NCBI RefSeq assembly: GCF_007671725.1
Contig: NZ_VCNM01000002.1
Location: forward strand, 372,001-436,000
Reading direction: 5' to 3'
Source of the DNA: Halorubrum depositum
GTDB taxonomy: Archaea; Halobacteriota; Halobacteria; Halobacteriales; Haloferacaceae
Length of the DNA: 64,000 nt
Under the pieces are notes generated by a model. That model had not been told where the DNA came from. It searched no databases and was given only the letters and a program-made list of their open reading frames with translations. A program made the position numbers and the translations under genes. Shown here piece after piece: positions 1 through 64,000 of this stretch. How positions within the stretch are numbered: the first letter of the stretch is position 1; every line of letters starts with the position of its first letter.

Positions 1-525
1 GGGCGTCGACCGGAGCCCGTCCAGCGTCGCGACGGTCATCGGGAACAGCGCCAGCGTCGCGACCAGCGCCGCGCGGGCGGGGATCCCCCGGCCGAACCAG
101 AGGAAGACGAGCGGGGCGACCGCGATCAGCGGCGCGATACGGAGCGCGACGACGTACGGTAAGGCGATCCGAGCGGCCGTCCGCGAGTAGGTCATCGCGA
201 ACGCCAGCGCGACGCCGACGGCGCAGCCGGCCAGCAGACCCGTCGCTGCGGTCGCGCCCGTCACGGCGGCGTCGGCGAGCAGCGTCGCGCCGTTGGCGAC
301 GAACGCGTCGGCGACCGCGGCGGGCGTCGGCAGGATGATCGCCGGGATCCCGAGCGCGACGACGACGCCGTGCCACGCGAAGACGAGGGCGACGAACAGC
401 AGCAGCGGCGGGAAGACGCGCTTCGCCGCCGCGAGGAGCCGGGTTCGCACCCGACGCTCTCGACGCTCCCAAGTCGGGAGGACGGAGGGCGTCCGCGACT
501 CGCGTTGGCGCTCGGGTTCGGCCAT
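1..525 (-). CDS. ABC transporter permease, SsuC/ThiX type (partial, C-terminus cut by window edge)
   Basis: This is the inner-membrane permease of a substrate-binding-protein-dependent ABC importer; the first 175 residues are present. A charged cytoplasmic N-terminus is followed by hydrophobic helices around residues 38-60, 82-110 and 118-140. Near residue 145 a G-R-G-I-P-A-R stretch leads into a hydrophobic run with F-P-M-T, resembling the EAA loop that contacts the ATPase. The start is the ATG at 525, 41 bases after the binding-protein gene on the same strand, so the two are probably co-transcribed. The ATPase gene would lie beyond the window. Family placement rests on the neighbour as well as on this sequence; the substrate is unknown. 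Confidence 0.85.
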   Translation of the reverse strand, partial: MAEPERQRESRTPSVLPTWERRERRVRTRLLAAAKRVFPPLLLFVALVFAWHGVVVALGIPAIILPTPAAVADAFVANGATLLADAAVTGATAATGLLAGCAVGVALAFAMTYSRTAARIALPYVVALRIAPLIAVAPLVFLWFGRGIPARAALVATLALFPMTVATLDGLRSTP

Positions 526-566
526 CGCTCACGGCACCTCCGAGACGGGGGGAGGCGAGACGGGAG

Positions 567-1736
567 TCACCGGTCGACGAGGTCGGCGTAGTTAGCGATA
601 GGTTCGGCGTCCGTGTCGAGGTGCTCGTTCGTCCAGACCGCCTCGGGATCGACGGACCCCTCGAAGAAGTCCCCGGCGTCCAATGTCTCGTAGGTCCGCT
701 GCCACGGCTCTGGCCGGTTCCACCCCCATCCCTCCTCGCGGACCGCGTCGGAGAGCATGTACTCCGACCGCATCAGGTCCCACTTGTCGCGCTGGCTCTC
801 CCGGACCTCCGCGAGTTCGCCCTGGGCGTCGACGAGCGCGTCGATCGCCCCCTCCGGGTTCCGGTTGGCCCACACCGCCCCGCGGGCGGTCGCCCGGAGG
901 AACGCGGCCACGGTCTCCGGGTTCTCTTCGGCGAACGACTCCCCGACGGAGACCACGTGACCGTACGACGGAACGACGTCGTGGACCGACAGCACGTCGA
1001 TCTCGGCGCCCTGGTGGCGCGCGTCGACGACGTCGCCGAAGACGCCCCCCGCGGCGTCGATCTCCCCGGTGAGGAGCTGCTGGACCGTGTCGAATCCGGT
1101 GTCGACGTACTCCACGTCGGTGACGTCGGTGGCCTCGAAGTAACCGCGCATCATCTGTCGGACCATCCCGGGACCGCTCCCCACCGTCGCGCCCGACAGC
1201 TGCGACGCGTCCGTCAGCTCCTCGCCGAACTGCTCGCGCGACGAGAAGACGACGACGGGGCTCCGCTGCATCACGACCCCGACGGCCAGCGGGGAGAGGT
1301 CCCCGGCGTTGATGCCGAGGATCTGGTCGCTGCTGGAGATCCCGAACTCCGTGTTGCCGAGCGCGACCTGCTGGGCGGCGAAGTCGGACCCCTCGCCGCT
1401 CTCGATCGCGACCGACTCGAACCCCTCCTCCTCGTAGAACCCCTGCGACTGCGCGGCGAAGTACGGCGCGTGGAGGCCGCTTATCCGCCAGTTGAGCAGC
1501 AGCGACGGGCTCTCGACGCCGAGTGAGGGATCTCCGTCGTCGTCGCCGCTGTCGCTCCCGCCGTCGCTGTCGCCGTCGCTGCCGTTCGCCGTGTTTCCGC
1601 CGCCGTCCCCGTTCCCCTCGTTCCCTCCGTCGGCGTTGCCGTCACCGCCGAAGCGGCCGGTACATCCCGATACCGCGGCCGTTCCGAGCGTAGCGAGAAC
1701 CGCTCGCCTGGTTCGGATCATCCCGTTCGGTCCCAT
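567..1736 (-). CDS. ABC transporter substrate-binding lipoprotein, NMT1/THI5 (ThiY-like)
   Basis: This is the extracellular solute-binding component of the importer whose permease follows. The N-terminus has a twin-arginine signal (T-R-R-A-V-L-A near residue 9) and a lipobox ending S-G-C near residue 25, so it is probably a Tat-exported, lipid-anchored protein. A linker of about 50 residues, rich in Gly, Asp, Asn and Ser, then separates the anchor from the NMT1-like fold, which begins L-L-L-N-W-R near residue 79. The family binds thiamine precursors such as formylaminopyrimidine, or sulfonates and nitrate; the true ligand cannot be read from sequence. The ATG at 1721 is an alternative start that would give a more typical short signal peptide. 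Confidence 0.85.
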   Translation of the reverse strand: MGPNGMIRTRRAVLATLGTAAVSGCTGRFGGDGNADGGNEGNGDGGGNTANGSDGDSDGGSDSGDDDGDPSLGVESPSLLLNWRISGLHAPYFAAQSQGFYEEEGFESVAIESGEGSDFAAQQVALGNTEFGISSSDQILGINAGDLSPLAVGVVMQRSPVVVFSSREQFGEELTDASQLSGATVGSGPGMVRQMMRGYFEATDVTDVEYVDTGFDTVQQLLTGEIDAAGGVFGDVVDARHQGAEIDVLSVHDVVPSYGHVVSVGESFAEENPETVAAFLRATARGAVWANRNPEGAIDALVDAQGELAEVRESQRDKWDLMRSEYMLSDAVREEGWGWNRPEPWQRTYETLDAGDFFEGSVDPEAVWTNEHLDTDAEPIANYADLVDR

Positions 1737-1770
1737 GTGATTGAATATACATAATGGTTTTCCGTAAACA

Positions 1771-1778
1771 TTTATAAG
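1771..1778 (-). promoter_or_regulatory. TATA box for the binding-protein operon
   Basis: On the minus strand a T-T-A-T-A-A-A element sits about 38 bases ahead of the ATG at 1736, in an otherwise AT-rich segment of a GC-rich region. It is the best promoter candidate for the transporter operon and would give a short leader. Placement is by pattern and spacing only. Confidence 0.5.
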
Positions 1779-1823
1779 TAACCGGATCCGGTCGTCCCGC
1801 GACGACGATTCGTGGCTCGGACT

Positions 1824-1874
1824 GATCGGCGGCTCGGGCCGATCGGCGGCCCGGGCCGATCGGCGACCCGATCG
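1824..1874. repeat. Three tandem copies of a 17-bp GATCGG-rich repeat
   Basis: Units begin at 1824, 1841 and 1858. The first two differ at one base (gatcggcggctcgggcc against gatcggcggcccgggcc); the third is degenerate. The block sits between the 3' end of the AAA ATPase gene and the promoter of the transporter operon. It contains several GATC and CGATCG sites and can form G/C-rich hairpins, so it may act as a terminator or may just be slippage. No function is demonstrable. Confidence 0.7.
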
Positions 1875-1886
1875 CGCGGGGCGCGA

Positions 1887-4094
1887 TCAGCCTCCCTCGT
1901 CGGCGTCGGTCGCGCTCGCCGCGGCCTCGGGACCGCTCGGGGCGACCGCGTCGAGCGCCCGATCGAAGTGGTCGCCGGTGATCCGGATCCCGTCGGCGTT
2001 GCGTTCGTCGCCGCGGACGTACTCCCGGACGGCCGCGGCCGCGGCCTCGCGACAGACCGCCTCGATGTCGGCGCCGACGTACCCCTCGGTCCGGTCGACG
2101 AGGGCGTCGAGGTCGACGTCGTCGGCGAGGGGGCGCTCCCGGCAGTGGACGGCGAGGATCTCCCGCCGCGCCGCCGCGTCCGGTCGGGGGACGCGGAGGT
2201 GCCGCTCGATCCGTCCGGCGCGCAGCAGCGCGTCGTCGATCAGGTCCTTCCGGTTGGTCGTGGCGACGACGACGACGTCCTCCATCTCCTCTAACCCGTC
2301 GAGCTCGGTGAGCAGCTGCGAGACGACGCGCTCGCCGACGTTCGCGTCGGAGGATCCGCCGCGCTCGGCCGCGATCGCGTCGATTTCGTCGAAGAAGACG
2401 ACCGTCGGCGCGTTCTGTCTGGCCTTCGAGAACACCTCGCGGACGCCCTTCTCGGATTCGCCGACGTACCGGTCCAGCAGCTCGGGCCCCTTCACCGAGA
2501 CGAAGTTCGACCGGCTCTCGTTGGCGACGGCCTTCGCGAGCAGCGTCTTTCCCGTTCCGGGCGGACCGTACAGGAGGATCCCGCGGTCGGGGTCGAGCGA
2601 GACGGACTCGAACGCCTCGGGGTGTTCGAGCGGCCACTGCACCGTCTCCCGGAGCCGCTCTTTCACCTCCCCGAGTCCGCCGACGTCGTCCCAAGTGACG
2701 TCCGGGACCTCGACGCTTATCGCCCGGAGCGCCGACGGCTCGACCTCCCGCAGAGCGGCCTTGAAATCGTCGTCGGTGACCGCGACCGACGCGGTGGCCT
2801 CCGGGGGCGCCGTCTCCGGGTCGTCGGCGAGGTCGGGCCACACGCGGCGGATCGCGTTCATCGAGGCCTCCGTCACCAGACGCTCCAAGTCCGCCCCGAC
2901 GAACCCGTGGGTGTTCTCCGCGTAGGCGGCGAGGTCGACCCCGTCGCCCACGCGGAGGTCCCGCGCGTGGACGTCGAGGATCTCCTCGCGGCCGTCGCGG
3001 TCGGGAACGCCGATCCCGATCTCCCGATCGAACCGGCCCGGCCGCCTGAGCGCCGGGTCGATCGCGTCGACCCGGTTCGTCGTGCCGATCGCCATCACGG
3101 GGTCGCCCTCGCCCAGGTCGTCGAGCAGCGAGAGCAGCTGGCCGACGAGCCGCCCGTCCGCCTCGCCGCCGCGACTCCGGTCGCCGGCGACGGCGTCGAG
3201 CTCGTCGAGGATCAGGAGCGACGGGGCCTCCGCCGTCGCCTCCTCGAAGGCCTCGCGGAGGCGCTCCTCGCTTTCCCCCCGGTACTTCGATGTCACCTCG
3301 GGGGCGCGGACCCGCACGACGTGGGCGTCCAGCTCGTTCGCCACGGCGTTCGAGAGGAGCGTCTTCCCCGCGCCGGACGGGCCGTGCAACAGCACGCCGG
3401 TCGGCGGATTCGCGCCGAGCTCCCGGAACAGCGACGGGTTCCGCATGGGGAGCTCGACCGTCTCCCGCAGCCGTCGCACGGCCGCGTCGAGACCGCCGAC
3501 GTCGTCGTACGTCGCGCGTCCCTCCGGCCCCGGCGCCGGGAGTTCGACGTCCGTCGCGGGCTCCTCGGACACCGCCAGTCGCGTCCCCTCTCGCACGACG
3601 ACCGGTCCGGACGGACTCGTCTCCGCGACCTTCACGGGCACCGTTCGCTCCGGCGCCCCGGGGACGGAGTCGAGGCCGAGCGCGACCGGGACGACCTGGC
3701 CGGCCGTCAGGACTCGGTCGACGAGCGCGTCGCGGAAGGAGAGGCCGAGCGCGTCGTCGACGTCGACCGCGTCCGGCAGCGCGACGACCGCCTCGTCCGC
3801 GTCGCGCGCGACGGCGGGGCGGACCGCGACCGTGTCGTCGACGCCGGCGCCGAGGGACTGCCGCATCCAGTGGGACGCTCGCACGGTCCCGTCGTCGTCG
3901 GGGTCGGCGGGCCAGGCCCGCGCGGCGACCGATCCCCGCGGCCCCTCGAGGACGACGGTGTCTCCCCGGCTCGCCCCGAGCGATTCCATCGCGTCCGGCC
4001 CGACCCGCACCACGCCGTCGTCGTCGTTCGCGTCGCCCCGCACCGACGCGACGCGGAGGGTCGCTTCGGGCCGTCGATCGCGGTCCGTTGACAT
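1887..4094 (-). CDS. AAA+ ATPase, CDC48/p97 family
   Basis: This is a cytoplasmic double-ring AAA+ unfoldase, expected to extract or unfold proteins, often upstream of the proteasome. It has 735 residues in Cdc48 order: an N-terminal substrate-binding double-psi barrel domain (about 10-180), AAA domain D1 (about 195-450) and D2 (about 465-720). D1 has Walker A G-P-S-G-A-G-K-T at 238-245 and Walker B ending D-E-L-D near 300. D2 has G-P-P-G-T-G-K-T at 510-517 and F-F-D-E-I-D near 567-572. D1 keeps the R-P-G-R-F-D-R arginine-finger segment, while the D2 equivalent reads R-A-G-R-I-E-R. The N-domain is more divergent than in main CdcH proteins, so this may be one of several paralogues. It is transcribed alone. 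Confidence 0.93.
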   Translation of the reverse strand: MSTDRDRRPEATLRVASVRGDANDDDGVVRVGPDAMESLGASRGDTVVLEGPRGSVAARAWPADPDDDGTVRASHWMRQSLGAGVDDTVAVRPAVARDADEAVVALPDAVDVDDALGLSFRDALVDRVLTAGQVVPVALGLDSVPGAPERTVPVKVAETSPSGPVVVREGTRLAVSEEPATDVELPAPGPEGRATYDDVGGLDAAVRRLRETVELPMRNPSLFRELGANPPTGVLLHGPSGAGKTLLSNAVANELDAHVVRVRAPEVTSKYRGESEERLREAFEEATAEAPSLLILDELDAVAGDRSRGGEADGRLVGQLLSLLDDLGEGDPVMAIGTTNRVDAIDPALRRPGRFDREIGIGVPDRDGREEILDVHARDLRVGDGVDLAAYAENTHGFVGADLERLVTEASMNAIRRVWPDLADDPETAPPEATASVAVTDDDFKAALREVEPSALRAISVEVPDVTWDDVGGLGEVKERLRETVQWPLEHPEAFESVSLDPDRGILLYGPPGTGKTLLAKAVANESRSNFVSVKGPELLDRYVGESEKGVREVFSKARQNAPTVVFFDEIDAIAAERGGSSDANVGERVVSQLLTELDGLEEMEDVVVVATTNRKDLIDDALLRAGRIERHLRVPRPDAAARREILAVHCRERPLADDVDLDALVDRTEGYVGADIEAVCREAAAAAVREYVRGDERNADGIRITGDHFDRALDAVAPSGPEAAASATDADEGG

Positions 4095-4191
4095 GGTGGC
4101 TCTCGTCGGGACGACGACGGGGAGCGTAATGAAACCGTGGGGCGCCGCGACGGCCGCGGACAGCCGCTCCCGGCGGTCCGGACTCGGGCGA

Positions 4192-4236
4192 CTCGATCGG
4201 TTCGATCGGTTTGATCGGTTCGATCGAACGATCGAG
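4192..4236. repeat. Tandem 10-bp repeat with palindromic ends between divergent genes
   Basis: About four copies of a tcgatcggtt-type 10-mer run through this segment. The block starts ctcgatcg and ends cgatcgag, so the ends are inverted copies of each other. It lies between the ATPase start at 4094 and the zinc-ribbon start at 4287, which are transcribed away from each other. A role as a shared operator is possible, as is replication slippage. Confidence 0.6.
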
Positions 4237-4286
4237 CCGACGGTACCGACCGTACGTTGAAGGTGGTCGCGGACGAGGAATCCGAT

Positions 4287-4562
4287 ATGACGCGACAGAA
4301 CGCGCGCTGTGCGGACTGCGGCTTGTGGTTCCCGCGGTCGCGCGCCGAGACGGGCGGCACGACCGCGCTCGAGTGTCCGATCTGCGGCTCCGGGCTCGTC
4401 CAGGGGAACCCGACGGACGACGTGCGGATCGATCGGAACAACGCGCGGTGCGAGGCGTGCGGCGCGGAGTTCCCTCGCCGGGAGAGCATCACGGAGACCA
4501 AGGGCGTTCTCGAGTGCCCGGCCTGCGGGTCGACCGGCGACGTCGTCCTGATCGAGGAGTGA
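4287..4562 (+). CDS. Small double zinc-ribbon protein
   Basis: This is a 91-residue cytoplasmic protein with two C-x2-C...C-x2-C zinc ribbons: C-A-D-C with C-P-I-C in the first half, and C-E-A-C with C-P-A-C in the second. The halves look like an internal duplication, each starting N-A-R-C. Such haloarchaeal proteins are usually unassigned; nucleic-acid or protein binding is likely. The ATG at 4287 was chosen because the upstream extension to a TTG at 4257 has no support and the first zinc ribbon begins directly after this ATG. It diverges from the CDC48-type ATPase. Catalytic function is not expected. Confidence 0.8.
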   Translation: MTRQNARCADCGLWFPRSRAETGGTTALECPICGSGLVQGNPTDDVRIDRNNARCEACGAEFPRRESITETKGVLECPACGSTGDVVLIEE

Positions 4563-5138
4563 CGCGGAACGCGGAGACCGAGGGAGGGACGTCGGCGACG
4601 GGCTCGGGTACGGTTATTCTCAGCGATCCCCGGTTTGCACCGTCACAGCCACTGTGGGGCCCGTTCGGCCCAGCTGAATTGTTATCAGATCGGTGTTAGA
4701 TAGACGGGCGTCCGACGGGAATAACCGGATCTCGCCGAACGATTTTCAGATTAATAATGAGTTTACGACAGCCGATGACACATTACATTACTACGATTGT
4801 AATGGCCCCGCTCCGTATGGCACCCGGATGACCGAATACATAATTAACATCCCTTATGATCAGGACAATAATATAATATTGATTATATATGCGATTCACA
4901 ACGCGGATACACATACGAACGATGATATTCAGAACCGGTATCACGAACGATACGGCAGATCGGGAACAGATACGGTTACGTCGAAGTCGAGGCCGCCGCG
5001 CCACCGACGCCGGTCGGATCGAGGACTCGCCGTGGCGCCGAGCACACACATGTCAAAAGATTATAATAATTATTATATGGGTCAAAGTGCCACACGATAC
5101 TGCGGGTGCATGGGGAGTTTCCGCACCACGATACCACT
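4563..5138. other. 576-base AT-rich non-coding region upstream of the quinoprotein operon
   Basis: No convincing gene is present. At 4644-4656 and 4657-4671 two small hairpins lie back to back (CACAG/CTGTG and GGGCC/GGCCC arms), possibly ending the zinc-ribbon transcript. From about 4680 to 5110 the composition becomes markedly AT-rich, unlike the rest of the window, with stacked A/T palindromes around 4862-4895. A TATA-like run at about 5062-5083 is the likely promoter for the gene at 5139. An open frame at 4693-5142 exists but has no protein-like character. Confidence 0.65.
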
Positions 5139-6041
5139 ATGACGAGACAACAGATCACGATCGACGGCCGAGACGAGCTCACGGACGCGCTCGGCATCAG
5201 TCGGTCGGACGTCGGCGAGAGACCCACGCTGTCGGAGCTCAGACGAACGGTCGAGACGGAGACGGATCCGGAGTTCGCCTCGATGGGCGAGGCGATCCGC
5301 GACGACATGGCGAGAGAGCTCGACGCCGACCTGCTCGCGTCCGAACTCTCGGCGTTCGAAGAGCAGATCGCTCGGCTCCCGGAGGTCCGCGACGCGGGGA
5401 TCCCGGAGGGAGCGGAGGAGCCGGAGACGCTGTACCGGGAGGTCGTTCAGCCCGCGTGGCGCCTCTACGATCACCTCGTCGAGGCCGGGTTCTTCGAGAG
5501 CCTCGAGGAGCGGCTCCCCCGGTTCACGCCGAATCACATCGAGCGAACCGCCCACGAGCTGGTCCGGCTCGACGCGTTGAGCGAGGAGCTCGACGAGCTC
5601 GGGTTCGACGAGCGGGAGAAGACCGTGCTCGTGATGAACGTGGTGAACAACAACACTCGACTCGCTCGGTGGGTTCCGACGAAAGAGATCCCCAGCGACG
5701 TGGAGTTCGACGTCGAACACGTCCCGCCGCTCCACAAGCGCGCGATGGGCGGGGCGCTGCTGTGGGTCAACTCGATGGACGTCCACCTCTGGCAGAAGGA
5801 GGTGCTCGTCACCGAGGAGATCCTCGACGACGGCTACTGGGACGTGAAAGCGATGCTCGCCGGCGTGGACCTGATCGCGCGGGCGGCGCTCGACATCGCC
5901 GAAGACGGAGCGATGAGCGACTCCCAGCTGGTGGCCGCGCTGACCGGCGGTGCCGCGATCGCGATCGTCAACCAGGAAGAGATCTGTAAGGACGTGTACT
6001 GGATCACGGAAGAGATGCGTAATCCGACTCCGGCACGCTAG
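5139..6041 (+). CDS. Unrecognised 300-aa protein, partner of the quinoprotein
   Basis: I do not recognise this protein. It is acidic, has no signal peptide or clear membrane helix, and is largely predicted helical. Recognisable patches are R-F-T-P-N-H-I-E near residue 130, V-V-N-N-N-T-R near 170, an aromatic stretch W-V-N-S-M-D-V-H-L-W-Q near 210, and a more hydrophobic, Ala-rich C-terminal region near 240-285. Its stop is 12 bases ahead of the quinoprotein start, with AGGAGG directly after the stop codon, so the two form a tight operon. A role as a subunit, substrate-handling partner or chaperone of the quinoprotein is inference. The ATG at 5139 is preferred to a GTG at 5106 on codon type. 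Confidence 0.75.
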   Translation: MTRQQITIDGRDELTDALGISRSDVGERPTLSELRRTVETETDPEFASMGEAIRDDMARELDADLLASELSAFEEQIARLPEVRDAGIPEGAEEPETLYREVVQPAWRLYDHLVEAGFFESLEERLPRFTPNHIERTAHELVRLDALSEELDELGFDEREKTVLVMNVVNNNTRLARWVPTKEIPSDVEFDVEHVPPLHKRAMGGALLWVNSMDVHLWQKEVLVTEEILDDGYWDVKAMLAGVDLIARAALDIAEDGAMSDSQLVAALTGGAAIAIVNQEEICKDVYWITEEMRNPTPAR

Positions 6042-6053
6042 GAGGATTCAACA

Positions 6054-7772
6054 ATGGCAATAGAAGAAGACAGAGCAGTCAAGGCCGCACAGGACACAGT
6101 CGTACGTGAAACGGATCAGGGGTATCGGGTGCTCGGATCGCCAGAGGAGTCCATCACGCACCAGCACGACACCGATCGGATCCCGCGCAGGGATATCACC
6201 GAGGAGGACATCGTCGACTCGGCCGGCGATCCGGAGTCGTGGCTCACGTACGGCGGGAACTACGAACAGCACCGCTGTACCACCGCGGACGTGATCACTC
6301 CCGAGACCGTCGGCGACCTCGAGCTCGAGTACGAGCTCCACGTCGGCGCGGAGTCCAGCATGGAGGGCACGCCGCTGATAGTCCCCGGCGACCCGCCGGT
6401 GATGTACCAGTCGAACGGACCGAACCACGTCAAGGCGATCGACGCGCGGGAGGGCGACGTGCTGTGGAGCTACACGTACGCGGTGCCGTCGGACGTCGTC
6501 CTCTGCTGTGACGACAACAACCGCGGCGTGGCGATCCTCGACGACAAGGTGTTCATGACGACGCTCGACTCGGGCGTCGTCGCGCTCAACCGGTACACCG
6601 GCGAGGAGGAGTGGTACACCAGCACCGCCGACCACGAGTCCGGGTACTCCGCGACGTGGGCGCCGGTGGTGTACGACGGGAAGGTGTTCACCGGCAGCGC
6701 CGGCGGCGAGTACGGCGTCCGCGGCTTCCACGTGGCGCTCGACGCCGAGACCGGTGACGAGGTGTGGCGCACGTGGACGTCGCCCGACGAGGAGTGGGTC
6801 GGCGACAGCATCGAGCAGTCGTGCGCGACGAACTGGATGACGGCGACGATCGACACCGAGAACGAGAAGCTGTACATGCCCGTCGGGAACCCGGGTCCGG
6901 ACTTCGACGGCTCCGTCCGACCCGGACCGAACCGGAACAGCGCGGGGACGCTCTGCCTCGACATGCAGACCGGCGAGCGAGAGTGGTTCCACCAGGAGTC
7001 CCCCCACGACGTGTGGGACTACGACTCCGCGGCGCCGCGGATGCTCATCCGCGACTTCGAGGTGGAGCACCGCGACTACGCGGACGACGCCGTCGTCTCG
7101 CTCGGGAAGACCGCCTGGTCGTACACGATCGAAGCGGACAGCGGAAAGCTCCTCAACCGGAGCGAGCCCGGCGTCCAGCAGCTGAACATGTTCCGGATGA
7201 TCCCGCACATCGACGAGGGCCGGCGGATGCCGTTCATGCCCGGCGCGATGGGCGGGAACGACTGGCAGCCGCCCGCGTACAACCCCGAACTCGGCCTCGC
7301 GTACTTCAAGATGAACAACTCGCCCCAGGAGGCCTGGTGGCGCTTCGAGGAGTACGAGGAGGGGAAGAAGTACTGGGGCGGCATCCTCGAGGACGAGATC
7401 GACCAGCCTCCGGAGGGGTACAACGACCACATCAGCGCCGTCGGCGCCGTCGACCCGGAAACCGGACAGCTCGTCTGGCGCGACTGGATCGACAGCGACG
7501 CCTACATCTGGGGCGGGCTGTTGACCACCGAGAGCGGCGTCGTCTTCGGCGGCACCCAGAACGGCGACGTCATCGCCTGGGACGGCGAGAGCGGCGACCG
7601 CCTCTGGGAGTACTCCACCGGTGACACGGCGATCTCCGGCAGCCCGATGAGCTGGTACGACCCCGAGACGGAGAAGCAGTACGTGGCCATTCAGATCGGC
7701 GGTAGCGGCTGGCTCCGCCGCGGCACCGCGGGCCGCGACGACCGGCTCTGCGTGTTCTCGCTCGAGGCGTAA
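6054..7772 (+). CDS. PQQ-dependent dehydrogenase-like quinoprotein, methanol/ethanol family, no signal peptide
   Basis: This is an eight-bladed beta-propeller quinoprotein of 572 residues, close in length to methanol dehydrogenase large subunits after signal removal. Family hallmarks are visible: adjacent cysteines C151-C152 followed by D-D-N-N-R-G (the vicinal-disulfide site), E219 in G-G-E-Y-G-V-R-G, N279 in V-G-N-P-G-P, D303 in L-C-L-D, and P-H-D-V-W-D-Y-D at 317-324. These match the Glu/Asn/Asp set that holds calcium and PQQ. The residue two after D303 is Q305, where lanthanide-type enzymes have Asp. There is no signal peptide, and the start is fixed by AGGAGG at 6042-6047. No cytochrome domain and no PQQ synthesis genes are present. 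The substrate is unknown; an alcohol is the default guess. Confidence 0.88.
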   Translation: MAIEEDRAVKAAQDTVVRETDQGYRVLGSPEESITHQHDTDRIPRRDITEEDIVDSAGDPESWLTYGGNYEQHRCTTADVITPETVGDLELEYELHVGAESSMEGTPLIVPGDPPVMYQSNGPNHVKAIDAREGDVLWSYTYAVPSDVVLCCDDNNRGVAILDDKVFMTTLDSGVVALNRYTGEEEWYTSTADHESGYSATWAPVVYDGKVFTGSAGGEYGVRGFHVALDAETGDEVWRTWTSPDEEWVGDSIEQSCATNWMTATIDTENEKLYMPVGNPGPDFDGSVRPGPNRNSAGTLCLDMQTGEREWFHQESPHDVWDYDSAAPRMLIRDFEVEHRDYADDAVVSLGKTAWSYTIEADSGKLLNRSEPGVQQLNMFRMIPHIDEGRRMPFMPGAMGGNDWQPPAYNPELGLAYFKMNNSPQEAWWRFEEYEEGKKYWGGILEDEIDQPPEGYNDHISAVGAVDPETGQLVWRDWIDSDAYIWGGLLTTESGVVFGGTQNGDVIAWDGESGDRLWEYSTGDTAISGSPMSWYDPETEKQYVAIQIGGSGWLRRGTAGRDDRLCVFSLEA

Positions 7773-7787
7773 TCCGTCCGCCGTCGA

Positions 7788-7795
7788 TTTTTTTT
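7788..7795 (+). terminator. Oligo-T terminator after the quinoprotein operon
   Basis: Eight consecutive T residues occur 15 bases after the quinoprotein stop codon. In archaea such runs terminate transcription without needing a hairpin. It separates this operon from the convergent methyltransferase gene. Confidence 0.6.
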
Positions 7796-7886
7796 GAAGC
7801 GCGTCGACGACTCGTCGGAACCCCGTCGCAGCGACTCGCTCGGCGGCGTCCCCGGTCGGCTCGTCTCGCCTCAGGGACCGGCCGAC

Positions 7887-8630
7887 TCACGCCGGCGTCG
7901 CGACGATGACGAGGTACGGGTCACCGCCGCCGCGCCGCGGGACGCGCTCGACGGTCCGGACCGAGAAACCGGCGTCGGCGACGCGGGTCCGCCAGTACCG
8001 CTCCGGGGAGACGTCGACGGCGTCCGGAGCGATCGGGAGTTCGAGGATCCCGACCGCGCCGTCGCTCCGGCAGACCCGACGGAGCTCCTCCAGCGCGTCA
8101 TCGTGTCGCTCGGCCGGGAGGTCGTGGAGCACGCGACACGCCGTGACGACGTCGACGGCGTCCGCCGCGACCGGGAGGGAGCCGGCGTCGCCTCGGACCG
8201 GCTCGACCGCGATCCCCGCCCGCCGGGCGTTCCGCCGAGCGAGCCGGGGACCGTTGCCGAGGATCACCCTGTCGTCGAAGACGTCGACCCCGAGGACCGT
8301 CGCCGACCCGGAGAGCCGAGGCGCCAGCCCGACGAGGGACCGCCCGGTGCCGCAGCCGACGTCGAGCACGCGGTCCGCGTCGGCGAGCGGGAGCTCCCGG
8401 GCGAGCGCGTCGTACTTGTACCGCTCGAGACGCCACGGCGGCGGCGACAGCAGCGTCGAGAGCGCGCGGCCCGCGCGGACGCAGCCGAGCGCGACGGCGA
8501 CGGCGGCGAGGGTCCGACTCGCTCCATCGGAGCGTCGCCGCGCCAAAATAACTCCGGCGAGCGCGGCGACGAGCCCCTCGCCGACCGCGCGGAACCGACG
8601 CCGCCAGTGGTAGAGACCGAACCAGTACAT
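7887..8630 (-). CDS. SAM-dependent methyltransferase, class I
   Basis: This 247-residue protein has one or two N-terminal hydrophobic segments (about 13-30 and 40-60) followed by a Rossmann methyltransferase domain. Motif I, V-L-D-V-G-C-G-T-G, binds S-adenosylmethionine near residue 88; later motifs include V-V-T-A-C-R-V-L-H-D-L-P and a C-terminal Y-L-V-I-V-A. The arrangement resembles methyltransferases acting on small or lipid-like substrates at the membrane, but no substrate can be named. It is transcribed alone, convergent with the quinoprotein operon. The start at 8630 gives the longest plausible membrane segment; a downstream start is possible. Confidence 0.8.
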   Translation of the reverse strand: MYWFGLYHWRRRFRAVGEGLVAALAGVILARRRSDGASRTLAAVAVALGCVRAGRALSTLLSPPPWRLERYKYDALARELPLADADRVLDVGCGTGRSLVGLAPRLSGSATVLGVDVFDDRVILGNGPRLARRNARRAGIAVEPVRGDAGSLPVAADAVDVVTACRVLHDLPAERHDDALEELRRVCRSDGAVGILELPIAPDAVDVSPERYWRTRVADAGFSVRTVERVPRRGGGDPYLVIVATPA

Positions 8631-8705
8631 CCGACCATTGCGTCCCGCGTCTCTCCGATGCGGTCGCCGCCCGATACGTCGCGGCCTGCCCGGGACCCCC
8701 GTGGT

Positions 8706-9008
8706 TTAGGCGACGTCGATACCGCCGCCGTCCGAGCGCTCGGTGAACTCCACCTCGAGTTCGAGCTCGCGCTCCCGCCGAGAGGAGAACTCGACTTCCA
8801 CCTCGATCGGCTCCCGGAACGCGAAGGGGATCTCCCAGTCGTCCCCGCTGATCGTCAGCTCGTCGCCGTCCTCGAGCGAGTCCGCCACCGACCGGAGGAA
8901 CGCCGCCGTCTCGTCCGCCGAGAGGTACACCTCCCGCTCGAAGAACCCGTCGGAGACCGTTCGTTTGTCACGCTCGTCGGACTCGGGGAAGTCGACACTG
9001 TCTGCCAT
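8706..9008 (-). CDS. amphi-Trp domain protein
   Basis: This is a 100-residue acidic protein. Its pattern V-Y-L-S-A-D-E-T-A-A-F-L, then G-D-E-L-T-I-S-G-D-D-W-E-I-P-F and a closing strand rich in alternating Glu and Val (E-L-E-L-E-V-E-F) matches the amphi-Trp domain, a small alpha/beta module common in haloarchaea. Its biological role is unknown. The ATG at 9008 was chosen because the frame upstream of it (to 9110) reads as Arg- and Cys-rich sequence unlike a halophilic protein, and a haloarchaeal T/A-rich promoter-like stretch (ttatct) lies near 9030. Confidence 0.82.
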   Translation of the reverse strand: MADSVDFPESDERDKRTVSDGFFEREVYLSADETAAFLRSVADSLEDGDELTISGDDWEIPFAFREPIEVEVEFSSRRERELELEVEFTERSDGGGIDVA

Positions 9009-9142
9009 ACGTGCATCATACACGTCCGCTATCTTATCTCTTGTGACGATGTGGCACACCCGGCACGGGGGTCGGCCCCTGCTGAAGTGCTGGGTTCGGC
9101 CCCTGGACAACGTTGATAACTGCTCGCGCGGATCGAACCGGT

Positions 9143-9301
9143 ATGGCGCGACTCCCGACCGCCTGTCCCGAGTGCGGCGTCGAGTGGTACCGCGGCGGAA
9201 CCGCCTCGTCCCGGAAGGGCCACCGGAAGGTCGACGAGGACAGCTGGCAGTGCATCGAGTGTCACGCCGTCGTGCCCGAGCCGTCGGCGACCCGCGACTG
9301 A
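9143..9301 (+). CDS. Small zinc-ribbon protein (52 aa)
   Basis: This short protein holds one probable zinc site: C-P-E-C at residues 8-11 and C-I-E-C further on. Between them is a basic stretch (S-S-R-K-G-H-R-K). The ATG at 9143 is chosen because the frame upstream of it is not protein-like. Such micro-zinc-finger proteins are abundant in haloarchaea and several affect stress or biofilm phenotypes, but nothing here fixes a function. It is probably transcribed alone. Confidence 0.7.
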   Translation: MARLPTACPECGVEWYRGGTASSRKGHRKVDEDSWQCIECHAVVPEPSATRD

Positions 9302-9388
9302 CGCCGTCGGTTCCCCTCGCCCTGTGAATCGCTCCTCGGGCGGCCTCCCCGAGAAACGCTTTTGTGTCTTTACAGTGAGGGGTAGACG

Positions 9389-9685
9389 ATGTCGCTGATC
9401 GACGCGCTGGGAAACTCCCAACGACTCCGGATCATCCAGCAGCTGTCCGAGGGGCCGATGTACGTCACGGAGCTGGCCGACGCCGTCGGCATGAACGGGA
9501 AGTCGGCGGTCCACCACCTCGCCGTGCTGGAGGAGGCGGACCTCGTCGATCACTACTGGGACGGCAATCGGAAGTACTACCGACTGATCCGGGCGGTCGA
9601 ACTCGATATCTCCCCGCCGCCGGAACGCCGGTTCATCTTACAGCGCGGCGCGGAGCGGGCGACGGGACCGGTCGGCGACGAGTAG
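9389..9685 (+). CDS. Winged-helix transcriptional regulator, ArsR-like
   Basis: This is a 98-residue DNA-binding protein. A winged-helix core runs from about residue 5 to 70: L-G-N-S-Q-R-L-R-I-I-Q-Q-L, then Y-V-T-E-L-A-D-A-V-G-M as the first HTH helix, and S-A-V-H-H-L-A-V-L-E-E-A as the recognition helix. The wing is D-G-N-R-K-Y-Y-R-L. It has no cysteine pair for metal sensing, so it is not a classic metal-responsive ArsR; the ligand, if any, is unknown. The target is not evident; the coiled-coil gene follows 71 bases downstream under its own promoter. Confidence 0.82.
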   Translation: MSLIDALGNSQRLRIIQQLSEGPMYVTELADAVGMNGKSAVHHLAVLEEADLVDHYWDGNRKYYRLIRAVELDISPPPERRFILQRGAERATGPVGDE

Positions 9686-9722
9686 GGTCGGTCGGCGGCG
9701 AGCGACTCGCCGAGTCGCCACC

Positions 9723-9733
9723 AAAATTTAAGC
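9723..9733 (+). promoter_or_regulatory. TATA box for the coiled-coil gene
   Basis: An A-A-A-A-T-T-T-A-A-G element is centred about 28 bases ahead of the ATG at 9757, the spacing expected if transcription begins at or next to the start codon (a leaderless mRNA). Confidence 0.6.
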
Positions 9734-9756
9734 GGTACTGTGTTAATTGTCATCGT

Positions 9757-10296
9757 ATGGCTACGTTGCCTAACACGCCTGACCCGGAACCGGAGGAGAC
9801 CGAAGAACTGTCCGCCGTCGCCGGAGTCGAGGCGGACGACGAACCACCGGCCGACGTCGAACCGGAGCGAGACGGGGAGGCGGCGGACGGCACGGAGGCC
9901 GAAGTGGGCTCGGACGGACCGATCGAGCGCCAGATCGAGGCGCTGATCGACGAGCGCGTCGCCGAGATCGAGCGGGAGGTCGCGAGCCTCGAGGCCGAAC
10001 TGGAGGAGTTGGACAACTTCGCTCGGATCAGCCTCGGCGAACGCTACTCGCAGCGGATCGAACAGAACGTCTCGGAGCTCTCCGACTCCTTCACGGGGTT
10101 CGCGGAGCGGAACTTCCAGAAGCTGAACAGCGTCGAGGGGCGAGTCGACGAGATGTCGCTGGTGTTGGCGGCGGTCGTCGAGGCGCTCGACGAGGAGGAC
10201 ATCGACGTCGACTTCTCCGAGGTCCGACGCATGCAGGAGGGAGTCGTCGATCAGTCCCCGGCCGAGCGACTGACGGCCGCGAGCCGCGACGAGTGA
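9757..10296 (+). CDS. Acidic coiled-coil protein of unknown function
   Basis: I do not recognise a family. The 179 residues divide into a disordered Pro/Glu/Asp-rich N-terminus (1-50), a heptad-rich helix about 50-90 (I-E-R-Q-I-E-A-L-I-D-E-R-V-A-E-I-E-R), and a C-terminal helical part with an F-T-G-F-A-E-R-N-F-Q segment near 115 and M-S-L-V-L-A-A-V-V-E near 135. No signal peptide or membrane helix is seen. It looks like a cytoplasmic oligomerising protein. A clear promoter sits directly upstream, so it is transcribed by itself. Confidence 0.72.
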   Translation: MATLPNTPDPEPEETEELSAVAGVEADDEPPADVEPERDGEAADGTEAEVGSDGPIERQIEALIDERVAEIEREVASLEAELEELDNFARISLGERYSQRIEQNVSELSDSFTGFAERNFQKLNSVEGRVDEMSLVLAAVVEALDEEDIDVDFSEVRRMQEGVVDQSPAERLTAASRDE

Positions 10297-10344
10297 CCTT
10301 CGGCGGCACCGCTCCGGCGTCGCCGGAGCCGCTCCGACGCCCCG

Positions 10345-10833
10345 TCAGACCTCGCGCTCTCCGATGACGCGGTCCTGCAGGTAGTCGAGGTGTTTCGCGC
10401 TGTGGATCACCCGGACGTGGTCCGTCGCGGGCTTGCTCTGACAGGTCAGTCGGATCCCTCGCTTCTCCACCTCCTCGTCGGTGATGATGAGGTTCATCTC
10501 CATCTCCAGCTCGCCGTCGACGAGGATCCCGGCGCAGTTCGCACACGAGGCGGCGCGACAGGAGAAGGGCCACTCGAGCCCGTTGTCCTCGGCGGCGTCG
10601 AGGATCTTCCGATTCCTGCTCACCTCTATCGTGCCGTACTCCTCCTCGCCTAATCCGGCCGCGGCCGCCTTCTCGAAGAGGTTGTCGTCGTCGATCGCCC
10701 AGTCGTTCGCGGCGACGACCCCGTAGTCGAGGTACTCGACGGTCGAAACCTCCGCCTCACCCCCCTCGAAGTCGGGATCCTTGGCCGCGTCGCTTCCGAT
10801 CTTGATGTTCGGGAGGCTGGAGTCCTCGGGCAT
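10345..10833 (-). CDS. 2Fe-2S ferredoxin, haloarchaeal plant-type
   Basis: This small electron carrier is related to the abundant haloarchaeal ferredoxin that accepts electrons from 2-oxoacid oxidoreductases. Cluster ligands are C92, C97 and C100 (C-R-A-A-S-C-A-N-C) and C131 (R-L-T-C). The insert W-A-I-D-D-D-N-L-F-E-K-A-A before the cluster is the halophile-specific acidic region, and H-L-D-Y-L-Q-D-R-V-I closes the family domain. At 162 residues it has an N-terminal extension of about 27 residues compared with the usual 129-residue protein, and G-A-C in the loop is replaced by A-S-C, so it is probably a paralogue. The start is the ATG at 10833, with a T/A element (cgtttaggt) about 28 bases upstream. 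Confidence 0.93.
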   Translation of the reverse strand: MPEDSSLPNIKIGSDAAKDPDFEGGEAEVSTVEYLDYGVVAANDWAIDDDNLFEKAAAAGLGEEEYGTIEVSRNRKILDAAEDNGLEWPFSCRAASCANCAGILVDGELEMEMNLIITDEEVEKRGIRLTCQSKPATDHVRVIHSAKHLDYLQDRVIGEREV

Positions 10834-11030
10834 ACGTCCGTGATACGACCCCACGTACCTAAACGTCACGGGGAGAACCCCCCGACACCGCGGGCGTCGT
10901 CGGTTCGGAGCGACGCCGCGGACGTCGCCGGCGGTGAGACCGCGCGCCGACGACCGGGACCGCTCCCGGCGCGCCGAGGGGCGCCGCAGAAACAATTACA
11001 ATCCCGGGGGACACACGCTGTGATCGCAAT

Positions 11031-11324
11031 ATGAGCGACACCGACGACTTCCTGATCCTGCGCGAACTGCCCGAGCCGATCACCGAGGACGAGCTGGACG
11101 CGGCCGCCGAGGCGTCCGGCGAGACGCTCTCCGAGCTCCGCGGGGAGGGCGTCGACATCGAGTGGGTCGACTCGGAGGTGTTGACCGACGACGACGGCGG
11201 CATCGTCGGGACGTTCTGTCACTACGAGGCCGAAAGCGAGGACGCCGTGCGGGAGCACGCGGAGCGCGCCGGGCTCCCGGCGACGAAGGTGACCCGACGC
11301 GGCGACCCGCTCTCCGGTGAGTGA
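11031..11324 (+). CDS. DUF4242 family protein
   Basis: This 97-residue protein has the DUF4242 pattern: an opening strand F-L-I-L-R-E-L-P, a helix E-D-E-L-D-A-A-A-E-A, then I-E-W-V-D-S-E-V, G-T-F-C-H-Y-E-A and a C-terminal helix ending A-T-K-V. The family adopts a ferredoxin-like fold; one actinobacterial member binds nickel, but most are uncharacterised. An A/T-rich element near 10992-11003 is a possible promoter. No link to its neighbours is evident. Confidence 0.75.
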   Translation: MSDTDDFLILRELPEPITEDELDAAAEASGETLSELRGEGVDIEWVDSEVLTDDDGGIVGTFCHYEAESEDAVREHAERAGLPATKVTRRGDPLSGE

Positions 11325-11396
11325 CCGCCTGAGGGCCTCCCGGACAGCGCTCCGGCGCCGACCGCGCGGAACGGGACCCGCGCTCCCGCCGAGCGG

Positions 11397-12530
11397 ATGA
11401 TCCGCCACGAGCGCATCGCCGTGCTCGCCCACGATCGGTTCCCGGACGACGCGCGGGCGGCGATCGGGCTCATCCGGTACGGGCGCTCGGAGGTTGTCGC
11501 CGTGGTCGACACGGCCAGGCGGTCGCCCGTCACCTCGCAGCTCGTCCGGTCGCTCCCGCAGATTCCGATCGTGCGGCGGTTCGACGACGTCGACGAGCCG
11601 ATCGACGCGCTGTACGTCGGGATCGACGTCGGCCGCGACGGCGACGACGCCGACCTGTCGGAACCGGTGCGCCGGGACGTGCGCGCCGCGCTCGAAGCCG
11701 GGTGCGACGTGGTCGTCTCGCAGGCCGGGTTCCCCGTCGACGACCCCGAGTTCGAGGGGCTGACGGCCGACGGCGGCGGGCAGATCGTCGACGTCGGCGC
11801 CCCGCCGCCGGACCGTTCGAGAGCGGCGGGCCGGCCGAGAGCGGCGGGCCGGCCGAGAGCGGCGGGCCGGCCGAGAGCGGCGGACCGGCCGAGAGCGGCG
11901 GACCGGCCGAAAGCGGCGGACCGCACGGCCGACGCCGACGCGGCGGTCCTGCTCACGATCGGGACCGACCGGTACGTGGGGACCTCGGCGACGGCGTTCG
12001 AGCTCGCGGACGCGGCCCGGGAGCGCGGGATCGACGCGGCGCTCGTGCCGACGAGCGGGGTCGGCGTCCTGCTCGACGGACCCGGGGTCTCGCTCGACCG
12101 CGTCCCGACCGGACGGGTCTACGATGTGATCGACGGCCTCGTCCGCGAGCGGGGAGAGCGTCACGACCTGCTCGTCGTCGAGGGGCGGGGAGCGATCTGC
12201 CATCCCGGGTCCTCCGGCCAGACCTGCGGGCTCCTCCACGGCGCGAGACCGGACGGGCTCGTCCTCTGTCACTCGGCCGGCCGCGACCTCATGCACGGGT
12301 ACGACGTCGACCTGCCGTCGACCGCGGCGTACGTCGACCTGTACGAGCGCGTCGCCGCGCCGGTCGCGGAGACGGCGGTCGTCGCGGGGGCGCTCAACAC
12401 GATGAACGTCGCGACGCCCCCGGCGGCGCGCGAGGCGGTCTCCGACTTCGCCGACCGGCTCGGCGCGCCGGCGACCGACCCCGTTCGGTTCGACGCGGAC
12501 CCGATCCTCGACGCCGTCGACGTCGGCTGA
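11397..12530 (+). CDS. DUF1611 family P-loop protein with repeat-expanded linker
   Basis: DUF1611 proteins join an N-terminal Rossmann-like domain to a C-terminal P-loop domain; characterised relatives act on D-amino-acid or dipeptide metabolites. Here the N-domain covers about 1-135 and the C-domain about 180-377. The C-domain keeps the family signatures V-E-G-R-G-A-I-C-H-P-G-S-S-G and L-V-L-C-H-S-A-G-R. The P-loop is degenerate: G-T-D-R-Y-V-G-T-S-A where relatives read G-T-D-C-A-V-G-K-M-T, so the usual lysine is missing and nucleotide binding is doubtful. Between the domains lies a basic linker of six R-A-A-G/D-R-P units. It ends 72 bases from the convergent aldehyde oxidoreductase. Confidence 0.82.
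   Translation: MIRHERIAVLAHDRFPDDARAAIGLIRYGRSEVVAVVDTARRSPVTSQLVRSLPQIPIVRRFDDVDEPIDALYVGIDVGRDGDDADLSEPVRRDVRAALEAGCDVVVSQAGFPVDDPEFEGLTADGGGQIVDVGAPPPDRSRAAGRPRAAGRPRAAGRPRAADRPRAADRPKAADRTADADAAVLLTIGTDRYVGTSATAFELADAARERGIDAALVPTSGVGVLLDGPGVSLDRVPTGRVYDVIDGLVRERGERHDLLVVEGRGAICHPGSSGQTCGLLHGARPDGLVLCHSAGRDLMHGYDVDLPSTAAYVDLYERVAAPVAETAVVAGALNTMNVATPPAAREAVSDFADRLGAPATDPVRFDADPILDAVDVG
11821..11928 (+). repeat. Six tandem 18-bp repeats inside the DUF1611 gene
   Basis: The unit gagcggcgggccggccga is repeated at 11821, 11839, 11857, 11875, 11893 and 11911, with g-to-a changes in the later copies and a degenerate last copy. The period is a multiple of three, so the frame is kept and six residues are added per unit. 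In this frame it encodes R-A-A-G-R-P; in the next frame it would give E-S-G-G-P-A. Confidence 0.95.
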
Positions 12531-12556
12531 GCGGCCCGCGGGCGAGCGGTCGCGTT

Positions 12557-12570
12557 AAAAAAAAGAAAAG
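12557..12570 (-). terminator. Oligo-T terminator of the aldehyde oxidoreductase
   Basis: Read on the minus strand this is a run of T residues interrupted once (four T, C, eight T), about 33 bases beyond the stop codon of the oxidoreductase gene. It matches the archaeal oligo-T termination signal. Confidence 0.6.
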
Positions 12571-12602
12571 CCGACCGCCGGACGACCGCGGCGCGGTCGC
12601 GT

Positions 12603-14534
12603 TCAGTCGTCGGCGGGGGCGGCGGAGTCGCCGGCGGAGACGCCGGTGCCCGGACCGACATCGATTCCCAGGTCTTCGAGCTTCTCGTCGGGGACGACGC
12701 CGTCGACCCAGCCGCGGGTCTCGTAGTACTCCGCCTTCATCTCGTCGAGCTCGCAGAGCTCGCCCTCGCTGCCTCCCTGACCGGGGACGGCGTCCGGGTG
12801 TCCCTCGACGAAGCGGCCGGGGAGGTCGTCGTCCTCGGCGTCGAAGCCGGCGAGGTTGTTGAAGTAGCGCTCGAGGTTGTAGACGCGCTCGCCCGCCTCG
12901 AACAGCTCGTCCTCGGTGACCTCGCGGCCGGTCATGCCGCTGTACTGGAGGACGTACTCCTCGATCCCCTCGGCGAACGCGTTGAACTTGCAGATGTCGA
13001 ACGAGTCCGAGATCGCGTGCAGGTCTTGGAAGGTGGCGGTGAGCTCGCCTTTCCCCTCCCACTCGTACGGGTCGACCTTCTCCGGGATACCGAGGATCTC
13101 GGCGGCCGGCGTGTACGCCCGAAGGTGACAGGCGCCGCGGTTGGAGGTCGCGTACGCGATCCCCATCCCCTTCATACAGCGCGGGTCGTACGCCGGGATC
13201 GACTGCCCCTTGACTGCCAGCGAGTTGTCGTGGGCGTCCTTCGCGTCGGCGACGCGGTCCGCCCCCTCGGCGAGGAGGTCGCCGAGGTCGGAGGAGCGGT
13301 TGCCGATCTCGCCGATGAGGTCGATCATGCGCTCGGTGTCGCCCCAGTCGATCGTCTCGACGTCGTCGAGCTTCCCCTCCTCGCTCATCTCCATCGCCAT
13401 CGCCATCATGTTGCCGACCTCGATCGTGTCGACGCCCACCTCGTTGCAGCGCTGGATCATCAGCGCGATCTCGTCGCGGTGGGTGTGTCCAGAGTTCGGG
13501 CCGAGGGCGAACGCGGACTCGTACTCGTACGACTCCATGTGGACGTTCATGTCCTCGCCCTTGTGGGTGACGTTGGTCTCGACCTCCTTCTTACACGCGA
13601 CCGGGCAGGAGTGACAGGTCGGGTCGTTGACGAGGATGTTCTCCTCCACGTTCTCGCCGGAGACGCGCTCGGCGTCGACGTCGATCCCCTCCGCGTCGTT
13701 GTACGCCCTCGTGGAGGTGTACTTGGCGTTCTTGGTGGGGAGGCCGTCCATCTCCTCGGTCGCGTTCATCAGGACGTTGGTGCCGTAGACGGAGAGTCCG
13801 CCCTCGTTGGGCGCGGTGACCTCCGACTCCTGAATGACGCCCATCGCCTGCTGGTACCCCTCCTGGAACGTCTCGGGGTCGGCGGGCTTCGGCATGTCAG
13901 TCCCCGATTTCACGACGACCGCTTTGACGTTCTTCGATCCCATGACCGCGCCCGTGCCGCCGCGGCCGGACGCCCGATCGTCCTCGTTCATCACGCAGGC
14001 GTAGCGGACGCCGTTCTCGCCGCCCGGGCCGATCGTCATCACGGAGAGGTTCTTGCCGACGGCGCCGTCGACCTCCTCCCCGAGCGCGTCGATCGCCTCG
14101 TCCGTCTCCTTCCCCCAGAGGTGAGAGGCGTCACGGATCTCGACCTCGCCGTCCTCGACGAACAGGTAGACGGGGTCGTCGCTCTCGCCGTCGAGCAGGA
14201 TCCCGTCGAGCCCGGACCACTTGAGCCGCGCGCCGGACCAGCCGCCGTGGTGCGAGTCGGTGACCGTCCCCGTCAGCGGGGACTTCGTCACGAGGGCGAT
14301 CCGGCCGCTCATCACGGTCTGGGTCCCCGTGAGCGGCCCCGTCATGAACGCCAGTCGGTTCTCTGGTCCCAGCGGGTCCACGTCCGGTCCGGCCTCGAAG
14401 AGGTACTTCACTCCGAGGCCGCGCGCGCCGATGTACTTCTCCGCGTCCGCGTCGTCGATGCCCTCGTAGCTGACGTCGCCGTCGCCGAGATCGACCTGTG
14501 CCACTCGGTCCCTGTAGCCGCCCATTTCAGTCAT
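12603..14534 (-). CDS. Aldehyde ferredoxin oxidoreductase (tungsten enzyme family)
   Basis: Members oxidise aldehydes to carboxylic acids with a tungsto-bispterin cofactor and a 4Fe-4S cluster, passing electrons to ferredoxin. At 643 residues it has full family length. The N-terminal pterin-binding region includes Y-I-G-A-R-G-L-G-V-K-Y-L and G-P-L-T-G-T; G-R-G-G-T-G-A-V-M-G-S-K-N-V-K-A near 190-205 is a family signature. Cluster ligands are C307, C310 and C314 (C-H-S-C-P-V-A-C) plus C515 in D-I-C-K-F. Haloarchaea carry several such paralogues with largely unknown aldehydes. It is monocistronic, with AT-rich sequence and an inverted repeat upstream. A second ATG at 14525 is an alternative start. 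Confidence 0.93.
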   Translation of the reverse strand: MTEMGGYRDRVAQVDLGDGDVSYEGIDDADAEKYIGARGLGVKYLFEAGPDVDPLGPENRLAFMTGPLTGTQTVMSGRIALVTKSPLTGTVTDSHHGGWSGARLKWSGLDGILLDGESDDPVYLFVEDGEVEIRDASHLWGKETDEAIDALGEEVDGAVGKNLSVMTIGPGGENGVRYACVMNEDDRASGRGGTGAVMGSKNVKAVVVKSGTDMPKPADPETFQEGYQQAMGVIQESEVTAPNEGGLSVYGTNVLMNATEEMDGLPTKNAKYTSTRAYNDAEGIDVDAERVSGENVEENILVNDPTCHSCPVACKKEVETNVTHKGEDMNVHMESYEYESAFALGPNSGHTHRDEIALMIQRCNEVGVDTIEVGNMMAMAMEMSEEGKLDDVETIDWGDTERMIDLIGEIGNRSSDLGDLLAEGADRVADAKDAHDNSLAVKGQSIPAYDPRCMKGMGIAYATSNRGACHLRAYTPAAEILGIPEKVDPYEWEGKGELTATFQDLHAISDSFDICKFNAFAEGIEEYVLQYSGMTGREVTEDELFEAGERVYNLERYFNNLAGFDAEDDDLPGRFVEGHPDAVPGQGGSEGELCELDEMKAEYYETRGWVDGVVPDEKLEDLGIDVGPGTGVSAGDSAAPADD

Positions 14535-14588
14535 GGCAGTATGCGGACTGGATGTTTGCGCTTCTGTGTGTTAATTATTGCCATTACT

Positions 14589-14608
14589 AACCCCCATATC
14601 GGGGGGTT
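14589..14608. promoter_or_regulatory. 7-bp inverted repeat between divergent genes
   Basis: AACCCCC and GGGGGTT arms flank a six-base ATATCG spacer. The element is 55 bases ahead of the oxidoreductase start and 105 bases ahead of the gene at 14713, which diverge. The AT-rich stretch at 14568-14585 beside it probably contains the oxidoreductase promoter, so a regulator bound here would sit next to it. Confidence 0.45.
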
Positions 14609-14712
14609 CGGGCCGTCGAAGGACCGGCCGGCGCGTTCGAGCGCGCCCGACGTGCGGATCCGCGATTGGTCATACGCCCTACGTTTATCACGGTCGCCCG
14701 GCATCTCCGGGT

Positions 14713-15609
14713 ATGGGCGATCAGAGCGTCGTCGACCGGCTTCGCCGACCGGAGTACACGGGCGAGAACCGGTGTCTGCCGTGCACAGCGTTGAACGTCG
14801 CGCTCGCCGTCGTCGCCGCGGTCGCGGTCGCGGCCGGCGGCCTCGCGGCGGGCGGGTCCCGTGCCTCCGCGGCCGGCGCCGGCGGTGCCGTGTTCGCCGC
14901 CGCGCTGGCCGCGATCGCGCTGCGCGGCTACCTGATCCCGGGGACGCCGACGATCACGCGCCGGTACTTCCCCGACCGAGTTCTCGAGGCGTTCGGCAAG
15001 GGGGACGCCGACCGCCCGGTCCTCGAATCGGTCGACGACGAGGCGATCGCGGCGACGCTGTCGCGGGCGGGCGTGCTGGCCGAGGACGGCGACGCCGTCG
15101 TCCTCGCCGACGGGTTTCGGACGGCACTCCGCGAACGGATCGAATCGGGCGACTCGGACGCGCAGGTAGACCCGGACGTGGACGGGGTTCGCGCGGCGTT
15201 GTGCGCGGACGACGTCAGGGCGCTCGGAGCGACCTCGTTCGAGGTCGACGGCGAGGGGATCGAGCGCTGGGTCTCGGCCGAGGCGGTCGCCGTGGACGCC
15301 GCGCTCGCCGCCGAGCTCGACGACCGGCTCGACGGTTGGGAGGCCCTCCACCGCGGCGACCGACGCGACGTGTTGACCGGGCTCCGACTGCGCGTCGAAC
15401 GCTGTCCCGCGTGCGGCTCCCCCACGGAGACGACGGTCGAACGGCTCGACCACTGCTGCCGTCGCCCCCACGTCGCCGTCCAGACGGCGTGTCGGGAGTG
15501 CGAGGCGCTGCTCGGGGACCACGTGGTGCCCGCGTCGGCCGCGGACACGTGGATCGAACGCGTGGACGGCGAGGAGCCGTCCGACCGGCCCGCGTCTCCG
15601 TCGGCCTGA
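14713..15609 (+). CDS. Membrane protein with C-terminal zinc ribbon, haloarchaeal hypothetical
   Basis: This 298-residue protein is not assigned to a named family. It begins with a short cytoplasmic segment containing C-L-P-C near residue 21, then two hydrophobic helices (about 27-47 and 52-72). A soluble acidic part follows, and near 230-270 there is a probable zinc site: C-P-A-C, C-C and C-R-E-C. Haloarchaeal membrane proteins with this arrangement are usually hypothetical. A T/A element (acgtttatca) about 25 bases upstream of the ATG suggests a leaderless transcript. It diverges from the aldehyde oxidoreductase. Confidence 0.75.
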   Translation: MGDQSVVDRLRRPEYTGENRCLPCTALNVALAVVAAVAVAAGGLAAGGSRASAAGAGGAVFAAALAAIALRGYLIPGTPTITRRYFPDRVLEAFGKGDADRPVLESVDDEAIAATLSRAGVLAEDGDAVVLADGFRTALRERIESGDSDAQVDPDVDGVRAALCADDVRALGATSFEVDGEGIERWVSAEAVAVDAALAAELDDRLDGWEALHRGDRRDVLTGLRLRVERCPACGSPTETTVERLDHCCRRPHVAVQTACRECEALLGDHVVPASAADTWIERVDGEEPSDRPASPSA

Positions 15610-15681
15610 CGCCGCGCGGCGCGTCCTCCGTGGAGCCGCGCTCGCGCTCGCGGCGGTTGTGAGACGCGACCGTCGGGCGAC

Positions 15682-16818
15682 TCAGTCGATCCGGAACTCC
15701 GCCAGCGTCTCGGGGTCGATCTCGATCCCGAGCCCCGGCCCGTCGGGGACGGGGACCTCGGTCCCCTCGTTCCGGATCGGGTCGACGGCGAGCCCCTCGC
15801 GGATCGGGTTCGGCGTGCGGTCGAACTCCAGCCGGGGCGATCCCGGCAGCGTCGCGAGCAGCTGGAGGCTCGCGGCGAGCGCGACGGCGCTCCCGAACAC
15901 GTGCGGGTACGTCGCCACCCCGGCGGCGTCGGCGGTCTCCGCGGCCCGGCGCGCCGACGTGAGCCCGCCCGCGCTGGTCACGTCCGGCTGGAGGACGTCG
16001 ACCGCGCCGGCGTCGACGACGCGGCGGAACTCGGGCGCGAGGGCCCAGCACTCCCCGCCGGCAATCGGGACATCGGCGTCCCGGTTCAGCCGCGCGTACG
16101 CCTCGGTCCGGTCGGGCGGGAGCGGCTCCTCGAAGAACCGCACGTCGAGGGCCGCGAGCCCGTCGGCAACCCGGCGGGCCGCGGGGAGGTCGTACGCGTG
16201 GTTCGCGTCCGCCATCAGCGCGACGTCGTCCCCGACGGCCTCCCGCACGGCGCGGACCAGTTTCACGTCGGCCTCCGGCCCCCAGCCGAAGTGGCGCTCC
16301 GTGCCGATCTTCATCTTGAGCGCGTCGAACCCCGCCTCGACGTGCGACTGGGCCTCGGCGACGACCGCCGCCTCCAGCTCGGCGAACTCGTCGACCGGGG
16401 GCCAGAAGTGCCCGGTGGCGTATGCGGGGACCGCGTCGCGGCGCGCGCCGCCGAGCAGCGTCGCGACGGACGCCCCCGCCGCTTTCCCGCGGAGGTCCCA
16501 CAGAGCGAGGTCGACGCCGCTGACGACGCCGGCCGGCACCGTCGAGTGGTACGCCGAGCGGAGGTCGAAGACAAGGTCTTCGTGGATCGACTCGACTTCC
16601 CGGGCGTCGCGCCCGCGGAGCAGCGGTGCGACCCGGTCGTCGACGGTCTCGCGGGTACCCGCGATCGGTCCCCAACACTCTCCCCAGCCGACGGCGCCGT
16701 CGGCGGTCTCGATCCGGACCAGGCAGTACTCGCGCGAGGAGATCCACTTCTGGGCGTTCGCGAACCGCTCGTCGAGCTCTCGCCTGAGCGGCACCGCTTC
16801 GACGCTGCGTATTTCCAT
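15682..16818 (-). CDS. Mandelate racemase / muconate lactonizing enzyme family (enolase superfamily)
   Basis: This is a 378-residue TIM-barrel enzyme that abstracts a proton next to a carboxylate using Mg2+. The capping domain spans about 1-125. Barrel signatures are K168-M-K170, the metal ligands D204 (D-A-N), E230 (E-E-P-L) and E256 (G-G-E), and a histidine in Y-P-H-V-F-G near 308. The K-x-K plus His pair is typical of mandelate-racemase or sugar-acid dehydratase members, so an acid sugar is a likely substrate, though unproven. The ATG at 16818 is chosen because upstream in-frame sequence does not align with the family start M-E-I-R-S-V-E-A. It is monocistronic. Confidence 0.88.
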   Translation of the reverse strand: MEIRSVEAVPLRRELDERFANAQKWISSREYCLVRIETADGAVGWGECWGPIAGTRETVDDRVAPLLRGRDAREVESIHEDLVFDLRSAYHSTVPAGVVSGVDLALWDLRGKAAGASVATLLGGARRDAVPAYATGHFWPPVDEFAELEAAVVAEAQSHVEAGFDALKMKIGTERHFGWGPEADVKLVRAVREAVGDDVALMADANHAYDLPAARRVADGLAALDVRFFEEPLPPDRTEAYARLNRDADVPIAGGECWALAPEFRRVVDAGAVDVLQPDVTSAGGLTSARRAAETADAAGVATYPHVFGSAVALAASLQLLATLPGSPRLEFDRTPNPIREGLAVDPIRNEGTEVPVPDGPGLGIEIDPETLAEFRID

Positions 16819-17611
16819 GGTGGTCTGTACGCGGTGTGCGTCGATCGTAATAAAGGATGATGAGTATCGAGCCCGTTCGGCCACAGCTTCAGGCGGGACC
16901 CGGCGGTATCGACGCGTATGTCAGGAGACGACGCCTCGACCGCGCGACCCGTGTTTCTGAAATAACTAAAAAATTACATTTTCTTCTTAATACCATATAG
17001 GACATATTAATGGGAGTTGCCATCACCGTGTCAGACATCCCCAGACGACGGTCGCATGTACCACGGAATCAGCGACGTGAAATCGCGCCGTCGACGAGAT
17101 ATCAAGCCATCGACGAAGGGGCCGCGCCAGCCGCGTCGTGATCGTCGCGGAGCACCGCGACCGGATCGGGTTCCGATCACGCTCTTCGTTTCGATTCGAG
17201 CCGTTTTCGGAGCGGATCGGGTTATTCAGCAGCGACGGCGACGTACGGCCCGTGGTGTTCATCGGCGAGTCGGACCCCGGTTTCATCAACTCCCAGCGTG
17301 GTTCGGAACTTGGTCGTTCCCTGGCTGTAGGTCAGCTCTGTGAGCGCAGTCGCGAACGGTAGCCCGAAGCCGACTGGTGCGGCAATATATAAAAACTCAG
17401 TACTGTATTCAAAATTTATAATTATCGGGATTGAGCCGAACCTGAGGTGCATCGACGGTCGGGGCGTTGCACCCCGGTTCGCGAGCTCCGCGTTGGTTTC
17501 GACTCCACGGCCGTGACGTCCGTTAACGGATTCCGGGTTCGCTTTTCCGGGGAGGACGACTCCGAATATGTTCGGGGGAAGAAACGCGGGGGCCGGGCGC
17601 GGACTGAACGT
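16819..17611. other. 793-base intergenic region without a convincing gene
   Basis: Two AT-rich patches occur, at about 16965-17012 and 17370-17432; the rest has ordinary GC content but no good open frame. On the minus strand a 76-codon frame (17222-17452) ends L-T-Y-S-Q-G-T-T-K-F-R-T-T-L-G-V-D-E-T-G and looks partly protein-like. An AT box at about 17372-17385 lies inside it and could drive only a shorter version. It may be a gene remnant. No promoter for the heme synthase at 17612 is obvious. Confidence 0.5.
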
Positions 17612-18982
17612 ATGGATCCGCCGCGGCTCACGACGCTGTTGACCTGGTCGGTCGCGGGGACGTATCTGCTCGTCGCGCTCGGGGCCACGGCCGCCACGGA
17701 GGTCGGCTCTGCGGTCGCCGCGGTCCACCACGTTGCGGCGGTGGTCGTCGGCGTCCTGCTCGCCGCCACGGCGCTTCTCGCCCGCCGAACGGCGGCCTCG
17801 CGTCGCGTCCGCGTCGGAACGATCGCGGTCCTGCTCGCGTATCTGGGACAGGCCGGCGTCGGGCTCGCGGGCCGCACCGGCGTCGTCCCGTTCGACGGCG
17901 GAGTGCACCTGTTGGGAGGGATCGGCGTCTTCGCGGTCCTCCTCGCGACGCTCGTGATACGAGTGGAGGCGACGACGAGCGGTCCGGGGGTGGAGATGAC
18001 GACGAGCGACTCGGCCGGCATCGGTGACCGCGGAGCGTCGAGCGCGGCCGACTGCGACGCCCCGACTGCAACGACCGAACGCGACGCGCTCACAGTTAGG
18101 AGTCGACTTCGGGCGTACCTCGAGCTGACCAAGCCCCGGTTGATGTGGCTGTTGTGCCTGCTCGCGCTGGCGGGGATGGGGCTGGCCGTCGCCGCCGGCG
18201 CCGCGCTCGACGGCGTGACCGTCGTCGCGACCCTCGCGGGCGGCGTCCTCGCGATCGGCGCGGCGGGCGCGTTCAACCACGTGTACGAGCGCGACCGCGA
18301 CCGCAAGATGCGGCGGACCGCGGATCGTCCGATCGCGACCGATCAGGTCGGCGTCGGCCGGGCGATCGGCTTCGCCGTCGCGCTCGTCGTCGCCTCGATG
18401 GCGGTCCTCCTCGCGTTCGTCAACGCGCTCGCGGCCGCGCTCACGGCGGCGGCGGTCGTCTACTACGCGTACGTGTACACGGTCCTGTTGAAGCCGACCA
18501 CGCGGTGGAACACGGTGATCGGCGGGGGATCCGGCGCTCTGCCGGCTCTGATCGGGTACGCCGCGGTGACGGGGACCGTCGGCCTCCCGGCGGTCCTGCT
18601 CGCAGTCGTCGTCTGCTGTTGGACCCCCGCGCACTTCTACAACCTCGCGATCGCCCACCGCGAGGACTACGCGCGGGCCGACTACCCGATGCTGCCGGTG
18701 GTCGCGGGGGTCGCGACCGCGCGGCGGCGGATACTCGCGTGGCTCGGCGTCACCCTGATCGCCGCGGTCCTGCTGGGGGCCGTCACCGAGCTCGGCGTCC
18801 TCTACGCGCTCACCACCACGGCGCTCGGAGCGCTGTTCGTGCGGAGCGTCGCCCGACAGTACGACGTCGGCCGGCAGGGGGCCGACGACGTACGGGCCGC
18901 CGCCTACCGGAGCTTCCACGCCTCGAACGCCTACCTCGGGGCCCTTCTCGCGGCCATCCTCGTGGAGACGCTCGCGGTGTGA
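17612..18982 (+). CDS. ctaB: Protoheme IX farnesyltransferase (heme O synthase) with CtaA-like N-terminal half
   Basis: This integral membrane enzyme adds a prenyl tail to heme B to make heme O for heme-copper oxidases. Residues 1-125 form about four helices resembling half of heme A synthase (CtaA/COX15), followed by a hydrophilic linker of about 45 residues. The UbiA-type prenyltransferase domain then begins Y-L-E-L-T-K-P-R. Its first Asp-rich motif reads N-H-V-Y-E-R-D-R-D-R-K-M, followed by R-R-T-A-D-R-P-I; the second region contains A-R-A-D-Y-P-M-L-P-V-V. The ATG at 17612 is used because the upstream frame is not protein-like. It lies directly upstream of the oxidase subunit genes, so it probably supplies their hemes. 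Confidence 0.9.
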   Translation: MDPPRLTTLLTWSVAGTYLLVALGATAATEVGSAVAAVHHVAAVVVGVLLAATALLARRTAASRRVRVGTIAVLLAYLGQAGVGLAGRTGVVPFDGGVHLLGGIGVFAVLLATLVIRVEATTSGPGVEMTTSDSAGIGDRGASSAADCDAPTATTERDALTVRSRLRAYLELTKPRLMWLLCLLALAGMGLAVAAGAALDGVTVVATLAGGVLAIGAAGAFNHVYERDRDRKMRRTADRPIATDQVGVGRAIGFAVALVVASMAVLLAFVNALAAALTAAAVVYYAYVYTVLLKPTTRWNTVIGGGSGALPALIGYAAVTGTVGLPAVLLAVVVCCWTPAHFYNLAIAHREDYARADYPMLPVVAGVATARRRILAWLGVTLIAAVLLGAVTELGVLYALTTTALGALFVRSVARQYDVGRQGADDVRAAAYRSFHASNAYLGALLAAILVETLAV

Positions 18983-19053
18983 ACCCGCCCGGGCGAACAT
19001 GTGCGTGACAACGCTCACCACGGGTATCCGTGTATCTAACGTGTGAGCGACCG

Positions 19054-19209
19054 ATGAGCAACCGTACGACACGCGACGACGGGGATGTTCCCGCGATGCA
19101 ACGCCTCTACAACCGGATCTGGCTGTTGGCCGCGGCGGCGATACTGTTCTTCCTCGTTGCCTACGTCGGATGGGGGTTGCTCGACATCCTGTCGCTGCCC
19201 GCGAGGTGA
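19054..19209 (+). CDS. 51-aa single-helix membrane protein of the oxidase cluster
   Basis: This small gene has a hydrophilic N-terminus (M-S-N-R-T-T-R-D-D-G), then one hydrophobic helix at about residues 22-44 (W-L-L-A-A-A-A-I-L-F-F-L-V-A-Y-V) and a short tail. It ends six bases before the subunit II start and so is part of the oxidase operon. Single-helix accessory subunits accompany ba3-type and related heme-copper enzymes. Assignment as such a subunit is inferred from position and topology. Confidence 0.75.
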   Translation: MSNRTTRDDGDVPAMQRLYNRIWLLAAAAILFFLVAYVGWGLLDILSLPAR

Positions 19210-19215
19210 GATCCC

Positions 19216-19758
19216 GTGAGCAACCCACTCGAAGACCCCGACGACGACTGGTGGAACTCCCCGGTGAACCGCCGCGAGAGCATCTGGCTCGGACTCGCTG
19301 GCGCGTGGTCGCTCGGCATCTTCACGTGGATGGCCGGGTTCACGCAGTTCGGCGATCAGAACCCCATCGGGACGACGTACGACGTCGACCCCGAGGAGTA
19401 CCAGGCGCGCGTCGGCGAATACAAGGAGACCACCGAGGAGACCGACGACGGGCTGATCCCGCCCGGCGACGACGTGTACGTCGGCGCGATGCGGTTCAAC
19501 TGGGACGGGCTCCCGGTCGTCCTCGAAGCGGGCCGCGAGTACGACATTCATCTCGGCGCCTACGACGTCCAGCACGGATTCTCCGTCAGGCCCGAGGAGA
19601 ACCTGAACAAGCAGATCAACCTCCAAGTGTTCCCGGGCTCCGAGTGGGTGATCCCGATGACGTTCGACGAGCCGGGCACCTACCACGTCGTCTGTAACGA
19701 GTTCTGCGGACAGGGGCACCGGACGATGCACGGTCGCTTCACGGTGGTGGAGGGGTAG
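19216..19758 (+). CDS. Heme-copper oxidoreductase subunit II with CuA site
   Basis: This subunit receives electrons at a binuclear CuA centre and passes them to subunit I. It has 180 residues: an N-terminal membrane helix (about 23-42) and an extracellular cupredoxin domain. All CuA ligands are present: H120, C160, E162, C164, H168 and M171, in C-N-E-F-C-G-Q-G-H-R-T-M. The short, one-helix form resembles ba3-type subunits. The start is GTG at 19216, six bases after the small membrane gene. It ends one base before the subunit I start, so translation is probably coupled. The donor is likely a halocyanin, a blue copper protein, but none is in the window. Confidence 0.95.
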   Translation: MSNPLEDPDDDWWNSPVNRRESIWLGLAGAWSLGIFTWMAGFTQFGDQNPIGTTYDVDPEEYQARVGEYKETTEETDDGLIPPGDDVYVGAMRFNWDGLPVVLEAGREYDIHLGAYDVQHGFSVRPEENLNKQINLQVFPGSEWVIPMTFDEPGTYHVVCNEFCGQGHRTMHGRFTVVEG

Positions 19759-19759
19759 C

Positions 19760-21484
19760 ATGTCGGCGATCGCCTCGCTGTTCCGGAACGACTACGGCGC
19801 GGACGGGTTCCGCGCGTGTTCGGTGACCGGGCTCGACGTCCACCGGTCCGTGGAGAACTACGTGAAGCTGTTCGGGCTGACTGCGGTGATCGCGCTCGCC
19901 GTCGGCGGGAGCTTCGCCTTCTCCGTCGCGATGACCCGCTGGGAGTTCGTCGGCCTGCTCGACGCGAGCAGCTACTACACGCACCTGAGCATGCACGCGT
20001 GGAACCTGCTCATCTTCTGGATGGTGTTCATGGAGATCGCCGTCCTCTACGTCGGCGGCCCCATGGTGCTCGGCCGGGAGCTCCCGCTCCGCCGGCTCGC
20101 CGCCCTCGGCTGGGTCACGATGGTGGTCGGCGCGATCGGTGTGAACGCGTCCATCTGGCTGGCCGAGGCGCCGAACGAGGCGCCGCTTTTGACAGCGTAC
20201 GTCCCGCTGCCCGTCACGCCGTGGTTCTACGGCACGGCGATCGTCTTCCTGCTCGGGGCGACGATCGCGGCGCTCCCGTTCTTCGCGACGATCTGGTCGG
20301 AGACGCGCGACAGCGACAGGACGCTCCCGCTCGTCGCCTTCGGCGCGTTCGTCACGGGAATCATCGCCGTGGAGGCGATCCTCGGCGGCATCGCCGCGTT
20401 CGCGTACGCGCTCGCGTGGCGGATCGACCTCATCGCCTCGGTGGACCCGGGCATCTACCGACAGCTCTACTGGATCATCGGCCACGGGAGCCAGCAGATC
20501 AACCTGCTCGCGATGATCACGGTGTGGTACTTCCTCACGCACGTCGTGGGGGGCGCGGTCGTTGTCTCCGAGAAGATATCCCGGACCGCCTTTATCCTCT
20601 ACCTCTTCTTCATCAATCTCGGGGCGGCCCACCACCTGCTCGTCGACCCCGGCATGTCCGCCGGCTGGCGCATCTGGAACACCTCCTACGCCTTCTACGG
20701 CGCGGCGTTCGCGAGCATGATCCACGCGTTCGCGATCCCGGCCGGGATCGAGGCCGGGCGCCGCCGGCGAGGACAGGGCGGCGGGCTGTTCGGCTGGCTC
20801 ACCTCCGCGCCGTGGCGGAACCCCGTCTTCGCCGCGACGATCTTCAGCATCATCCTCTTCGGCTTCCTCGGCGGGATCACCGGCGTCGTAATGGGCCAGA
20901 TCCAGGTGAACATGACCTGGCACAACACCCTCGCGACGGTGGGACACTTCCACGCCACCGTCGCGCTCGGGACGACGCTCGCGTTCTTCGGGCTCGTCCT
21001 CTTCGTCATCAAGACGATGTTCCGTCGAGACTTCGTCTCGGACGCGCTCGCTAGCGCGATCCCGTACGCCTACGGGGCCGCGATGAGCGTCGCCACGCTG
21101 ATGCTCATGTACGCGGGGATCCTCTACGGCGTGCCGCGCCGGACCGCCGAGGCCGTCAGGAACATCCCCGGCTCGGAGTTCAGCTTCGCGGCCGCGGTCC
21201 CGATATTCATGATCTTCGGGGTCTTCGCGCTGTTGGCGATCCTCTCCGGCGTCCTGTTCGTCGGCGTCTCGGTCGGCTCGCTGCTGTTCGGCGACCGGCT
21301 CCCCGACGGCGACGATGGGGGGATGCTCCCCGAGGGCGGGCTCCACGCCGACGGCGGCGAGCCGGTTCACGCGGTCGAGCTCCGGGGGACGTTCGCGCTC
21401 TGCCTGATCTTCCTCGGCGTCTTCGCCGCCGTCTACGTGCTGAACTGGTACCTGTTGACCCAGCTGTGGGCGATCGGCGCGTAG
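19760..21484 (+). CDS. Heme-copper oxidoreductase subunit I lacking the cross-linked tyrosine (NO-reductase-like active site)
   Basis: The catalytic subunit has 574 residues and about 13-14 membrane helices. Conserved ligands are H79 (helix II, low-spin heme), H242 (helix VI, CuB), H291-H292 (helix VII, CuB), and H396 and H398 (helix X, hemes). The helix-VI motif is W-I-I-G-H-G-S-Q-Q. In O2 reductases of types A and B it reads G-H-P-x-V-Y, with the Tyr four residues after His covalently joined to it. Here that residue is Q246. NO reductases also lack this tyrosine, so NO reduction is plausible, as is a modified oxidase. Automatic annotation will probably say cytochrome c oxidase subunit I. 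It sits in one operon with the CuA subunit. Confidence 0.93.
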   Translation: MSAIASLFRNDYGADGFRACSVTGLDVHRSVENYVKLFGLTAVIALAVGGSFAFSVAMTRWEFVGLLDASSYYTHLSMHAWNLLIFWMVFMEIAVLYVGGPMVLGRELPLRRLAALGWVTMVVGAIGVNASIWLAEAPNEAPLLTAYVPLPVTPWFYGTAIVFLLGATIAALPFFATIWSETRDSDRTLPLVAFGAFVTGIIAVEAILGGIAAFAYALAWRIDLIASVDPGIYRQLYWIIGHGSQQINLLAMITVWYFLTHVVGGAVVVSEKISRTAFILYLFFINLGAAHHLLVDPGMSAGWRIWNTSYAFYGAAFASMIHAFAIPAGIEAGRRRRGQGGGLFGWLTSAPWRNPVFAATIFSIILFGFLGGITGVVMGQIQVNMTWHNTLATVGHFHATVALGTTLAFFGLVLFVIKTMFRRDFVSDALASAIPYAYGAAMSVATLMLMYAGILYGVPRRTAEAVRNIPGSEFSFAAAVPIFMIFGVFALLAILSGVLFVGVSVGSLLFGDRLPDGDDGGMLPEGGLHADGGEPVHAVELRGTFALCLIFLGVFAAVYVLNWYLLTQLWAIGA

Positions 21485-21565
21485 CCGCCGACCGCCCGAA
21501 CCACCGACCGGCTCACCGCCGGACCCACCTCTCGAATCGACGACCGACCGCACGACACCCAACGA

Positions 21566-22255
21566 ATGACCGACGCTTCACGAACGACTCCTCGGACGCG
21601 ACTCGGCGGTACCGTTCGCCAGGCCTGGCGCGACTTCCTGAGCGTCTACTACGCGAACACGCCCGTCTGGCGCTGGCTGAAGAGCGGCGCGCTCGTCTTC
21701 CTCGGGCTCTTCCTGTGGATGGGCGGGAACGTCCTGTCGGCCTACTGGATAGACGCGACCGCGCTGCGGTACGCGATCGCCTACGGCTTCGTCCTGATCG
21801 CCTGGGGGCCGCTCACGCACGTGTTCGTCGTTCCGACCGTGATCCGCCTGCGGCGCACCGCCGAGAGCCCCGCCGTACGACGGATCGTTCGCCACGGGTC
21901 GAAGATCAACTTCGCGACGTTCCTCGTGATCGTCGCGGTCGCGGGGACGCTCGCGCCGGGCGTGATGCTGCTCGACTTCTCGTCAGGGTTCGGCGCGGAC
22001 GGCGGCGACGTGACCGCGGAGCTCGTCTGCGACACCGACGGCGACCCGGTCACCTGCGAGCTCGAGACGTCCGAGGGCGTCGACCACGTCGTGCTCCTCG
22101 CCGGCGGCGACGAGATCGACCGGAGCGACGAGCCGCCGTACGCGGTGTCGGCCCCGCGCGAGTCGCTCTCCGACGGACCGTCCGGAAAACAGTTCGAGAT
22201 CGAGTTACGAGACGCGGACGGAGAGACTCTCCGACGGTTCGTCCGGACCGTTTGA
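21566..22255 (+). CDS. Membrane protein of the oxidase cluster, unknown family
   Basis: This 229-residue protein has three hydrophobic helices (about 38-58, 66-90 and 113-137), then an acidic C-terminal domain of about 85 residues predicted to be beta-rich and outside the membrane. That domain has two cysteines (V-C-D-T-D-G-D-P-V-T-C). I recognise no family. It follows subunit I by 81 bases on the same strand, so it may be an extra subunit or assembly factor of the complex. It is convergent with the copper ATPase gene, whose stop is 45 bases away. Confidence 0.75.
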   Translation: MTDASRTTPRTRLGGTVRQAWRDFLSVYYANTPVWRWLKSGALVFLGLFLWMGGNVLSAYWIDATALRYAIAYGFVLIAWGPLTHVFVVPTVIRLRRTAESPAVRRIVRHGSKINFATFLVIVAVAGTLAPGVMLLDFSSGFGADGGDVTAELVCDTDGDPVTCELETSEGVDHVVLLAGGDEIDRSDEPPYAVSAPRESLSDGPSGKQFEIELRDADGETLRRFVRTV

Positions 22256-22300
22256 CGAGCCCGTCGAATCGGCCCGTCGCTCCGGACTGGCGGCCGCGGC

Positions 22301-24871
22301 TCACTCTCGCAGCACCGAGCGCGTCGAGTTCGTCACGACCACCGCGCTGCTGGCGGCCATCGCCAGCGCGGCGAAGAAGGGGTTGAGCGCGCCCGCGACC
22401 GCGAGCGGAACGGCCACGGCGTTGTAACACAGCGCCCACGCCACGTTCTCTCGGATGCGCCGCCGCGTCCCGGCCGCGAGGTCGAACACGGTCTCGACCG
22501 CGCGCAGGTCCTCGCCGGTGATCACGGCGTCCGCGGCCTCGACGGCGCGGGCCGTCCCGTCGCCCATCGCGATCCCGAGATCGGCCGCCGCGAGCGCCGG
22601 CGCGTCGTTCGTCCCGTCGCCGACCATCGCGGTCGTGCCGGCGGCCGCGAACCCCCGGATCGCCTCAAGCTTGCCGTCCGGTGGGACGCCGGCGAAGACC
22701 TCGTCCACCGCGTGGTGGTTCCGGAACCGGTCGGCGCGCGGGCCGTCGTCACCGGTCAGGACGACCACCTCCCGGTCGGCGAACGCCGCGAGCGCCTCGT
22801 CCCATCCCTCCCGGTCGCGGTCCTCGACGGCGATCACCCCGCGGGCCGCGCCGTCCCACCCTACGACGACCGGCAGCGCGCCCCGATCCGCGACGCCGTC
22901 GACGCGGTCTCGCAGGTCGTCGGGGACCGGGCCGCACTCGCGTTCGATCAGACCGAGAGTCCCGACGACGACGCGCGTGGCGGTCGTTCGGTCGCCCGAC
23001 GCGCTCGTTCGGTCGTCGGACGCGGTCGTTCGAGCCTCGGAGGCGCCGCCGGCGACGAGCTCCCCCGAGATCCCCGCGCCGGGGTGCCGTGTAAAGGACT
23101 CGACCGTCGTCTCGTCGAGGCCGCCGTCGGTCGCCGGCCGGTCTTCGGTCGTCGGCCGCCCGCCGCTCGCCGCCTCGCGGATCGCGTCCGCGACGGGGTG
23201 ATCGGCGCGGCGTTCGAGCGCGGCGGCGCGCCGGAGCGTCCGGTCGTCGCCGTACGTCGCGCCGACGCGCATCTCCCCCGCGGTGAGCGTCCCGGTCTTG
23301 TCGAAGACGACCGTCTCGGTCTCCCGCGCGACTTCGAACACCGAGGAGTCGGTGACGACGACGCCGCGGGCGAGCGCGTCGCGGAGCCCGCCGGAGACGG
23401 CGAGCGGGGTCGCGAGTCCCATGGCGCACGGACAGGAGACGACGAGGACGGTCAGGCCGGCGAGCATCGCGGCCGCGACCGTCTCGCCGGTCGCGAGCCC
23501 CCAGCCGGCGACGAGCAGTCCGAGCGTCAGCACGACCGGCACGAATACGGTCGCGAGCGCGTCGACGAACCGCTGGACGCCCGGCGCGGCGGTCTGAACC
23601 TCCCAAAGGGCGGCGGCGAGGCTGTCCGCGGTGCTCTCCGCGTCCTCGCCGACCCGCATCACGACCGCACCGTCGGGTCCGCGCTCGTCGGGCCCGCGCT
23701 CGTCGGCGTCGCCGACGTCACCGAGCAGAGTCGCGCCGCCGATCACGGGATCGCCGGGCTCCTTTCGCACCGGGAGCGACTCCCCGGTGATCACGGACTC
23801 GTCGGCGTCGGCGGTCCCCTCGATCACGGTGCCGTCGATCGGGACGGGCTCCCCGGGCGCGACCCGGACCCGGTCGCCCGGTTCGAGGCCCGCAATCGGG
23901 ACGGACTCGGTGCCGGTCGGGGTGAGCCGCGTGGCCGACTCGACGCGGGCGGCCGTGACGGTTTCGAGGAGGTCGTTGGCCCGCGATCGGACCCGTCGCT
24001 CGTAGTACCGGCCGAGCGAGACGACCATCACGACGGCGACCGTCACGTCGTAGTAGAGGTGCGTGCCGCCGGTCGCGAGCGCGAGGGTGCTGTACGCGTA
24101 CGCGGACAGCGCGGCGACCGCGACGAGGAGGTCCATGTTCGGCCGCCGCGCCCGGACGCTCACGTACGCCCCCCGCAGGAGCGGCGCGCCCGTGTACGCC
24201 AGCAGCACGGTCGTGAGGACCGCGATGAACGCGAGCGGGAGATACCGGCCGACGGCCGTGGTCGCGTCGATCGCGAGGACGTTCGCCTCGATCCCGAGGT
24301 AGCTCGGGTACAGCGACAGGACGTACCACGGCATGATCAGCATCGAGAGAAACGCGCCGACCGCGAGCCGTTCGACCGCGCGGTCGTCCGGGCGACCCCC
24401 CGCGGGGCCGTCGCCGGCGGGCATCTCGCCCCCGTTCTCCGTCGGCGTCCCCTCGCGGAACCGGAGCGCGTACCCGTAGCCGGAGAGCGCCGCCGGAAGC
24501 TCCCCCCGCTCGATCGTCTCCGTATCGTAGACGACCCGAGCGGTCTCGGTGCCGTAGTTCGCCTCCACCGCGCGGACGCCCGGACGGTCGTCCGCGCGCA
24601 GCCCGAGGAACGCCTCGCAGGTCGTGCAGTGCATCCCGTCGACCGCCAGGTACGCCTCCGCCGCGTCCGGCGGAAGCGCCGTCTCGGTCGTCGCTCGGTC
24701 GCCGTCGGCCGGCGCTTCCCCGAGCCCGTCAGCCCCCGCCTCGGCGTCGTCTACGTCGTCGAGCCGGCGGGCAACCTCCAGGCAGCCGCGGCAGCAGAAC
24801 TCGCCGTCGACGTCGGCCGCGCCGACGGGCGGGTCCGGGGTCGGGAGGTCGCAGAGCCGACAGCGTCCCAT
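22301..24871 (-). CDS. Copper-transporting P1B-type ATPase, FixI/CcoI-like
   Basis: This ATP-driven copper exporter has 856 residues. The N-terminus carries a Cys-rich domain typical of FixI/CcoI pumps (C-R-L-C at 4-7, C-C-R-G-C at 26-30), then an HMA domain with C82-T-T-C85. After four helices come the actuator loop T-G-E-S at 362-365, the intramembrane copper site C-P-C at 480-482, phosphorylation site D-K-T-G-T-L-T at 524-530, and the hinge G-D-G-T-N-D-A-P. FixI-type pumps deliver copper to heme-copper oxidases instead of conferring resistance, which fits the neighbouring CuA/CuB enzyme. Two short repeated inserts occur: E-R-G-P-D twice near 391-400, and R-T-T/S-A-S type repeats in the nucleotide-binding domain. 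Confidence 0.92.
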   Translation of the reverse strand: MGRCRLCDLPTPDPPVGAADVDGEFCCRGCLEVARRLDDVDDAEAGADGLGEAPADGDRATTETALPPDAAEAYLAVDGMHCTTCEAFLGLRADDRPGVRAVEANYGTETARVVYDTETIERGELPAALSGYGYALRFREGTPTENGGEMPAGDGPAGGRPDDRAVERLAVGAFLSMLIMPWYVLSLYPSYLGIEANVLAIDATTAVGRYLPLAFIAVLTTVLLAYTGAPLLRGAYVSVRARRPNMDLLVAVAALSAYAYSTLALATGGTHLYYDVTVAVVMVVSLGRYYERRVRSRANDLLETVTAARVESATRLTPTGTESVPIAGLEPGDRVRVAPGEPVPIDGTVIEGTADADESVITGESLPVRKEPGDPVIGGATLLGDVGDADERGPDERGPDGAVVMRVGEDAESTADSLAAALWEVQTAAPGVQRFVDALATVFVPVVLTLGLLVAGWGLATGETVAAAMLAGLTVLVVSCPCAMGLATPLAVSGGLRDALARGVVVTDSSVFEVARETETVVFDKTGTLTAGEMRVGATYGDDRTLRRAAALERRADHPVADAIREAASGGRPTTEDRPATDGGLDETTVESFTRHPGAGISGELVAGGASEARTTASDDRTSASGDRTTATRVVVGTLGLIERECGPVPDDLRDRVDGVADRGALPVVVGWDGAARGVIAVEDRDREGWDEALAAFADREVVVLTGDDGPRADRFRNHHAVDEVFAGVPPDGKLEAIRGFAAAGTTAMVGDGTNDAPALAAADLGIAMGDGTARAVEAADAVITGEDLRAVETVFDLAAGTRRRIRENVAWALCYNAVAVPLAVAGALNPFFAALAMAASSAVVVTNSTRSVLRE

Positions 24872-25099
24872 CGGTCACACTCGCTCGCCGACCCGGGAAT
24901 CAGTGTCCGCGAACACGTTCGGGTGGCGGCCGACGAACGAGGGACCCGACTGCGGGTCGACCGCCCCGGTCCGGGACAGCGGGCCCACGTCGGAACGTCG
25001 GCGTCGGGGGGATTCGAAGCGCGCTCGCTACCGGTCCCGGATGCGGCTCCTCCTCTGTACGGCACCGCTGCTCGCGACGTTGCTCGCGGCGGAGAAAGT

Positions 25100-25273
25100 G
25101 GGGCCGGAGGGATTTGAACCCCCGATCGACTGATATCTCCGGTGCGCCTCGGAACTCCAGAGGGTCGTCAACGCGAGCGATGATCAGTCGCCCGCTCGGT
25201 ATATCAGTCTGGAGCGTCGTCCCGGGCGCGAACCTCTGGAGTCAGTCGCCATGCCTGGCTTGGCCACAGCCCC
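25100..25273 (-). tRNA. tRNA-Trp (CCA) with a ~100-nt intron
   Basis: On the minus strand the 5' acceptor strand GGGGCTG pairs with CGGCCCC at the 3' end, followed by discriminator A. The anticodon arm is ACTGA / C-T-CCA-G / ATCAGT, giving anticodon CCA. The arm is split after position 37 by an intron of about 100 bases (approximately 25136-25235), leaving exons of 38 and 36 bases. The T-arm reads GGGGGTTCAAATCCCTC. In haloarchaea this intron is a box C/D guide RNA directing 2'-O-methylation of the same tRNA. CTGA-type box D copies and a weak box C (TTGACGA) are visible. Exact intron ends depend on the splice motif. Confidence 0.93.
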
Positions 25274-25405
25274 ACGCGGTATCGCAATAGGTGGTTGCCG
25301 AAACGCGGATAAAGGGGTTTCGATCGAAAGCGATCGGGGGACGAGAGGGCGACGCGAGCGGGACCGACACGGAGCGACGCTCGGCCGCCGTCGACGGCGA
25401 TCTCC

Positions 25406-25627
25406 TCAGCGGTCGTCGGCGCTCCAGTCGCACTCCTGGCATTTGAAGCCGGTGACGAACTCAGTGACGCTCGGCATGTAGCCGACGGTGATGACGTCGC
25501 CGCCGCACTCCGGGCAGTCGCGGTCGGCGTCCGCTATCGACTCGGCTTCGAGCACCGGTTCGCCCTCGACGAGCTCCGCGAGCGTCTCCGGCGTCACCAT
25601 TCGGCCCTGCACGACGCGGTTGGACAT
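25406..25627 (-). CDS. DUF5795 family protein
   Basis: This is a 73-residue haloarchaeal protein. After an acidic N-terminus (S-N-R-V-V-Q-G-R-M-V) it has one zinc-ribbon-like site, C-P-E-C followed about 24 residues on by C-Q-E-C, ending D-W-S. The family is uncharacterised. Its start is 75 bases downstream of the DUF5794 gene end, on the same strand, so they may be co-transcribed; the two families appear side by side here. Confidence 0.85.
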   Translation of the reverse strand: MSNRVVQGRMVTPETLAELVEGEPVLEAESIADADRDCPECGGDVITVGYMPSVTEFVTGFKCQECDWSADDR

Positions 25628-25702
25628 ACCCCGCGTAGACGGCGGAGCACCTAAACCCCGGCGACACGGCCATGCGGAGCCCCACCGATCCGGACGCGGC
25701 GC

Positions 25703-26725
25703 CTACAGCCAGGGCGCCCGGGAGTCGTCGTCGGTGAACGGGTCCGTCTCGTCGTCGCTCGCGTCGCGGTCGCCGCCGTTGGCCAACGCCGCCACGTCGT
25801 CGTCGACGATGGGGCCGGGGGCGTTCGGCGGCGTGTCGAGCGGCGGGTCGGTCGGCGCGCGCTCCCCGTCAGCGGGAGCGTCGCCGGCGGCGCCCCCGTC
25901 GTCGCCGCTCCCCGCCGCGTCGGTGCCCTCGTCGTCGCCGCCGGCGGGACCGTCGTCCGGCGAGTCGTCGGCGGCGCCCGCGACGGGGTCGGCGTTCGGG
26001 TCGTAGGCGAACAGCGTGGTGACGGCGAGGACAGCCAGCGCGATGGGCGCCTCGGTCTGCATCAGGTCGAACGGCCCGAGCAGGATCGGGAGCGCGAGCA
26101 CGCCGAGCGCGACCGCCGAGCCGAACCGGAAGCGGTCGATGTCGACGCGGCCGCGGAGGTGCGGCGACAGCAGCGCGACCGCCAGCGCGAACGCGACGCC
26201 GACGCCCGCCGCGGCGGCGCCGTTGACCACGTACTCCGGCGAGGTCTCGATCGCGAAGCCGCTGGGGTCGAAGCTCGCGACGAGCCCGAGCGAGATGATG
26301 ACGCCGGGGCTCGGCAGGAACTCGCCGATCTCCGAGCTCGCGGTCTTGGCGGCGATCGTGAGGATCACCAGGCCGGCGAACCGCTCGAAGACGGGGAGGT
26401 TGAGGAACCCCCTGAACGTGGGCGCGAAGGCGGCTTCGAGCGCCGCCAGCGGGACGATCACCGCGCCGATCAGCAGCACGGAGGTGACCATCTGCCGGCG
26501 GTCGCCGTCCATCTCCGCGAGGATCACGGCCGCGGTGGCCGAGCCGCCGAAGATGAGGATCCCGGTCTCGACGACGCCGGTCGCGGTGCTCAAGACGCCG
26601 GCGACGACTAAGGCGGGGAAGATGCCGTCGATCAGCGGCAACACCATGACCGTCGCGAGCAGCTTCGTCGCGCTGCCCACCTGCCGCTCTAAGCGGAGCG
26701 CTATCGGGTGGCGTGAGACGCTCAT
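25703..26725 (-). CDS. DUF5794 family membrane protein
   Basis: This 340-residue haloarchaeal membrane protein has about seven hydrophobic helices between residues 20 and 245. Among them are L-A-T-V-M-V-L-P-L-I-D-G-I-F and a Gly/Ala-rich helix (A-A-A-A-G-V-G-V-A-F-A-L-A). A disordered acidic tail of about 90 residues rich in Asp, Gly, Ala and Pro follows. The family has no assigned function. The start is the ATG at 26725, which directly follows the stop codon of a 68-codon frame, and a 6-bp hairpin covers this junction. The DUF5795 gene follows. Confidence 0.85.
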   Translation of the reverse strand: MSVSRHPIALRLERQVGSATKLLATVMVLPLIDGIFPALVVAGVLSTATGVVETGILIFGGSATAAVILAEMDGDRRQMVTSVLLIGAVIVPLAALEAAFAPTFRGFLNLPVFERFAGLVILTIAAKTASSEIGEFLPSPGVIISLGLVASFDPSGFAIETSPEYVVNGAAAAGVGVAFALAVALLSPHLRGRVDIDRFRFGSAVALGVLALPILLGPFDLMQTEAPIALAVLAVTTLFAYDPNADPVAGAADDSPDDGPAGGDDEGTDAAGSGDDGGAAGDAPADGERAPTDPPLDTPPNAPGPIVDDDVAALANGGDRDASDDETDPFTDDDSRAPWL

Positions 26726-27261
26726 TCAGGGTCGATGTCCCTGACCGACGGGTACACGGTGGGAAGCGGACGACCCGCGATAGCCGAGGGCCCGGCGTGC
26801 GGAGTCGAAGCCGAAGGCGGCCCGACGAGCCCGTGTGAAGAGTTTGCGCGGATTGCCGGCTGTAAAGGAGGCGCCGAGGGTGCGGATCGGCTGGCCGGCG
26901 GTGCGCGCGTTCACGGGACTGTCGGAGTCCATACCCCATATACGCGTTTCGGTCGCGTTAAAGGTTGTGTGAGACCCGTCCGCACGACACGGACGATCAC
27001 CGCCGAGAACTTATAAATCAAGGTGCGAACCGACGATCGATACCGCGTTTCGTCGACGGATCGTCGCTGCGTTCGTCGTCCGGGTGCCGATCCGTGGGTT
27101 TCGGATTCGCGCGCGAGTCGGACGTATCCCCAGAAGCGATCTCGACCCGACGGAAACGGCCTTGATCCACAATATTGTATATATTATGATCTAGAATGAG
27201 AACGACGTGCACGTCCGTGCTGACTCGCAACGTTTTTTATCCGGCACTCATGACGGTTTAT
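26726..27261. other. 536-base region: long DUF5794 leader and guaB upstream region
   Basis: The left part (26726-26945) is GC-rich. On the minus strand it contains a 68-codon frame (26726-26932, start M-D-S-D-S-P) ending exactly where DUF5794 begins. It is Arg-rich, unlike local proteins. A hairpin with TCAGGG/CCCTGA arms spans 26726-26744. A T/A element at about 26955-26960 could be a minus-strand promoter. The right part (about 26990-27200) is AT-rich, with a TATA-like tataaa at 27012-27017 and a 10-bp palindrome at 27169-27178. A 70-codon minus-strand frame at 27018-27230 is not convincing. Confidence 0.5.
27233..27241 (+). promoter_or_regulatory. TATA box for guaB
   Basis: A T-rich TTTTTTAT element is centred about 25 bases ahead of the ATG at 27262, consistent with a leaderless transcript and supporting that start over upstream in-frame alternatives. 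A perfect palindrome, ACAATATTGT at 27169-27178, lies about 60 bases further upstream and may be an operator. Confidence 0.6.
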
Positions 27262-28749
27262 ATGGAGACCAACTCCGGTCGATTCTCTGCGAAGCTCGAC
27301 GTGCCGGAAGCGCTGACGTTCGACGACGTGCTCCTCCGACCCAAGGAGAGCCGGGTGGAGCCCGACGACGCCGACCTCTCCGCGCGCGTCTCGAGGAACG
27401 TCGAACTCACCGTACCGGTCCTCTCGGCGGCGATGGACACCGTCACCGAGAGCGACCTCGCGATCGCGATGGCCCGCGAGGGCGGGCTCGGCGTCCTCCA
27501 CCGCAACATGACCGTCGAGGAGACGGCCGCCGAGGTCGAGCGCGTCAAGCGCGCCCACGAGCTCGTCATCCGCCGGGAGAACGTCGTGACGGTCGCGCCC
27601 GACGACACGGTTCGGGAGGCCGACTCCCTGATGGAGCGCGAGGGCGTCTCCGGCGCCCCGGTCGTCGACGAGGACGACGCCGTCCTCGGGATCATCTCCG
27701 GGACCGACATCCGCCCCTACCTCGAGGTCGGCGAGGACGACGCCGTCAGCGAGGCGATGACCGACGAGGTCATCACCGCGTCGGAGGACGTCGACGCCCG
27801 CGAGGCGCTCGAACTGATGTACGACCACAAGATCGAGCGCGTCCCGATCGTCGACGGCGACGACCGGCTCGTCGGGCTCGTCACCATGCAGGGCATCCTC
27901 CAGCGCCGCGAGCACGAGGAGGCCGCCCGCGACGAGCGCGGGCGCCTGCTCGCGGGGGTCGCCGTCGGGCCCTTCGAGGAGGAGCGCGCGATCGCGGCCG
28001 ACGAGGCCGACGTCGACGTGATCTTCATCGACTGCGCGCACGCTCACAACCTCAACGTGCTCGACTCCGCCCGGGCGATCAAAGGGACCGTCGACGCCGA
28101 CGTCGTCGTCGGCAACGTCGGGACTCGCGAGGCCGCCGAGGCCGCCGTCGACTTCGCCGACGGGCTGAAGGTGGGGATCGGGCCGGGGTCGATCTGCACC
28201 ACGCGCGTCGTGAGCGGCGCCGGGATGCCCCAGATGACCGCGGTCTCGGAGGTCGCGGACGTCGCGTCCGAACACGGCGTCCCGGTGATCGCCGACGGCG
28301 GGATCCGCTACTCCGGCGACGCGATCAAGGCGCTCGCCGCGGGCGCGAACGCGGTGATGCTGGGCTCGTACTTCGCCGGCACCGACGAGGCGCCCGGCCG
28401 CGTCATCACGATGCAGGGGAAGAAGTACAAGCAGTACCGCGGGATGGGCTCCGTCGGCGCGATGAAGTCCGGCGGCGGCGACCGGTATCTCAAGGAAGAG
28501 GACGAAGACGAGGAGTTCGTCCCCGAGGGCGTCGAGGCCGCGACCCCGTACAAGGGGAGCCTCGCCTCGGAGCTCCACCAGCTCACCGGCGGCATCTGCT
28601 CCGGGATGGGGTACGTCGGCGCCGCGACCGTCCCCGAACTCCACGAGCGCGCCGAGTTCGTCCGCGTCTCCAGCGCCGGCCAGACCGAGGGCCACCCGCA
28701 CGACGTGATGATCACCGACGAGGCGCCGAACTACAGCCCGAACGAGTGA
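27262..28749 (+). CDS. guaB: IMP dehydrogenase
   Basis: This enzyme oxidises IMP to XMP with NAD, the first committed step of GMP synthesis. The 495 residues form the usual TIM barrel interrupted by a CBS-domain pair (about 100-215). The catalytic cysteine is C312 in G-P-G-S-I-C-T-T, preceded by G-N-V-G-T. Later come [10 protein letters not shown] and the flap region with [10 protein letters not shown]. The start is fixed by the promoter spacing and by the family N-terminus (F-D-D-V-L-L at 20-25). It is monocistronic. Confidence 0.97.
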
Positions 28750-28887
28750 TCGGCCGCCGAATCGGTCGGTAGTTGGCCTCCGGTCCGACGGGGCTCGAAA
28801 GCGGTGGCGTGGACCCGAAGAGGTATTTTAATATAGTCCGCGGAGAGACGAACCGTGTGAGCGAACACGTCGTCGCTCCGAGAACCC

Positions 28888-29475
28888 ATGAGTGAGCAAC
28901 CGCCGCTGGTCCTCGTGGTCGAGGACGAACCGGACCTGGCCGACCTGTACGCCGCGTGGCTCGGCGACGAGTATCGCGTTCGGACCGCGTACGGCGGCCA
29001 GGAGGCGCTCGATCGGCTCGACGAGGTCGACGACGACGTCGATGCGATCCTCTTGGACAGGCGGATGCCCGGCCTCTCGGGCGACGAGGTGTTGGCGGCC
29101 GTCCGCGAGCGCGGTATCGACTGCCGGGTCGCGATGGTCACCGCCGTCGAACCCGACTTCGACATCCTGAAGATGGGGTTCGACGACTACCTCGTGAAAC
29201 CCGTCACCAGCGACACCCTCAAGGACACGGTCACGGGGCTGTTGCGACGGGGCGAGTACGACACGGAGGTACAGGAGCTGTTCTCGCTGACCTCGAAGAA
29301 GGCGATGCTGGAGACCGAGAAGAGCGCCACCGAGCTCGCCGACAACGAGGAGTACCGCCGCCTCACCGACCGGATAGCGGAGCTTCGATCGCAGGCCGAC
29401 GAGTCGCTGGAGGCGGTCACCGAGGACGACGAGGACTTCGCGAAGCTGTTTCAGGAGTTCGACGACGGGAACTGA
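28888..29475 (+). CDS. Response regulator with HalX domain
   Basis: This is a haloarchaeal two-component receiver protein of 195 residues. The receiver domain (about 7-120) has the acidic pair E12-D13, phosphoacceptor D57 in L-L-D-R-R-M-P-G, a Thr in M-V-T-A-V, and Lys in L-V-K-P-V. The C-terminal HalX domain (about 125-190) is a helical module seen almost only in haloarchaea, of unknown output. No kinase gene is adjacent. A strong T/A element (tattttaatata) about 55 bases upstream gives a leader of about 30 bases. Confidence 0.93.
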   Translation: MSEQPPLVLVVEDEPDLADLYAAWLGDEYRVRTAYGGQEALDRLDEVDDDVDAILLDRRMPGLSGDEVLAAVRERGIDCRVAMVTAVEPDFDILKMGFDDYLVKPVTSDTLKDTVTGLLRRGEYDTEVQELFSLTSKKAMLETEKSATELADNEEYRRLTDRIAELRSQADESLEAVTEDDEDFAKLFQEFDDGN

Positions 29476-29535
29476 CGGTCCGGGCGCGGCCCTCGACAGA
29501 CATCCGACGCGACCCCGGACCCGTGACCCGCCGAC

Positions 29536-29545
29536 TATTTAAATA
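29536..29545 (+). promoter_or_regulatory. TATA box for the helicase gene
   Basis: The palindromic TATTTAAATA is centred about 29 bases before the ATG at 29570. The spacing fits a leaderless transcript. Confidence 0.65.
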
Positions 29546-29569
29546 CGGTCCGGCCGAACCGACGATCGA

Positions 29570-31561
29570 ATGCGCGTCAGCGACCTCCCGCTCGCGGAGC
29601 CGTACGTCGACCACTTCGCCGAGCGGGGGATCCGCGAGCTGTACCCGCCGCAGGCGGCCGCCGTCGACGCCGGCGTCTGCGAGGGTGCGAACGTCGTCGC
29701 CGCGATCCCCACCGCCTCGGGCAAGACGTTCGTCGCCGAGCTGGGGCTGTTGACCGCGGACGGCCCGGGGCTGTACGTCTGTCCGCTCCGCGCGCTCGCC
29801 CGGGAGAAGTACGAGGCGTTCGCCGCGCTGCCCGGCGTCGACGTTGGGATCTCCACCGGTGACTTCGACGCCACGGGCGAGGCGCTCGCCGGCAACGACG
29901 TCGTCGTCGCCACCAGCGAGAAGGTGGACTCGGCGATCCGAAACGGGGCCGACTGGGTCGACGAGCTCGCCTGCGTCGTCGTCGACGAGGTCCACCTCCT
30001 CGGCGCGGAGCGCCGCGGCCCGACGCTCGAAGTGACGCTCGCGACGCTGCGCCGCCGGAACCCCGACGTGCAGGTCGTCGCGCTCTCGGCCACCGTCGAC
30101 AACCCGGAGGCGATCGCCGGGTGGCTGGACGCGACGCTCGTCGAGTCCGACTGGCGCCCCGTCGACCTCCGGACCGGCGTCGCCGTCGGCGGGCACGTCG
30201 AATTCGACGACGGGACGGCGATCGACGTCGCGGTCGACGGCGAGCGGAGCGGTGAGACCGCCGACGCCGAGGAGGCCGACAACGTCGACGACGACGACGA
30301 CGGCCCGGACGACAGCGAGGTCACGGCCGCGCTCGTCGCCGACACGGTCGTCGACGGCGGCCAGTCGCTCGCGTTCGTCCGGTCGCGGACCGAGGCGGTC
30401 GCGCTGGCGGAGCGGCTCGCCGAGGACGGGCTCGCCGAGGGGATGGGGATCGAGGCGGCTGCGGCGGCGGCCGCCGACGAGGTCGAAGACGTCGACGGCA
30501 CGGTCACCGGGCGACAGCTCGCCGACTGCCTCCGGTCGGGCGTGGCGTTCCACCACGCCGGGCTCCGCTCCGGGCACCGCTCCGTCGTCGAGGCGGCGTT
30601 CCGCGACCGCGACGTCGCCTGCATCTGCGCGACGCCGACGCTCGCCGCCGGCGTCAACGTCCCCGCGCGGCGCGTCGTGGTCCGCGACCAGAAGCGCTAC
30701 GCCGGGTCGGCGATGGAGTGGCTCCCGACGCTGGAGGTCCACCAGATGTGCGGCCGCGCGGGCCGCCCCGGGCTCGACCCGCACGGCGAGGCGGTGCTCG
30801 TCGGCGACGCCGACACCGAGGCCGAGCTCATCGAGCGGTACGTGGAGGGCGAGCCCGAGGCCGTCGAGTCGAAGCTCGCCGACCCCGCGTCCCTCCGCAC
30901 GCACGTCCTCTCCGCGATAGCGACCGGGTTCGCCGAGACGGAAGAGGAGATCCTCGGCGTGTTCGAGGGCACCTTCTACGCCCGGGAGGCGGGCGCCGGC
31001 GGCCTCGCCGACGCCGTCGCCGTCGCGGTCGACGACCTCGTCGCCGCCGGGATGGTCCGCCGGGAGACCGGCGGCGTCGACGCGTACCGGCTGGTGGCCA
31101 CGCCGGTCGGCGAGACCACCTCGAAGCAGTATGTCAGGCCGGAGACCGGCGAGCGGATCGTCGCCGGGCTCCGGACCGCCGCCGGGATGGAGACCGCGAC
31201 GACGCTCACCGTCTTCGAGGTGATCTGCGACACTCCCGACATGCAGGACACGTACCTCGGCAACGAGGAGCGCGCCGATATCTACCGGTTCGCCCGGGCG
31301 AACGCGGGACAGCTGACCACGTCGATGGGCGAGACCGACGACTTCGAGGAGTGGCTGGAGTCGGTGAAGACCGCCCGGATCCTCGACGAGTGGATCGGCG
31401 GCGCCACCGTCGAGGAGCTCGTCGAGGCGTACCGGATCGGGCCGGGCGATCTCGACTCGCGAATCGAGCGCGCGGAGTGGCTACTGAGCGCGGCCGAGGC
31501 GCTCGCGGAGACGACCGGCGTGAGCGTGCCGGCGGTCTCGCGGGCGAGAGCGCGGCTGTGA
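29570..31561 (+). CDS. Superfamily 2 DNA helicase, Hel308-like
   Basis: This is a Ski2/Hel308-class ATP-dependent helicase, probably acting on stalled replication forks or recombination intermediates. The 663 residues include Walker A I-P-T-A-S-G-K-T at 46-53, D-E-V-H at 139-142, S-A-T in L-S-A-T-V-D, and motif VI Q-M-C-G-R-A-G-R. C-terminal winged-helix and ratchet regions follow. An Asp-rich insertion near residues 235-250 interrupts the domain boundary, and the protein is shorter than typical haloarchaeal Hel308, so it may be a paralogue. It follows the HalX regulator gene under its own promoter. Confidence 0.9.
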   Translation: MRVSDLPLAEPYVDHFAERGIRELYPPQAAAVDAGVCEGANVVAAIPTASGKTFVAELGLLTADGPGLYVCPLRALAREKYEAFAALPGVDVGISTGDFDATGEALAGNDVVVATSEKVDSAIRNGADWVDELACVVVDEVHLLGAERRGPTLEVTLATLRRRNPDVQVVALSATVDNPEAIAGWLDATLVESDWRPVDLRTGVAVGGHVEFDDGTAIDVAVDGERSGETADAEEADNVDDDDDGPDDSEVTAALVADTVVDGGQSLAFVRSRTEAVALAERLAEDGLAEGMGIEAAAAAAADEVEDVDGTVTGRQLADCLRSGVAFHHAGLRSGHRSVVEAAFRDRDVACICATPTLAAGVNVPARRVVVRDQKRYAGSAMEWLPTLEVHQMCGRAGRPGLDPHGEAVLVGDADTEAELIERYVEGEPEAVESKLADPASLRTHVLSAIATGFAETEEEILGVFEGTFYAREAGAGGLADAVAVAVDDLVAAGMVRRETGGVDAYRLVATPVGETTSKQYVRPETGERIVAGLRTAAGMETATTLTVFEVICDTPDMQDTYLGNEERADIYRFARANAGQLTTSMGETDDFEEWLESVKTARILDEWIGGATVEELVEAYRIGPGDLDSRIERAEWLLSAAEALAETTGVSVPAVSRARARL

Positions 31562-31589
31562 GCGGAGTGAGAAGAGGCGACCGAGCCCG

Positions 31590-32657
31590 TCAGTCGGCCG
31601 GCTCGACGGCCCGGTGGAACGGCGTCCGGGCGATCGTCCGCCGGAGGTCGGCCAGCGAGTCGCGGCCGACCTCGCCGGCGACGGACATCACCGCGAACAC
31701 CTCCTGTCTGGACACCTTCACGCCGGTCTCGGTGAGCGCGTCCTCGGGCCGGGAGTTGAGCTCGCGGAGGGTGCCGACCGCGAGCAGGTACGGCACGGTC
31801 CACGCCTCCATCGTGTTCCCGTTCGAGAGCGGCATCGTCTCCAGGTACGCCTGCGCGTCGTCGAGGAACGACCGGGCGTACTCCGCCGTGCGTCCGACGA
31901 CGCGGGCGGACGACTCCCGGTTCTCGGGGTGGACGACGCGCTCCTGTTCGACCCCCTCGTCGGCCAGCCACTCGGCCGGGAGGTAGACGTTGTTCTCCTC
32001 GGTGTAGTCGTCGTACACGTCCTTCGAGACGTTCACGAGCTGGAGGAGGAGGCCGAACTCCTCGGCGGTCTCGCGGAGGCGCCGCGCCCGCTCGTCGCCG
32101 ACGTCGCCGCGGGTGAGGAGGTTCGTGATGAGGTTGCCGACGGTGCCGGCGGCGTAGTAGCAGTACTGCTCTAACTCGTCGCGGTCGTCGATGCGGAGCC
32201 CGCCCTCGGTGGCGTGGCGGTCGACGAACATCGCCATCCCGTCGACCATCTCCAGTACAGGCGGGACGATGGCCTCGCGGGCCTCCGGGTCTAAGTCCTC
32301 GAACGTCGCCACGATCGTCGGGGCCTCGGCGACGACCTCCCAGTCCTCGTCGCGCTCGGCGGGCGCCGGGAGCCACTCGTCGACCGCGTCGCGGAACTCG
32401 CCGATCTCGACCTCCGTCTCGGGGTCGACGGCGTCGCGGTACGTGCGCAGCACGTCGCTCTGCGCTTCCGGAGGGATGTGGCCGGCGTCCTCGACGGTGT
32501 CGGCGACGCGACAGAGGAGGTAGCCGACGCAGATCTGCGAGGCCATCGGCTCCTCCAATACGTCGACCGTCAGCGCGAAGGTCCGAGAAACGCCCTGAAC
32601 CGCCTCGTGACACCACGAGAGGTCGGGCTCGACGGGGTCGTGTGCTCGTCCGCTCAT
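31590..32657 (-). CDS. Squalene/phytoene synthase family, probably squalene synthase
   Basis: This prenyl-transfer enzyme joins two farnesyl (or geranylgeranyl) diphosphates head to head. In its 355 residues both Mg2+-binding Asp motifs are present: D53-T-V-E-D57 and D213-V-Y-D-D217. The Y-C-Y-Y-A-A-G-T-V-G segment near 165-174 and the L-V-N-V-S-K-D context resemble squalene synthase more than the phytoene enzyme, so squalene for haloarchaeal membranes is the likelier product. A T/A element (ctttttatgc on the minus strand) about 30 bases upstream suggests a leaderless mRNA. It is convergent with the helicase gene. Confidence 0.88.
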   Translation of the reverse strand: MSGRAHDPVEPDLSWCHEAVQGVSRTFALTVDVLEEPMASQICVGYLLCRVADTVEDAGHIPPEAQSDVLRTYRDAVDPETEVEIGEFRDAVDEWLPAPAERDEDWEVVAEAPTIVATFEDLDPEAREAIVPPVLEMVDGMAMFVDRHATEGGLRIDDRDELEQYCYYAAGTVGNLITNLLTRGDVGDERARRLRETAEEFGLLLQLVNVSKDVYDDYTEENNVYLPAEWLADEGVEQERVVHPENRESSARVVGRTAEYARSFLDDAQAYLETMPLSNGNTMEAWTVPYLLAVGTLRELNSRPEDALTETGVKVSRQEVFAVMSVAGEVGRDSLADLRRTIARTPFHRAVEPAD

Positions 32658-32855
32658 TCAGTTACCGACACTTACGGCACAACGCATAAAAAGCCTCGTG
32701 GAACGCCGCAAGCGTTCTCGCGCTGGATCGGTGGCGGCGGTGCCGTTTCTTCGGGGCGAAATCGGTGGACCGCGGCTCGATTCGCCGCGAAGAACGGTAT
32801 CCCCGTGTAGGATCGTGTAGAAACCGATAAGTCGGCGTGCGCGGGAGTGTGTGGC

Positions 32856-34046
32856 ATGGACTTCGCGCTCTCCGAGGAGCAGCGTCAGATCCGCGACACC
32901 GTCGCGGCGTTCGTCGACGAGGAGGTCGTCCCCCGGGCCGCCGAGATCGACGAGACCGACGAGTTCCCGGCCGACCTGATCGACGAGATGGCCGAGCTCG
33001 GGCTCATGGGAATGCCGTTCCCGGTCGAGTACGAGGGCGCCGGACTCGACTACCACAGCTACGCGATCGGCCTCGCCGAGATCTCGCGCGGCTCCGGCGG
33101 GCTCGGCACCGTCGTCGCCGCCCACACCTCGCTCGCCGGTAACATGCTGTACGAGTTCGGCGACGAGCGACAGAAGGAGACCTACCTCAGCGCGCTCAAC
33201 ACCGGCGAGGAGATCGGGGCGTTCGCGCTCTCGGAGGCCGAGGCCGGCTCGGACGTGCCGGCGATGACCACGACGGCAGAGCGCGAGGCGCAAAGCGCCA
33301 CGGAACGGAGCGGCGTCGCCGCGGAGCGCGACGGCGACGGCTACCTCGTCAACGGCGGGAAGCTCTGGATCTCCAACGGCTCCGTCGCGGACACGGTCAC
33401 GCTGTTCGCGAAGACCGACCCCGACGCGGGTCGGAAGGGTATCTCCTCGTTCGTCGTCCGACCCGAGGAGGACGACGGGTTTATCGTCGAAGGCACGGAG
33501 GAGAAGCTCGGCGACAAGGGGTGTCCGACCGCCGAGCTCCGGTTCGACGACATGTGGATCCCCGAGGACCGCCGGATCGGCGAGGAGGGCGAGGGGTTCG
33601 TCCAAGCCCTGAAGACGCTGAACGGCGGCCGGATCACGATCGCGGCGCGCTCCGTCGGCATCGCGCGAGCCGCCCTCGACGAGGCCAAGTCGTACGCGCA
33701 GGAGCGCGAGCAGTTCGACCGCCCCATCGCCGACTTCCAGGCCATCCAGCACAAGCTTGCCGACATGGACACGAAGGCCCGCGCCGCGGAACTGCTGATG
33801 CACGAGGCGGCGGACCTGAAAATGCGCGGGGAGGGGTACATCAAGGAGGCCGCGCAGGCGAAGCTGTACGCCTCCGAGATCTCCCGGGAGGTCGCCAACG
33901 AGGGGATCCAGATCCACGGCGGCTACGGCTACACGAAGGACTTCCCGGCCGAGCGCTTCTACCGCGACGCGAAGCTGAACGAGATTTACGAGGGGACCAG
34001 CGAGGTCCTGCGGAACACCATCGCACAGCAGATACTCGACGAGTAG
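32856..34046 (+). CDS. Acyl-CoA dehydrogenase
   Basis: This FAD enzyme introduces a trans-2 double bond into acyl-CoA in fatty-acid or branched-chain amino-acid breakdown. The 396 residues follow the family plan: N-terminal helical domain, beta domain with L-S-E-A-E-A-G-S-D near 125 and W-I-S-N-G near 170, and C-terminal helical domain with I-H-G-G-Y-G-Y-T-K-D and Y-E-G-T-S-E-V near 365-385. The last includes the usual catalytic Glu. An insertion of about 18 residues (around 145-163) carrying a small GGCGC-AAA-GCGCC hairpin is unusual. The ATG at 32856 gives the family start M-D-F-A-L-S-E-E-Q. Confidence 0.95.
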   Translation: MDFALSEEQRQIRDTVAAFVDEEVVPRAAEIDETDEFPADLIDEMAELGLMGMPFPVEYEGAGLDYHSYAIGLAEISRGSGGLGTVVAAHTSLAGNMLYEFGDERQKETYLSALNTGEEIGAFALSEAEAGSDVPAMTTTAEREAQSATERSGVAAERDGDGYLVNGGKLWISNGSVADTVTLFAKTDPDAGRKGISSFVVRPEEDDGFIVEGTEEKLGDKGCPTAELRFDDMWIPEDRRIGEEGEGFVQALKTLNGGRITIAARSVGIARAALDEAKSYAQEREQFDRPIADFQAIQHKLADMDTKARAAELLMHEAADLKMRGEGYIKEAAQAKLYASEISREVANEGIQIHGGYGYTKDFPAERFYRDAKLNEIYEGTSEVLRNTIAQQILDE

Positions 34047-34064
34047 GCGGGCGCAGACGCCGCG

Positions 34065-35960
34065 CTATTTCTCGTCGTCAGCGGGCTCGTCGTCGCCCTC
34101 CTCCTTCTCCCCTTCCTCCCGTTCGCCTCCGCGATGCGCCACGTCCGCGTCCGAGGGGAAGCGGTCCACCGCGTACTCGCCGGTGTCGATCCGCTCGGCA
34201 GGCTCGGAGTAGTCGCGCTCGCTGGTGGAGAAGTCGGGTCTGACCACACCGTCGTCGGGTATCTCAGGGCCCGTCTCGGTCTCTTCGGTGTCGTCGACGT
34301 CGGTGGCTTCGGCGTCGGGGATCCCGGTCGCGTCCGCGACCTCCGCGGCGCCGGTGGGGTCTGCGGCGGCGTCAGCCGTGTCTTCGGCGTCCGCGATCTC
34401 CGCTCCGGCGGCGTCACTCGCATCGTCGTCGTCGGGACCCGACTCGACGATCTCGTCGACGTCGCCCTCGAACCACTCGAAGCGGTCGCGCCGGTCGCGG
34501 TGAGTGGTGAGCGCCGACTGGAGCCGCTCCTGTAACGTCTCGCGGAGCTCGATCGCCTCCTCGAGCTCGAAGTCGACGGCGGCGGCCGACGTGCCGCCGA
34601 GCGAGCTGCTCCCGGCGGTGTCGGCGACGATCGTCGCCACGTTCCAGCGGCGCTGGAATATCGTCCGGCTGTCGATGACGGTCTGGATCCGGTAGTACGG
34701 GACGACCGTCACGGTCCGACTCCAGAAGCCGTTTCGCGTGAGGAGGTGGTCGTCGCCGAGCCAGTAGCCGCGGTGCTTCCACTTCAGGTGCGCGGCGGGC
34801 GGCACGGCGAGCAACAGGATCGCCGGGCCGTACCACGGGAGATCGGGGGTCACGTACCAGTCGATCGCGAACGCGATCCCGACGAGGACTGCGACGACGA
34901 GCGCGTACCGGACGGCGTAGCGCCATCGGATCCGCTTCGGCGGCCGGGAGAACGTCGGCGTCCCGAACGACTCCACCTCGTGGGCGAGCCGGTAGACGCG
35001 GTCCGTCGTCGCGATGGGAACCGCCGCCTGACTCCCCCCATCGCCGGACTGGCCGGGCGCGTAGCCGGCGGTCTCGATCGAGAGGCTCGCGTAGCCGAGG
35101 GCCCGCTTCGCCGGGTTGTCGGAGACCATCAGCGTCTGGACCTTCTCGGTCGGGATCGAGCCGCTGTACCGCCGGAACAAGCCGCGCTCGTACCGGAGCT
35201 CGTCGCCGGCCCGCGAGAGGCGGAACCCGTAGTAGTTCGAGAACGCGACCCCCGCGCCGAGGACCCACGACACGAGGAACAGCCCGCCGACGGCGACGAC
35301 CGCGGTCGCGGTGAGCGCGGCGGCGGACGCCTCGGGGATGAATCCCGAGAGAACCGGGACCGATCCCGAGCTCAGGAAGACCAGTAGGCCGATGAGCCGC
35401 CCGTCGAACGACAGCGCGCCGACGAGGGCGAGCTCGCCGGGCGAGATGGCGAACAGCTCCTCCTCCGCCGGACCGACCGCGTCGCCGGCGGCGGTCTCGC
35501 CGGCCCCCTCCGCCCCGCTCGACTCGGCGGCCGACGAGCCGGACTTGCGACGCTGGACCTCGCGGCGGAGCCGGGTCGCCTCGTCCGGCTTGACGAACCG
35601 GATCGACCCCTCCGTGGAGGAGCCGCCCGCGGTCTCGAGATCGACCGCGGCGATCCCGATCGCCCGCTGGATCACGCTCTGGCTCACGTCGACGTTCTGG
35701 ATCCGGCGGTAGGGGATCTCCCGCTCGCGCCGCGAGATGACCCCGGAGGAGATGTCGAGCGTGTCCTCGGTGAGCTCGTAGTCGAACCGCCGGTAGTAGG
35801 CGGTCTCGTACGCGAGCGCCGCGAGGAGGATCGCCCCGCCGGCGGCGGCCGCCGCCGGGAGCCCCCAGTCGTTGCTGTTCGCGACGAAGAAGGCGATCAC
35901 GACGAATCCCGACACCTTCTGGAGCGCGCGGTACGGGACCGACTGGGGCGCGAGCTTCAC
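34065..35960 (-). CDS. Membrane protein with repeated bacterial PH domains (YdbT-like)
   Basis: This 631-residue protein has several membrane-helix pairs separated by bacterial PH (bPH2/DUF304) domains. The first domain follows helices near 15-45 and contains R-R-E-R-E-I-P-Y-R-R-I-Q-N-V-D. The second has L-F-R-R-Y-S-G-S-I-P-T-E-K-V-Q. The third has R-T-V-T-V-V-P-Y-Y-R-I-Q. The last ~120 residues are disordered, acidic and Ala-rich. The family is widespread but has no established role; envelope or membrane-stress functions are suspected. It overlaps the preceding smaller PH gene by four bases, so the two are translated together and probably form one complex. Confidence 0.88.
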   Translation of the reverse strand: MKLAPQSVPYRALQKVSGFVVIAFFVANSNDWGLPAAAAAGGAILLAALAYETAYYRRFDYELTEDTLDISSGVISRREREIPYRRIQNVDVSQSVIQRAIGIAAVDLETAGGSSTEGSIRFVKPDEATRLRREVQRRKSGSSAAESSGAEGAGETAAGDAVGPAEEELFAISPGELALVGALSFDGRLIGLLVFLSSGSVPVLSGFIPEASAAALTATAVVAVGGLFLVSWVLGAGVAFSNYYGFRLSRAGDELRYERGLFRRYSGSIPTEKVQTLMVSDNPAKRALGYASLSIETAGYAPGQSGDGGSQAAVPIATTDRVYRLAHEVESFGTPTFSRPPKRIRWRYAVRYALVVAVLVGIAFAIDWYVTPDLPWYGPAILLLAVPPAAHLKWKHRGYWLGDDHLLTRNGFWSRTVTVVPYYRIQTVIDSRTIFQRRWNVATIVADTAGSSSLGGTSAAAVDFELEEAIELRETLQERLQSALTTHRDRRDRFEWFEGDVDEIVESGPDDDDASDAAGAEIADAEDTADAAADPTGAAEVADATGIPDAEATDVDDTEETETGPEIPDDGVVRPDFSTSERDYSEPAERIDTGEYAVDRFPSDADVAHRGGEREEGEKEEGDDEPADDEK

Positions 35961-36421
35961 ACCGCGTCCTCCCCGTCAGCCCGGATCGCCAGTCGCTTCA
36001 GCTCCTCGCGGAGGTCGCTCGCGCCGTCCGGCGTCAGTCCCGGAATCCGGACGTCCGCGCCGCGGGAGCCGGCCGTGTAGACGACGCAGGAGGCCAGCCC
36101 GACGCCGCGCTCGACCGGACCGCGCCGGGAATCGACGTGCTGGATCCGCACCAGCGGCACCGTCGTCCGGACCTGCGTGACCACGCCGCGGTCGAGGTAC
36201 AGCGCGTCCTCGCGGATCTCGTAGCTCCACCGCCGGTACTTGAGCAGAGCGTGGGTCACGCCGAGCGCGAGGACGACGCCGCCGGCGGCGAGGGGCGCCC
36301 ACCTCGGGAGGCGGTCGATGTAGACCCCGCCGGCGAAGGGGAGGGCGAACACCGCCGCGACGATCACCGCGCGGAGGACCCACACGACCCGAACGCGAGG
36401 ATGCAGCGACTGCGACGTCAT
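35957..36421 (-). CDS. Small bacterial PH-domain membrane protein (YdbS-like)
   Basis: This 154-residue partner of the large PH protein has two membrane helices (about 12-32 and 38-58) and one bPH2 domain, with Y-E-I-R-E-D-A-L-Y-L-D-R-G-V and V-P-L-V-R-I-Q-H-V-D. This pairing matches the YdbS/YdbT arrangement in bacteria. The ATG at 36421 was chosen because upstream in-frame residues are Gly- and Thr-rich and not conserved-looking. The stop overlaps the next start by four bases. Confidence 0.85.
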   Translation of the reverse strand: MTSQSLHPRVRVVWVLRAVIVAAVFALPFAGGVYIDRLPRWAPLAAGGVVLALGVTHALLKYRRWSYEIREDALYLDRGVVTQVRTTVPLVRIQHVDSRRGPVERGVGLASCVVYTAGSRGADVRIPGLTPDGASDLREELKRLAIRADGEDAV

Positions 36422-36605
36422 CGGCGGTCCCCCGCCGCGTGTCCGTGTCTCATACGCCGCCGTTGTCGGCGCCGACGTATAAGTCCGGGCGAAACGGGGA
36501 CCGACCGGAGCCCCGCCACGGGCGGCGGTCGACCGTGATAGACAGTTACTGCCATAGTCAATTATTGCCGAAACCGATATCACTCGCCTCCGAGTCGAGG
36601 CGAGC

Positions 36606-37916
36606 ATGGCGGACGACCCGTTCGAGAACATGCTGGCACAGATGGACCGCGCGGAGGAGTACGCCGACGTGGACCACGGCGTCTTCGAGCGGCTCAAACA
36701 CCCCGAGCGCACGCTCAAGGTCACGCTCCCGGTCGAGCTCGACTCCGGCGAGGTGGAGGTGTTCGAGGGGTATCGCTGCCAGTTCGACAGCGCGCGCGGG
36801 CCGTTCAAGGGCGGCGTCCGGTTCCACCCGACCGTCACCCAGCGGGAGGTCGAGGCGCTCGCGGGGTGGATGACGTGGAAGACCGCGCTCGTCGACCTCC
36901 CGTACGGCGGCGCCAAGGGCGGCGTGATCTGCGAGCCGAAGGAGCTCACTCAGAACGACTTGGAGAGCCTCACCCGTCGATACACGGAGGGGATCCGCCG
37001 GATGATCGGCCCCGAGACCGACGTGCCCGCGCCGGACATGAACACGAACCCGCAGACGATGGCGTGGATGATGGACACGTACTCGATGTACGAGGGCCAC
37101 TCCGTCCCGCAGGTCGTCACCGGCAAGCCGCTAGAGATCGGCGGGACCCCGGGACGGGTCGAGGCCACGGGCCGCGGCGTCTCCATCGTCACCGAGCGGC
37201 TCTTCGAGTACCTCGACCGGGACCTCTCGGAGGCGACCGTCGCGATCCAGGGGTTCGGCAACGTCGGGTCGAACGCGGCCCGGCTCCTCGACGAGGCCGG
37301 CGCCCGGATCGTCGCCACCTCCGACGTGAGCGGGGCCGCCTACGACCCCGACGGGCTCGACGTGAGCGCGCTCGCCGCGCACGTGAGCGCGGGCGGGCTC
37401 ATCGAGGAGTACGTCGCCGGCGAGACCCGCGCCGACCGCGGGGATCGCGAGGGAGACGGGAGCGCCGACCGCTGGGACGACCCGGACGAGATCGGCAACG
37501 ACGAGCTGTTGACGCTCGACGTCGACGTCCTGATCCCGGCCGCCGTCGAGGGCGTGATCACCGCCGACAACGTCGACGACCTGCGCGCGTCGGCGGTCGT
37601 CGAGGCCGCGAACGGCCCCACCACCGTTGCGGCCGACGAGGTCCTGACCGAGCGCGACGTGCAGGTGGTGCCCGACATCCTCGCGAACGCCGGCGGCGTC
37701 ATCGTCTCGTACCTGGAGTGGGTCCAGAACGCCCAGGAGTTCTCCTGGCCCCTGGAGACGGTGAACGCGGAGCTGGAACGCCGCATCGGGACGGCGTTCG
37801 ACCAGACGATCGACCAGTACGACGAGAAGGGGCTCCCGGACCTCCGGACCGCGGCGTACACCCTCGCGCTCGAACGCACCGCGAGCGCCCACGAGTACCG
37901 CGGGCTCTTCCCGTAG
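36606..37916 (+). CDS. gdh: Glutamate dehydrogenase
   Basis: This cytoplasmic hexameric enzyme interconverts glutamate and 2-oxoglutarate with ammonia using NAD(P). Over 436 residues it shows the substrate region G-P-F-K-G-G-V-R-F-H, W-M-T-W-K-T-A-L-V and P-Y-G-G-A-K-G-G with the catalytic lysine, then P-A-P-D-M-N-T-N. The nucleotide fold has G-F-G-N-V-G-S-N near 215. An acidic insertion near 275-300 (R-G-D-R-E-G-D-G) is probably a halophile loop. Coenzyme preference cannot be read with confidence. Upstream, gttactgcc and aattattgcc at 36545-36570 form a loose direct repeat near the promoter. Confidence 0.96.
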   Translation: MADDPFENMLAQMDRAEEYADVDHGVFERLKHPERTLKVTLPVELDSGEVEVFEGYRCQFDSARGPFKGGVRFHPTVTQREVEALAGWMTWKTALVDLPYGGAKGGVICEPKELTQNDLESLTRRYTEGIRRMIGPETDVPAPDMNTNPQTMAWMMDTYSMYEGHSVPQVVTGKPLEIGGTPGRVEATGRGVSIVTERLFEYLDRDLSEATVAIQGFGNVGSNAARLLDEAGARIVATSDVSGAAYDPDGLDVSALAAHVSAGGLIEEYVAGETRADRGDREGDGSADRWDDPDEIGNDELLTLDVDVLIPAAVEGVITADNVDDLRASAVVEAANGPTTVAADEVLTERDVQVVPDILANAGGVIVSYLEWVQNAQEFSWPLETVNAELERRIGTAFDQTIDQYDEKGLPDLRTAAYTLALERTASAHEYRGLFP

Positions 37917-37963
37917 GCGGTCGGCGACGCCGTCGTCTATCGGTCTGCGCCGCGAATCCGCGC

Positions 37964-38650
37964 TCAGGCCCGCCGGATCCGGTCCGCGCTCACCTCGATC
38001 GGCTCCGCGCAGTGGACGATCGGACCGCCCGCGGGGCGCTCGAAGCCGTTCGCCTCGAACAGGGTGTTCTCCCGGACGTCGACGCGCCCCTCGCGCAGCG
38101 TCCACGGCTCGTGGGCGATCTCGCCGTGATAGAGGCGGTTCCCGCGGGCGTAAAAGCGGTAGTTCTCGAGGAGGAACGCCGCGAGCGACCCCGACTCGGC
38201 CGCGAACGCCTCGTCGGTCGGACCGTACGTCGCGTCGAACCGGGCGCTCGGGACGCCGCGGTGCGTCCGGCGGCTCCGGAACCGGACGGTCCCGTCGTCG
38301 CGGCGGGTCGCGCTCATCTCGGCGCGGTAGTACGGCAGGGCGAACAGCCGCCGGGCGACCGCGACGCCGATCCTGTCGTCGGCGTCGAGGTTGTAGAAGT
38401 AGACGCCGGGGCCGTCCGGACCCTCGACGTAGGTCCGGAGGTTGAGCTCCGGGAACGAGAGCCCGAACGGGACGCCCCGCGAACGGATGTCCTCCATCAC
38501 GAAGGCGACGACGCCGAGGTACGCCTCACCGTCGTAGGTGGCGACCGAGAGCCGATCGGGGAGCGTGTCGTCGACGACGGCGGGCTCGACCGGCCAGTGG
38601 CAGAACAGCCCGTCGCGCCACGTCATCTCCAGCCAGCGGCGTCCGACCAT
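37964..38650 (-). CDS. DUF2071 (YqjF-like) protein
   Basis: This 228-residue protein matches DUF2071/YqjF: M-T-W-R-D-G-L-F-C-H-W-P-V near the start, L-P-D-R-L-S-V-A-T-Y-D-G-E-A-Y-L-G-V-V, then L-N-L-R-T-Y-V near residue 65 and L-F-A-L-P-Y-Y-R-A-E-M near 103. The family adopts an acetoacetate-decarboxylase-like fold, but its activity is unknown. The ATG at 38650 gives the conserved N-terminus; the frame continues upstream without family similarity. It is convergent with glutamate dehydrogenase. Confidence 0.83.
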   Translation of the reverse strand: MVGRRWLEMTWRDGLFCHWPVEPAVVDDTLPDRLSVATYDGEAYLGVVAFVMEDIRSRGVPFGLSFPELNLRTYVEGPDGPGVYFYNLDADDRIGVAVARRLFALPYYRAEMSATRRDDGTVRFRSRRTHRGVPSARFDATYGPTDEAFAAESGSLAAFLLENYRFYARGNRLYHGEIAHEPWTLREGRVDVRENTLFEANGFERPAGGPIVHCAEPIEVSADRIRRA

Positions 38651-38753
38651 ACGCGCGATAGGGCCGCGAGGGGCAAAACCCGCACGGCGGGCGAACTCTC
38701 CGGCGGACGGAGTCCGAACGGGAATCGAAGATTGAGCGGCGAATCGCTCTCGC

Positions 38754-39761
38754 TCAGGCGTCTCGCGCGCCGGAGCCGTCGACCGCTTCGGGACCGTCGG
38801 TCGTCTCGTCGCCGTCGACAGCCTCGTCGCCGTCACCGAACCCGACCCCGTCGCTCGCGTCCTCGGCCTCCTTCCACTCGCCGAGGCCGGAGGGATCGAG
38901 GTGGACGTGGACGTCCCCGACGTCCTCCAGGTCGCGGAGCCCGGTGACGAGTTGGGTCTCGACGGCGTGGGCCTCGCGGAGCGTCATCCCGCCGTCGACC
39001 TCGACGTGGACCTCGACCTCCAGGTCGGTCCCGTCGTAGAACACCGTCAGGTCGTGGACCCCTTCGACGGCAGGGTGCTCGCGGAGCGCCTCCGTGACGC
39101 GCTCGCGGTCTCCGGCCGGCGGCGCGGCGCCGACGAGGTAGGTGACGTTCTCGCGGGCGATCTCGACGCCCTGGTAGACGACGAGGACGCTGACCAGCCC
39201 GCCGGCGATCGGGTCGAGGACGGGGAACCCGAGCAGCACGCCGAACACCCCGACCAGCGCCGCGACGGTGGTGTAGATGTCGTTGAGGCAGTCGGCCGCG
39301 AGCGCGGTCAGCGCCGTCGACCCGAGGGTCACGTTCACGCGCTCCGTGTACCAGTAGAGCAGGTACATGTCGATCAGCGCGAACAGGAGCGCCGCGACGA
39401 GGACGGGGCTCGCCCTGATCTCCGGCGACCCGAGGAACTCCGAGACGGACTCCCGCAGCAGCAACACGCCGAGCAGGACGATGATCGCGCCGACGAACAG
39501 CGCCGTCAGCGGCTCGATCCGCTGGTGTCCGTGGGGGTGCGTCTCGTCGGCGGCGTCGTAGCGGGCACCCCCCCAGACGAACACGACCGCGCTGGCGACG
39601 AGGTCGGCGACCGAGTGTGCGGCGTCGGCGAGCAGCGCGACGCTCCCGAACGTCAGCCCGGTGGCGCCGACGACGGCGATCTTCAGCGCGTTGCCGAGGA
39701 TGTTCGCCCCCGCGGCCAGCCGGAAGCGGGCCTTCTCGCCGTCACCCCAGGGGCGCAGCAT
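38754..39761 (-). CDS. Cation diffusion facilitator (CDF) transporter
   Basis: This proton-coupled divalent metal exporter (zinc, iron or manganese) has 335 residues and six helices between about 15 and 205. The first intramembrane site is D46-A-A-H49-S-V-A-D53; the second is D-C-L-N-D near 157. A H-P-H-G-H loop follows helix II-III. The C-terminal cytoplasmic domain (about 210-295) has V-H-D-L and V-H-V-H-L-D metal-binding strands. The tail is acidic and low in complexity. A T/A element (ttcttaagca on the minus strand) about 30 bases upstream suggests a leaderless mRNA. The HxxxD-type first site favours zinc or cadmium, but the metal is not certain. Confidence 0.9.
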   Translation of the reverse strand: MLRPWGDGEKARFRLAAGANILGNALKIAVVGATGLTFGSVALLADAAHSVADLVASAVVFVWGGARYDAADETHPHGHQRIEPLTALFVGAIIVLLGVLLLRESVSEFLGSPEIRASPVLVAALLFALIDMYLLYWYTERVNVTLGSTALTALAADCLNDIYTTVAALVGVFGVLLGFPVLDPIAGGLVSVLVVYQGVEIARENVTYLVGAAPPAGDRERVTEALREHPAVEGVHDLTVFYDGTDLEVEVHVEVDGGMTLREAHAVETQLVTGLRDLEDVGDVHVHLDPSGLGEWKEAEDASDGVGFGDGDEAVDGDETTDGPEAVDGSGARDA

Positions 39762-40000
39762 ATGTTCGGGTCGTCGCCGGCGGTGCTTAAGAATCTCGCC
39801 GTTCGGGCGACGCGGGACGCGGGACGGTCGGGGGTCGGAGCGAGCCGCCGAAGTCCGAGCGCGAGGAGGAGCGCCGAGACCGCCGACGGCCGGCGCGTGC
39901 GGCCCGAGCGGCGCGGATCGCCCGCCGTCGTAACGACTAAGAACGAAACGCTCCTCGGTTACGGTAATGAATCACGAGTTTTTCGCCCGAGGTGGTCCCC

Positions 40001-40693
40001 GTGGGCGTCGAGATTAAGGAAACGGAGGTGAGCGACGAGGACTTCGAGGAGATGATGGGGTTCGTGAGGGACTACCTCGCGGCCAGCGTCGAGAGCGAGG
40101 AGGACGGCGGGCGGATGCGCTGGTACCCCTGGCACTCCGCGGAGTACCGGTTCAACCACATCGTCAACGTCGTCGACCTCGCGACCGAGATCGCCGAGGC
40201 CGAGGGCGCCGACGTCGACGTCGTCCGGGTGGCCGCGGTGTTCCACGACGTCGCGAAGCTGGAGGCGGAGCAGGACATCCACGCCGAGGCGGGCGCGCGC
40301 GTCGCTCGCGAGTACCTCAAGAGCCGCGGCAACTACCCCGAGTCGTTCATCGAGGAGGTGTGCGGCGCGGTCGTCGACCACTCGTACACGGGCGACCTGA
40401 GCGACGTGCCCTTGGAGAGCCGGTGTCTGATGGAGGCCGACCTGCTCGACAAGGTGGGCGCGAACGGCGCCGTCCTGATGCTGCTGCGGATGGGGTACGA
40501 GTCCCGCACGCACATGGACGCCGCGAAGATGGTCGACCGGGTGCTCCAGCGCGCCAACGACCACACCGAGCGCGTCGTCTCCGACAGCGCCGAGAGCATC
40601 GCCCACCAGCGGATCAAGCGCGTGAAGTGGCTCCGCGAGTGGCTCGAAGAGGAGGTCACGCGGATGGACGTCGAAGGCGTCACCGAGCGCTGA
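40001..40693 (+). CDS. HD-domain phosphohydrolase
   Basis: This is a 230-residue metal-dependent phosphohydrolase. The HD motif is visible: H in F-N-H-I-V-N, then F-H-D-V-A-K-L-E near 84-91, and V-V-D-H-S-Y near 125 supplying a further ligand. The substrate is unknown; relatives act on nucleotides. Two GTG starts are possible; the one at 40001 (M-G-V-E-I-K-E) is preferred because a GAGGTGG ribosome-binding sequence lies just ahead of it. The next gene is convergent. Confidence 0.83.
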   Translation: MGVEIKETEVSDEDFEEMMGFVRDYLAASVESEEDGGRMRWYPWHSAEYRFNHIVNVVDLATEIAEAEGADVDVVRVAAVFHDVAKLEAEQDIHAEAGARVAREYLKSRGNYPESFIEEVCGAVVDHSYTGDLSDVPLESRCLMEADLLDKVGANGAVLMLLRMGYESRTHMDAAKMVDRVLQRANDHTERVVSDSAESIAHQRIKRVKWLREWLEEEVTRMDVEGVTER

Positions 40694-40738
40694 CCGCCGG
40701 GCGTCCCGGTTCCGGGGAGACGCGGTTTCGCTCCGGAC

Positions 40739-41413
40739 TCATCCCTCGACGTCGACCCGCGGGAGCGTCGTCTCTATGTACCGACGCGCGCCGCGTCGGG
40801 TGTCGTCGGCCCAGTCCCGATCGGCGGTCGTCGCCCAGCGGAGCATCCCGCCGGTCGCGAGCGTCTGGAGCGTCGAGGCGACCTCGATAGGGGGAACCGG
40901 AGACGCCTCGCCGCGCGCGCCGTTCGGACCGCTCTCACCGAAATCGCCGTCCCCTTCGAGCTCCGCCGCCGCCTCGCGGACCGTCCGTTCGAGGAACGCC
41001 TCGAACACGCGGTCGCTGCGGTCGAAGTGGTCCCGGTAGGCGTCGTCGCTGGCGGCCTGCGCCCGGAGCTCGACGATGACGGTCAGGAACTGCGCGTCCG
41101 GCGCGTGTTCGTCGTCGACGGAGCCCGGTTCGGTCGTCGCCGAGAGGTAGGCGTCGAGCCGCTCGCGGGGCGTCAGGTCGAACTCGTCGGCCGACACCGA
41201 CGCCTCGAACCCGTCGAGGAGGAAGCCGAGGAGGTCGACGAGCAGCTCGTCTTTCCCGTCGTAGTGGTGGTAGACGAGCGACGGGCTCTTGTCGAACGCC
41301 TCGCCGATCCGGCTGATCGTGAGGTCGGCGTACCCGTGCTCGCAGAGCGCGCGGTACGCCGCCCCGAGGATGGCCTGCCGGGTGTCGGTCGGCTCCGCGA
41401 ACGGGTCGTGCAT
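40739..41413 (-). CDS. TetR/AcrR family regulator
   Basis: This 224-residue repressor has an N-terminal HTH (about 10-55) with R-Q-A-I-L-G-A-A-Y-R-A-L-C-E-H-G-Y and the recognition part S-P-S-L-V-Y-H-H-Y-D-G-K-D-E-L. The C-terminal helical domain is the ligand and dimer region. It diverges from the COG1361 / MMPL transporter operon, and a palindrome lies between them at 41451-41466. Autoregulation and control of the transporter are therefore likely. The ATG at 41413 gives the family start. Confidence 0.9.
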   Translation of the reverse strand: MHDPFAEPTDTRQAILGAAYRALCEHGYADLTISRIGEAFDKSPSLVYHHYDGKDELLVDLLGFLLDGFEASVSADEFDLTPRERLDAYLSATTEPGSVDDEHAPDAQFLTVIVELRAQAASDDAYRDHFDRSDRVFEAFLERTVREAAAELEGDGDFGESGPNGARGEASPVPPIEVASTLQTLATGGMLRWATTADRDWADDTRRGARRYIETTLPRVDVEG

Positions 41414-41450
41414 GGTGAATCCACCGCGGCCACGCACAAAACGCTCCTGA

Positions 41451-41466
41451 TTGAACGTTCATTCAA
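41451..41466. promoter_or_regulatory. Palindromic operator candidate for the TetR regulator
   Basis: TTGAACGTTCATTCAA contains the perfect 8-bp palindrome GAACGTTC inside TTGAA/TTCAA outer arms. It lies 38 bases ahead of the regulator start and about 117 bases ahead of the divergent surface-protein gene. TetR operators in archaea and bacteria often have this kind of GAA/TTC symmetry. Confidence 0.6.
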
Positions 41467-41582
41467 CACGCTTAACACGGGAGCGACCCACACGACCGTA
41501 TGACTCGACGCGACGCGTTCGGCGGTCGGTCGTCGGTTCGGCGCCCTCCCGCGGTCGATCGGAGAAGCGACGGAGGCGGGAG

Positions 41583-43292
41583 ATGAGCCGGCCCGCGCGG
41601 GCCGGCGCGCTGGTCCTCGCGGTCGTCGCCGTCGCGGCCCTCGTCGGCGCCACGGCGTTCGCCGGCGCCGCGGCACCGGTCGGACAGACGGACCCCGCGG
41701 TCGGGCAGGGCGTCGACGACGGGCGGACCGCCGCGGTCGGTCCGACCGCGGGCGGCGGTGTCACCGCGCAGACGACGGAGCGCCAGATCCGCGGGTCGCC
41801 GGCGCTCGAGCTGTTCGCCTCCCAGCGGACGGTGCCGAGCGGCGCGGAGTCGACGGTGACGCTCGACGTCCTCAACACCGGCGAGATGGAGTTCGGGAAC
41901 CAGCTCGACCCGCGGGTGACGACGGCGCGCGGGCTCACCCTGGAGGTCGACGACGGCGACGTGCCGATCGAGGTCGGCGACGGTCGGACGGTCGTCGGCG
42001 ACGTCCGGACCGACGCGAGCCCCGTGCAGGTCCCGCTCGACGTCACGGTCCCCGACGACGTGCCGGACGGTCGGTACGAGGTCGAGGTGACGGCCCGCTA
42101 TCGGTACACCTTCGAGATCATCCCCGAGTTCAACGACCACAAGGACCGGCGCGGCACCGACGAATTCGACGTCACGATCGTCGTCGACGACGGCGCGCGC
42201 TTCGCGATCGTGGAGACCGACACGGAGGCGCAGGTCGGGGGCGGCGGCGACGTGACCGCGACGCTCCGGAACGTCGGCGACGAGGTCGCCCGCGACGCGG
42301 TCGTCGCGGGCAGTTCGACCGGCAGCGCAGCCGTGATCGGAAGCGACGGGAGCGCCGAGTCGTTCGTCGGCGACTGGGCGCCCGGGGAGAACCGGACCGT
42401 GACGTTCGACTCGACGGTCTCGCCGGAGTTCGGCGAGGGGGCGTACGCGCTCGTGGCGTCGGTCGACTACCGGGACGCCGACGGGATCGAGGCGACCTCC
42501 CCGTCCTCGCGGGCCGGCGTGGTGCCGATCCCCGAGCAGTCGTTCTCCCTCGACGGCGTGGAGGGGACCCTGGAGGTCGGCTACGCCGGCACCGTCAGCG
42601 GCACGCTCACCAACGAGGGGCCGCTCGACGTCGACGACGCGGTGCTCGTCGCCGACCCGCAGAGCGACCGGGTGACGATCGGCGAGGGGCGCTACGCGCT
42701 CCCGGCGGTCCCGGCGGGCGAGTCGGTCGAGTTCTCGTTCGACGCCGACGTGAGCGGGAGCGCCGACCCCGGCCCCCGGCAGTTCCGGTTCACCACCGAG
42801 TACACGAACGGGGACGCGACGCTCGCGGTCGACGAGACCCGCCGGATCGAGATCGCGCCGCGGCAACCGGAGTTCGACCTCGTCGCCGACAACGCGACCG
42901 TTCCGGCGGGCGAGACGCGCCGGATCACCTTCGAGATCACCAACCGGCGCCCGGAGACGCTCTCGTCGATCAACGCCGGGCTGTACGCCGACAGCCCCCT
43001 CTCGGCCCCCGACGACGAGGCGTTCGTCGACGAGCTGGCGCCCGGCGAGTCGACGGAGATCCGGTTCGACGTGGCGGCCGCGCCCGGCGCGAGCGTCGAG
43101 ACCCACCCGATCGAGCTGGACTTCCGCTACGACGACGAGCGCGGGAACGACCGCATCTCGGACGTCACCCAGTACCCGGTCGAGGTGACCGAATCGACCG
43201 ACGACGGCGGGCTCCCGCTCGTCCCGATCGCCGTCGGCCTCCTCGTCGTCGTCGCCGGCGCGGGAGCGGTCGTCTTCTACCGGCGGCGGTAG
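41583..43292 (+). CDS. COG1361-type secreted surface protein with C-terminal membrane anchor
   Basis: This 569-residue exported protein begins with a Sec-type signal peptide (S-R-P-A-R-A-G-A-L-V-L-A-V-V near 1-30). The extracellular region consists of several CARDB/COG1361-like beta-sandwich repeats marked by V-D-V-L-N-T-G, A-T-L-R-N-V-G-D-E, G-T-L-T-N-E-G-P and F-E-I-T-N-R-R-P. One C-terminal helix (I-A-V-G-L-L-V-V-V-A-G) and basic residues R-R-R anchor it. Such proteins typically precede an MMPL transporter in haloarchaea, as here, and may form its external partner. The ATG at 41583 places the signal peptide at the start. Confidence 0.85.
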   Translation: MSRPARAGALVLAVVAVAALVGATAFAGAAAPVGQTDPAVGQGVDDGRTAAVGPTAGGGVTAQTTERQIRGSPALELFASQRTVPSGAESTVTLDVLNTGEMEFGNQLDPRVTTARGLTLEVDDGDVPIEVGDGRTVVGDVRTDASPVQVPLDVTVPDDVPDGRYEVEVTARYRYTFEIIPEFNDHKDRRGTDEFDVTIVVDDGARFAIVETDTEAQVGGGGDVTATLRNVGDEVARDAVVAGSSTGSAAVIGSDGSAESFVGDWAPGENRTVTFDSTVSPEFGEGAYALVASVDYRDADGIEATSPSSRAGVVPIPEQSFSLDGVEGTLEVGYAGTVSGTLTNEGPLDVDDAVLVADPQSDRVTIGEGRYALPAVPAGESVEFSFDADVSGSADPGPRQFRFTTEYTNGDATLAVDETRRIEIAPRQPEFDLVADNATVPAGETRRITFEITNRRPETLSSINAGLYADSPLSAPDDEAFVDELAPGESTEIRFDVAAAPGASVETHPIELDFRYDDERGNDRISDVTQYPVEVTESTDDGGLPLVPIAVGLLVVVAGAGAVVFYRRR

Positions 43293-43352
43293 CTCGATGT
43301 CCGACCAGTCAGCCGGACGACGCAGAGGGAGCCCGCCTCGAAGGAGGCGCCC

Positions 43353-45851
43353 GTGAACGCCGCCGACCGGCTCGTCGAGCGGGTCGACGCGCTCGTCACG
43401 GAGCGGCCGGCGGCGGTGATCGCCGCCTTCCTCCTGATCAGCGTCGTCGCCGTCGGCGGGGTGGGCGGGATCACCACCTCCGCCGGCGCCGACCAGTTCA
43501 CACAGGACATCCCCGCCCAGCGCGCGTTAGACGACATCGACGAGGAGTTCGAGACGTCGATCGGCGGGTCGGCGACGTCGGCGCAGGTGATCGTCACCGA
43601 CGACAACGTGCTCTCGCGGTCGGCGCTGATCCGCGTCCTGGAGACGCAGCACCGGCTGGAGTCGCGCTCGACCCTGCGGGTGCGCTCGACGACGAGCCAC
43701 GCCGACGCGATCGCTCGGCGGCTCGACCCGAGCGCGGAGACGCCGGGCGAGCGCCGCGACGCGGTCGCCGAGGCGACGCCGGGAGAGCTACGGGCGGCGA
43801 TCGCCGACGCCGACGCGGCCGGCGCCGTGGCGGCGCAGGTGTCGGTCGACTACAACCCGACCGCCCAGCGGGCGGGGGCCGCGATCGTCGGGGTCACGTA
43901 CGACCTGCCCGAGGCGGCGACGACCGCCCGGGTGACCGAGCTGCAGACGCAGAGCGTCGCCGTCGTCGACTCGGTCCCCGGCAACGAGGCGGGCGAGAAC
44001 GCGGTCCTCTTCGGCGACGGCGTCCTCCAGTCGGAGATCACCGCGCTGCTCACCGACACCGCGATCATCGTGTTCCCCGCGGCGCTGCTCCTGATCTTGG
44101 GCTTCCTCGTGTTCGCCTACCGCGACCCGATCGACATGGGGATCGGGCTCGTCGCGCTCCTCATGTCGCTGCTGTGGACGTTCGGGTTCATGGGATACGC
44201 GGGGATTCCGTTCTCCGACTCCCTCATCACCGTCTTCCCGCTGCTGCTCGCGGTCGGGATCGACTTCGGGATCCACATCGTCAACCGCTACCGGGAGGAG
44301 CGCGGCGAGGGGCTGGGCATCGGGGCTGCGATGCGAACCACGACCGACCAGCTCCTGATCGCCTTCCTGCTGGTCACGATCACCACGGTGTTCGGGCTCG
44401 CCTCGAACCTCGTGAGCCCCTTCGAGCCGAACCGCGACTTCGGGCTCGTCGCCGCGGCGGGGATCGCGTTCACGCTCGCGGTGTTCGGGGTCTTCCTCCC
44501 GGCGACGAAGGTGGTCGTCGACCGCTGGCGCGAGCGGCTCCCGATCCCGGCGTTCGGCACGACCCCGCTCGGATCGGGCGGCTCGCGGCTCGCCCGCGTC
44601 CTCCGCGTCGGGGTCGACCTCTCGAAGGTCGCCCCCGTCGCCGTCGTCGCCCTGCTCCTCGTCGGCGGCGCGGTCGGCGGCGCGTACGGGACCGGCGTGA
44701 ACACCGAGTTCTCGGAGGAGGCCTTCTTCCCCGACGAGGACCGGCTGGAGACGTACTCGAACCTGCCGGAGCCGCTCGCGCCGACGGACTACACCTTCCT
44801 CCGGGTGCTCACGCTGTTCGAGGAGGAGTTCGAGCGGAGCTTCGTCGGCAGCGTGACGCTGTACGTCGACCAGTCGGTGCGCGACGACGACGCCTTAGAG
44901 CTGATCGACCGGACCACGCGCGACCCGCCGGCCACCTTCGAGACGACCGACGAGCGCCGCGCCGCCTCGACGAGCGTCGTGACCGTCATCGAGGACCGGG
45001 CGGCGCGCGACCCCGAGTTCGAGAGGCTCGTGGACCGCAACGACCGGCTCGGCACGGGCGTCCCCGACCGCGACGTCGACGAGGTGTACGACGCGCTGCT
45101 CGACTCGCCCTCTCGGGATCAGGCGCGCGGGTACCTCGCCGCCGACCGCGGGAGCGCGCGGATCGACTACGCGATCCGCCCCGGCGTCGACAACTCGGAA
45201 GCGGTTGCGGACGTCCGGGCTCTCGCGGAGCGCACCCCGCTGGAGGCGGTGCCGACCGGGAGCCTCGTCGTCAACGAGGCCGTGATCGACCGGCTCACGG
45301 CGTCCGCGATCCGGAGCCTGATCGCCGCGTTCGCGCTGACCGCCGTGTTCCTCGCGCTGTCGTACGCCTACCTGGAGGGGAAGGCCGTCTACGGCCTGCT
45401 CAACCTCGTTCCCGTGCTCGTCACGGTCGGCCTGCTCGTCGGGTCGATGCGGCTGTTCGACATCCCCTTAACGCCGATCAACGCCCCGATCCTCTCGGTG
45501 TCGATCGGGCTCGGGGTGGATTACACCGTCCACTTCGTCCACCGGTTCGTCGACGAGTTCAAGGCCGGCAACGCGGTCGACGAGGCGCTCGACGTCACCA
45601 TCGCGGGCACCGGCGGCGCGCTCACCGGGAGCATGCTCACGACCGTCTGCGGACTCGGCGTCCTCTGGCTCGCGGTGATCCCGCTCCTGCGGGACTTCGG
45701 CGTGCTGCTCGCGCTCGGCGTGCTGTACGCGTACCTCTGTTCGATCCTGCTGGTCCCGTCGCTGGTGGTCGTCTGGGACCGGTACGGCGACCGCGTCGGC
45801 CTCGGGCTCGACGGGAACCTCCGCGGCGAGAGCGCGGAGCGGGCGGACTAG
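43353..45851 (+). CDS. MMPL/RND family transporter
   Basis: This 832-residue proton-driven exporter has the duplicated RND plan: helix 1, a large external loop, five helices (about 225-370), then helix 7, a second loop and five further helices (about 640-815). Both halves keep a sterol-sensing/MMPL-like core: G-I-D-F-G-I-H-I-V-N-R-Y-R-E-E near 305 and G-L-G-V-D-Y-T-V-H-F-V-H-R near 713, with the charged residues of proton relay. The substrate is unknown; lipids, drugs or siderophore-like molecules are candidates. The start is GTG at 43353, with a GGAGG ribosome-binding sequence. It ends overlapping the zinc permease by four bases, on the opposite strand. Confidence 0.9.
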   Translation: MNAADRLVERVDALVTERPAAVIAAFLLISVVAVGGVGGITTSAGADQFTQDIPAQRALDDIDEEFETSIGGSATSAQVIVTDDNVLSRSALIRVLETQHRLESRSTLRVRSTTSHADAIARRLDPSAETPGERRDAVAEATPGELRAAIADADAAGAVAAQVSVDYNPTAQRAGAAIVGVTYDLPEAATTARVTELQTQSVAVVDSVPGNEAGENAVLFGDGVLQSEITALLTDTAIIVFPAALLLILGFLVFAYRDPIDMGIGLVALLMSLLWTFGFMGYAGIPFSDSLITVFPLLLAVGIDFGIHIVNRYREERGEGLGIGAAMRTTTDQLLIAFLLVTITTVFGLASNLVSPFEPNRDFGLVAAAGIAFTLAVFGVFLPATKVVVDRWRERLPIPAFGTTPLGSGGSRLARVLRVGVDLSKVAPVAVVALLLVGGAVGGAYGTGVNTEFSEEAFFPDEDRLETYSNLPEPLAPTDYTFLRVLTLFEEEFERSFVGSVTLYVDQSVRDDDALELIDRTTRDPPATFETTDERRAASTSVVTVIEDRAARDPEFERLVDRNDRLGTGVPDRDVDEVYDALLDSPSRDQARGYLAADRGSARIDYAIRPGVDNSEAVADVRALAERTPLEAVPTGSLVVNEAVIDRLTASAIRSLIAAFALTAVFLALSYAYLEGKAVYGLLNLVPVLVTVGLLVGSMRLFDIPLTPINAPILSVSIGLGVDYTVHFVHRFVDEFKAGNAVDEALDVTIAGTGGALTGSMLTTVCGLGVLWLAVIPLLRDFGVLLALGVLYAYLCSILLVPSLVVVWDRYGDRVGLGLDGNLRGESAERAD

Positions 45852-46900
45852 TCCGCCGACTCCGTCCCGGCCGCGTCGTCGCCGGCGCCGGCACCGGCTT
45901 TCCCGGCGGTCCGCTCGGCTCCGCCGACGCGCTCGGGGATCTCGTCGCCCGCCCGCCGCGACTGCACCTTCCCGGCGAGCACCGCGGCGATGTAGACGCC
46001 GACGGCGACTAAGACGATCGTGCCGCCGGCGGTCGTGTTGTAGTTGAACGACAGCGTGATCCCGGCGACCACCGCGATCTGCGCCAGCACGACGGAGGCG
46101 AGCAGCGCTTCGCGGAAGCCCCGGGCGAGCTGGGCCGCGGCCGCGACGGGGACGACGAGCATCGCCGCGACGAGGATGACGCCCATGATCTGCATCGCGC
46201 CGACGACGACGAGCGCGGTCAGCGTCGTCATCAGGCGGTTGTACCACGGGACGTTGATCCCGGCGACCCGGGCGGCCGTCTCGTCGAACGTGACGTACAG
46301 CAGCTGCTTGTACGTGACCGTGACGACGAGCGCGACGATCGCGAAGAGCACGACCAGCAGGACGGCGTTCTCCCGCGAGACCGTCGAGAGGTTCCCGAAC
46401 AGGTACTGGTTGATCCCGACCGCGAGCCCGCCGGTGTTCAGGCTGATGAGGACCGCGCCGAGCGCGAACCCGGTCGAGAGCACGATCGCCATCGACACGT
46501 CGTTGTACGCGTCGGTGGTCTCCGAGATCAGCTCGATCGCCAGGGCGGCGATCACGGCGACGACGACGGCGGTAACGTACGGCGAGATCCCGGTTCCGAG
46601 CAGCGAGTTGACGAACAGCCCGACGGCGACGCCCGCGAACGCGGTGTGCGCGAGCGCGTCGCCGATGAGCGCGAGCTGGCGGTGGACGAGGAAGGTGCCG
46701 ATCAGCGGCGCCATCACCGCGATGAGCGCGCCCACGAGGAACGCGTGGTGCATGAACACGTACTCCAGCATCGCGATCCCGAGGCGGTCGCCGACCCAGC
46801 CGAGCCCGTCGCTCCACAGCCCGACGAGCCGGGAGAGTGCGTCGTAGGGGGCGCTCAACAGGAGGACGGACGCGACCGCGGCGGATACCGCCGGGATCAC
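45848..46900 (-). CDS. Metal ABC transporter permease (ZnuB/MntB family)
   Basis: This membrane component of the zinc or manganese importer has 350 residues and eight to nine helices. The family pattern is clear: F-M-H-H-A-F-L-V-G-A-L-I-A near 48, G-T-F-L-V-H-R-Q-L-A-L-I-G-D-A-L-A-H-T-A-F-A-G-V near 67-90, and A-M-L-V-V-P-V-A-A-A near 235. The tail is charged and low in complexity. Its start overlaps the ATPase stop by four bases. The operon order is binding protein, ATPase, permease, transcribed on the minus strand. Confidence 0.92.
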   Translation of the reverse strand: MIPAVSAAVASVLLLSAPYDALSRLVGLWSDGLGWVGDRLGIAMLEYVFMHHAFLVGALIAVMAPLIGTFLVHRQLALIGDALAHTAFAGVAVGLFVNSLLGTGISPYVTAVVVAVIAALAIELISETTDAYNDVSMAIVLSTGFALGAVLISLNTGGLAVGINQYLFGNLSTVSRENAVLLVVLFAIVALVVTVTYKQLLYVTFDETAARVAGINVPWYNRLMTTLTALVVVGAMQIMGVILVAAMLVVPVAAAAQLARGFREALLASVVLAQIAVVAGITLSFNYNTTAGGTIVLVAVGVYIAAVLAGKVQSRRAGDEIPERVGGAERTAGKAGAGAGDDAAGTESAD

Positions 46901-47715
46901 GTTCGGAGCCCTCCCGCCTCGCGGCGCACGTTCGTCCCGTAGGCGCGGTCGAGCGCGTCGCTCTCGGCGAACGCTACCGGGTCGCCGTCGAAGTACACCT
47001 CGCGGTTGAGACAGACCACCCGCGAGGCGTGCTCGATGACGGCGCCGATGTCGTGCTCGACGAGGAGGACGGTGAGCCCGTCGGCGACGAGGCCGTCGAG
47101 GAGGTCGAAGAAGGCGTCGACCGACTCGGCGTCGACGCCGACGGTCGGCTCGTCTAAGACGAGCAGCTCCGCCTCGCCGGCGAGCGCCCGCGCGATGTAC
47201 GTCCGCTGGCGCTGGCCGCCCGAGAGCGCGGTGATCTTCCGGTCGGCGAGGTGCTCGATCCCGACCGTCGCCAGCGCGTCGCGGACGCGGTCGCGGTCGG
47301 CCTCCGTCACGCGGCCGAAGCCGGCGTGCGGGAACCGGCCCATGAGGACGACCTCGCTCACGGTGATCGGCATGCGTTTCTCGTCTTCGGTCACGTCCTG
47401 CGCGACGTAGCCGACGCGCTCGCGCTCCGCGAAGGCCCGGGCGGGGTGGCCGAGCAGTTCGGCCGACCCCGCGTCGGGCTCGTACAGGCCTAGGACCAGC
47501 CGGAGCAGCGTGCTCTTCCCCGAGCCGTTCGGTCCGACGATCCCGACGTACTCGCCGCGGTCGACCCGCAGGTCCACGTCCTCGACGACGGGCGACGCGG
47601 CGTAGCCGAACGTCAGTCCGCGGACGTCGACGAGAGGTTCGGTGTCGCTCTCGGGGGAGCGCTCGGCGGTGGCTCCCTCGCTCGTGGTCTCCTCGCGCAT
47701 CGCCTCCCCGCTCAT
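46897..47715 (-). CDS. Metal ABC transporter ATP-binding protein (ZnuC/MntA family)
   Basis: This cytoplasmic ATPase of the metal importer has 272 residues. It shows Walker A G-P-N-G-S-G-K-S-T near 65, signature L-S-G-G-Q-R-Q-R near 165, Walker B L-L-V-L-D-E-P near 188, and the switch His in V-E-H-D. An acidic extension of about 25 residues precedes the domain. Both ends overlap neighbouring genes by four bases, so translation is coupled to the binding protein and the permease. Confidence 0.94.
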   Translation of the reverse strand: MSGEAMREETTSEGATAERSPESDTEPLVDVRGLTFGYAASPVVEDVDLRVDRGEYVGIVGPNGSGKSTLLRLVLGLYEPDAGSAELLGHPARAFAERERVGYVAQDVTEDEKRMPITVSEVVLMGRFPHAGFGRVTEADRDRVRDALATVGIEHLADRKITALSGGQRQRTYIARALAGEAELLVLDEPTVGVDAESVDAFFDLLDGLVADGLTVLLVEHDIGAVIEHASRVVCLNREVYFDGDPVAFAESDALDRAYGTNVRREAGGLRT

Positions 47716-48806
47716 GGCTCGAAGTTCCGGCCGTAGTCGGCGAACGTCACGTCGTCGGGGTCGTCGATCCCGAGGAGGATCCGGAACGTCGGGAGGTTCA
47801 CCTCGCGGGCGATCTCGAAGTACCCCCACCCCCGCTCGACCCACGACTCCGCCGTCCCGGCGTACGGCGTCACCGGGAAGTACGCCTCGACGTCGGTCTG
47901 CTCTAAGAGCTGTCGCGCCGGGCGGATCGGCTCGAAGACGGCCGCGCCGATGTGGCGGATGTCGTTGGCGGCGATGGTGTCCTGCGCCCGCTGCATGTCG
48001 GCCGGCCGCACGTCGTTGCTGGCCGCGAGGTTCACGACCAGCGGCTCGATCGTCGCGCCGTAGCGCTCCGAGACGTACTGGAACGCGTTGTGCGCGGCGA
48101 GGAACGCCACGTCGCGCTCGGCGGCGTCGAAGACGGTCTGCCACTCATCGTCGAGCGCGTCGAGTTCCGCGTCGATCGCGTCGGCGTTCTCGCGGATCGT
48201 CGCCTCGTCGCCGGGAGCGAGGTCCGCCAGCCCGTCGGCGATGTTCGCGACGGCGACCTTCGCGCGCTGCGGGTCGAGCCAGAAGTGCGGGTCCTTCGCG
48301 TCCTCGACCGCCTCGTCCTCGGTCAGCGAGTCGGCGAGGTCGAGCAGCTCGACGCCGGCCCTGGCGTTGATCAGCGCCGTCTCCGTCGACTCCGCCTCCA
48401 GCGTCTCGATCGCGCGGTCGACCCACGGCTGGAAGTCGGGGCCGACGTGGACTAAGGCGTCGGCGTCGGTGATCCGGCGCTGGATCGAGGGGTCGGGCTC
48501 CCAGCCGTGGCCGTGGAGCCCGGTCGGCACCAGGTTCTCGACGCTTAGGGCCGTGCCCTCGGCGAGCGTGTCGGCGAAGTCGTAGAAGGTGAAGAAGGAA
48601 GCCACGACCGTGTACTCGCTGTCGCCGGTGCCGTCTCCGCTCGTGCCGTCGGTGCCGTCCCCGCTCGCGCCGTCGCTCCCGCCGCCGGGCCCGGGATCGG
48701 CGGCGTTCCCCGTGCAGCCGGCGAGACCGCCAGCGAGGACGCCGGCGCCGATGCCGGCGAACCGCCGTCGAGAGAGGCCCGTTGGCTCGTTCGTGTCGGT
48801 GCGCAT
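47712..48806 (-). CDS. Metal ABC transporter substrate-binding lipoprotein (ZnuA/MntC family)
   Basis: This extracellular metal receptor has 364 residues. The N-terminus has a Tat signal S-R-R-R-F-A-G and a lipobox L-A-G-C, followed by a Gly/Asp/Thr-rich linker. The cluster 9 fold follows with ligands in G-L-H-G-H-G-W-E (near 95), D-P-H-F-W-L-D-P (near 180) and E/D residues near the end. That His-rich loop supports zinc or manganese. The ATG at 48806 was chosen because upstream frame residues are not part of a signal peptide. The TATA-like box (gtgtattatatt on the minus strand, about 48830-48841) indicates a leaderless mRNA. Confidence 0.92.
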   Translation of the reverse strand: MRTDTNEPTGLSRRRFAGIGAGVLAGGLAGCTGNAADPGPGGGSDGASGDGTDGTSGDGTGDSEYTVVASFFTFYDFADTLAEGTALSVENLVPTGLHGHGWEPDPSIQRRITDADALVHVGPDFQPWVDRAIETLEAESTETALINARAGVELLDLADSLTEDEAVEDAKDPHFWLDPQRAKVAVANIADGLADLAPGDEATIRENADAIDAELDALDDEWQTVFDAAERDVAFLAAHNAFQYVSERYGATIEPLVVNLAASNDVRPADMQRAQDTIAANDIRHIGAAVFEPIRPARQLLEQTDVEAYFPVTPYAGTAESWVERGWGYFEIAREVNLPTFRILLGIDDPDDVTFADYGRNFEP

Positions 48807-48858
48807 TACCAGTCGTTTGGCGACGGGAATATAATACACTTTGGGTCTAAGAAAAAGA

Positions 48859-48872
48859 TTAGATTAGTCTAA
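48859..48872. promoter_or_regulatory. Inverted-repeat operator candidate upstream of the metal ABC operon
   Basis: TTAGATTAGTCTAA has TTAGA / TCTAA arms with a four-base spacer, about 20 bases upstream of the TATA element of the metal-transporter operon. It resembles half of the TTAG-rich symmetric sites bound by DtxR/MntR-type metal repressors. No such regulator is encoded in the window, so this is a motif match only. Confidence 0.45.
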
Positions 48873-48957
48873 CTCTGGCCGCGGGCGGGGGAGGCGCCGG
48901 TGGAGCGTCCCGAGGCCGCCGATACGATTTAGTCGTCGCACCGAGAGGAATGGCACC

Positions 48958-49383
48958 ATGGCGGAGTCCTCCCTGCGCGAGCGGTTCGAGCGGAACGCGA
49001 GCGGGATCGCCGCGACGACCGTGACGGGAACGTGGCTCGCGGCGCTCCTGCTCAACGTCGACTGGTGGCTCCCGCTCATGCTGTTCGGCTACATCGTCGT
49101 CGTGCCCGTGGTCGCGTTGCTGTTCGACGCGGACGAGGACGAGGCGGAGACGCCGACCGGAGACGCGTCGGACGCCCAGCCCGCGGACGCCGAGGCGGAA
49201 CCCGAGCGCGTGCAGGACGCGCTCGACCGACTGCGGACCCGGTACGCGGAGGGCGAACTCACCGACGAGCAGTTCGAGCGGAAGCTCGACCGGTTGCTGG
49301 CGACGGAGACGCCGGAGGACGCCGCCGAGTACGTGCGGCGAGAGCGAGCCGCGGAGCGAGAGCGCGACGTCGAACGCGAGTAG
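48958..49383 (+). CDS. SHOCT-domain membrane protein
   Basis: This 141-residue protein has two membrane helices (about 17-35 and 38-56) and an acidic linker. A C-terminal SHOCT domain follows: D-R-L-R-T-R-Y-A-E-G-E-L-T-D-E-Q-F-E-R-K-L near 90-112, then a charged tail. SHOCT modules are short oligomerisation segments of unknown role, common in haloarchaeal membrane proteins. It is divergent from the metal-transporter operon and likely transcribed alone. Confidence 0.83.
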   Translation: MAESSLRERFERNASGIAATTVTGTWLAALLLNVDWWLPLMLFGYIVVVPVVALLFDADEDEAETPTGDASDAQPADAEAEPERVQDALDRLRTRYAEGELTDEQFERKLDRLLATETPEDAAEYVRRERAAERERDVERE

Positions 49384-49486
49384 GAGGAGCGCGGCCGATC
49401 CGGGCGCGAGCGTCGCCCGCGGGCCCCGAGCGGCCCCGACGTCCGCGAACCTCAAGCTTCAACTGCCGCGACCGAGTGAACGACGT

Positions 49487-49732
49487 ATGAGCGACCAACA
49501 GCTTCGCAAGGAAGCGCACGACCTCGACGTCACCGTCTGGGTCGGGAAGAAGGGCGTCGACGCCGTCGTCGACGAGGCGGCCGACCAGCTCGACGACGCC
49601 AAGCTCGTGAAGGTGAAGTTCCTGCGCGCGGCGCGGGGCGGGACCACGACCGACGAGCTCGCGGCGGAACTGGCTGACGCCGTCAACGCGGACCTCGTGG
49701 AGACGCGCGGGAACACGGCGGTGCTCCACTGA
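49487..49732 (+). CDS. YhbY/CRM-domain RNA-binding protein
   Basis: This is an 81-residue RNA-binding protein. The CRM fold is recognisable from L-D-V-T-V-W-V-G-K-K-G-V-D near 14-25 and the conserved K-V-K-F-L-R-A-A-R-G-G near 42-52, closing with V-E-T-R-G-N-T-A-V-L-H. In bacteria YhbY associates with ribosomal precursors; an RNA-assembly role is likely. Its stop overlaps the MscS start by one base (T-G-A-T-G), so the genes are co-transcribed. Confidence 0.88.
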   Translation: MSDQQLRKEAHDLDVTVWVGKKGVDAVVDEAADQLDDAKLVKVKFLRAARGGTTTDELAAELADAVNADLVETRGNTAVLH

Positions 49733-50649
49733 TGAGCGCCGCGGGCGGTACACGTTCGGTCGTCGCCCTCGCGGGGACGTTAGAGCCGTTCCTCGGCCCG
49801 CTGACCGGGCTCGTCATCGACGCCGCGATCTTCCTCGCCGTCGTCGTCGCGACGTACCTGTTGTATAAGATCGTCATCTCGGCGCTCGTTCTGCGGGTGT
49901 TCGACAGACAGGGGCTCGACGAGCACGCGCGGCGACCCCTCCAGAAGATCGTCGCGTTCCTCGTGCTGTTCGCGGGCGTCACGGTCGCGTTCGGGGCGGC
50001 GGGGTATCAGGGGTTCCTGCGGTCGCTGGCGACGATCGCCGCCGCGGCGACGCTCGCGATCGGCTTCGCGCTCCAGGACGTGATCAAGAACTTCGTCGCG
50101 GGCGTGTTCATCTACACCGACAAGCCGTTCCGCATCGGCGACTGGATCGAGTGGCAGGGGAACTCCGGGGTCGTGGAGGACATCTCCTTCCGGGTCACCC
50201 GCGTGCGAACGTTCGACAACGAGCTGCTCACGGTGCCGAACCACGCGCTGACGAGCGACGTGGTGAAGAACCCCGTCGCGAAGAAGACGCTCCGCCTGAA
50301 GTTCGTCTTCGGGATCGACTACGAGGACGACGTCGAGAAGGCGACCGACATCATCGTCGAGGAGGCCGAGAAGAGCGACGCGATCCTCGACGACCCCGCG
50401 CCGTCTGTCCGGCTGACCGAGCTGGCGGACTCGTACGTCGGCCTGCAGTCGCGGATCTGGATCGACGACCCGTCGCGGGCCGACTTCGTGAAGGCGCGCG
50501 CCGACTACGTGAAGGCCGTCAAGAAGCGGTTCGACGAGGAGGGGATCTCGATCCCGTTCCCGCAGCGGACCGTCTCGGGGCGGAACGAGTGGACGGACCC
50601 CTCGGCGTTCGGCGGGGCGGCGGAGGCCGGGATCGGCGGGGACTCGTAG
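49732..50649 (+). CDS. Mechanosensitive ion channel (MscS family)
   Basis: This 305-residue channel gates on membrane tension and releases solutes during hypo-osmotic shock. It has three helices (about 17-45, 70-92 and 95-120); the pore helix is A-T-I-A-A-A-A-T-L-A-I-G-F-A-L-Q-D-V-I-K-N, with small residues packing the pore. The cytoplasmic cage domain follows with K-P-F-R-I-G-D-W-I-E and the beta-rich W-Q-G-N-S-G-V-V-E-D. It overlaps the CRM gene by one base. Confidence 0.94.
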   Translation: MSAAGGTRSVVALAGTLEPFLGPLTGLVIDAAIFLAVVVATYLLYKIVISALVLRVFDRQGLDEHARRPLQKIVAFLVLFAGVTVAFGAAGYQGFLRSLATIAAAATLAIGFALQDVIKNFVAGVFIYTDKPFRIGDWIEWQGNSGVVEDISFRVTRVRTFDNELLTVPNHALTSDVVKNPVAKKTLRLKFVFGIDYEDDVEKATDIIVEEAEKSDAILDDPAPSVRLTELADSYVGLQSRIWIDDPSRADFVKARADYVKAVKKRFDEEGISIPFPQRTVSGRNEWTDPSAFGGAAEAGIGGDS

Positions 50650-50714
50650 GGCGCTCCGCGATCCCGGCGGGACCGATAGTAACGAACTTGAGGGTCCGGT
50701 AACTCGTTGTGCCC

Positions 50715-52052
50715 ATGCATGTGGTCGTTATCGGGGCCGGCGAGGTCGGCACGAGCATCGCCGCGAGCCTCTCGTCGGACCACGAGGTCGTCGTCGTGGA
50801 CGTCGACCCCGACCGCGCGGAACAGCTCAAATACGAGATCGACGTGCTCACGATCGCCGGGGACGGCACGACCTCGGAGATCCAGTCGGCGGCGGACGTC
50901 GGCCGCGCGGACATGGTGATCGCCTGCACCGACGACGACCAGACGAACCTCGTCGCCTGCGGCACCGCGAAGACGCTCGGCGACGGGTTCACGATCGCCC
51001 GCGTGAAAAGCACGGACTTCCTCCGGACGTGGGAGGGGAGCAACGGCGCGTTCGGCGTCGACTTCATGGTGTGTACGGACCTGCTGACCGCGGAGAACAT
51101 CGTCCGGGTCATCGGCCTCCCCGCCGCCATCGACGTCGACCCGTTCGCGAGCGGGCTGGTCCAGATGGCCGAGTTCGAGATCGCCGAGGGGAGCCCCGTG
51201 GCCGGCCAGACCGTCTCCGAGGCCGACCGCTTCGAGTCGCTGACGTTCGTCGGCCTGTTCCGCGACGGGGAGCTGACGATCCCGCGAGGCGACACCGGCA
51301 TCGCGATCGGCGACCGCGCCGTGGTCATCGGGAGCCCCGAGAGCGTCCAGTCGTTCGCGACCGACGTCGCCCCGGATGCGACCCCCGGCCGGGCCGACGA
51401 GATCGTCGTCGTCGGCGGCAGCGAGATCGGATACCAGACCGCGCGGCTGTTGGAGGAGCGCGACTTCGGGCCGCGGCTGATCGAGCGGGACCCCGACCGC
51501 GCGCGCTGGCTCGCGGAGAACCTCCCGGACACCGTCGTGATGGAGCACGACGCGACCGACACCGAGTTCCTCTCCCGCGAACACGTCGACGAGGCCGACA
51601 TCGTCGTCTCCGCGCTCGGGTCCGACGAGCAGAACCTCCTCGTCGCGGTGCTCGCCAAGCGGCTCGGCGTCGACCGGGTGATCGCCGTCGTCGACAGCCC
51701 GGACTACGTCACCGTCTTCGAGGAGATCGGGATCGACATCGCGATCAATCCCCGCACCGTGACCGCCGAGGAGATCACGCGGTTCACCTACGAGAGCGTC
51801 GCGGAGAACATCGCGGTGTTAGAGAACGACCAGGCGGAGGTGTTGGAGCTCGAGCTCACCGAGGGATGCGGACTCGTCGGGCGGCCGATCTCGGAGATCG
51901 TCGCCGACACCGACGCCCGGTTCGTCATCGGCGCGATCACCCGGGCCCACGAGCTCGTCACGCCGCGGGGCGACACTGTGCTCCGCGCCGGCGACCACGT
52001 CATCCTGTTCGTGGAGTCCGACTCCGTGAGCGCGATCACCTCGATGGCGTGA
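50715..52052 (+). CDS. trkA: Trk potassium-uptake system regulator TrkA (two RCK domains)
   Basis: This cytoplasmic subunit gates the Trk potassium transporter in response to NAD(H) or ATP. The 445 residues contain two RCK_N Rossmann domains, starting V-V-V-I-G-A-G-E-V-G-T and V-V-V-G-G-S-E-I-G-Y, each followed by an RCK_C part. The ATG at 50715 is used; a GTG two codons earlier is possible. It is followed eight bases later by a TrkH channel gene, so the proteins are made together. Confidence 0.93.
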   Translation: MHVVVIGAGEVGTSIAASLSSDHEVVVVDVDPDRAEQLKYEIDVLTIAGDGTTSEIQSAADVGRADMVIACTDDDQTNLVACGTAKTLGDGFTIARVKSTDFLRTWEGSNGAFGVDFMVCTDLLTAENIVRVIGLPAAIDVDPFASGLVQMAEFEIAEGSPVAGQTVSEADRFESLTFVGLFRDGELTIPRGDTGIAIGDRAVVIGSPESVQSFATDVAPDATPGRADEIVVVGGSEIGYQTARLLEERDFGPRLIERDPDRARWLAENLPDTVVMEHDATDTEFLSREHVDEADIVVSALGSDEQNLLVAVLAKRLGVDRVIAVVDSPDYVTVFEEIGIDIAINPRTVTAEEITRFTYESVAENIAVLENDQAEVLELELTEGCGLVGRPISEIVADTDARFVIGAITRAHELVTPRGDTVLRAGDHVILFVESDSVSAITSMA

Positions 52053-52059
52053 GACAGCC

Positions 52060-53562
52060 GTGACCACCAGGATCCGGGTCGGTTGGCGGGCGAGCGTGGG
52101 GCTCACCGGCGACGTCCTCACCGCCCTCCCGGTCCCGCTCGCGTTCCCGCTGCTGATCGCCCTCTACTACGGCGAGTCCGTGCTCCCGTTCGCGGCGGCG
52201 ATCGCGGTCTCACTCGCCCTGGGCGCGGCGTTCCGGTCGGTTCAGGACCCGGAGGAGGACCTCGGGCCTCGCGAGGCGTTCCTCGCGGTGGCGCTGATCT
52301 GGTTCCTCGTCGCCGCGGTCGGCGCGATCCCCTTCGTCGTCGCCGGCGTCGGCACGGTCGCGCACCCGATGAACGCGATGTTCGAGTCGATGAGCGGCCT
52401 GACGACGACGGGGGCGACGGTGCTCCGGGACTTCTCCGTCCACTCCCGTTCCGTCATGATGTGGCGGCAGGTGATCCAGTGGCTCGGCGGGCTCGGCATC
52501 CTCATCTTGGCGACCGCGGTACTCTCGGAGATCGGCGTCGGTGGGGCCCAGCTCATGGAATCCGAGTCCCAGACGAAGGACGTCAACAAGCTCACGCCGA
52601 AGATCTCACAGACCGCGCGGCTCATCTGGGGGATCTACTTCGGGCTCACGGGGCTCGCGGTCGTCGTCTACTTCCTGCTCGGACTCGCCGTCGACCCGCA
52701 GATGGACCTGTACAACGCGGTCGCGCACGCGTTCACCTCAGTCGCGACGGCCGGGTTCTCGCCGGAGCCGCACTCAGTCGGCGCGTTCCACCCGCTCATC
52801 CAGTGGGCGGTCGTCCCGTTCATGGTGATCGGCTCGACGAGCTTCGTCCTCATCTACTTCGCCATCAACGGGGAACCGATGCGGCTCCTGCGCAACGAGG
52901 AGTTCCACTTCTACCTCGGGGCGATGGGGACGCTGGCCTCGATCGTCGCCGTCGGCCTGTTCCTCGATCCCGCTACCACCTTCGGCGCCGAGGGGACGAT
53001 CCGGCACGCCGTGTTCAACGTCGCGTCGATCGTGACGACGACGGGATACGCCAGCACCGACTACGTGCTGTGGGCGCCCGCGGCGAAGCACATGCTGTTC
53101 ATGGGGATGTTCATCGGCGGGATGGTCGGGTCGACCACCTGCTCGATCAAGTCGCTGCGGTGGCTGGTCGCGCTGAAGACGTTCCGCCGGAACCTCTTTA
53201 CCGCCGTCCACCCGGAGTCAGTTCGACCGGTCCGGATCTCGGGGAAGCCGGTCGACGAGAGGGCGATCCGCGACATCTACGCGTACCTCCTCCTGTCGAT
53301 CATCATCTTCTTCCTGCTCGCCGTGGTCATCGTCGTCGACGCGGAGCGGGCGAACGTCCGGGTGACCGAGTTCGAGGCGCTCGGCGCCGCGGCGACGACG
53401 TTCCTCAACATCGGTCCCGCGTTCGGCGACGCGGGCCCCTACGGAACGTTCGCGTCGTTCCCGACGACGACGCGGGCCGTGATGATCGTCCTGATGTGGA
53501 TCGGTCGGATCGAGATCATCCCCGTGCTCGTCCTGTTCACGAAGGCGTTCTGGACCTCATGA
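52060..53562 (+). CDS. trkH: Trk potassium transporter, TrkH family (first copy)
   Basis: This potassium-permeable membrane subunit has 500 residues and about ten helices arranged as M1-P-M2 repeats. Pore-loop signatures include S-M-S-G-L-T-T-T-G-A-T-V near 110 and later F-T-S-V-A-T-A-G-F-S near 228, with T-T-T-G-Y-A-S near 327 and F-L-N-I-G-P near 452. The start is GTG at 52060. It lies between trkA and a second TrkH gene. Confidence 0.93.
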   Translation: MTTRIRVGWRASVGLTGDVLTALPVPLAFPLLIALYYGESVLPFAAAIAVSLALGAAFRSVQDPEEDLGPREAFLAVALIWFLVAAVGAIPFVVAGVGTVAHPMNAMFESMSGLTTTGATVLRDFSVHSRSVMMWRQVIQWLGGLGILILATAVLSEIGVGGAQLMESESQTKDVNKLTPKISQTARLIWGIYFGLTGLAVVVYFLLGLAVDPQMDLYNAVAHAFTSVATAGFSPEPHSVGAFHPLIQWAVVPFMVIGSTSFVLIYFAINGEPMRLLRNEEFHFYLGAMGTLASIVAVGLFLDPATTFGAEGTIRHAVFNVASIVTTTGYASTDYVLWAPAAKHMLFMGMFIGGMVGSTTCSIKSLRWLVALKTFRRNLFTAVHPESVRPVRISGKPVDERAIRDIYAYLLLSIIIFFLLAVVIVVDAERANVRVTEFEALGAAATTFLNIGPAFGDAGPYGTFASFPTTTRAVMIVLMWIGRIEIIPVLVLFTKAFWTS

Positions 53563-53674
53563 GGGGCGCGAATCCTGGGTCGAGGGACCGCTCGTCTCCG
53601 GGCGGTCCGGCCATCGACGGCTTCTTTGCGCGCGGGAAGGCTACGACTGGTATCGATATCATCAGGGGGCACCC

Positions 53675-55213
53675 GTGACGCGAACGACGGTCAACACGCG
53701 GGCGACGCTGAGCTACACCGGGAGCATCGTCAAATACCTCTCGGCGGCGATGAGCGTCCCGCTCGTCGTGGCGCTGATCTACGGGGAGGACGCGGTCGCG
53801 TTCGCAGTCTCGCTGACGCTCGGCGTCGCGCTCGGCGCGGGAATGGAGCGGCTCGACGACGAGCCGGACCTCGGACCGCGGGACGCGCTGGCGGTCGTCT
53901 CCCTCGCGTGGCTGATGGCCGCGATCGTCGGCGCGGTCCCGTACGTCATCGCCGGGTACGGGACCGCCTCGGCGCTCGGCCACCCGATGAACGCGCTGTT
54001 CGAGTCGATGAGCGGGTTCACCACGACCGGCGCGACGGTGACCGCTGAGATCAGTTTCGAGCGGCACTCGCACGCCGTGTTGATGTGGCGACAGCTCACG
54101 CAGTGGCTCGGTGGGATGGGGATCATCGTGCTGATGGTCGCGATCCTCCCGCAGCTGGCGGTCAACGGCGCGGAGCTGATGAAATCGGAGGCGCCGGGCC
54201 CGGGACTCCAGAAGCTCACGCCGCGGATCGCCGAGACGGCGCGGGCGCTCTGGCTGATCTACGCCGGCTTCACGGCCGCGCTGATCGCGATCCTGTTCGG
54301 ACTCGGGCTCACGCCGCTCGCGCCGAACATGGACCTGTACAACGCGATCGCCCACGGCTTCTCGACGCTCCCGACCGGTGGCTTCTCGCCGCAGGCGGAG
54401 AGCATCGCGGCGTTCTCGCCCGTGGTCCAGTGGGTGTTCGTCCCCTTCATGGTGATCGCCGGGGTGAACTTCGCGCTGTTCTGGTTCGTGCTCCGCGACG
54501 ACCCGACGCGGATGTTCGAGAACACCGAGTTCCGCATGTACCTCGGGCTGGTGACCGGGTTCGCGGCGGTGCTCGCGGTCGGCCTGTTTTACGGCGGGGC
54601 ACCCGCGACCGAAATCGGCGGGATCACCGAGGGCGCCACGGAGAATGCCCTCAGACAGGGCGCCTTTCAGATCGCCTCGCTGCTGAACTCGACCGGGTTC
54701 GCGACCGCGGACTTCGCGCAGTGGGACACCCAGACGCAGTTCCTCCTGCTGTTCGCGATGTTCCTCGGCGGCTCGGCGGGTTCGACCGGCGGTGGGATCA
54801 AGATCATCCGGTGGCTCATCCTGTTGAAGACGCTCCGCCGGGAGCTGTACACGACGGCGAACCCCGACGTCGTCCGGCCGGTACGACTCGGCGGCGAGGT
54901 CGTCGACGAAGACGTGATCCGCGGGATTCTGGTGTTCACGCTGTTGTACTTCCTGCTGTTCGCGCTCGCGGCCGTGTTCATCGAGATCGACACGGCGCGG
55001 GTCGGAGAAGCGCTCACCGGGACGGAGGCGTTCGCGGCCTCGCTGGCGACGATCGGGAACATCGGACCGGGCCTCGGGCCGCTCGGTCCCTTCGGGAGCT
55101 ACGAGTTCCTGCCGAACACGACGAAGCTGCTGATGATCGGGCTGATGTGGATCGGTCGGCTGGAGATCGTCCCCGTGCTCGCGCTGTTCGTCGCCGGCGT
55201 CGACGACCGGTGA
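53675..55213 (+). CDS. trkH: Trk potassium transporter, TrkH family (second copy)
   Basis: This is a paralogue of the preceding gene, with 512 residues. It has S-M-S-G-F-T-T-T-G-A-T-V in the first pore loop, F-S-T-L-P-T-G-G-F-S in the second, L-N-S-T-G-F-A-T near 338 and I-G-N-I-G-P-G-L near 470. The start is GTG at 53675, 112 bases after the first copy; that gap has no strong promoter, so co-transcription is likely. Halophiles keep molar potassium inside, and two channel subunits sharing one TrkA could differ in affinity. Confidence 0.93.
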   Translation: MTRTTVNTRATLSYTGSIVKYLSAAMSVPLVVALIYGEDAVAFAVSLTLGVALGAGMERLDDEPDLGPRDALAVVSLAWLMAAIVGAVPYVIAGYGTASALGHPMNALFESMSGFTTTGATVTAEISFERHSHAVLMWRQLTQWLGGMGIIVLMVAILPQLAVNGAELMKSEAPGPGLQKLTPRIAETARALWLIYAGFTAALIAILFGLGLTPLAPNMDLYNAIAHGFSTLPTGGFSPQAESIAAFSPVVQWVFVPFMVIAGVNFALFWFVLRDDPTRMFENTEFRMYLGLVTGFAAVLAVGLFYGGAPATEIGGITEGATENALRQGAFQIASLLNSTGFATADFAQWDTQTQFLLLFAMFLGGSAGSTGGGIKIIRWLILLKTLRRELYTTANPDVVRPVRLGGEVVDEDVIRGILVFTLLYFLLFALAAVFIEIDTARVGEALTGTEAFAASLATIGNIGPGLGPLGPFGSYEFLPNTTKLLMIGLMWIGRLEIVPVLALFVAGVDDR

Positions 55214-55333
55214 TCGCCCGTCGTCGAGAGCGGTAAGGACGCGATCTAATCGCTGGAAACAGTTCTTACGCTGACCTTACGCCGCGGCGTCGCAGAGCGT
55301 ATCTTCTTAACTGGCGAGGCAATGAGTGTTGGT

Positions 55334-55774
55334 ATGACGAGCACTGACCAACCGGTGGAACGGGACCTGCTCGACCACGTTCTCCTGCCGGTCGCCCACG
55401 AGGAGGACGCGCTGGCGACGGCGCGCGCGCTCGAGCTCTATCGACCGGAGCGCGTGACCGCCCTCCACGTCGTCGAGAAGGGCGGAGGCACCCCCGATAA
55501 GACGCCGGTCGAACAGTCCGAGGAGCTCGCGGCCGAGTCGTACGCCGCGGTCCGTTCGGTGTTCCCCGACGCCGAGGACCACACCGCGTACGCCCGCGAC
55601 GTCGCCGACGCGATCTTCGACGCCGTCGACGAGGTCGGCGCGAGCGCCATCGCCTACCGCTCCCGGGACGGTAACCGGTTGATGCAGTTCCTCTCCGGGG
55701 ACCTCTCGCTCAAGCTCGTGACGAAGTCGCACGTGCCGGTGATCGCGCTCCCGCGCGAGGGATCGGCCGAATGA
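55334..55774 (+). CDS. UspA-family protein
   Basis: This 146-residue universal-stress-protein fold shows [10 protein letters not shown] in the first strand and loop, V-T-A-L-H-V-V-E and a C-terminal V-P-V-I-A-L-P. The ATP-binding Gly-rich loop (G-x2-G-x9-G-S/T) is not obvious, so it is probably a non-nucleotide-binding member. The ATG at 55334 is preferred to one at 55322 because a T/A element (cttaactgg) is about 27 bases ahead of it. Its stop overlaps the permease start by four bases. Confidence 0.85.
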
Positions 55775-58146
55775 GCGACGAGGAGCTCGCGAAAGACCTC
55801 GGTCCCCTCGCCGCGCTCACGATCGGGATCGGCACGATGATCGGCGCCGGGATCTTCGTCCTCCCCGGCACCGCGGTGGCCCGCGCGGGGCCGCTCGCGG
55901 CGGCCACGTTCGTTCTCGGGGGTGTCATCGCCCTGTTCACGGCGCTGTCGGCCTCCGAGCTCGGGACGGCCATGCCGAAGTCGGGCGGCGCGTACTTCTA
56001 CGTCAACCGGGCGCTCGGGCCGATGTTCGGCTCCGTCGCCGGGTGGGCCAACTGGCTCGGGCTCGCGTTCGCCTCCGCGTTCTACATGTACGGCTTCGGC
56101 GAGTACGTCAACGCGCTCGTCGGGCTCGGCTCGGTCGGAGTCGGACCCGTGACGCTGGAGGCGGCACAGGTGATCGGCCTCGCCGGCGCCCTCCTCTTCA
56201 TCGCGGTCAACTACTTCGGCGCGAAGGAGACGGGCGGGCTCCAGATCGTCATCGTCATGTCGCTTCTGGGGATCCTCGCCGTCTTCACCGTCGTCGGCCT
56301 GCTGAACGCCGACATGGAATCGCTGCGACCGATCGCGCCGCCGGGGACGACAAGCCAGGTGCTCCCCGTCACCGGGATCATCTTCGTCTCGTACCTCGGC
56401 TTCGTCCAGATCACCTCGGTCGCCGAGGAGATCAAGAACCCCGGGCGGAACCTCCCGCTCGCGGTCCTCGGGTCGGTCGTGATCGTCACGGTCGTGTACG
56501 CGCTGTTCCTCGTCGTGCTGCTCGCGGCGGTCCCGAACGAGCTCGTCGCCAACAACGAGACCGCGGTGGTCGACGCCGCCAGACTCCTCTTCGGCAACTA
56601 CCAAGTGTTCGGCTACTCGCTGGGCGCCGTTGGCGCCGGCATGCTCCTGATCGGCGGCCTGCTCGCGACCGCCTCCTCCGCGAACGCGTCGATCCTCTCC
56701 TCTTCGCGGATCAACTTCGCGATGGGCCGCGAGAAGATCGTCACCCCGAAGCTCAACGAGATCCACGATCGCTTCGGCACGCCGTACAAGTCGATCGCGC
56801 TCACCGGCGCGCTCATCCTCGTCTTCCTCGTCGCCGGCGGCGTCGAGTCGCTGTCGACGATGGGGTCCGTCCTCCACCTCATCGTCTACGGCCTGCTCAA
56901 CATCGCGCTCATCGTGATGCGCGAGTCGGGGGTCGAGGGGTACGACCCCGACTTCGAGGTCCCCTTCTATCCGTTCGTTCCGATCATCGGGACGGTGTCG
57001 TCGTTCGCGCTGATAATCTACATCGAGCCGACGATCATCCTGATCTCGTTCGGCCTCGTCGCGTTCGCCGTCCTCTGGTACCTACTGTACGCCCGCGGGA
57101 AGGTGGAGTCGCGGGGCGTGCTGGGCGCGTGGATCCTCGACCGCTCCGACGAGCTCCCGAAGGCCGCCGTGTCGGCGGCCACGTCGGTCCAGCCGAGCGG
57201 CGACGACTACCGCGTGATGGTGCCGCTCGCGAACCCCGCGACCGAGGAGCACCTGATCACGCTCGCGTCGGCCATCGCCAAGCAGCGTGACGGGACGGTC
57301 GTCGCGGTCAACATCGCGAACGTCCCCGACCAGACGTCGCTGGAGGCCGCGCGCGACCGCGGTGCCCACGAGGCGGCGCACGACCTGCTGGACAAGGCCC
57401 GCGAGGACGCCGAGACGTTCGGCGTCGACGTGGAGACCCACGTCGTGCTCTCGCACCGCGTGTTCGAGGAGGTGTTCGACGCGGCCCGGACCTACGGCGC
57501 CGACCTCACCGTGATGGGCTGGGGCGAGGACTCCCACGGGGCGCCGGGGCGCGCCGAGACGGCGGTCGACGAGCTCGCGCACTCGCTCCCCTCCGACTTC
57601 CTCGTGTTCCGCGACCGCGGGTTCGACCCCTCGCGGATCCTCGTGCCGACCGCCGGCGGGCCGGCGTCAGACCTCTCCGGCGCGGTCGCCAAGATGCTCC
57701 AGACGGAGTTCGACAGCGAGGTCACCCTGCTGCACGTCGCCGACGACGAGGAGACGGGCCGGCGGTTCCTCATGGGGTGGGCCGCCGAGCACGACCTCGC
57801 CGACGCGACGCTGCGGGTCGAGAGCGGCGACGTGGAGGCGTCGATCGACCGCGCCGCGCGGGACGCCACGCTGCTGATCATCGGTGCGACCCAGAAGGGA
57901 CTGCTCTCGCGGCTGGTCCGCGGCTCGCTCGTGCTGCAGGTGCTCGACGACGTGGAGTGCTCCGTGCTGCTCGCCGAGAAGCGCGACGAGCGGGGGATCC
58001 GAGCGCGGCTGTTCGGAAGCGGCGCCCGAGCGAACGTCCCGGACGACGGCGCGGTCGACGCCGCTGAGACGGACGACGCGACCGCCCAGGCGCGTGGCGA
58101 CGGCGGCGTCGGGCGGTCGGAAGCGGACGAACAGGCGGGGGAATAG
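55771..58146 (+). CDS. APC-family amino-acid permease with C-terminal UspA domains
   Basis: This 791-residue fusion joins an amino-acid/polyamine permease (about 1-445, twelve helices) to a cytoplasmic region with two UspA-like domains (about 480-610 and 615-745) and an acidic tail. The permease shows the APC loop [10 protein letters not shown] near 20-29 and later [13 protein letters not shown] near 210. The UspA part contains [10 protein letters not shown] near 630 and [11 protein letters not shown] near 705. Such fusions are thought to let the stress domain regulate transport. The next gene is a free copy of the double UspA module. Confidence 0.9.
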
Positions 58147-58211
58147 GCGAGCGGAGAGATGAGCGAACCGGACGAACGAGCGAACGGGCGGCCACCGAGG
58201 AGATAGAGTCC

Positions 58212-59075
58212 GTGTTCGAGACGACGAACGGGTCCGCAGACGCCGGCCCGACGGTCATGATCGCGGTGTCGAACCCGCGCACGGAGAGCGCGCTCGTCGC
58301 GCTCGCCGGCGCGATCGCCGAGTACGAACGCGGGCGCGTGCTTGCGATACACGTCGTCACCGTCCCGGACCAGACGTCGCTGGAGAAGGCGGCCGAGAAC
58401 AGGGAGCGGCTCGACGAGTCCTCCGAGGCGCTGCTCGACGCCGCCGCCGCCGACGCGGCCGCCTTCGACGCCCCGATCGAGACGAAGACGGTCCTCTCGC
58501 ACCGCGGGATCGAGGAGGTGTTCGACGCCGCGCGGACGAACGACGCCGACGCCGTCTTGATGGGCTACGGCGGGACGCGGTTCGCGGGCGGGCGCGTCGA
58601 GGGGTCGCTGGACGAACTCACTCACGACCTCCCGTGCGACTTCCTCGTCTTGGACGGGCAGCGGCTGGACCCCTCGGACGTGCTCGTGCCGACCGCCGGC
58701 GGTCCCTCCTCGGACCTATCGGCCGAGGTCGCGACGGCGCTCCGGGACGTCGTCGGGTCGGACGTCTCGCTGCTGCACGTCGTCGAGCCGGGCGACGAGG
58801 AGTCGGGCCGTGAGTTCCTCACCGACTGGGCCGAGGGGCACGGTCTCGGCGACGCGACGCTGCGGGTCGAGACGGGTGACGTCGACGAGACGATCGCCCG
58901 CGTCGGCGAGGCGTACGACCTCGTGATCGTCGGCGCGACCGAGCGCGGGCTCCTCTCGCGTATCGTTCGCGGCTCGCTGGCGTACGAGGCCATCGAGCGC
59001 CTCGAAACGCCGGTGTTGCTCGCGGAGCGCCCCTCGTCGCGGTCGCTCCGCGAGCGGCTGTTCGGCGGTCGTTGA
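58212..59075 (+). CDS. Double UspA-domain protein, duplicate of the permease tail
   Basis: This 287-residue protein consists of two UspA domains. Throughout it parallels the tail of the preceding permease: [13 protein letters not shown][11 protein letters not shown], L-V-P-T-A-G-G-P-x-S-D-L-S and L-L-S-R-x-V-R-G-S-L are shared or nearly shared. Tandem duplication followed by loss of the membrane part is the likely origin. The start is GTG at 58212, 65 bases after the permease. It may compete with the fused domains for partners. Confidence 0.85.
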   Translation: MFETTNGSADAGPTVMIAVSNPRTESALVALAGAIAEYERGRVLAIHVVTVPDQTSLEKAAENRERLDESSEALLDAAAADAAAFDAPIETKTVLSHRGIEEVFDAARTNDADAVLMGYGGTRFAGGRVEGSLDELTHDLPCDFLVLDGQRLDPSDVLVPTAGGPSSDLSAEVATALRDVVGSDVSLLHVVEPGDEESGREFLTDWAEGHGLGDATLRVETGDVDETIARVGEAYDLVIVGATERGLLSRIVRGSLAYEAIERLETPVLLAERPSSRSLRERLFGGR

Positions 59076-59158
59076 CGCGGTCGCCCCACGGGGGTCGGTC
59101 GAGAGACGTCGGCGAGAGCGCTCCGGGTCTGCGGCGGCCTCCTTTTAAAATATAATGA

Positions 59159-59170
59159 ATATTTATACGA
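59159..59170 (+). promoter_or_regulatory. TATA box for the methylmalonyl-CoA mutase gene
   Basis: A TATTTATA element is centred about 28 bases before the ATG at 59192, giving a leaderless mRNA. A second A/T run (ttttaaaatataa) lies at 59143-59155 and could be an alternative promoter or upstream element. Confidence 0.6.
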
Positions 59171-59191
59171 GTTCGGCGGGTAGCGGGCGGC

Positions 59192-60892
<1,701 letters not shown>

Positions 60893-60959
60893 GCGGGGAA
60901 AAAGCGGGGACGGCGAAGCGGACTGACCGGCCGGGCGCGAGTCGGGTCGACCGGGCGTG

Positions 60960-61223
60960 TTACGCCGGGTCGACCGAGCGTGCGGACTCCGCGCACCACG
61001 CGTTGCCCCGGCGTCCCGCGCGCCGGAGGTCGAGCTCGACGACCGTCCCGGCGTCGAGCGACGACAGCTCGGCCTCCACGTCCGGGTCGTCGTACTCGAC
61101 GACGTACAGCGTCCCGTTGCGGGGGTATTCACGGAGCGTGATCGCTCCGTGGTCGTTGCACGCGTCCACGATCGTGTACTTGCCAGTGCGATCCATCCCG
61201 TGTCGAGCTACGCAGTGACCCAT
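60960..61223 (-). CDS. Small conserved haloarchaeal protein (DUF7999-like)
   Basis: This 87-residue protein has a beta-rich pattern: Y-T-I-V-D-A-C-N-D-H-G-A-I-T-L-R, then L-Y-V-V-E-Y-D-D-P and G-T-V-V-E-L-D-L-R-R-A-G-R-R-G-N-A-W. The closing R-G-N-A-W motif matches small haloarchaeal proteins I have seen grouped as DUF7999, though I cannot verify this. The ATG at 61223 (M-G-H-C-V-A-R-H-G) is chosen over an upstream one. The function is unknown. Confidence 0.7.
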   Translation of the reverse strand: MGHCVARHGMDRTGKYTIVDACNDHGAITLREYPRNGTLYVVEYDDPDVEAELSSLDAGTVVELDLRRAGRRGNAWCAESARSVDPA

Positions 61224-61306
61224 GTTAACGTTTGTGCGTCCGGGTGTCGAGGCCACACGGCGGCCGCGAACGGTCCACTTTAATCGACGCGCCGCCTCGC
61301 TCGGGT

Positions 61307-62071
61307 ATGACGGAGACGGAGGTCCCGGAGGACCACCCGCGGTACGCCTCGCTCGTGACGCGCCACCGGATCGAGGCGGGCGTCGAGAAGGGGATCACCT
61401 CGAAGCAGGGGCTCATCGCACAGGGGCGCGGCGAGGCCTTCGACTACCTCCTCGGCGAGCGGACGCTCCCGAGCGCGGACCGCGCCGCTCGCGCCGCCGC
61501 GGCGACCCTGCTGGCGGCCGACCGCCCGGTGATATCGGTGAACGGCAACGTCGCGGCCCTCGCCCCCGCGGAGACGGTCGAACTCGCCGAGGCGGTCGAC
61601 GCCGACCTGGAGGTGAACCTCTTCAACCACACCGACGAGCGCGTCCGGCGCATCGCCGACCACCTCCGCGAGCACGGCGCCGACGAGGTGAAGGGGCTGA
61701 CCGGGGACGGCGAGATCCCCGGGCTGTCGCACGCACGCGGCGTCGTCGACGCCGACGGGATCGGGGCGGCGGACGTCGTCGTCGTCCCGCTGGAGGACGG
61801 CGACCGCGCCGCGGCGCTCGACGCGATGGGGAAGACGGAGATCGTGATCGACCTCAACCCCGGGAGCCGATCGCCGCGGACCGCCGACGTCCCGATAATC
61901 GACAACCTGATCCGCGCCGTGCCGAACGTCACGGCTCACGCCCGCGACCTCGCGGACGCCTCCCCGGCCGAGCTCCGGGAGATCGCCGACGCGTTCGACG
62001 CCGACGAGGCGCTCGCGGCGGCGGAGGCCGCGATTCGAGAGGGGTCGTTCGAGACGCCGGACGAGGGATAA
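61307..62071 (+). CDS. 4-phosphopantoate--beta-alanine ligase (archaeal phosphopantothenate synthetase, DUF137)
   Basis: This is the second step of the archaeal CoA route, which joins 4-phosphopantoate to beta-alanine with ATP, replacing bacterial pantothenate synthetase and kinase order. The 254 residues show the family signatures: D-H-P-R-Y-A-S-L-V-T-R-H near 8-19, S-V-N-G-N-V-A-A-L near 76, E-V-N-L-F-N-H-T-D-E-R near 104, D-L-N-P-G-S-R-S-P-R near 194 and D-N-L-I-R-A-V-P-N near 210. The ATG at 61307 matches the family N-terminus. Pantoate kinase is not in the window. Confidence 0.93.
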   Translation: MTETEVPEDHPRYASLVTRHRIEAGVEKGITSKQGLIAQGRGEAFDYLLGERTLPSADRAARAAAATLLAADRPVISVNGNVAALAPAETVELAEAVDADLEVNLFNHTDERVRRIADHLREHGADEVKGLTGDGEIPGLSHARGVVDADGIGAADVVVVPLEDGDRAAALDAMGKTEIVIDLNPGSRSPRTADVPIIDNLIRAVPNVTAHARDLADASPAELREIADAFDADEALAAAEAAIREGSFETPDEG

Positions 62072-62237
62072 GCGGACGAGTCGCCGCTGCGCGCGGCGGT
62101 AGCAGGCGAGTCGCCGTCGGACGAGTCGTCTCGGAGGGACGACGACCACGGTTCGCCGCGAGAAACATTAGAATTACAACGGATAGCGGCGCCGAAACGC
62201 CGGAACTGCAAAGTCCGCTCCCGACGTACCCTCCCCC

Positions 62238-62687
62238 ATGGAACTCGACGAGACGGACCGAGCCATCCTCAGGATCCTCCAGGAGGACGCCCGGACGCCG
62301 TTCTCGGAGGTCGCGCGGCAGATCGACATGTCGAGCGCGACCGTCCACGATCGGGTGGGGCGGATGGAGGAGGCCGGCGTCATCGAGGGGTACCACGCGG
62401 AGGTCGACCCCAAGGCGGTCGGCTACGGCGTCAGCGCGTTCGTCGGACTCCGCGTCGAGCAGGGGCGCGAGGCGGACGCGCTCGACCGACTCCACGACAT
62501 CGACGGCGTCAGCGAGATCCACCTGACGACCGGCGAGTGGGACGTGATACTGCGCGTCGTCGCCGCGGACACCGACAGCCTCCGCGAGCTGATGTTCGAG
62601 GAGATCGCGGAGATGGACGGCTTCTCGCGCTCGCAGACGATGATAATCCTCGGCACCGACTTCGAGTCCGCCGGGCCGCCGATCTGA
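62238..62687 (+). CDS. Lrp/AsnC family transcriptional regulator
   Basis: This 149-residue regulator has an N-terminal winged helix ([17 protein letters not shown], then [12 protein letters not shown] near 35) and a C-terminal RAM ligand domain ([12 protein letters not shown] near 60; [11 protein letters not shown] near 97). Lrp proteins sense amino acids and form octamers. Targets are unknown; no symmetric operator is obvious nearby, though AT-rich sequence (about 62166-62182) lies just upstream. Confidence 0.92.
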
Positions 62688-62766
62688 ACGGGGTCCCGCG
62701 TCGCGGACGACGACGGGGCGAGTCGGGACCGGAACGCTCAACTCGGGAACACCCCGAACGGGAACC

Positions 62767-63921
62767 ATGAGCACACGGGTCGCCGGACGGATCGAGGGGT
62801 CGCCGGAGCGGGCGTGGGCGGCGGTCGTCGGCGGGGTCGCGCTCCTGCTCGCCGTCGGATCGGTCGTCTTCCCGCGAGCCGTCTACGACCGGTTCGTCTG
62901 GCGGTACTTCTGGGGGCCGGTCGTCGCCGACGGACAGGGCGCGCAGTGCGCCGTCCGGGACGCCGGCGGCACGGAGCTGCTCGGGAGCTCGTCGGCGTGT
63001 CAGGCCGCCGTCGGCGCGGGCGAGGTCGTCGCGTTCCCGGGGTACACCACCGTCTCGACCGTGAGCTACGTCGTCGTCCTGCTGGGGATGCTGATCGGCG
63101 TCGTCTTCCTGCTCCGCCGGCTGGAGATCGGCGACGAGCTGCGGTTCTTCTACGCGCTGTTCCCGTTCATGCTGCTCGGCGGCGCGCTCCGCACCGTCGA
63201 GGACTCGGGCGTCGCCGCCGTCCGCGCCGGCACAGAGCCGCTGATCCCCTTCCCGGCGAGCGCGCTGCTCATCAGCCCGTTCATCTACTTCACCGCGTTC
63301 GGCGTCACCCTCGCTTGCGTGATCGCGGCGTACTCGCTGGCGGACCGCGGGGTCGCGGACGACTACGCCCGGCCGCTGTTCGCGATGGGGACGCTCGCGC
63401 TCGCGGCCTCGCTCGCGTACCTCTCCTACCTCGCCGCCGCGACCGACTACGTCGAGTTCTACCCGCAGGTGCTCGCGCTCACGCTGGTCATCGCGACCGT
63501 CGCGACCGCGGTCACCTGGAAGCTCGCGACCGCGTACGAGCCGACGATCCGACAGGGGACGGGGGTCGCGGGGATCGTCATCATCTGGGGCCACGCGATC
63601 GACGGCGTCGCCAACGTGATCGGGCTCAATTGGATGCCGGCGCTGACGGGGACGGCGAACCTCGTGCCCAAGCACGTCGTCAACGCGCTGATCGTCGACT
63701 GGACCGCGCGGCTCCTCCCCGACTCGATCCTCGCCGTCACCGGCGACGCGTGGCCGTTCCTCCTCGTCAAGCTCGCGGCCGCGACGTTCGTCGTCTGGGT
63801 GTTCAACGGCGAGATGTTCGAGGAATCGCCGCGTTACACGCTGATGCTGCTCATCACCGTGCTGGCCGTCGGGCTCGGACCCGGGACGCGGGACATGCTG
63901 CGCGCGACGTTCGGTATTTAA
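62767..63921 (+). CDS. DUF63 family membrane protein
   Basis: This 384-residue protein has about nine to ten membrane helices. The DUF63 pattern is present: [21 protein letters not shown] near 120-140, [14 protein letters not shown] near 160, [10 protein letters not shown] near 277 and P-K-H-V-V-N near 301. The family is archaeal and uncharacterised. The start is the ATG at 62767. Near the end it may overlap a convergent gene on the other strand by up to four bases. Confidence 0.9.
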
Positions 63922-64000
63922 CTGGCGGCGGCGGACCCGCGGGATCTCTCCGATCCCGCGTCGTCGACGCCGACCTGTCGGAGGTACGCCACTCCCGAAA
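63918..64000 (-). CDS. Possible C-terminal end of a convergent gene (partial)
   Basis: On the minus strand an open frame enters from the right edge and stops at 63918-63920, overlapping the DUF63 stop codon. Its last residues read [12 protein letters not shown] followed by a Ser/Ala-rich tail. The segment is too short to assign, but the frame and the absence of any plus-strand gene here make a convergent gene possible. Confidence 0.3.

Follow-up and report, generated by a model that had tools for sequence, protein, structure and literature searches.

The gene at 19760-21484 of the window (the whole 64,000-nucleotide stretch of Halorubrum depositum DNA that was analysed) can be assigned with high confidence to subunit I of eNOR, a CuA-containing NO reductase related to the B-type oxidases, within the scheme already described for these enzymes. 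Its product very probably forms N2O from NO and is not an O2 consumer. We infer this activity from published work on the family: the characterised eNOR, that of Rhodothermus marinus, is bacterial, and the activity of the haloarchaeal enzyme is predicted. References for the family include Hemp and Gennis 2008.

The assignment is made because a Gln in the column of the cross-linked Tyr is diagnostic, and the tree, the co-occurrence and linkage with NirK, and the operon all agree with it. The same evidence supports the original prediction, made from the DNA, that the enzyme may reduce NO, and leaves no need for the alternative raised there of another noncanonical reaction. The prediction had also held that membership of a particular NO reductase family could not be decided. 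Its NO reductase part stands, but the Gln column does identify the family as eNOR. eNOR is an already known kind of enzyme, reported earlier in Halobacteria, and we regard the family question as settled as far as sequence can settle it.

The published definition of eNOR rests on a Gln in place of the cross-linked Tyr; the same source names Natronomonas and other Halobacteria among the organisms that have it and notes that such genes often go under the name cytochrome c oxidase (PMC8756737). According to PMC11388526, which cites Murali 2024, eNOR is among four biochemically characterised NO reductase families and reduces NO; that source also describes it as related to the B-type oxidases.

The Gln246 site and the subunit I structure

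The features considered here are listed with their positions in the window and their strand.

17447..18982, + strand: heme o synthase (CtaB) that carries a further membrane domain at its N-terminus (residues 207-509 match the NCBIfam heme o synthase model at 7.9e-83)
19054..19209, + strand: small ORF with a single TM helix, immediately 5' of subunit II (sequence conserved in 29 loci)
19216..19758, + strand: eNOR subunit II, a CuA cupredoxin of 180 aa with a GTG start (Pfam COX2, 1.2e-4)
19760..21484, + strand: eNOR subunit I, catalytic, heme-copper, 574 aa (ORF with an ATG start; Pfam COX1, 6.4e-50; Gln clade, 100/100)
20483..20497, + strand: codons of H242-G-S-Q-Q246, the CuB ligand His and the Gln that replaces the cross-linked Tyr (alignment; Q246 in 64/64)
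21566..22255, + strand: eNOR-associated protein of 229 aa, with three TM helices and a C-terminal beta domain (locus conservation; AF2 pLDDT 82)
22301..24871, - strand: copper-type P-type ATPase (NCBIfam heavy metal P-type ATPase, 2.4e-127; a homologue lies near the gene in 36 loci)

Translation of 19760..21484 gives a CuB helix that reads W-I-I-G-H242-G-S-Q245-Q246-I-N, and all six metal-ligand histidines are kept (H79, H242, H291, H292, H396 and H398). Q245, Q246 and the six histidines are identical in 59/59 close sequences in the alignment, and Q246 is found in 64/64 clade members when the set is widened to Thermus, Thermomicrobium, Defluviimonas and HR23. Thus the GHGSQQ motif, with Gln246 in the place of the Tyr, and the intact set of heme/CuB histidines were both as originally described. 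In the same alignment the Gln246 column holds Tyr in the A- and B-type references and Glu in cNOR and qNOR, and the cbb3 (ccoN) reference has its Tyr on another helix, in the C-type cross-link column. This matches the earlier statement that A- and B-type oxidases have the Tyr here, C-type enzymes have it elsewhere and NO reductases lack it. The C-type column (helix VII, six residues before the His-His pair) is Ile285 in 59/59 sequences, with Leu in Defluviimonas only. As Tyr is absent from both columns (i+4 and C-type), neither known cross-link geometry is possible in the Gln clade.

Judged by its invariance in the 64 clade members, Gln246 is a fixed feature of the family, and a sequencing error or lone mutation at this position is ruled out. 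A pseudogene is also ruled out: the frame is open, all ligands are present and the operon is kept. Nor can it be taken for an ordinary ba3 gene, since the genome encodes its ba3 elsewhere, with the Tyr. No NCBIfam model fits subunit I (the best, CtaD, reaches 44.7 bits where the cut-off is 670.75), and its closest solved sequences are the Thermus ba3 oxidases. The expectation that such a gene would be labelled cytochrome c oxidase agrees with the mislabelling described for eNOR (PMC8756737).

The AF2 model of subunit I (pLDDT 83.3, pTM 0.85) adopts the fold of heme-copper oxidases, with VIA Z scores of 32-33 against ba3 and aa3 subunit I. On the evidence of this model, the fold does not separate an oxidase from an NO reductase. 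In the alignment, helix VIII (residues 299-327) carries a one-residue insertion compared with all of the A, B, C, cNOR and qNOR sequences used, and N307, Y310, S319 and H322 are invariant in the Gln clade. Y310 (64/64) is missing from every reference type (A, B, C, cNOR and qNOR) and adjoins column 311, which is occupied in the A and B types by the conserved Thr of helix VIII and here by Ala (A311). The insertion, together with N307, Y310 and H322, may possibly have a part in the active site or the proton path.

Relatives, tree and comparison with described families

The scan of species genomes for relatives of subunit I gave 60 loci, to which plasmid records added more. Identity to subunit I was 94-96% within Halorubrum (96% for the nearest sequence), 58-87% in other haloarchaea, and 61-64% in Rhodothermus and other Bacteroidota/Rhodothermota; more remote relatives beyond these were also among the 60 loci. 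Plasmid-borne relatives occur in Defluviimonas (41%), Thermus (38-41%) and Thermomicrobium (38%).

The tree was built with columns 243-246 excluded and with A, B, C, cNOR and qNOR references. The 41 Gln sequences grouped together in a single clade (100/100) whose sister group was the nine B-type sequences (100/97), with the A types and then cNOR/qNOR/C outside both. The Gln clade takes in the sequences from Rhodothermus (L054), Thermus, Thermomicrobium and Defluviimonas, and the host's own ba3 (L003), two A-type (L001, L002) and qNOR (L005) sequences fell in their expected groups. A tree had been suggested as a check on the original prediction; it placed the Gln clade beside, and not inside, the ba3 oxidases (100/100), in a sample whose references covered the A, B and C types, cNOR and qNOR. 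In three Gln-clade members from Thermus and HR23 (L065, L068:5983-7668 and L069:6010-7692) Lys stands where the low-spin heme ligand His398 would be (GHFK), so that this heme-copper enzyme would have a heme ligated by His and Lys.

The host gene shares with described eNOR the Gln in the Tyr column, the six histidines, a CuA subunit II directly upstream, a relatedness to B-type oxidases with a clade that lies outside them, and its occurrence in Halobacteria. The Rhodothermus sequence falls into its clade, and among the features compared there was no contrast in subunit I. With ba3 of Thermus thermophilus (1EHK), it has in common the fold (VIA Z 32.4, 2.6 Å over 471 residues, 26% identity), the CuA subunit II and an organisation of two subunits plus a small TM part. 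In contrast, the cross-linked Tyr on the CuB helix that is the mark of B-type O2 reductases (Tyr237 in ba3) is Gln246 here, the two enzymes are in sister clades and not nested, and helix VIII is one residue longer, with N307, Y310 and H322 fixed. The helix VII Tyr of the C-type (cbb3) enzymes is also absent, as noted above for Ile285.

Like cNOR and qNOR, the host enzyme has a non-Tyr side chain in the Tyr column and is predicted to catalyse the same reaction. It differs in that eNOR takes electrons via CuA and not from heme c or quinol, and the two groups are far apart in the tree; Gln and a CuA subunit II are found where cNOR and qNOR have Glu in the column and a heme c or a fused quinol-type N-terminus. 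The bNOR (CuANOR) of Bacillus is a CuA NO reductase derived from the B-type oxidases (PMC8756737 Table A4; PMC11388526). The residue at the site is Asn in bNOR and sNOR and Asp in gNOR (PMC8756737 Table A4), neither of which fits Gln246; on this residue bNOR would be set apart from the host enzyme.

The operon and its companion protein

Subunit II carries the CuA motif C-N-E-F-C-G-Q-G-H-R-T-M, which is kept in 58/58 loci compared, and its H120, C160, E162, C164, H168 and M171 are conserved. The small ORF at 19054..19209 probably encodes a subunit IIa-like part, and a short hypothetical ORF lies 5' of subunit II in bacterial loci too. A CtaB homologue is present in 33 loci, and heme o synthase also adjoins the enzyme in Thermomicrobium and Defluviimonas. 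The N-terminal domain of the host heme o synthase (17447-18982) has four to five helices and two His motifs and, judged by eye, is perhaps CtaA-like, corresponding to half of CtaA; the heme o synthase beside the Thermomicrobium enzyme is similarly long. The copper-type P-type ATPase may possibly supply CuB/CuA, which would link it to eNOR.

The product of 21566-22255 matched no Pfam or NCBIfam family. It was found in 55/58 loci, those of Rhodothermus and Salinivenus among them. We also followed it in a sample of 194 genomes of the host's order, 35 of which have eNOR, spread over 16 of 64 genera. The protein occurs in 34 of these 35 genomes and in 1 of the 159 others, where it is a fragment with a stop; the lone eNOR genome that lacks it (G064) has a truncated eNOR match. 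A search of the Thermus, Thermomicrobium, Defluviimonas, HR23 and L064 loci gave none at E 10. The AF2 model has three TM helices and an eight-strand domain, and a fold search returned weak Ig/FnIII-like matches, none at E 0.001. Because the protein tracks eNOR almost one-to-one and has no Pfam or NCBIfam family, we tentatively propose that it may be dedicated to one eNOR branch, that of the haloarchaea and Rhodothermota, as a third subunit or an assembly factor that has yet to be named. It is the sole part of the locus unmatched to anything described.

NO-related genome context and proposed mechanism

In the same 194 genomes, NirK was present in 34/35 eNOR genomes compared to 66/159 others (Fisher 1.4e-10, a value that overstates independence as related genomes share ancestry). 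qNOR had no such link to eNOR (22/35 compared to 82/159, p 0.26). In 12 of the 35 eNOR genomes the distance from NirK to eNOR is no more than about 10 kb, and NirK-like genes occur in the fetched flanks of 23/58 loci, several Halorubrum species included. Among 100 genomes with NirK, 12 have eNOR with qNOR undetected by the one qNOR query used. The host genome has a NirK that scores over the curated cut-off, on another contig than eNOR, and separate genes for qNOR, ba3 and two A-type oxidases. Its NosZ homologue (G000:C2:499433-501121) scores below the bacterial cut-off; this gene and that of an NnrS-like membrane protein (L006, judged by eye) are ~6 kb apart, ~100 kb from the eNOR operon on the same contig.

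Two Thermus thermophilus plasmids have in common an NO-response block (Rrf2-DUF542-AraC-like) of 1229 bp that is 98% identical (L068:7701-8929 and L082:1-1229). In strain SNM6-6 (L068) it adjoins a Q-type enzyme; in strain AA2-20 (L082) its neighbours are cNOR and a gene annotated as nitrite reductase, which, given what is known of Thermus, is presumably NirS. This arrangement has the appearance of a natural swap, in which one NO reductase was replaced by the other.

Could the enzyme nevertheless reduce O2? A low-efficiency O2 reductase that also takes NO, mainly for NO removal at low oxygen, would be consistent with the B-type fold, with ba3 O2 reductases as the closest solved relatives, with the CuA subunit II, and with NO reduction by eNOR under microoxic conditions, as reported in PMC11388526. 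We consider it very unlikely, however, given that the cross-link Tyr is gone in all family members, that the association with NirK is strong, and that the genome already has three dedicated oxidases. The invariance of Tyr310, its absence from the reference types and its place beside the helix-VIII Thr column would suit an ordinary O2 reductase in which a different Tyr, most likely this one, is catalytic instead. Yet Tyr310 lies neither at i+4 nor on helix VII, where the known cross-links are made, the inserted residue shifts helix VIII, and the genome context favours NO, all of which make an oxidase of this kind extremely unlikely.

What might an NO reductase of the eNOR family do with a Gln at this site? 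The cross-linked Tyr of oxidases gives an electron and a proton for O-O cleavage. As NO reduction cleaves no O-O bond, the Tyr would be dispensable in eNOR, and Gln246, which cannot form a Tyr radical, would occupy the site that Glu has in cNOR and qNOR. We propose that an extramembrane donor, for instance a halocyanin, delivers electrons to CuA of subunit II, from where they pass via the low-spin heme (H79/H398) to the high-spin heme (H396)/CuB (H242, H291, H292) centre, which would couple two NO to give N2O. Protons would probably arrive by a modified K-type channel, as suggested by the alignment, in which Y257, S319 and H322 are invariant, E21 of subunit II is conserved and the helix-VIII Thr has become A311; energy may therefore be conserved. 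The sequence, ligands, clade, operon and co-occurrence are demonstrated by the present analysis; the electron donor, proton path, heme type and coupling are predictions. In the host, eNOR would remove or respire NO from NirK, beside the separate qNOR.

Should the protein prove to be a dedicated companion of eNOR, it could serve as a marker and would offer a new part for study. Haloarchaeal records of the eNOR gene are prone to name it a cytochrome c oxidase. Where eNOR is mislabelled in this way, the denitrification and N2O potential of saline systems is therefore undercounted.
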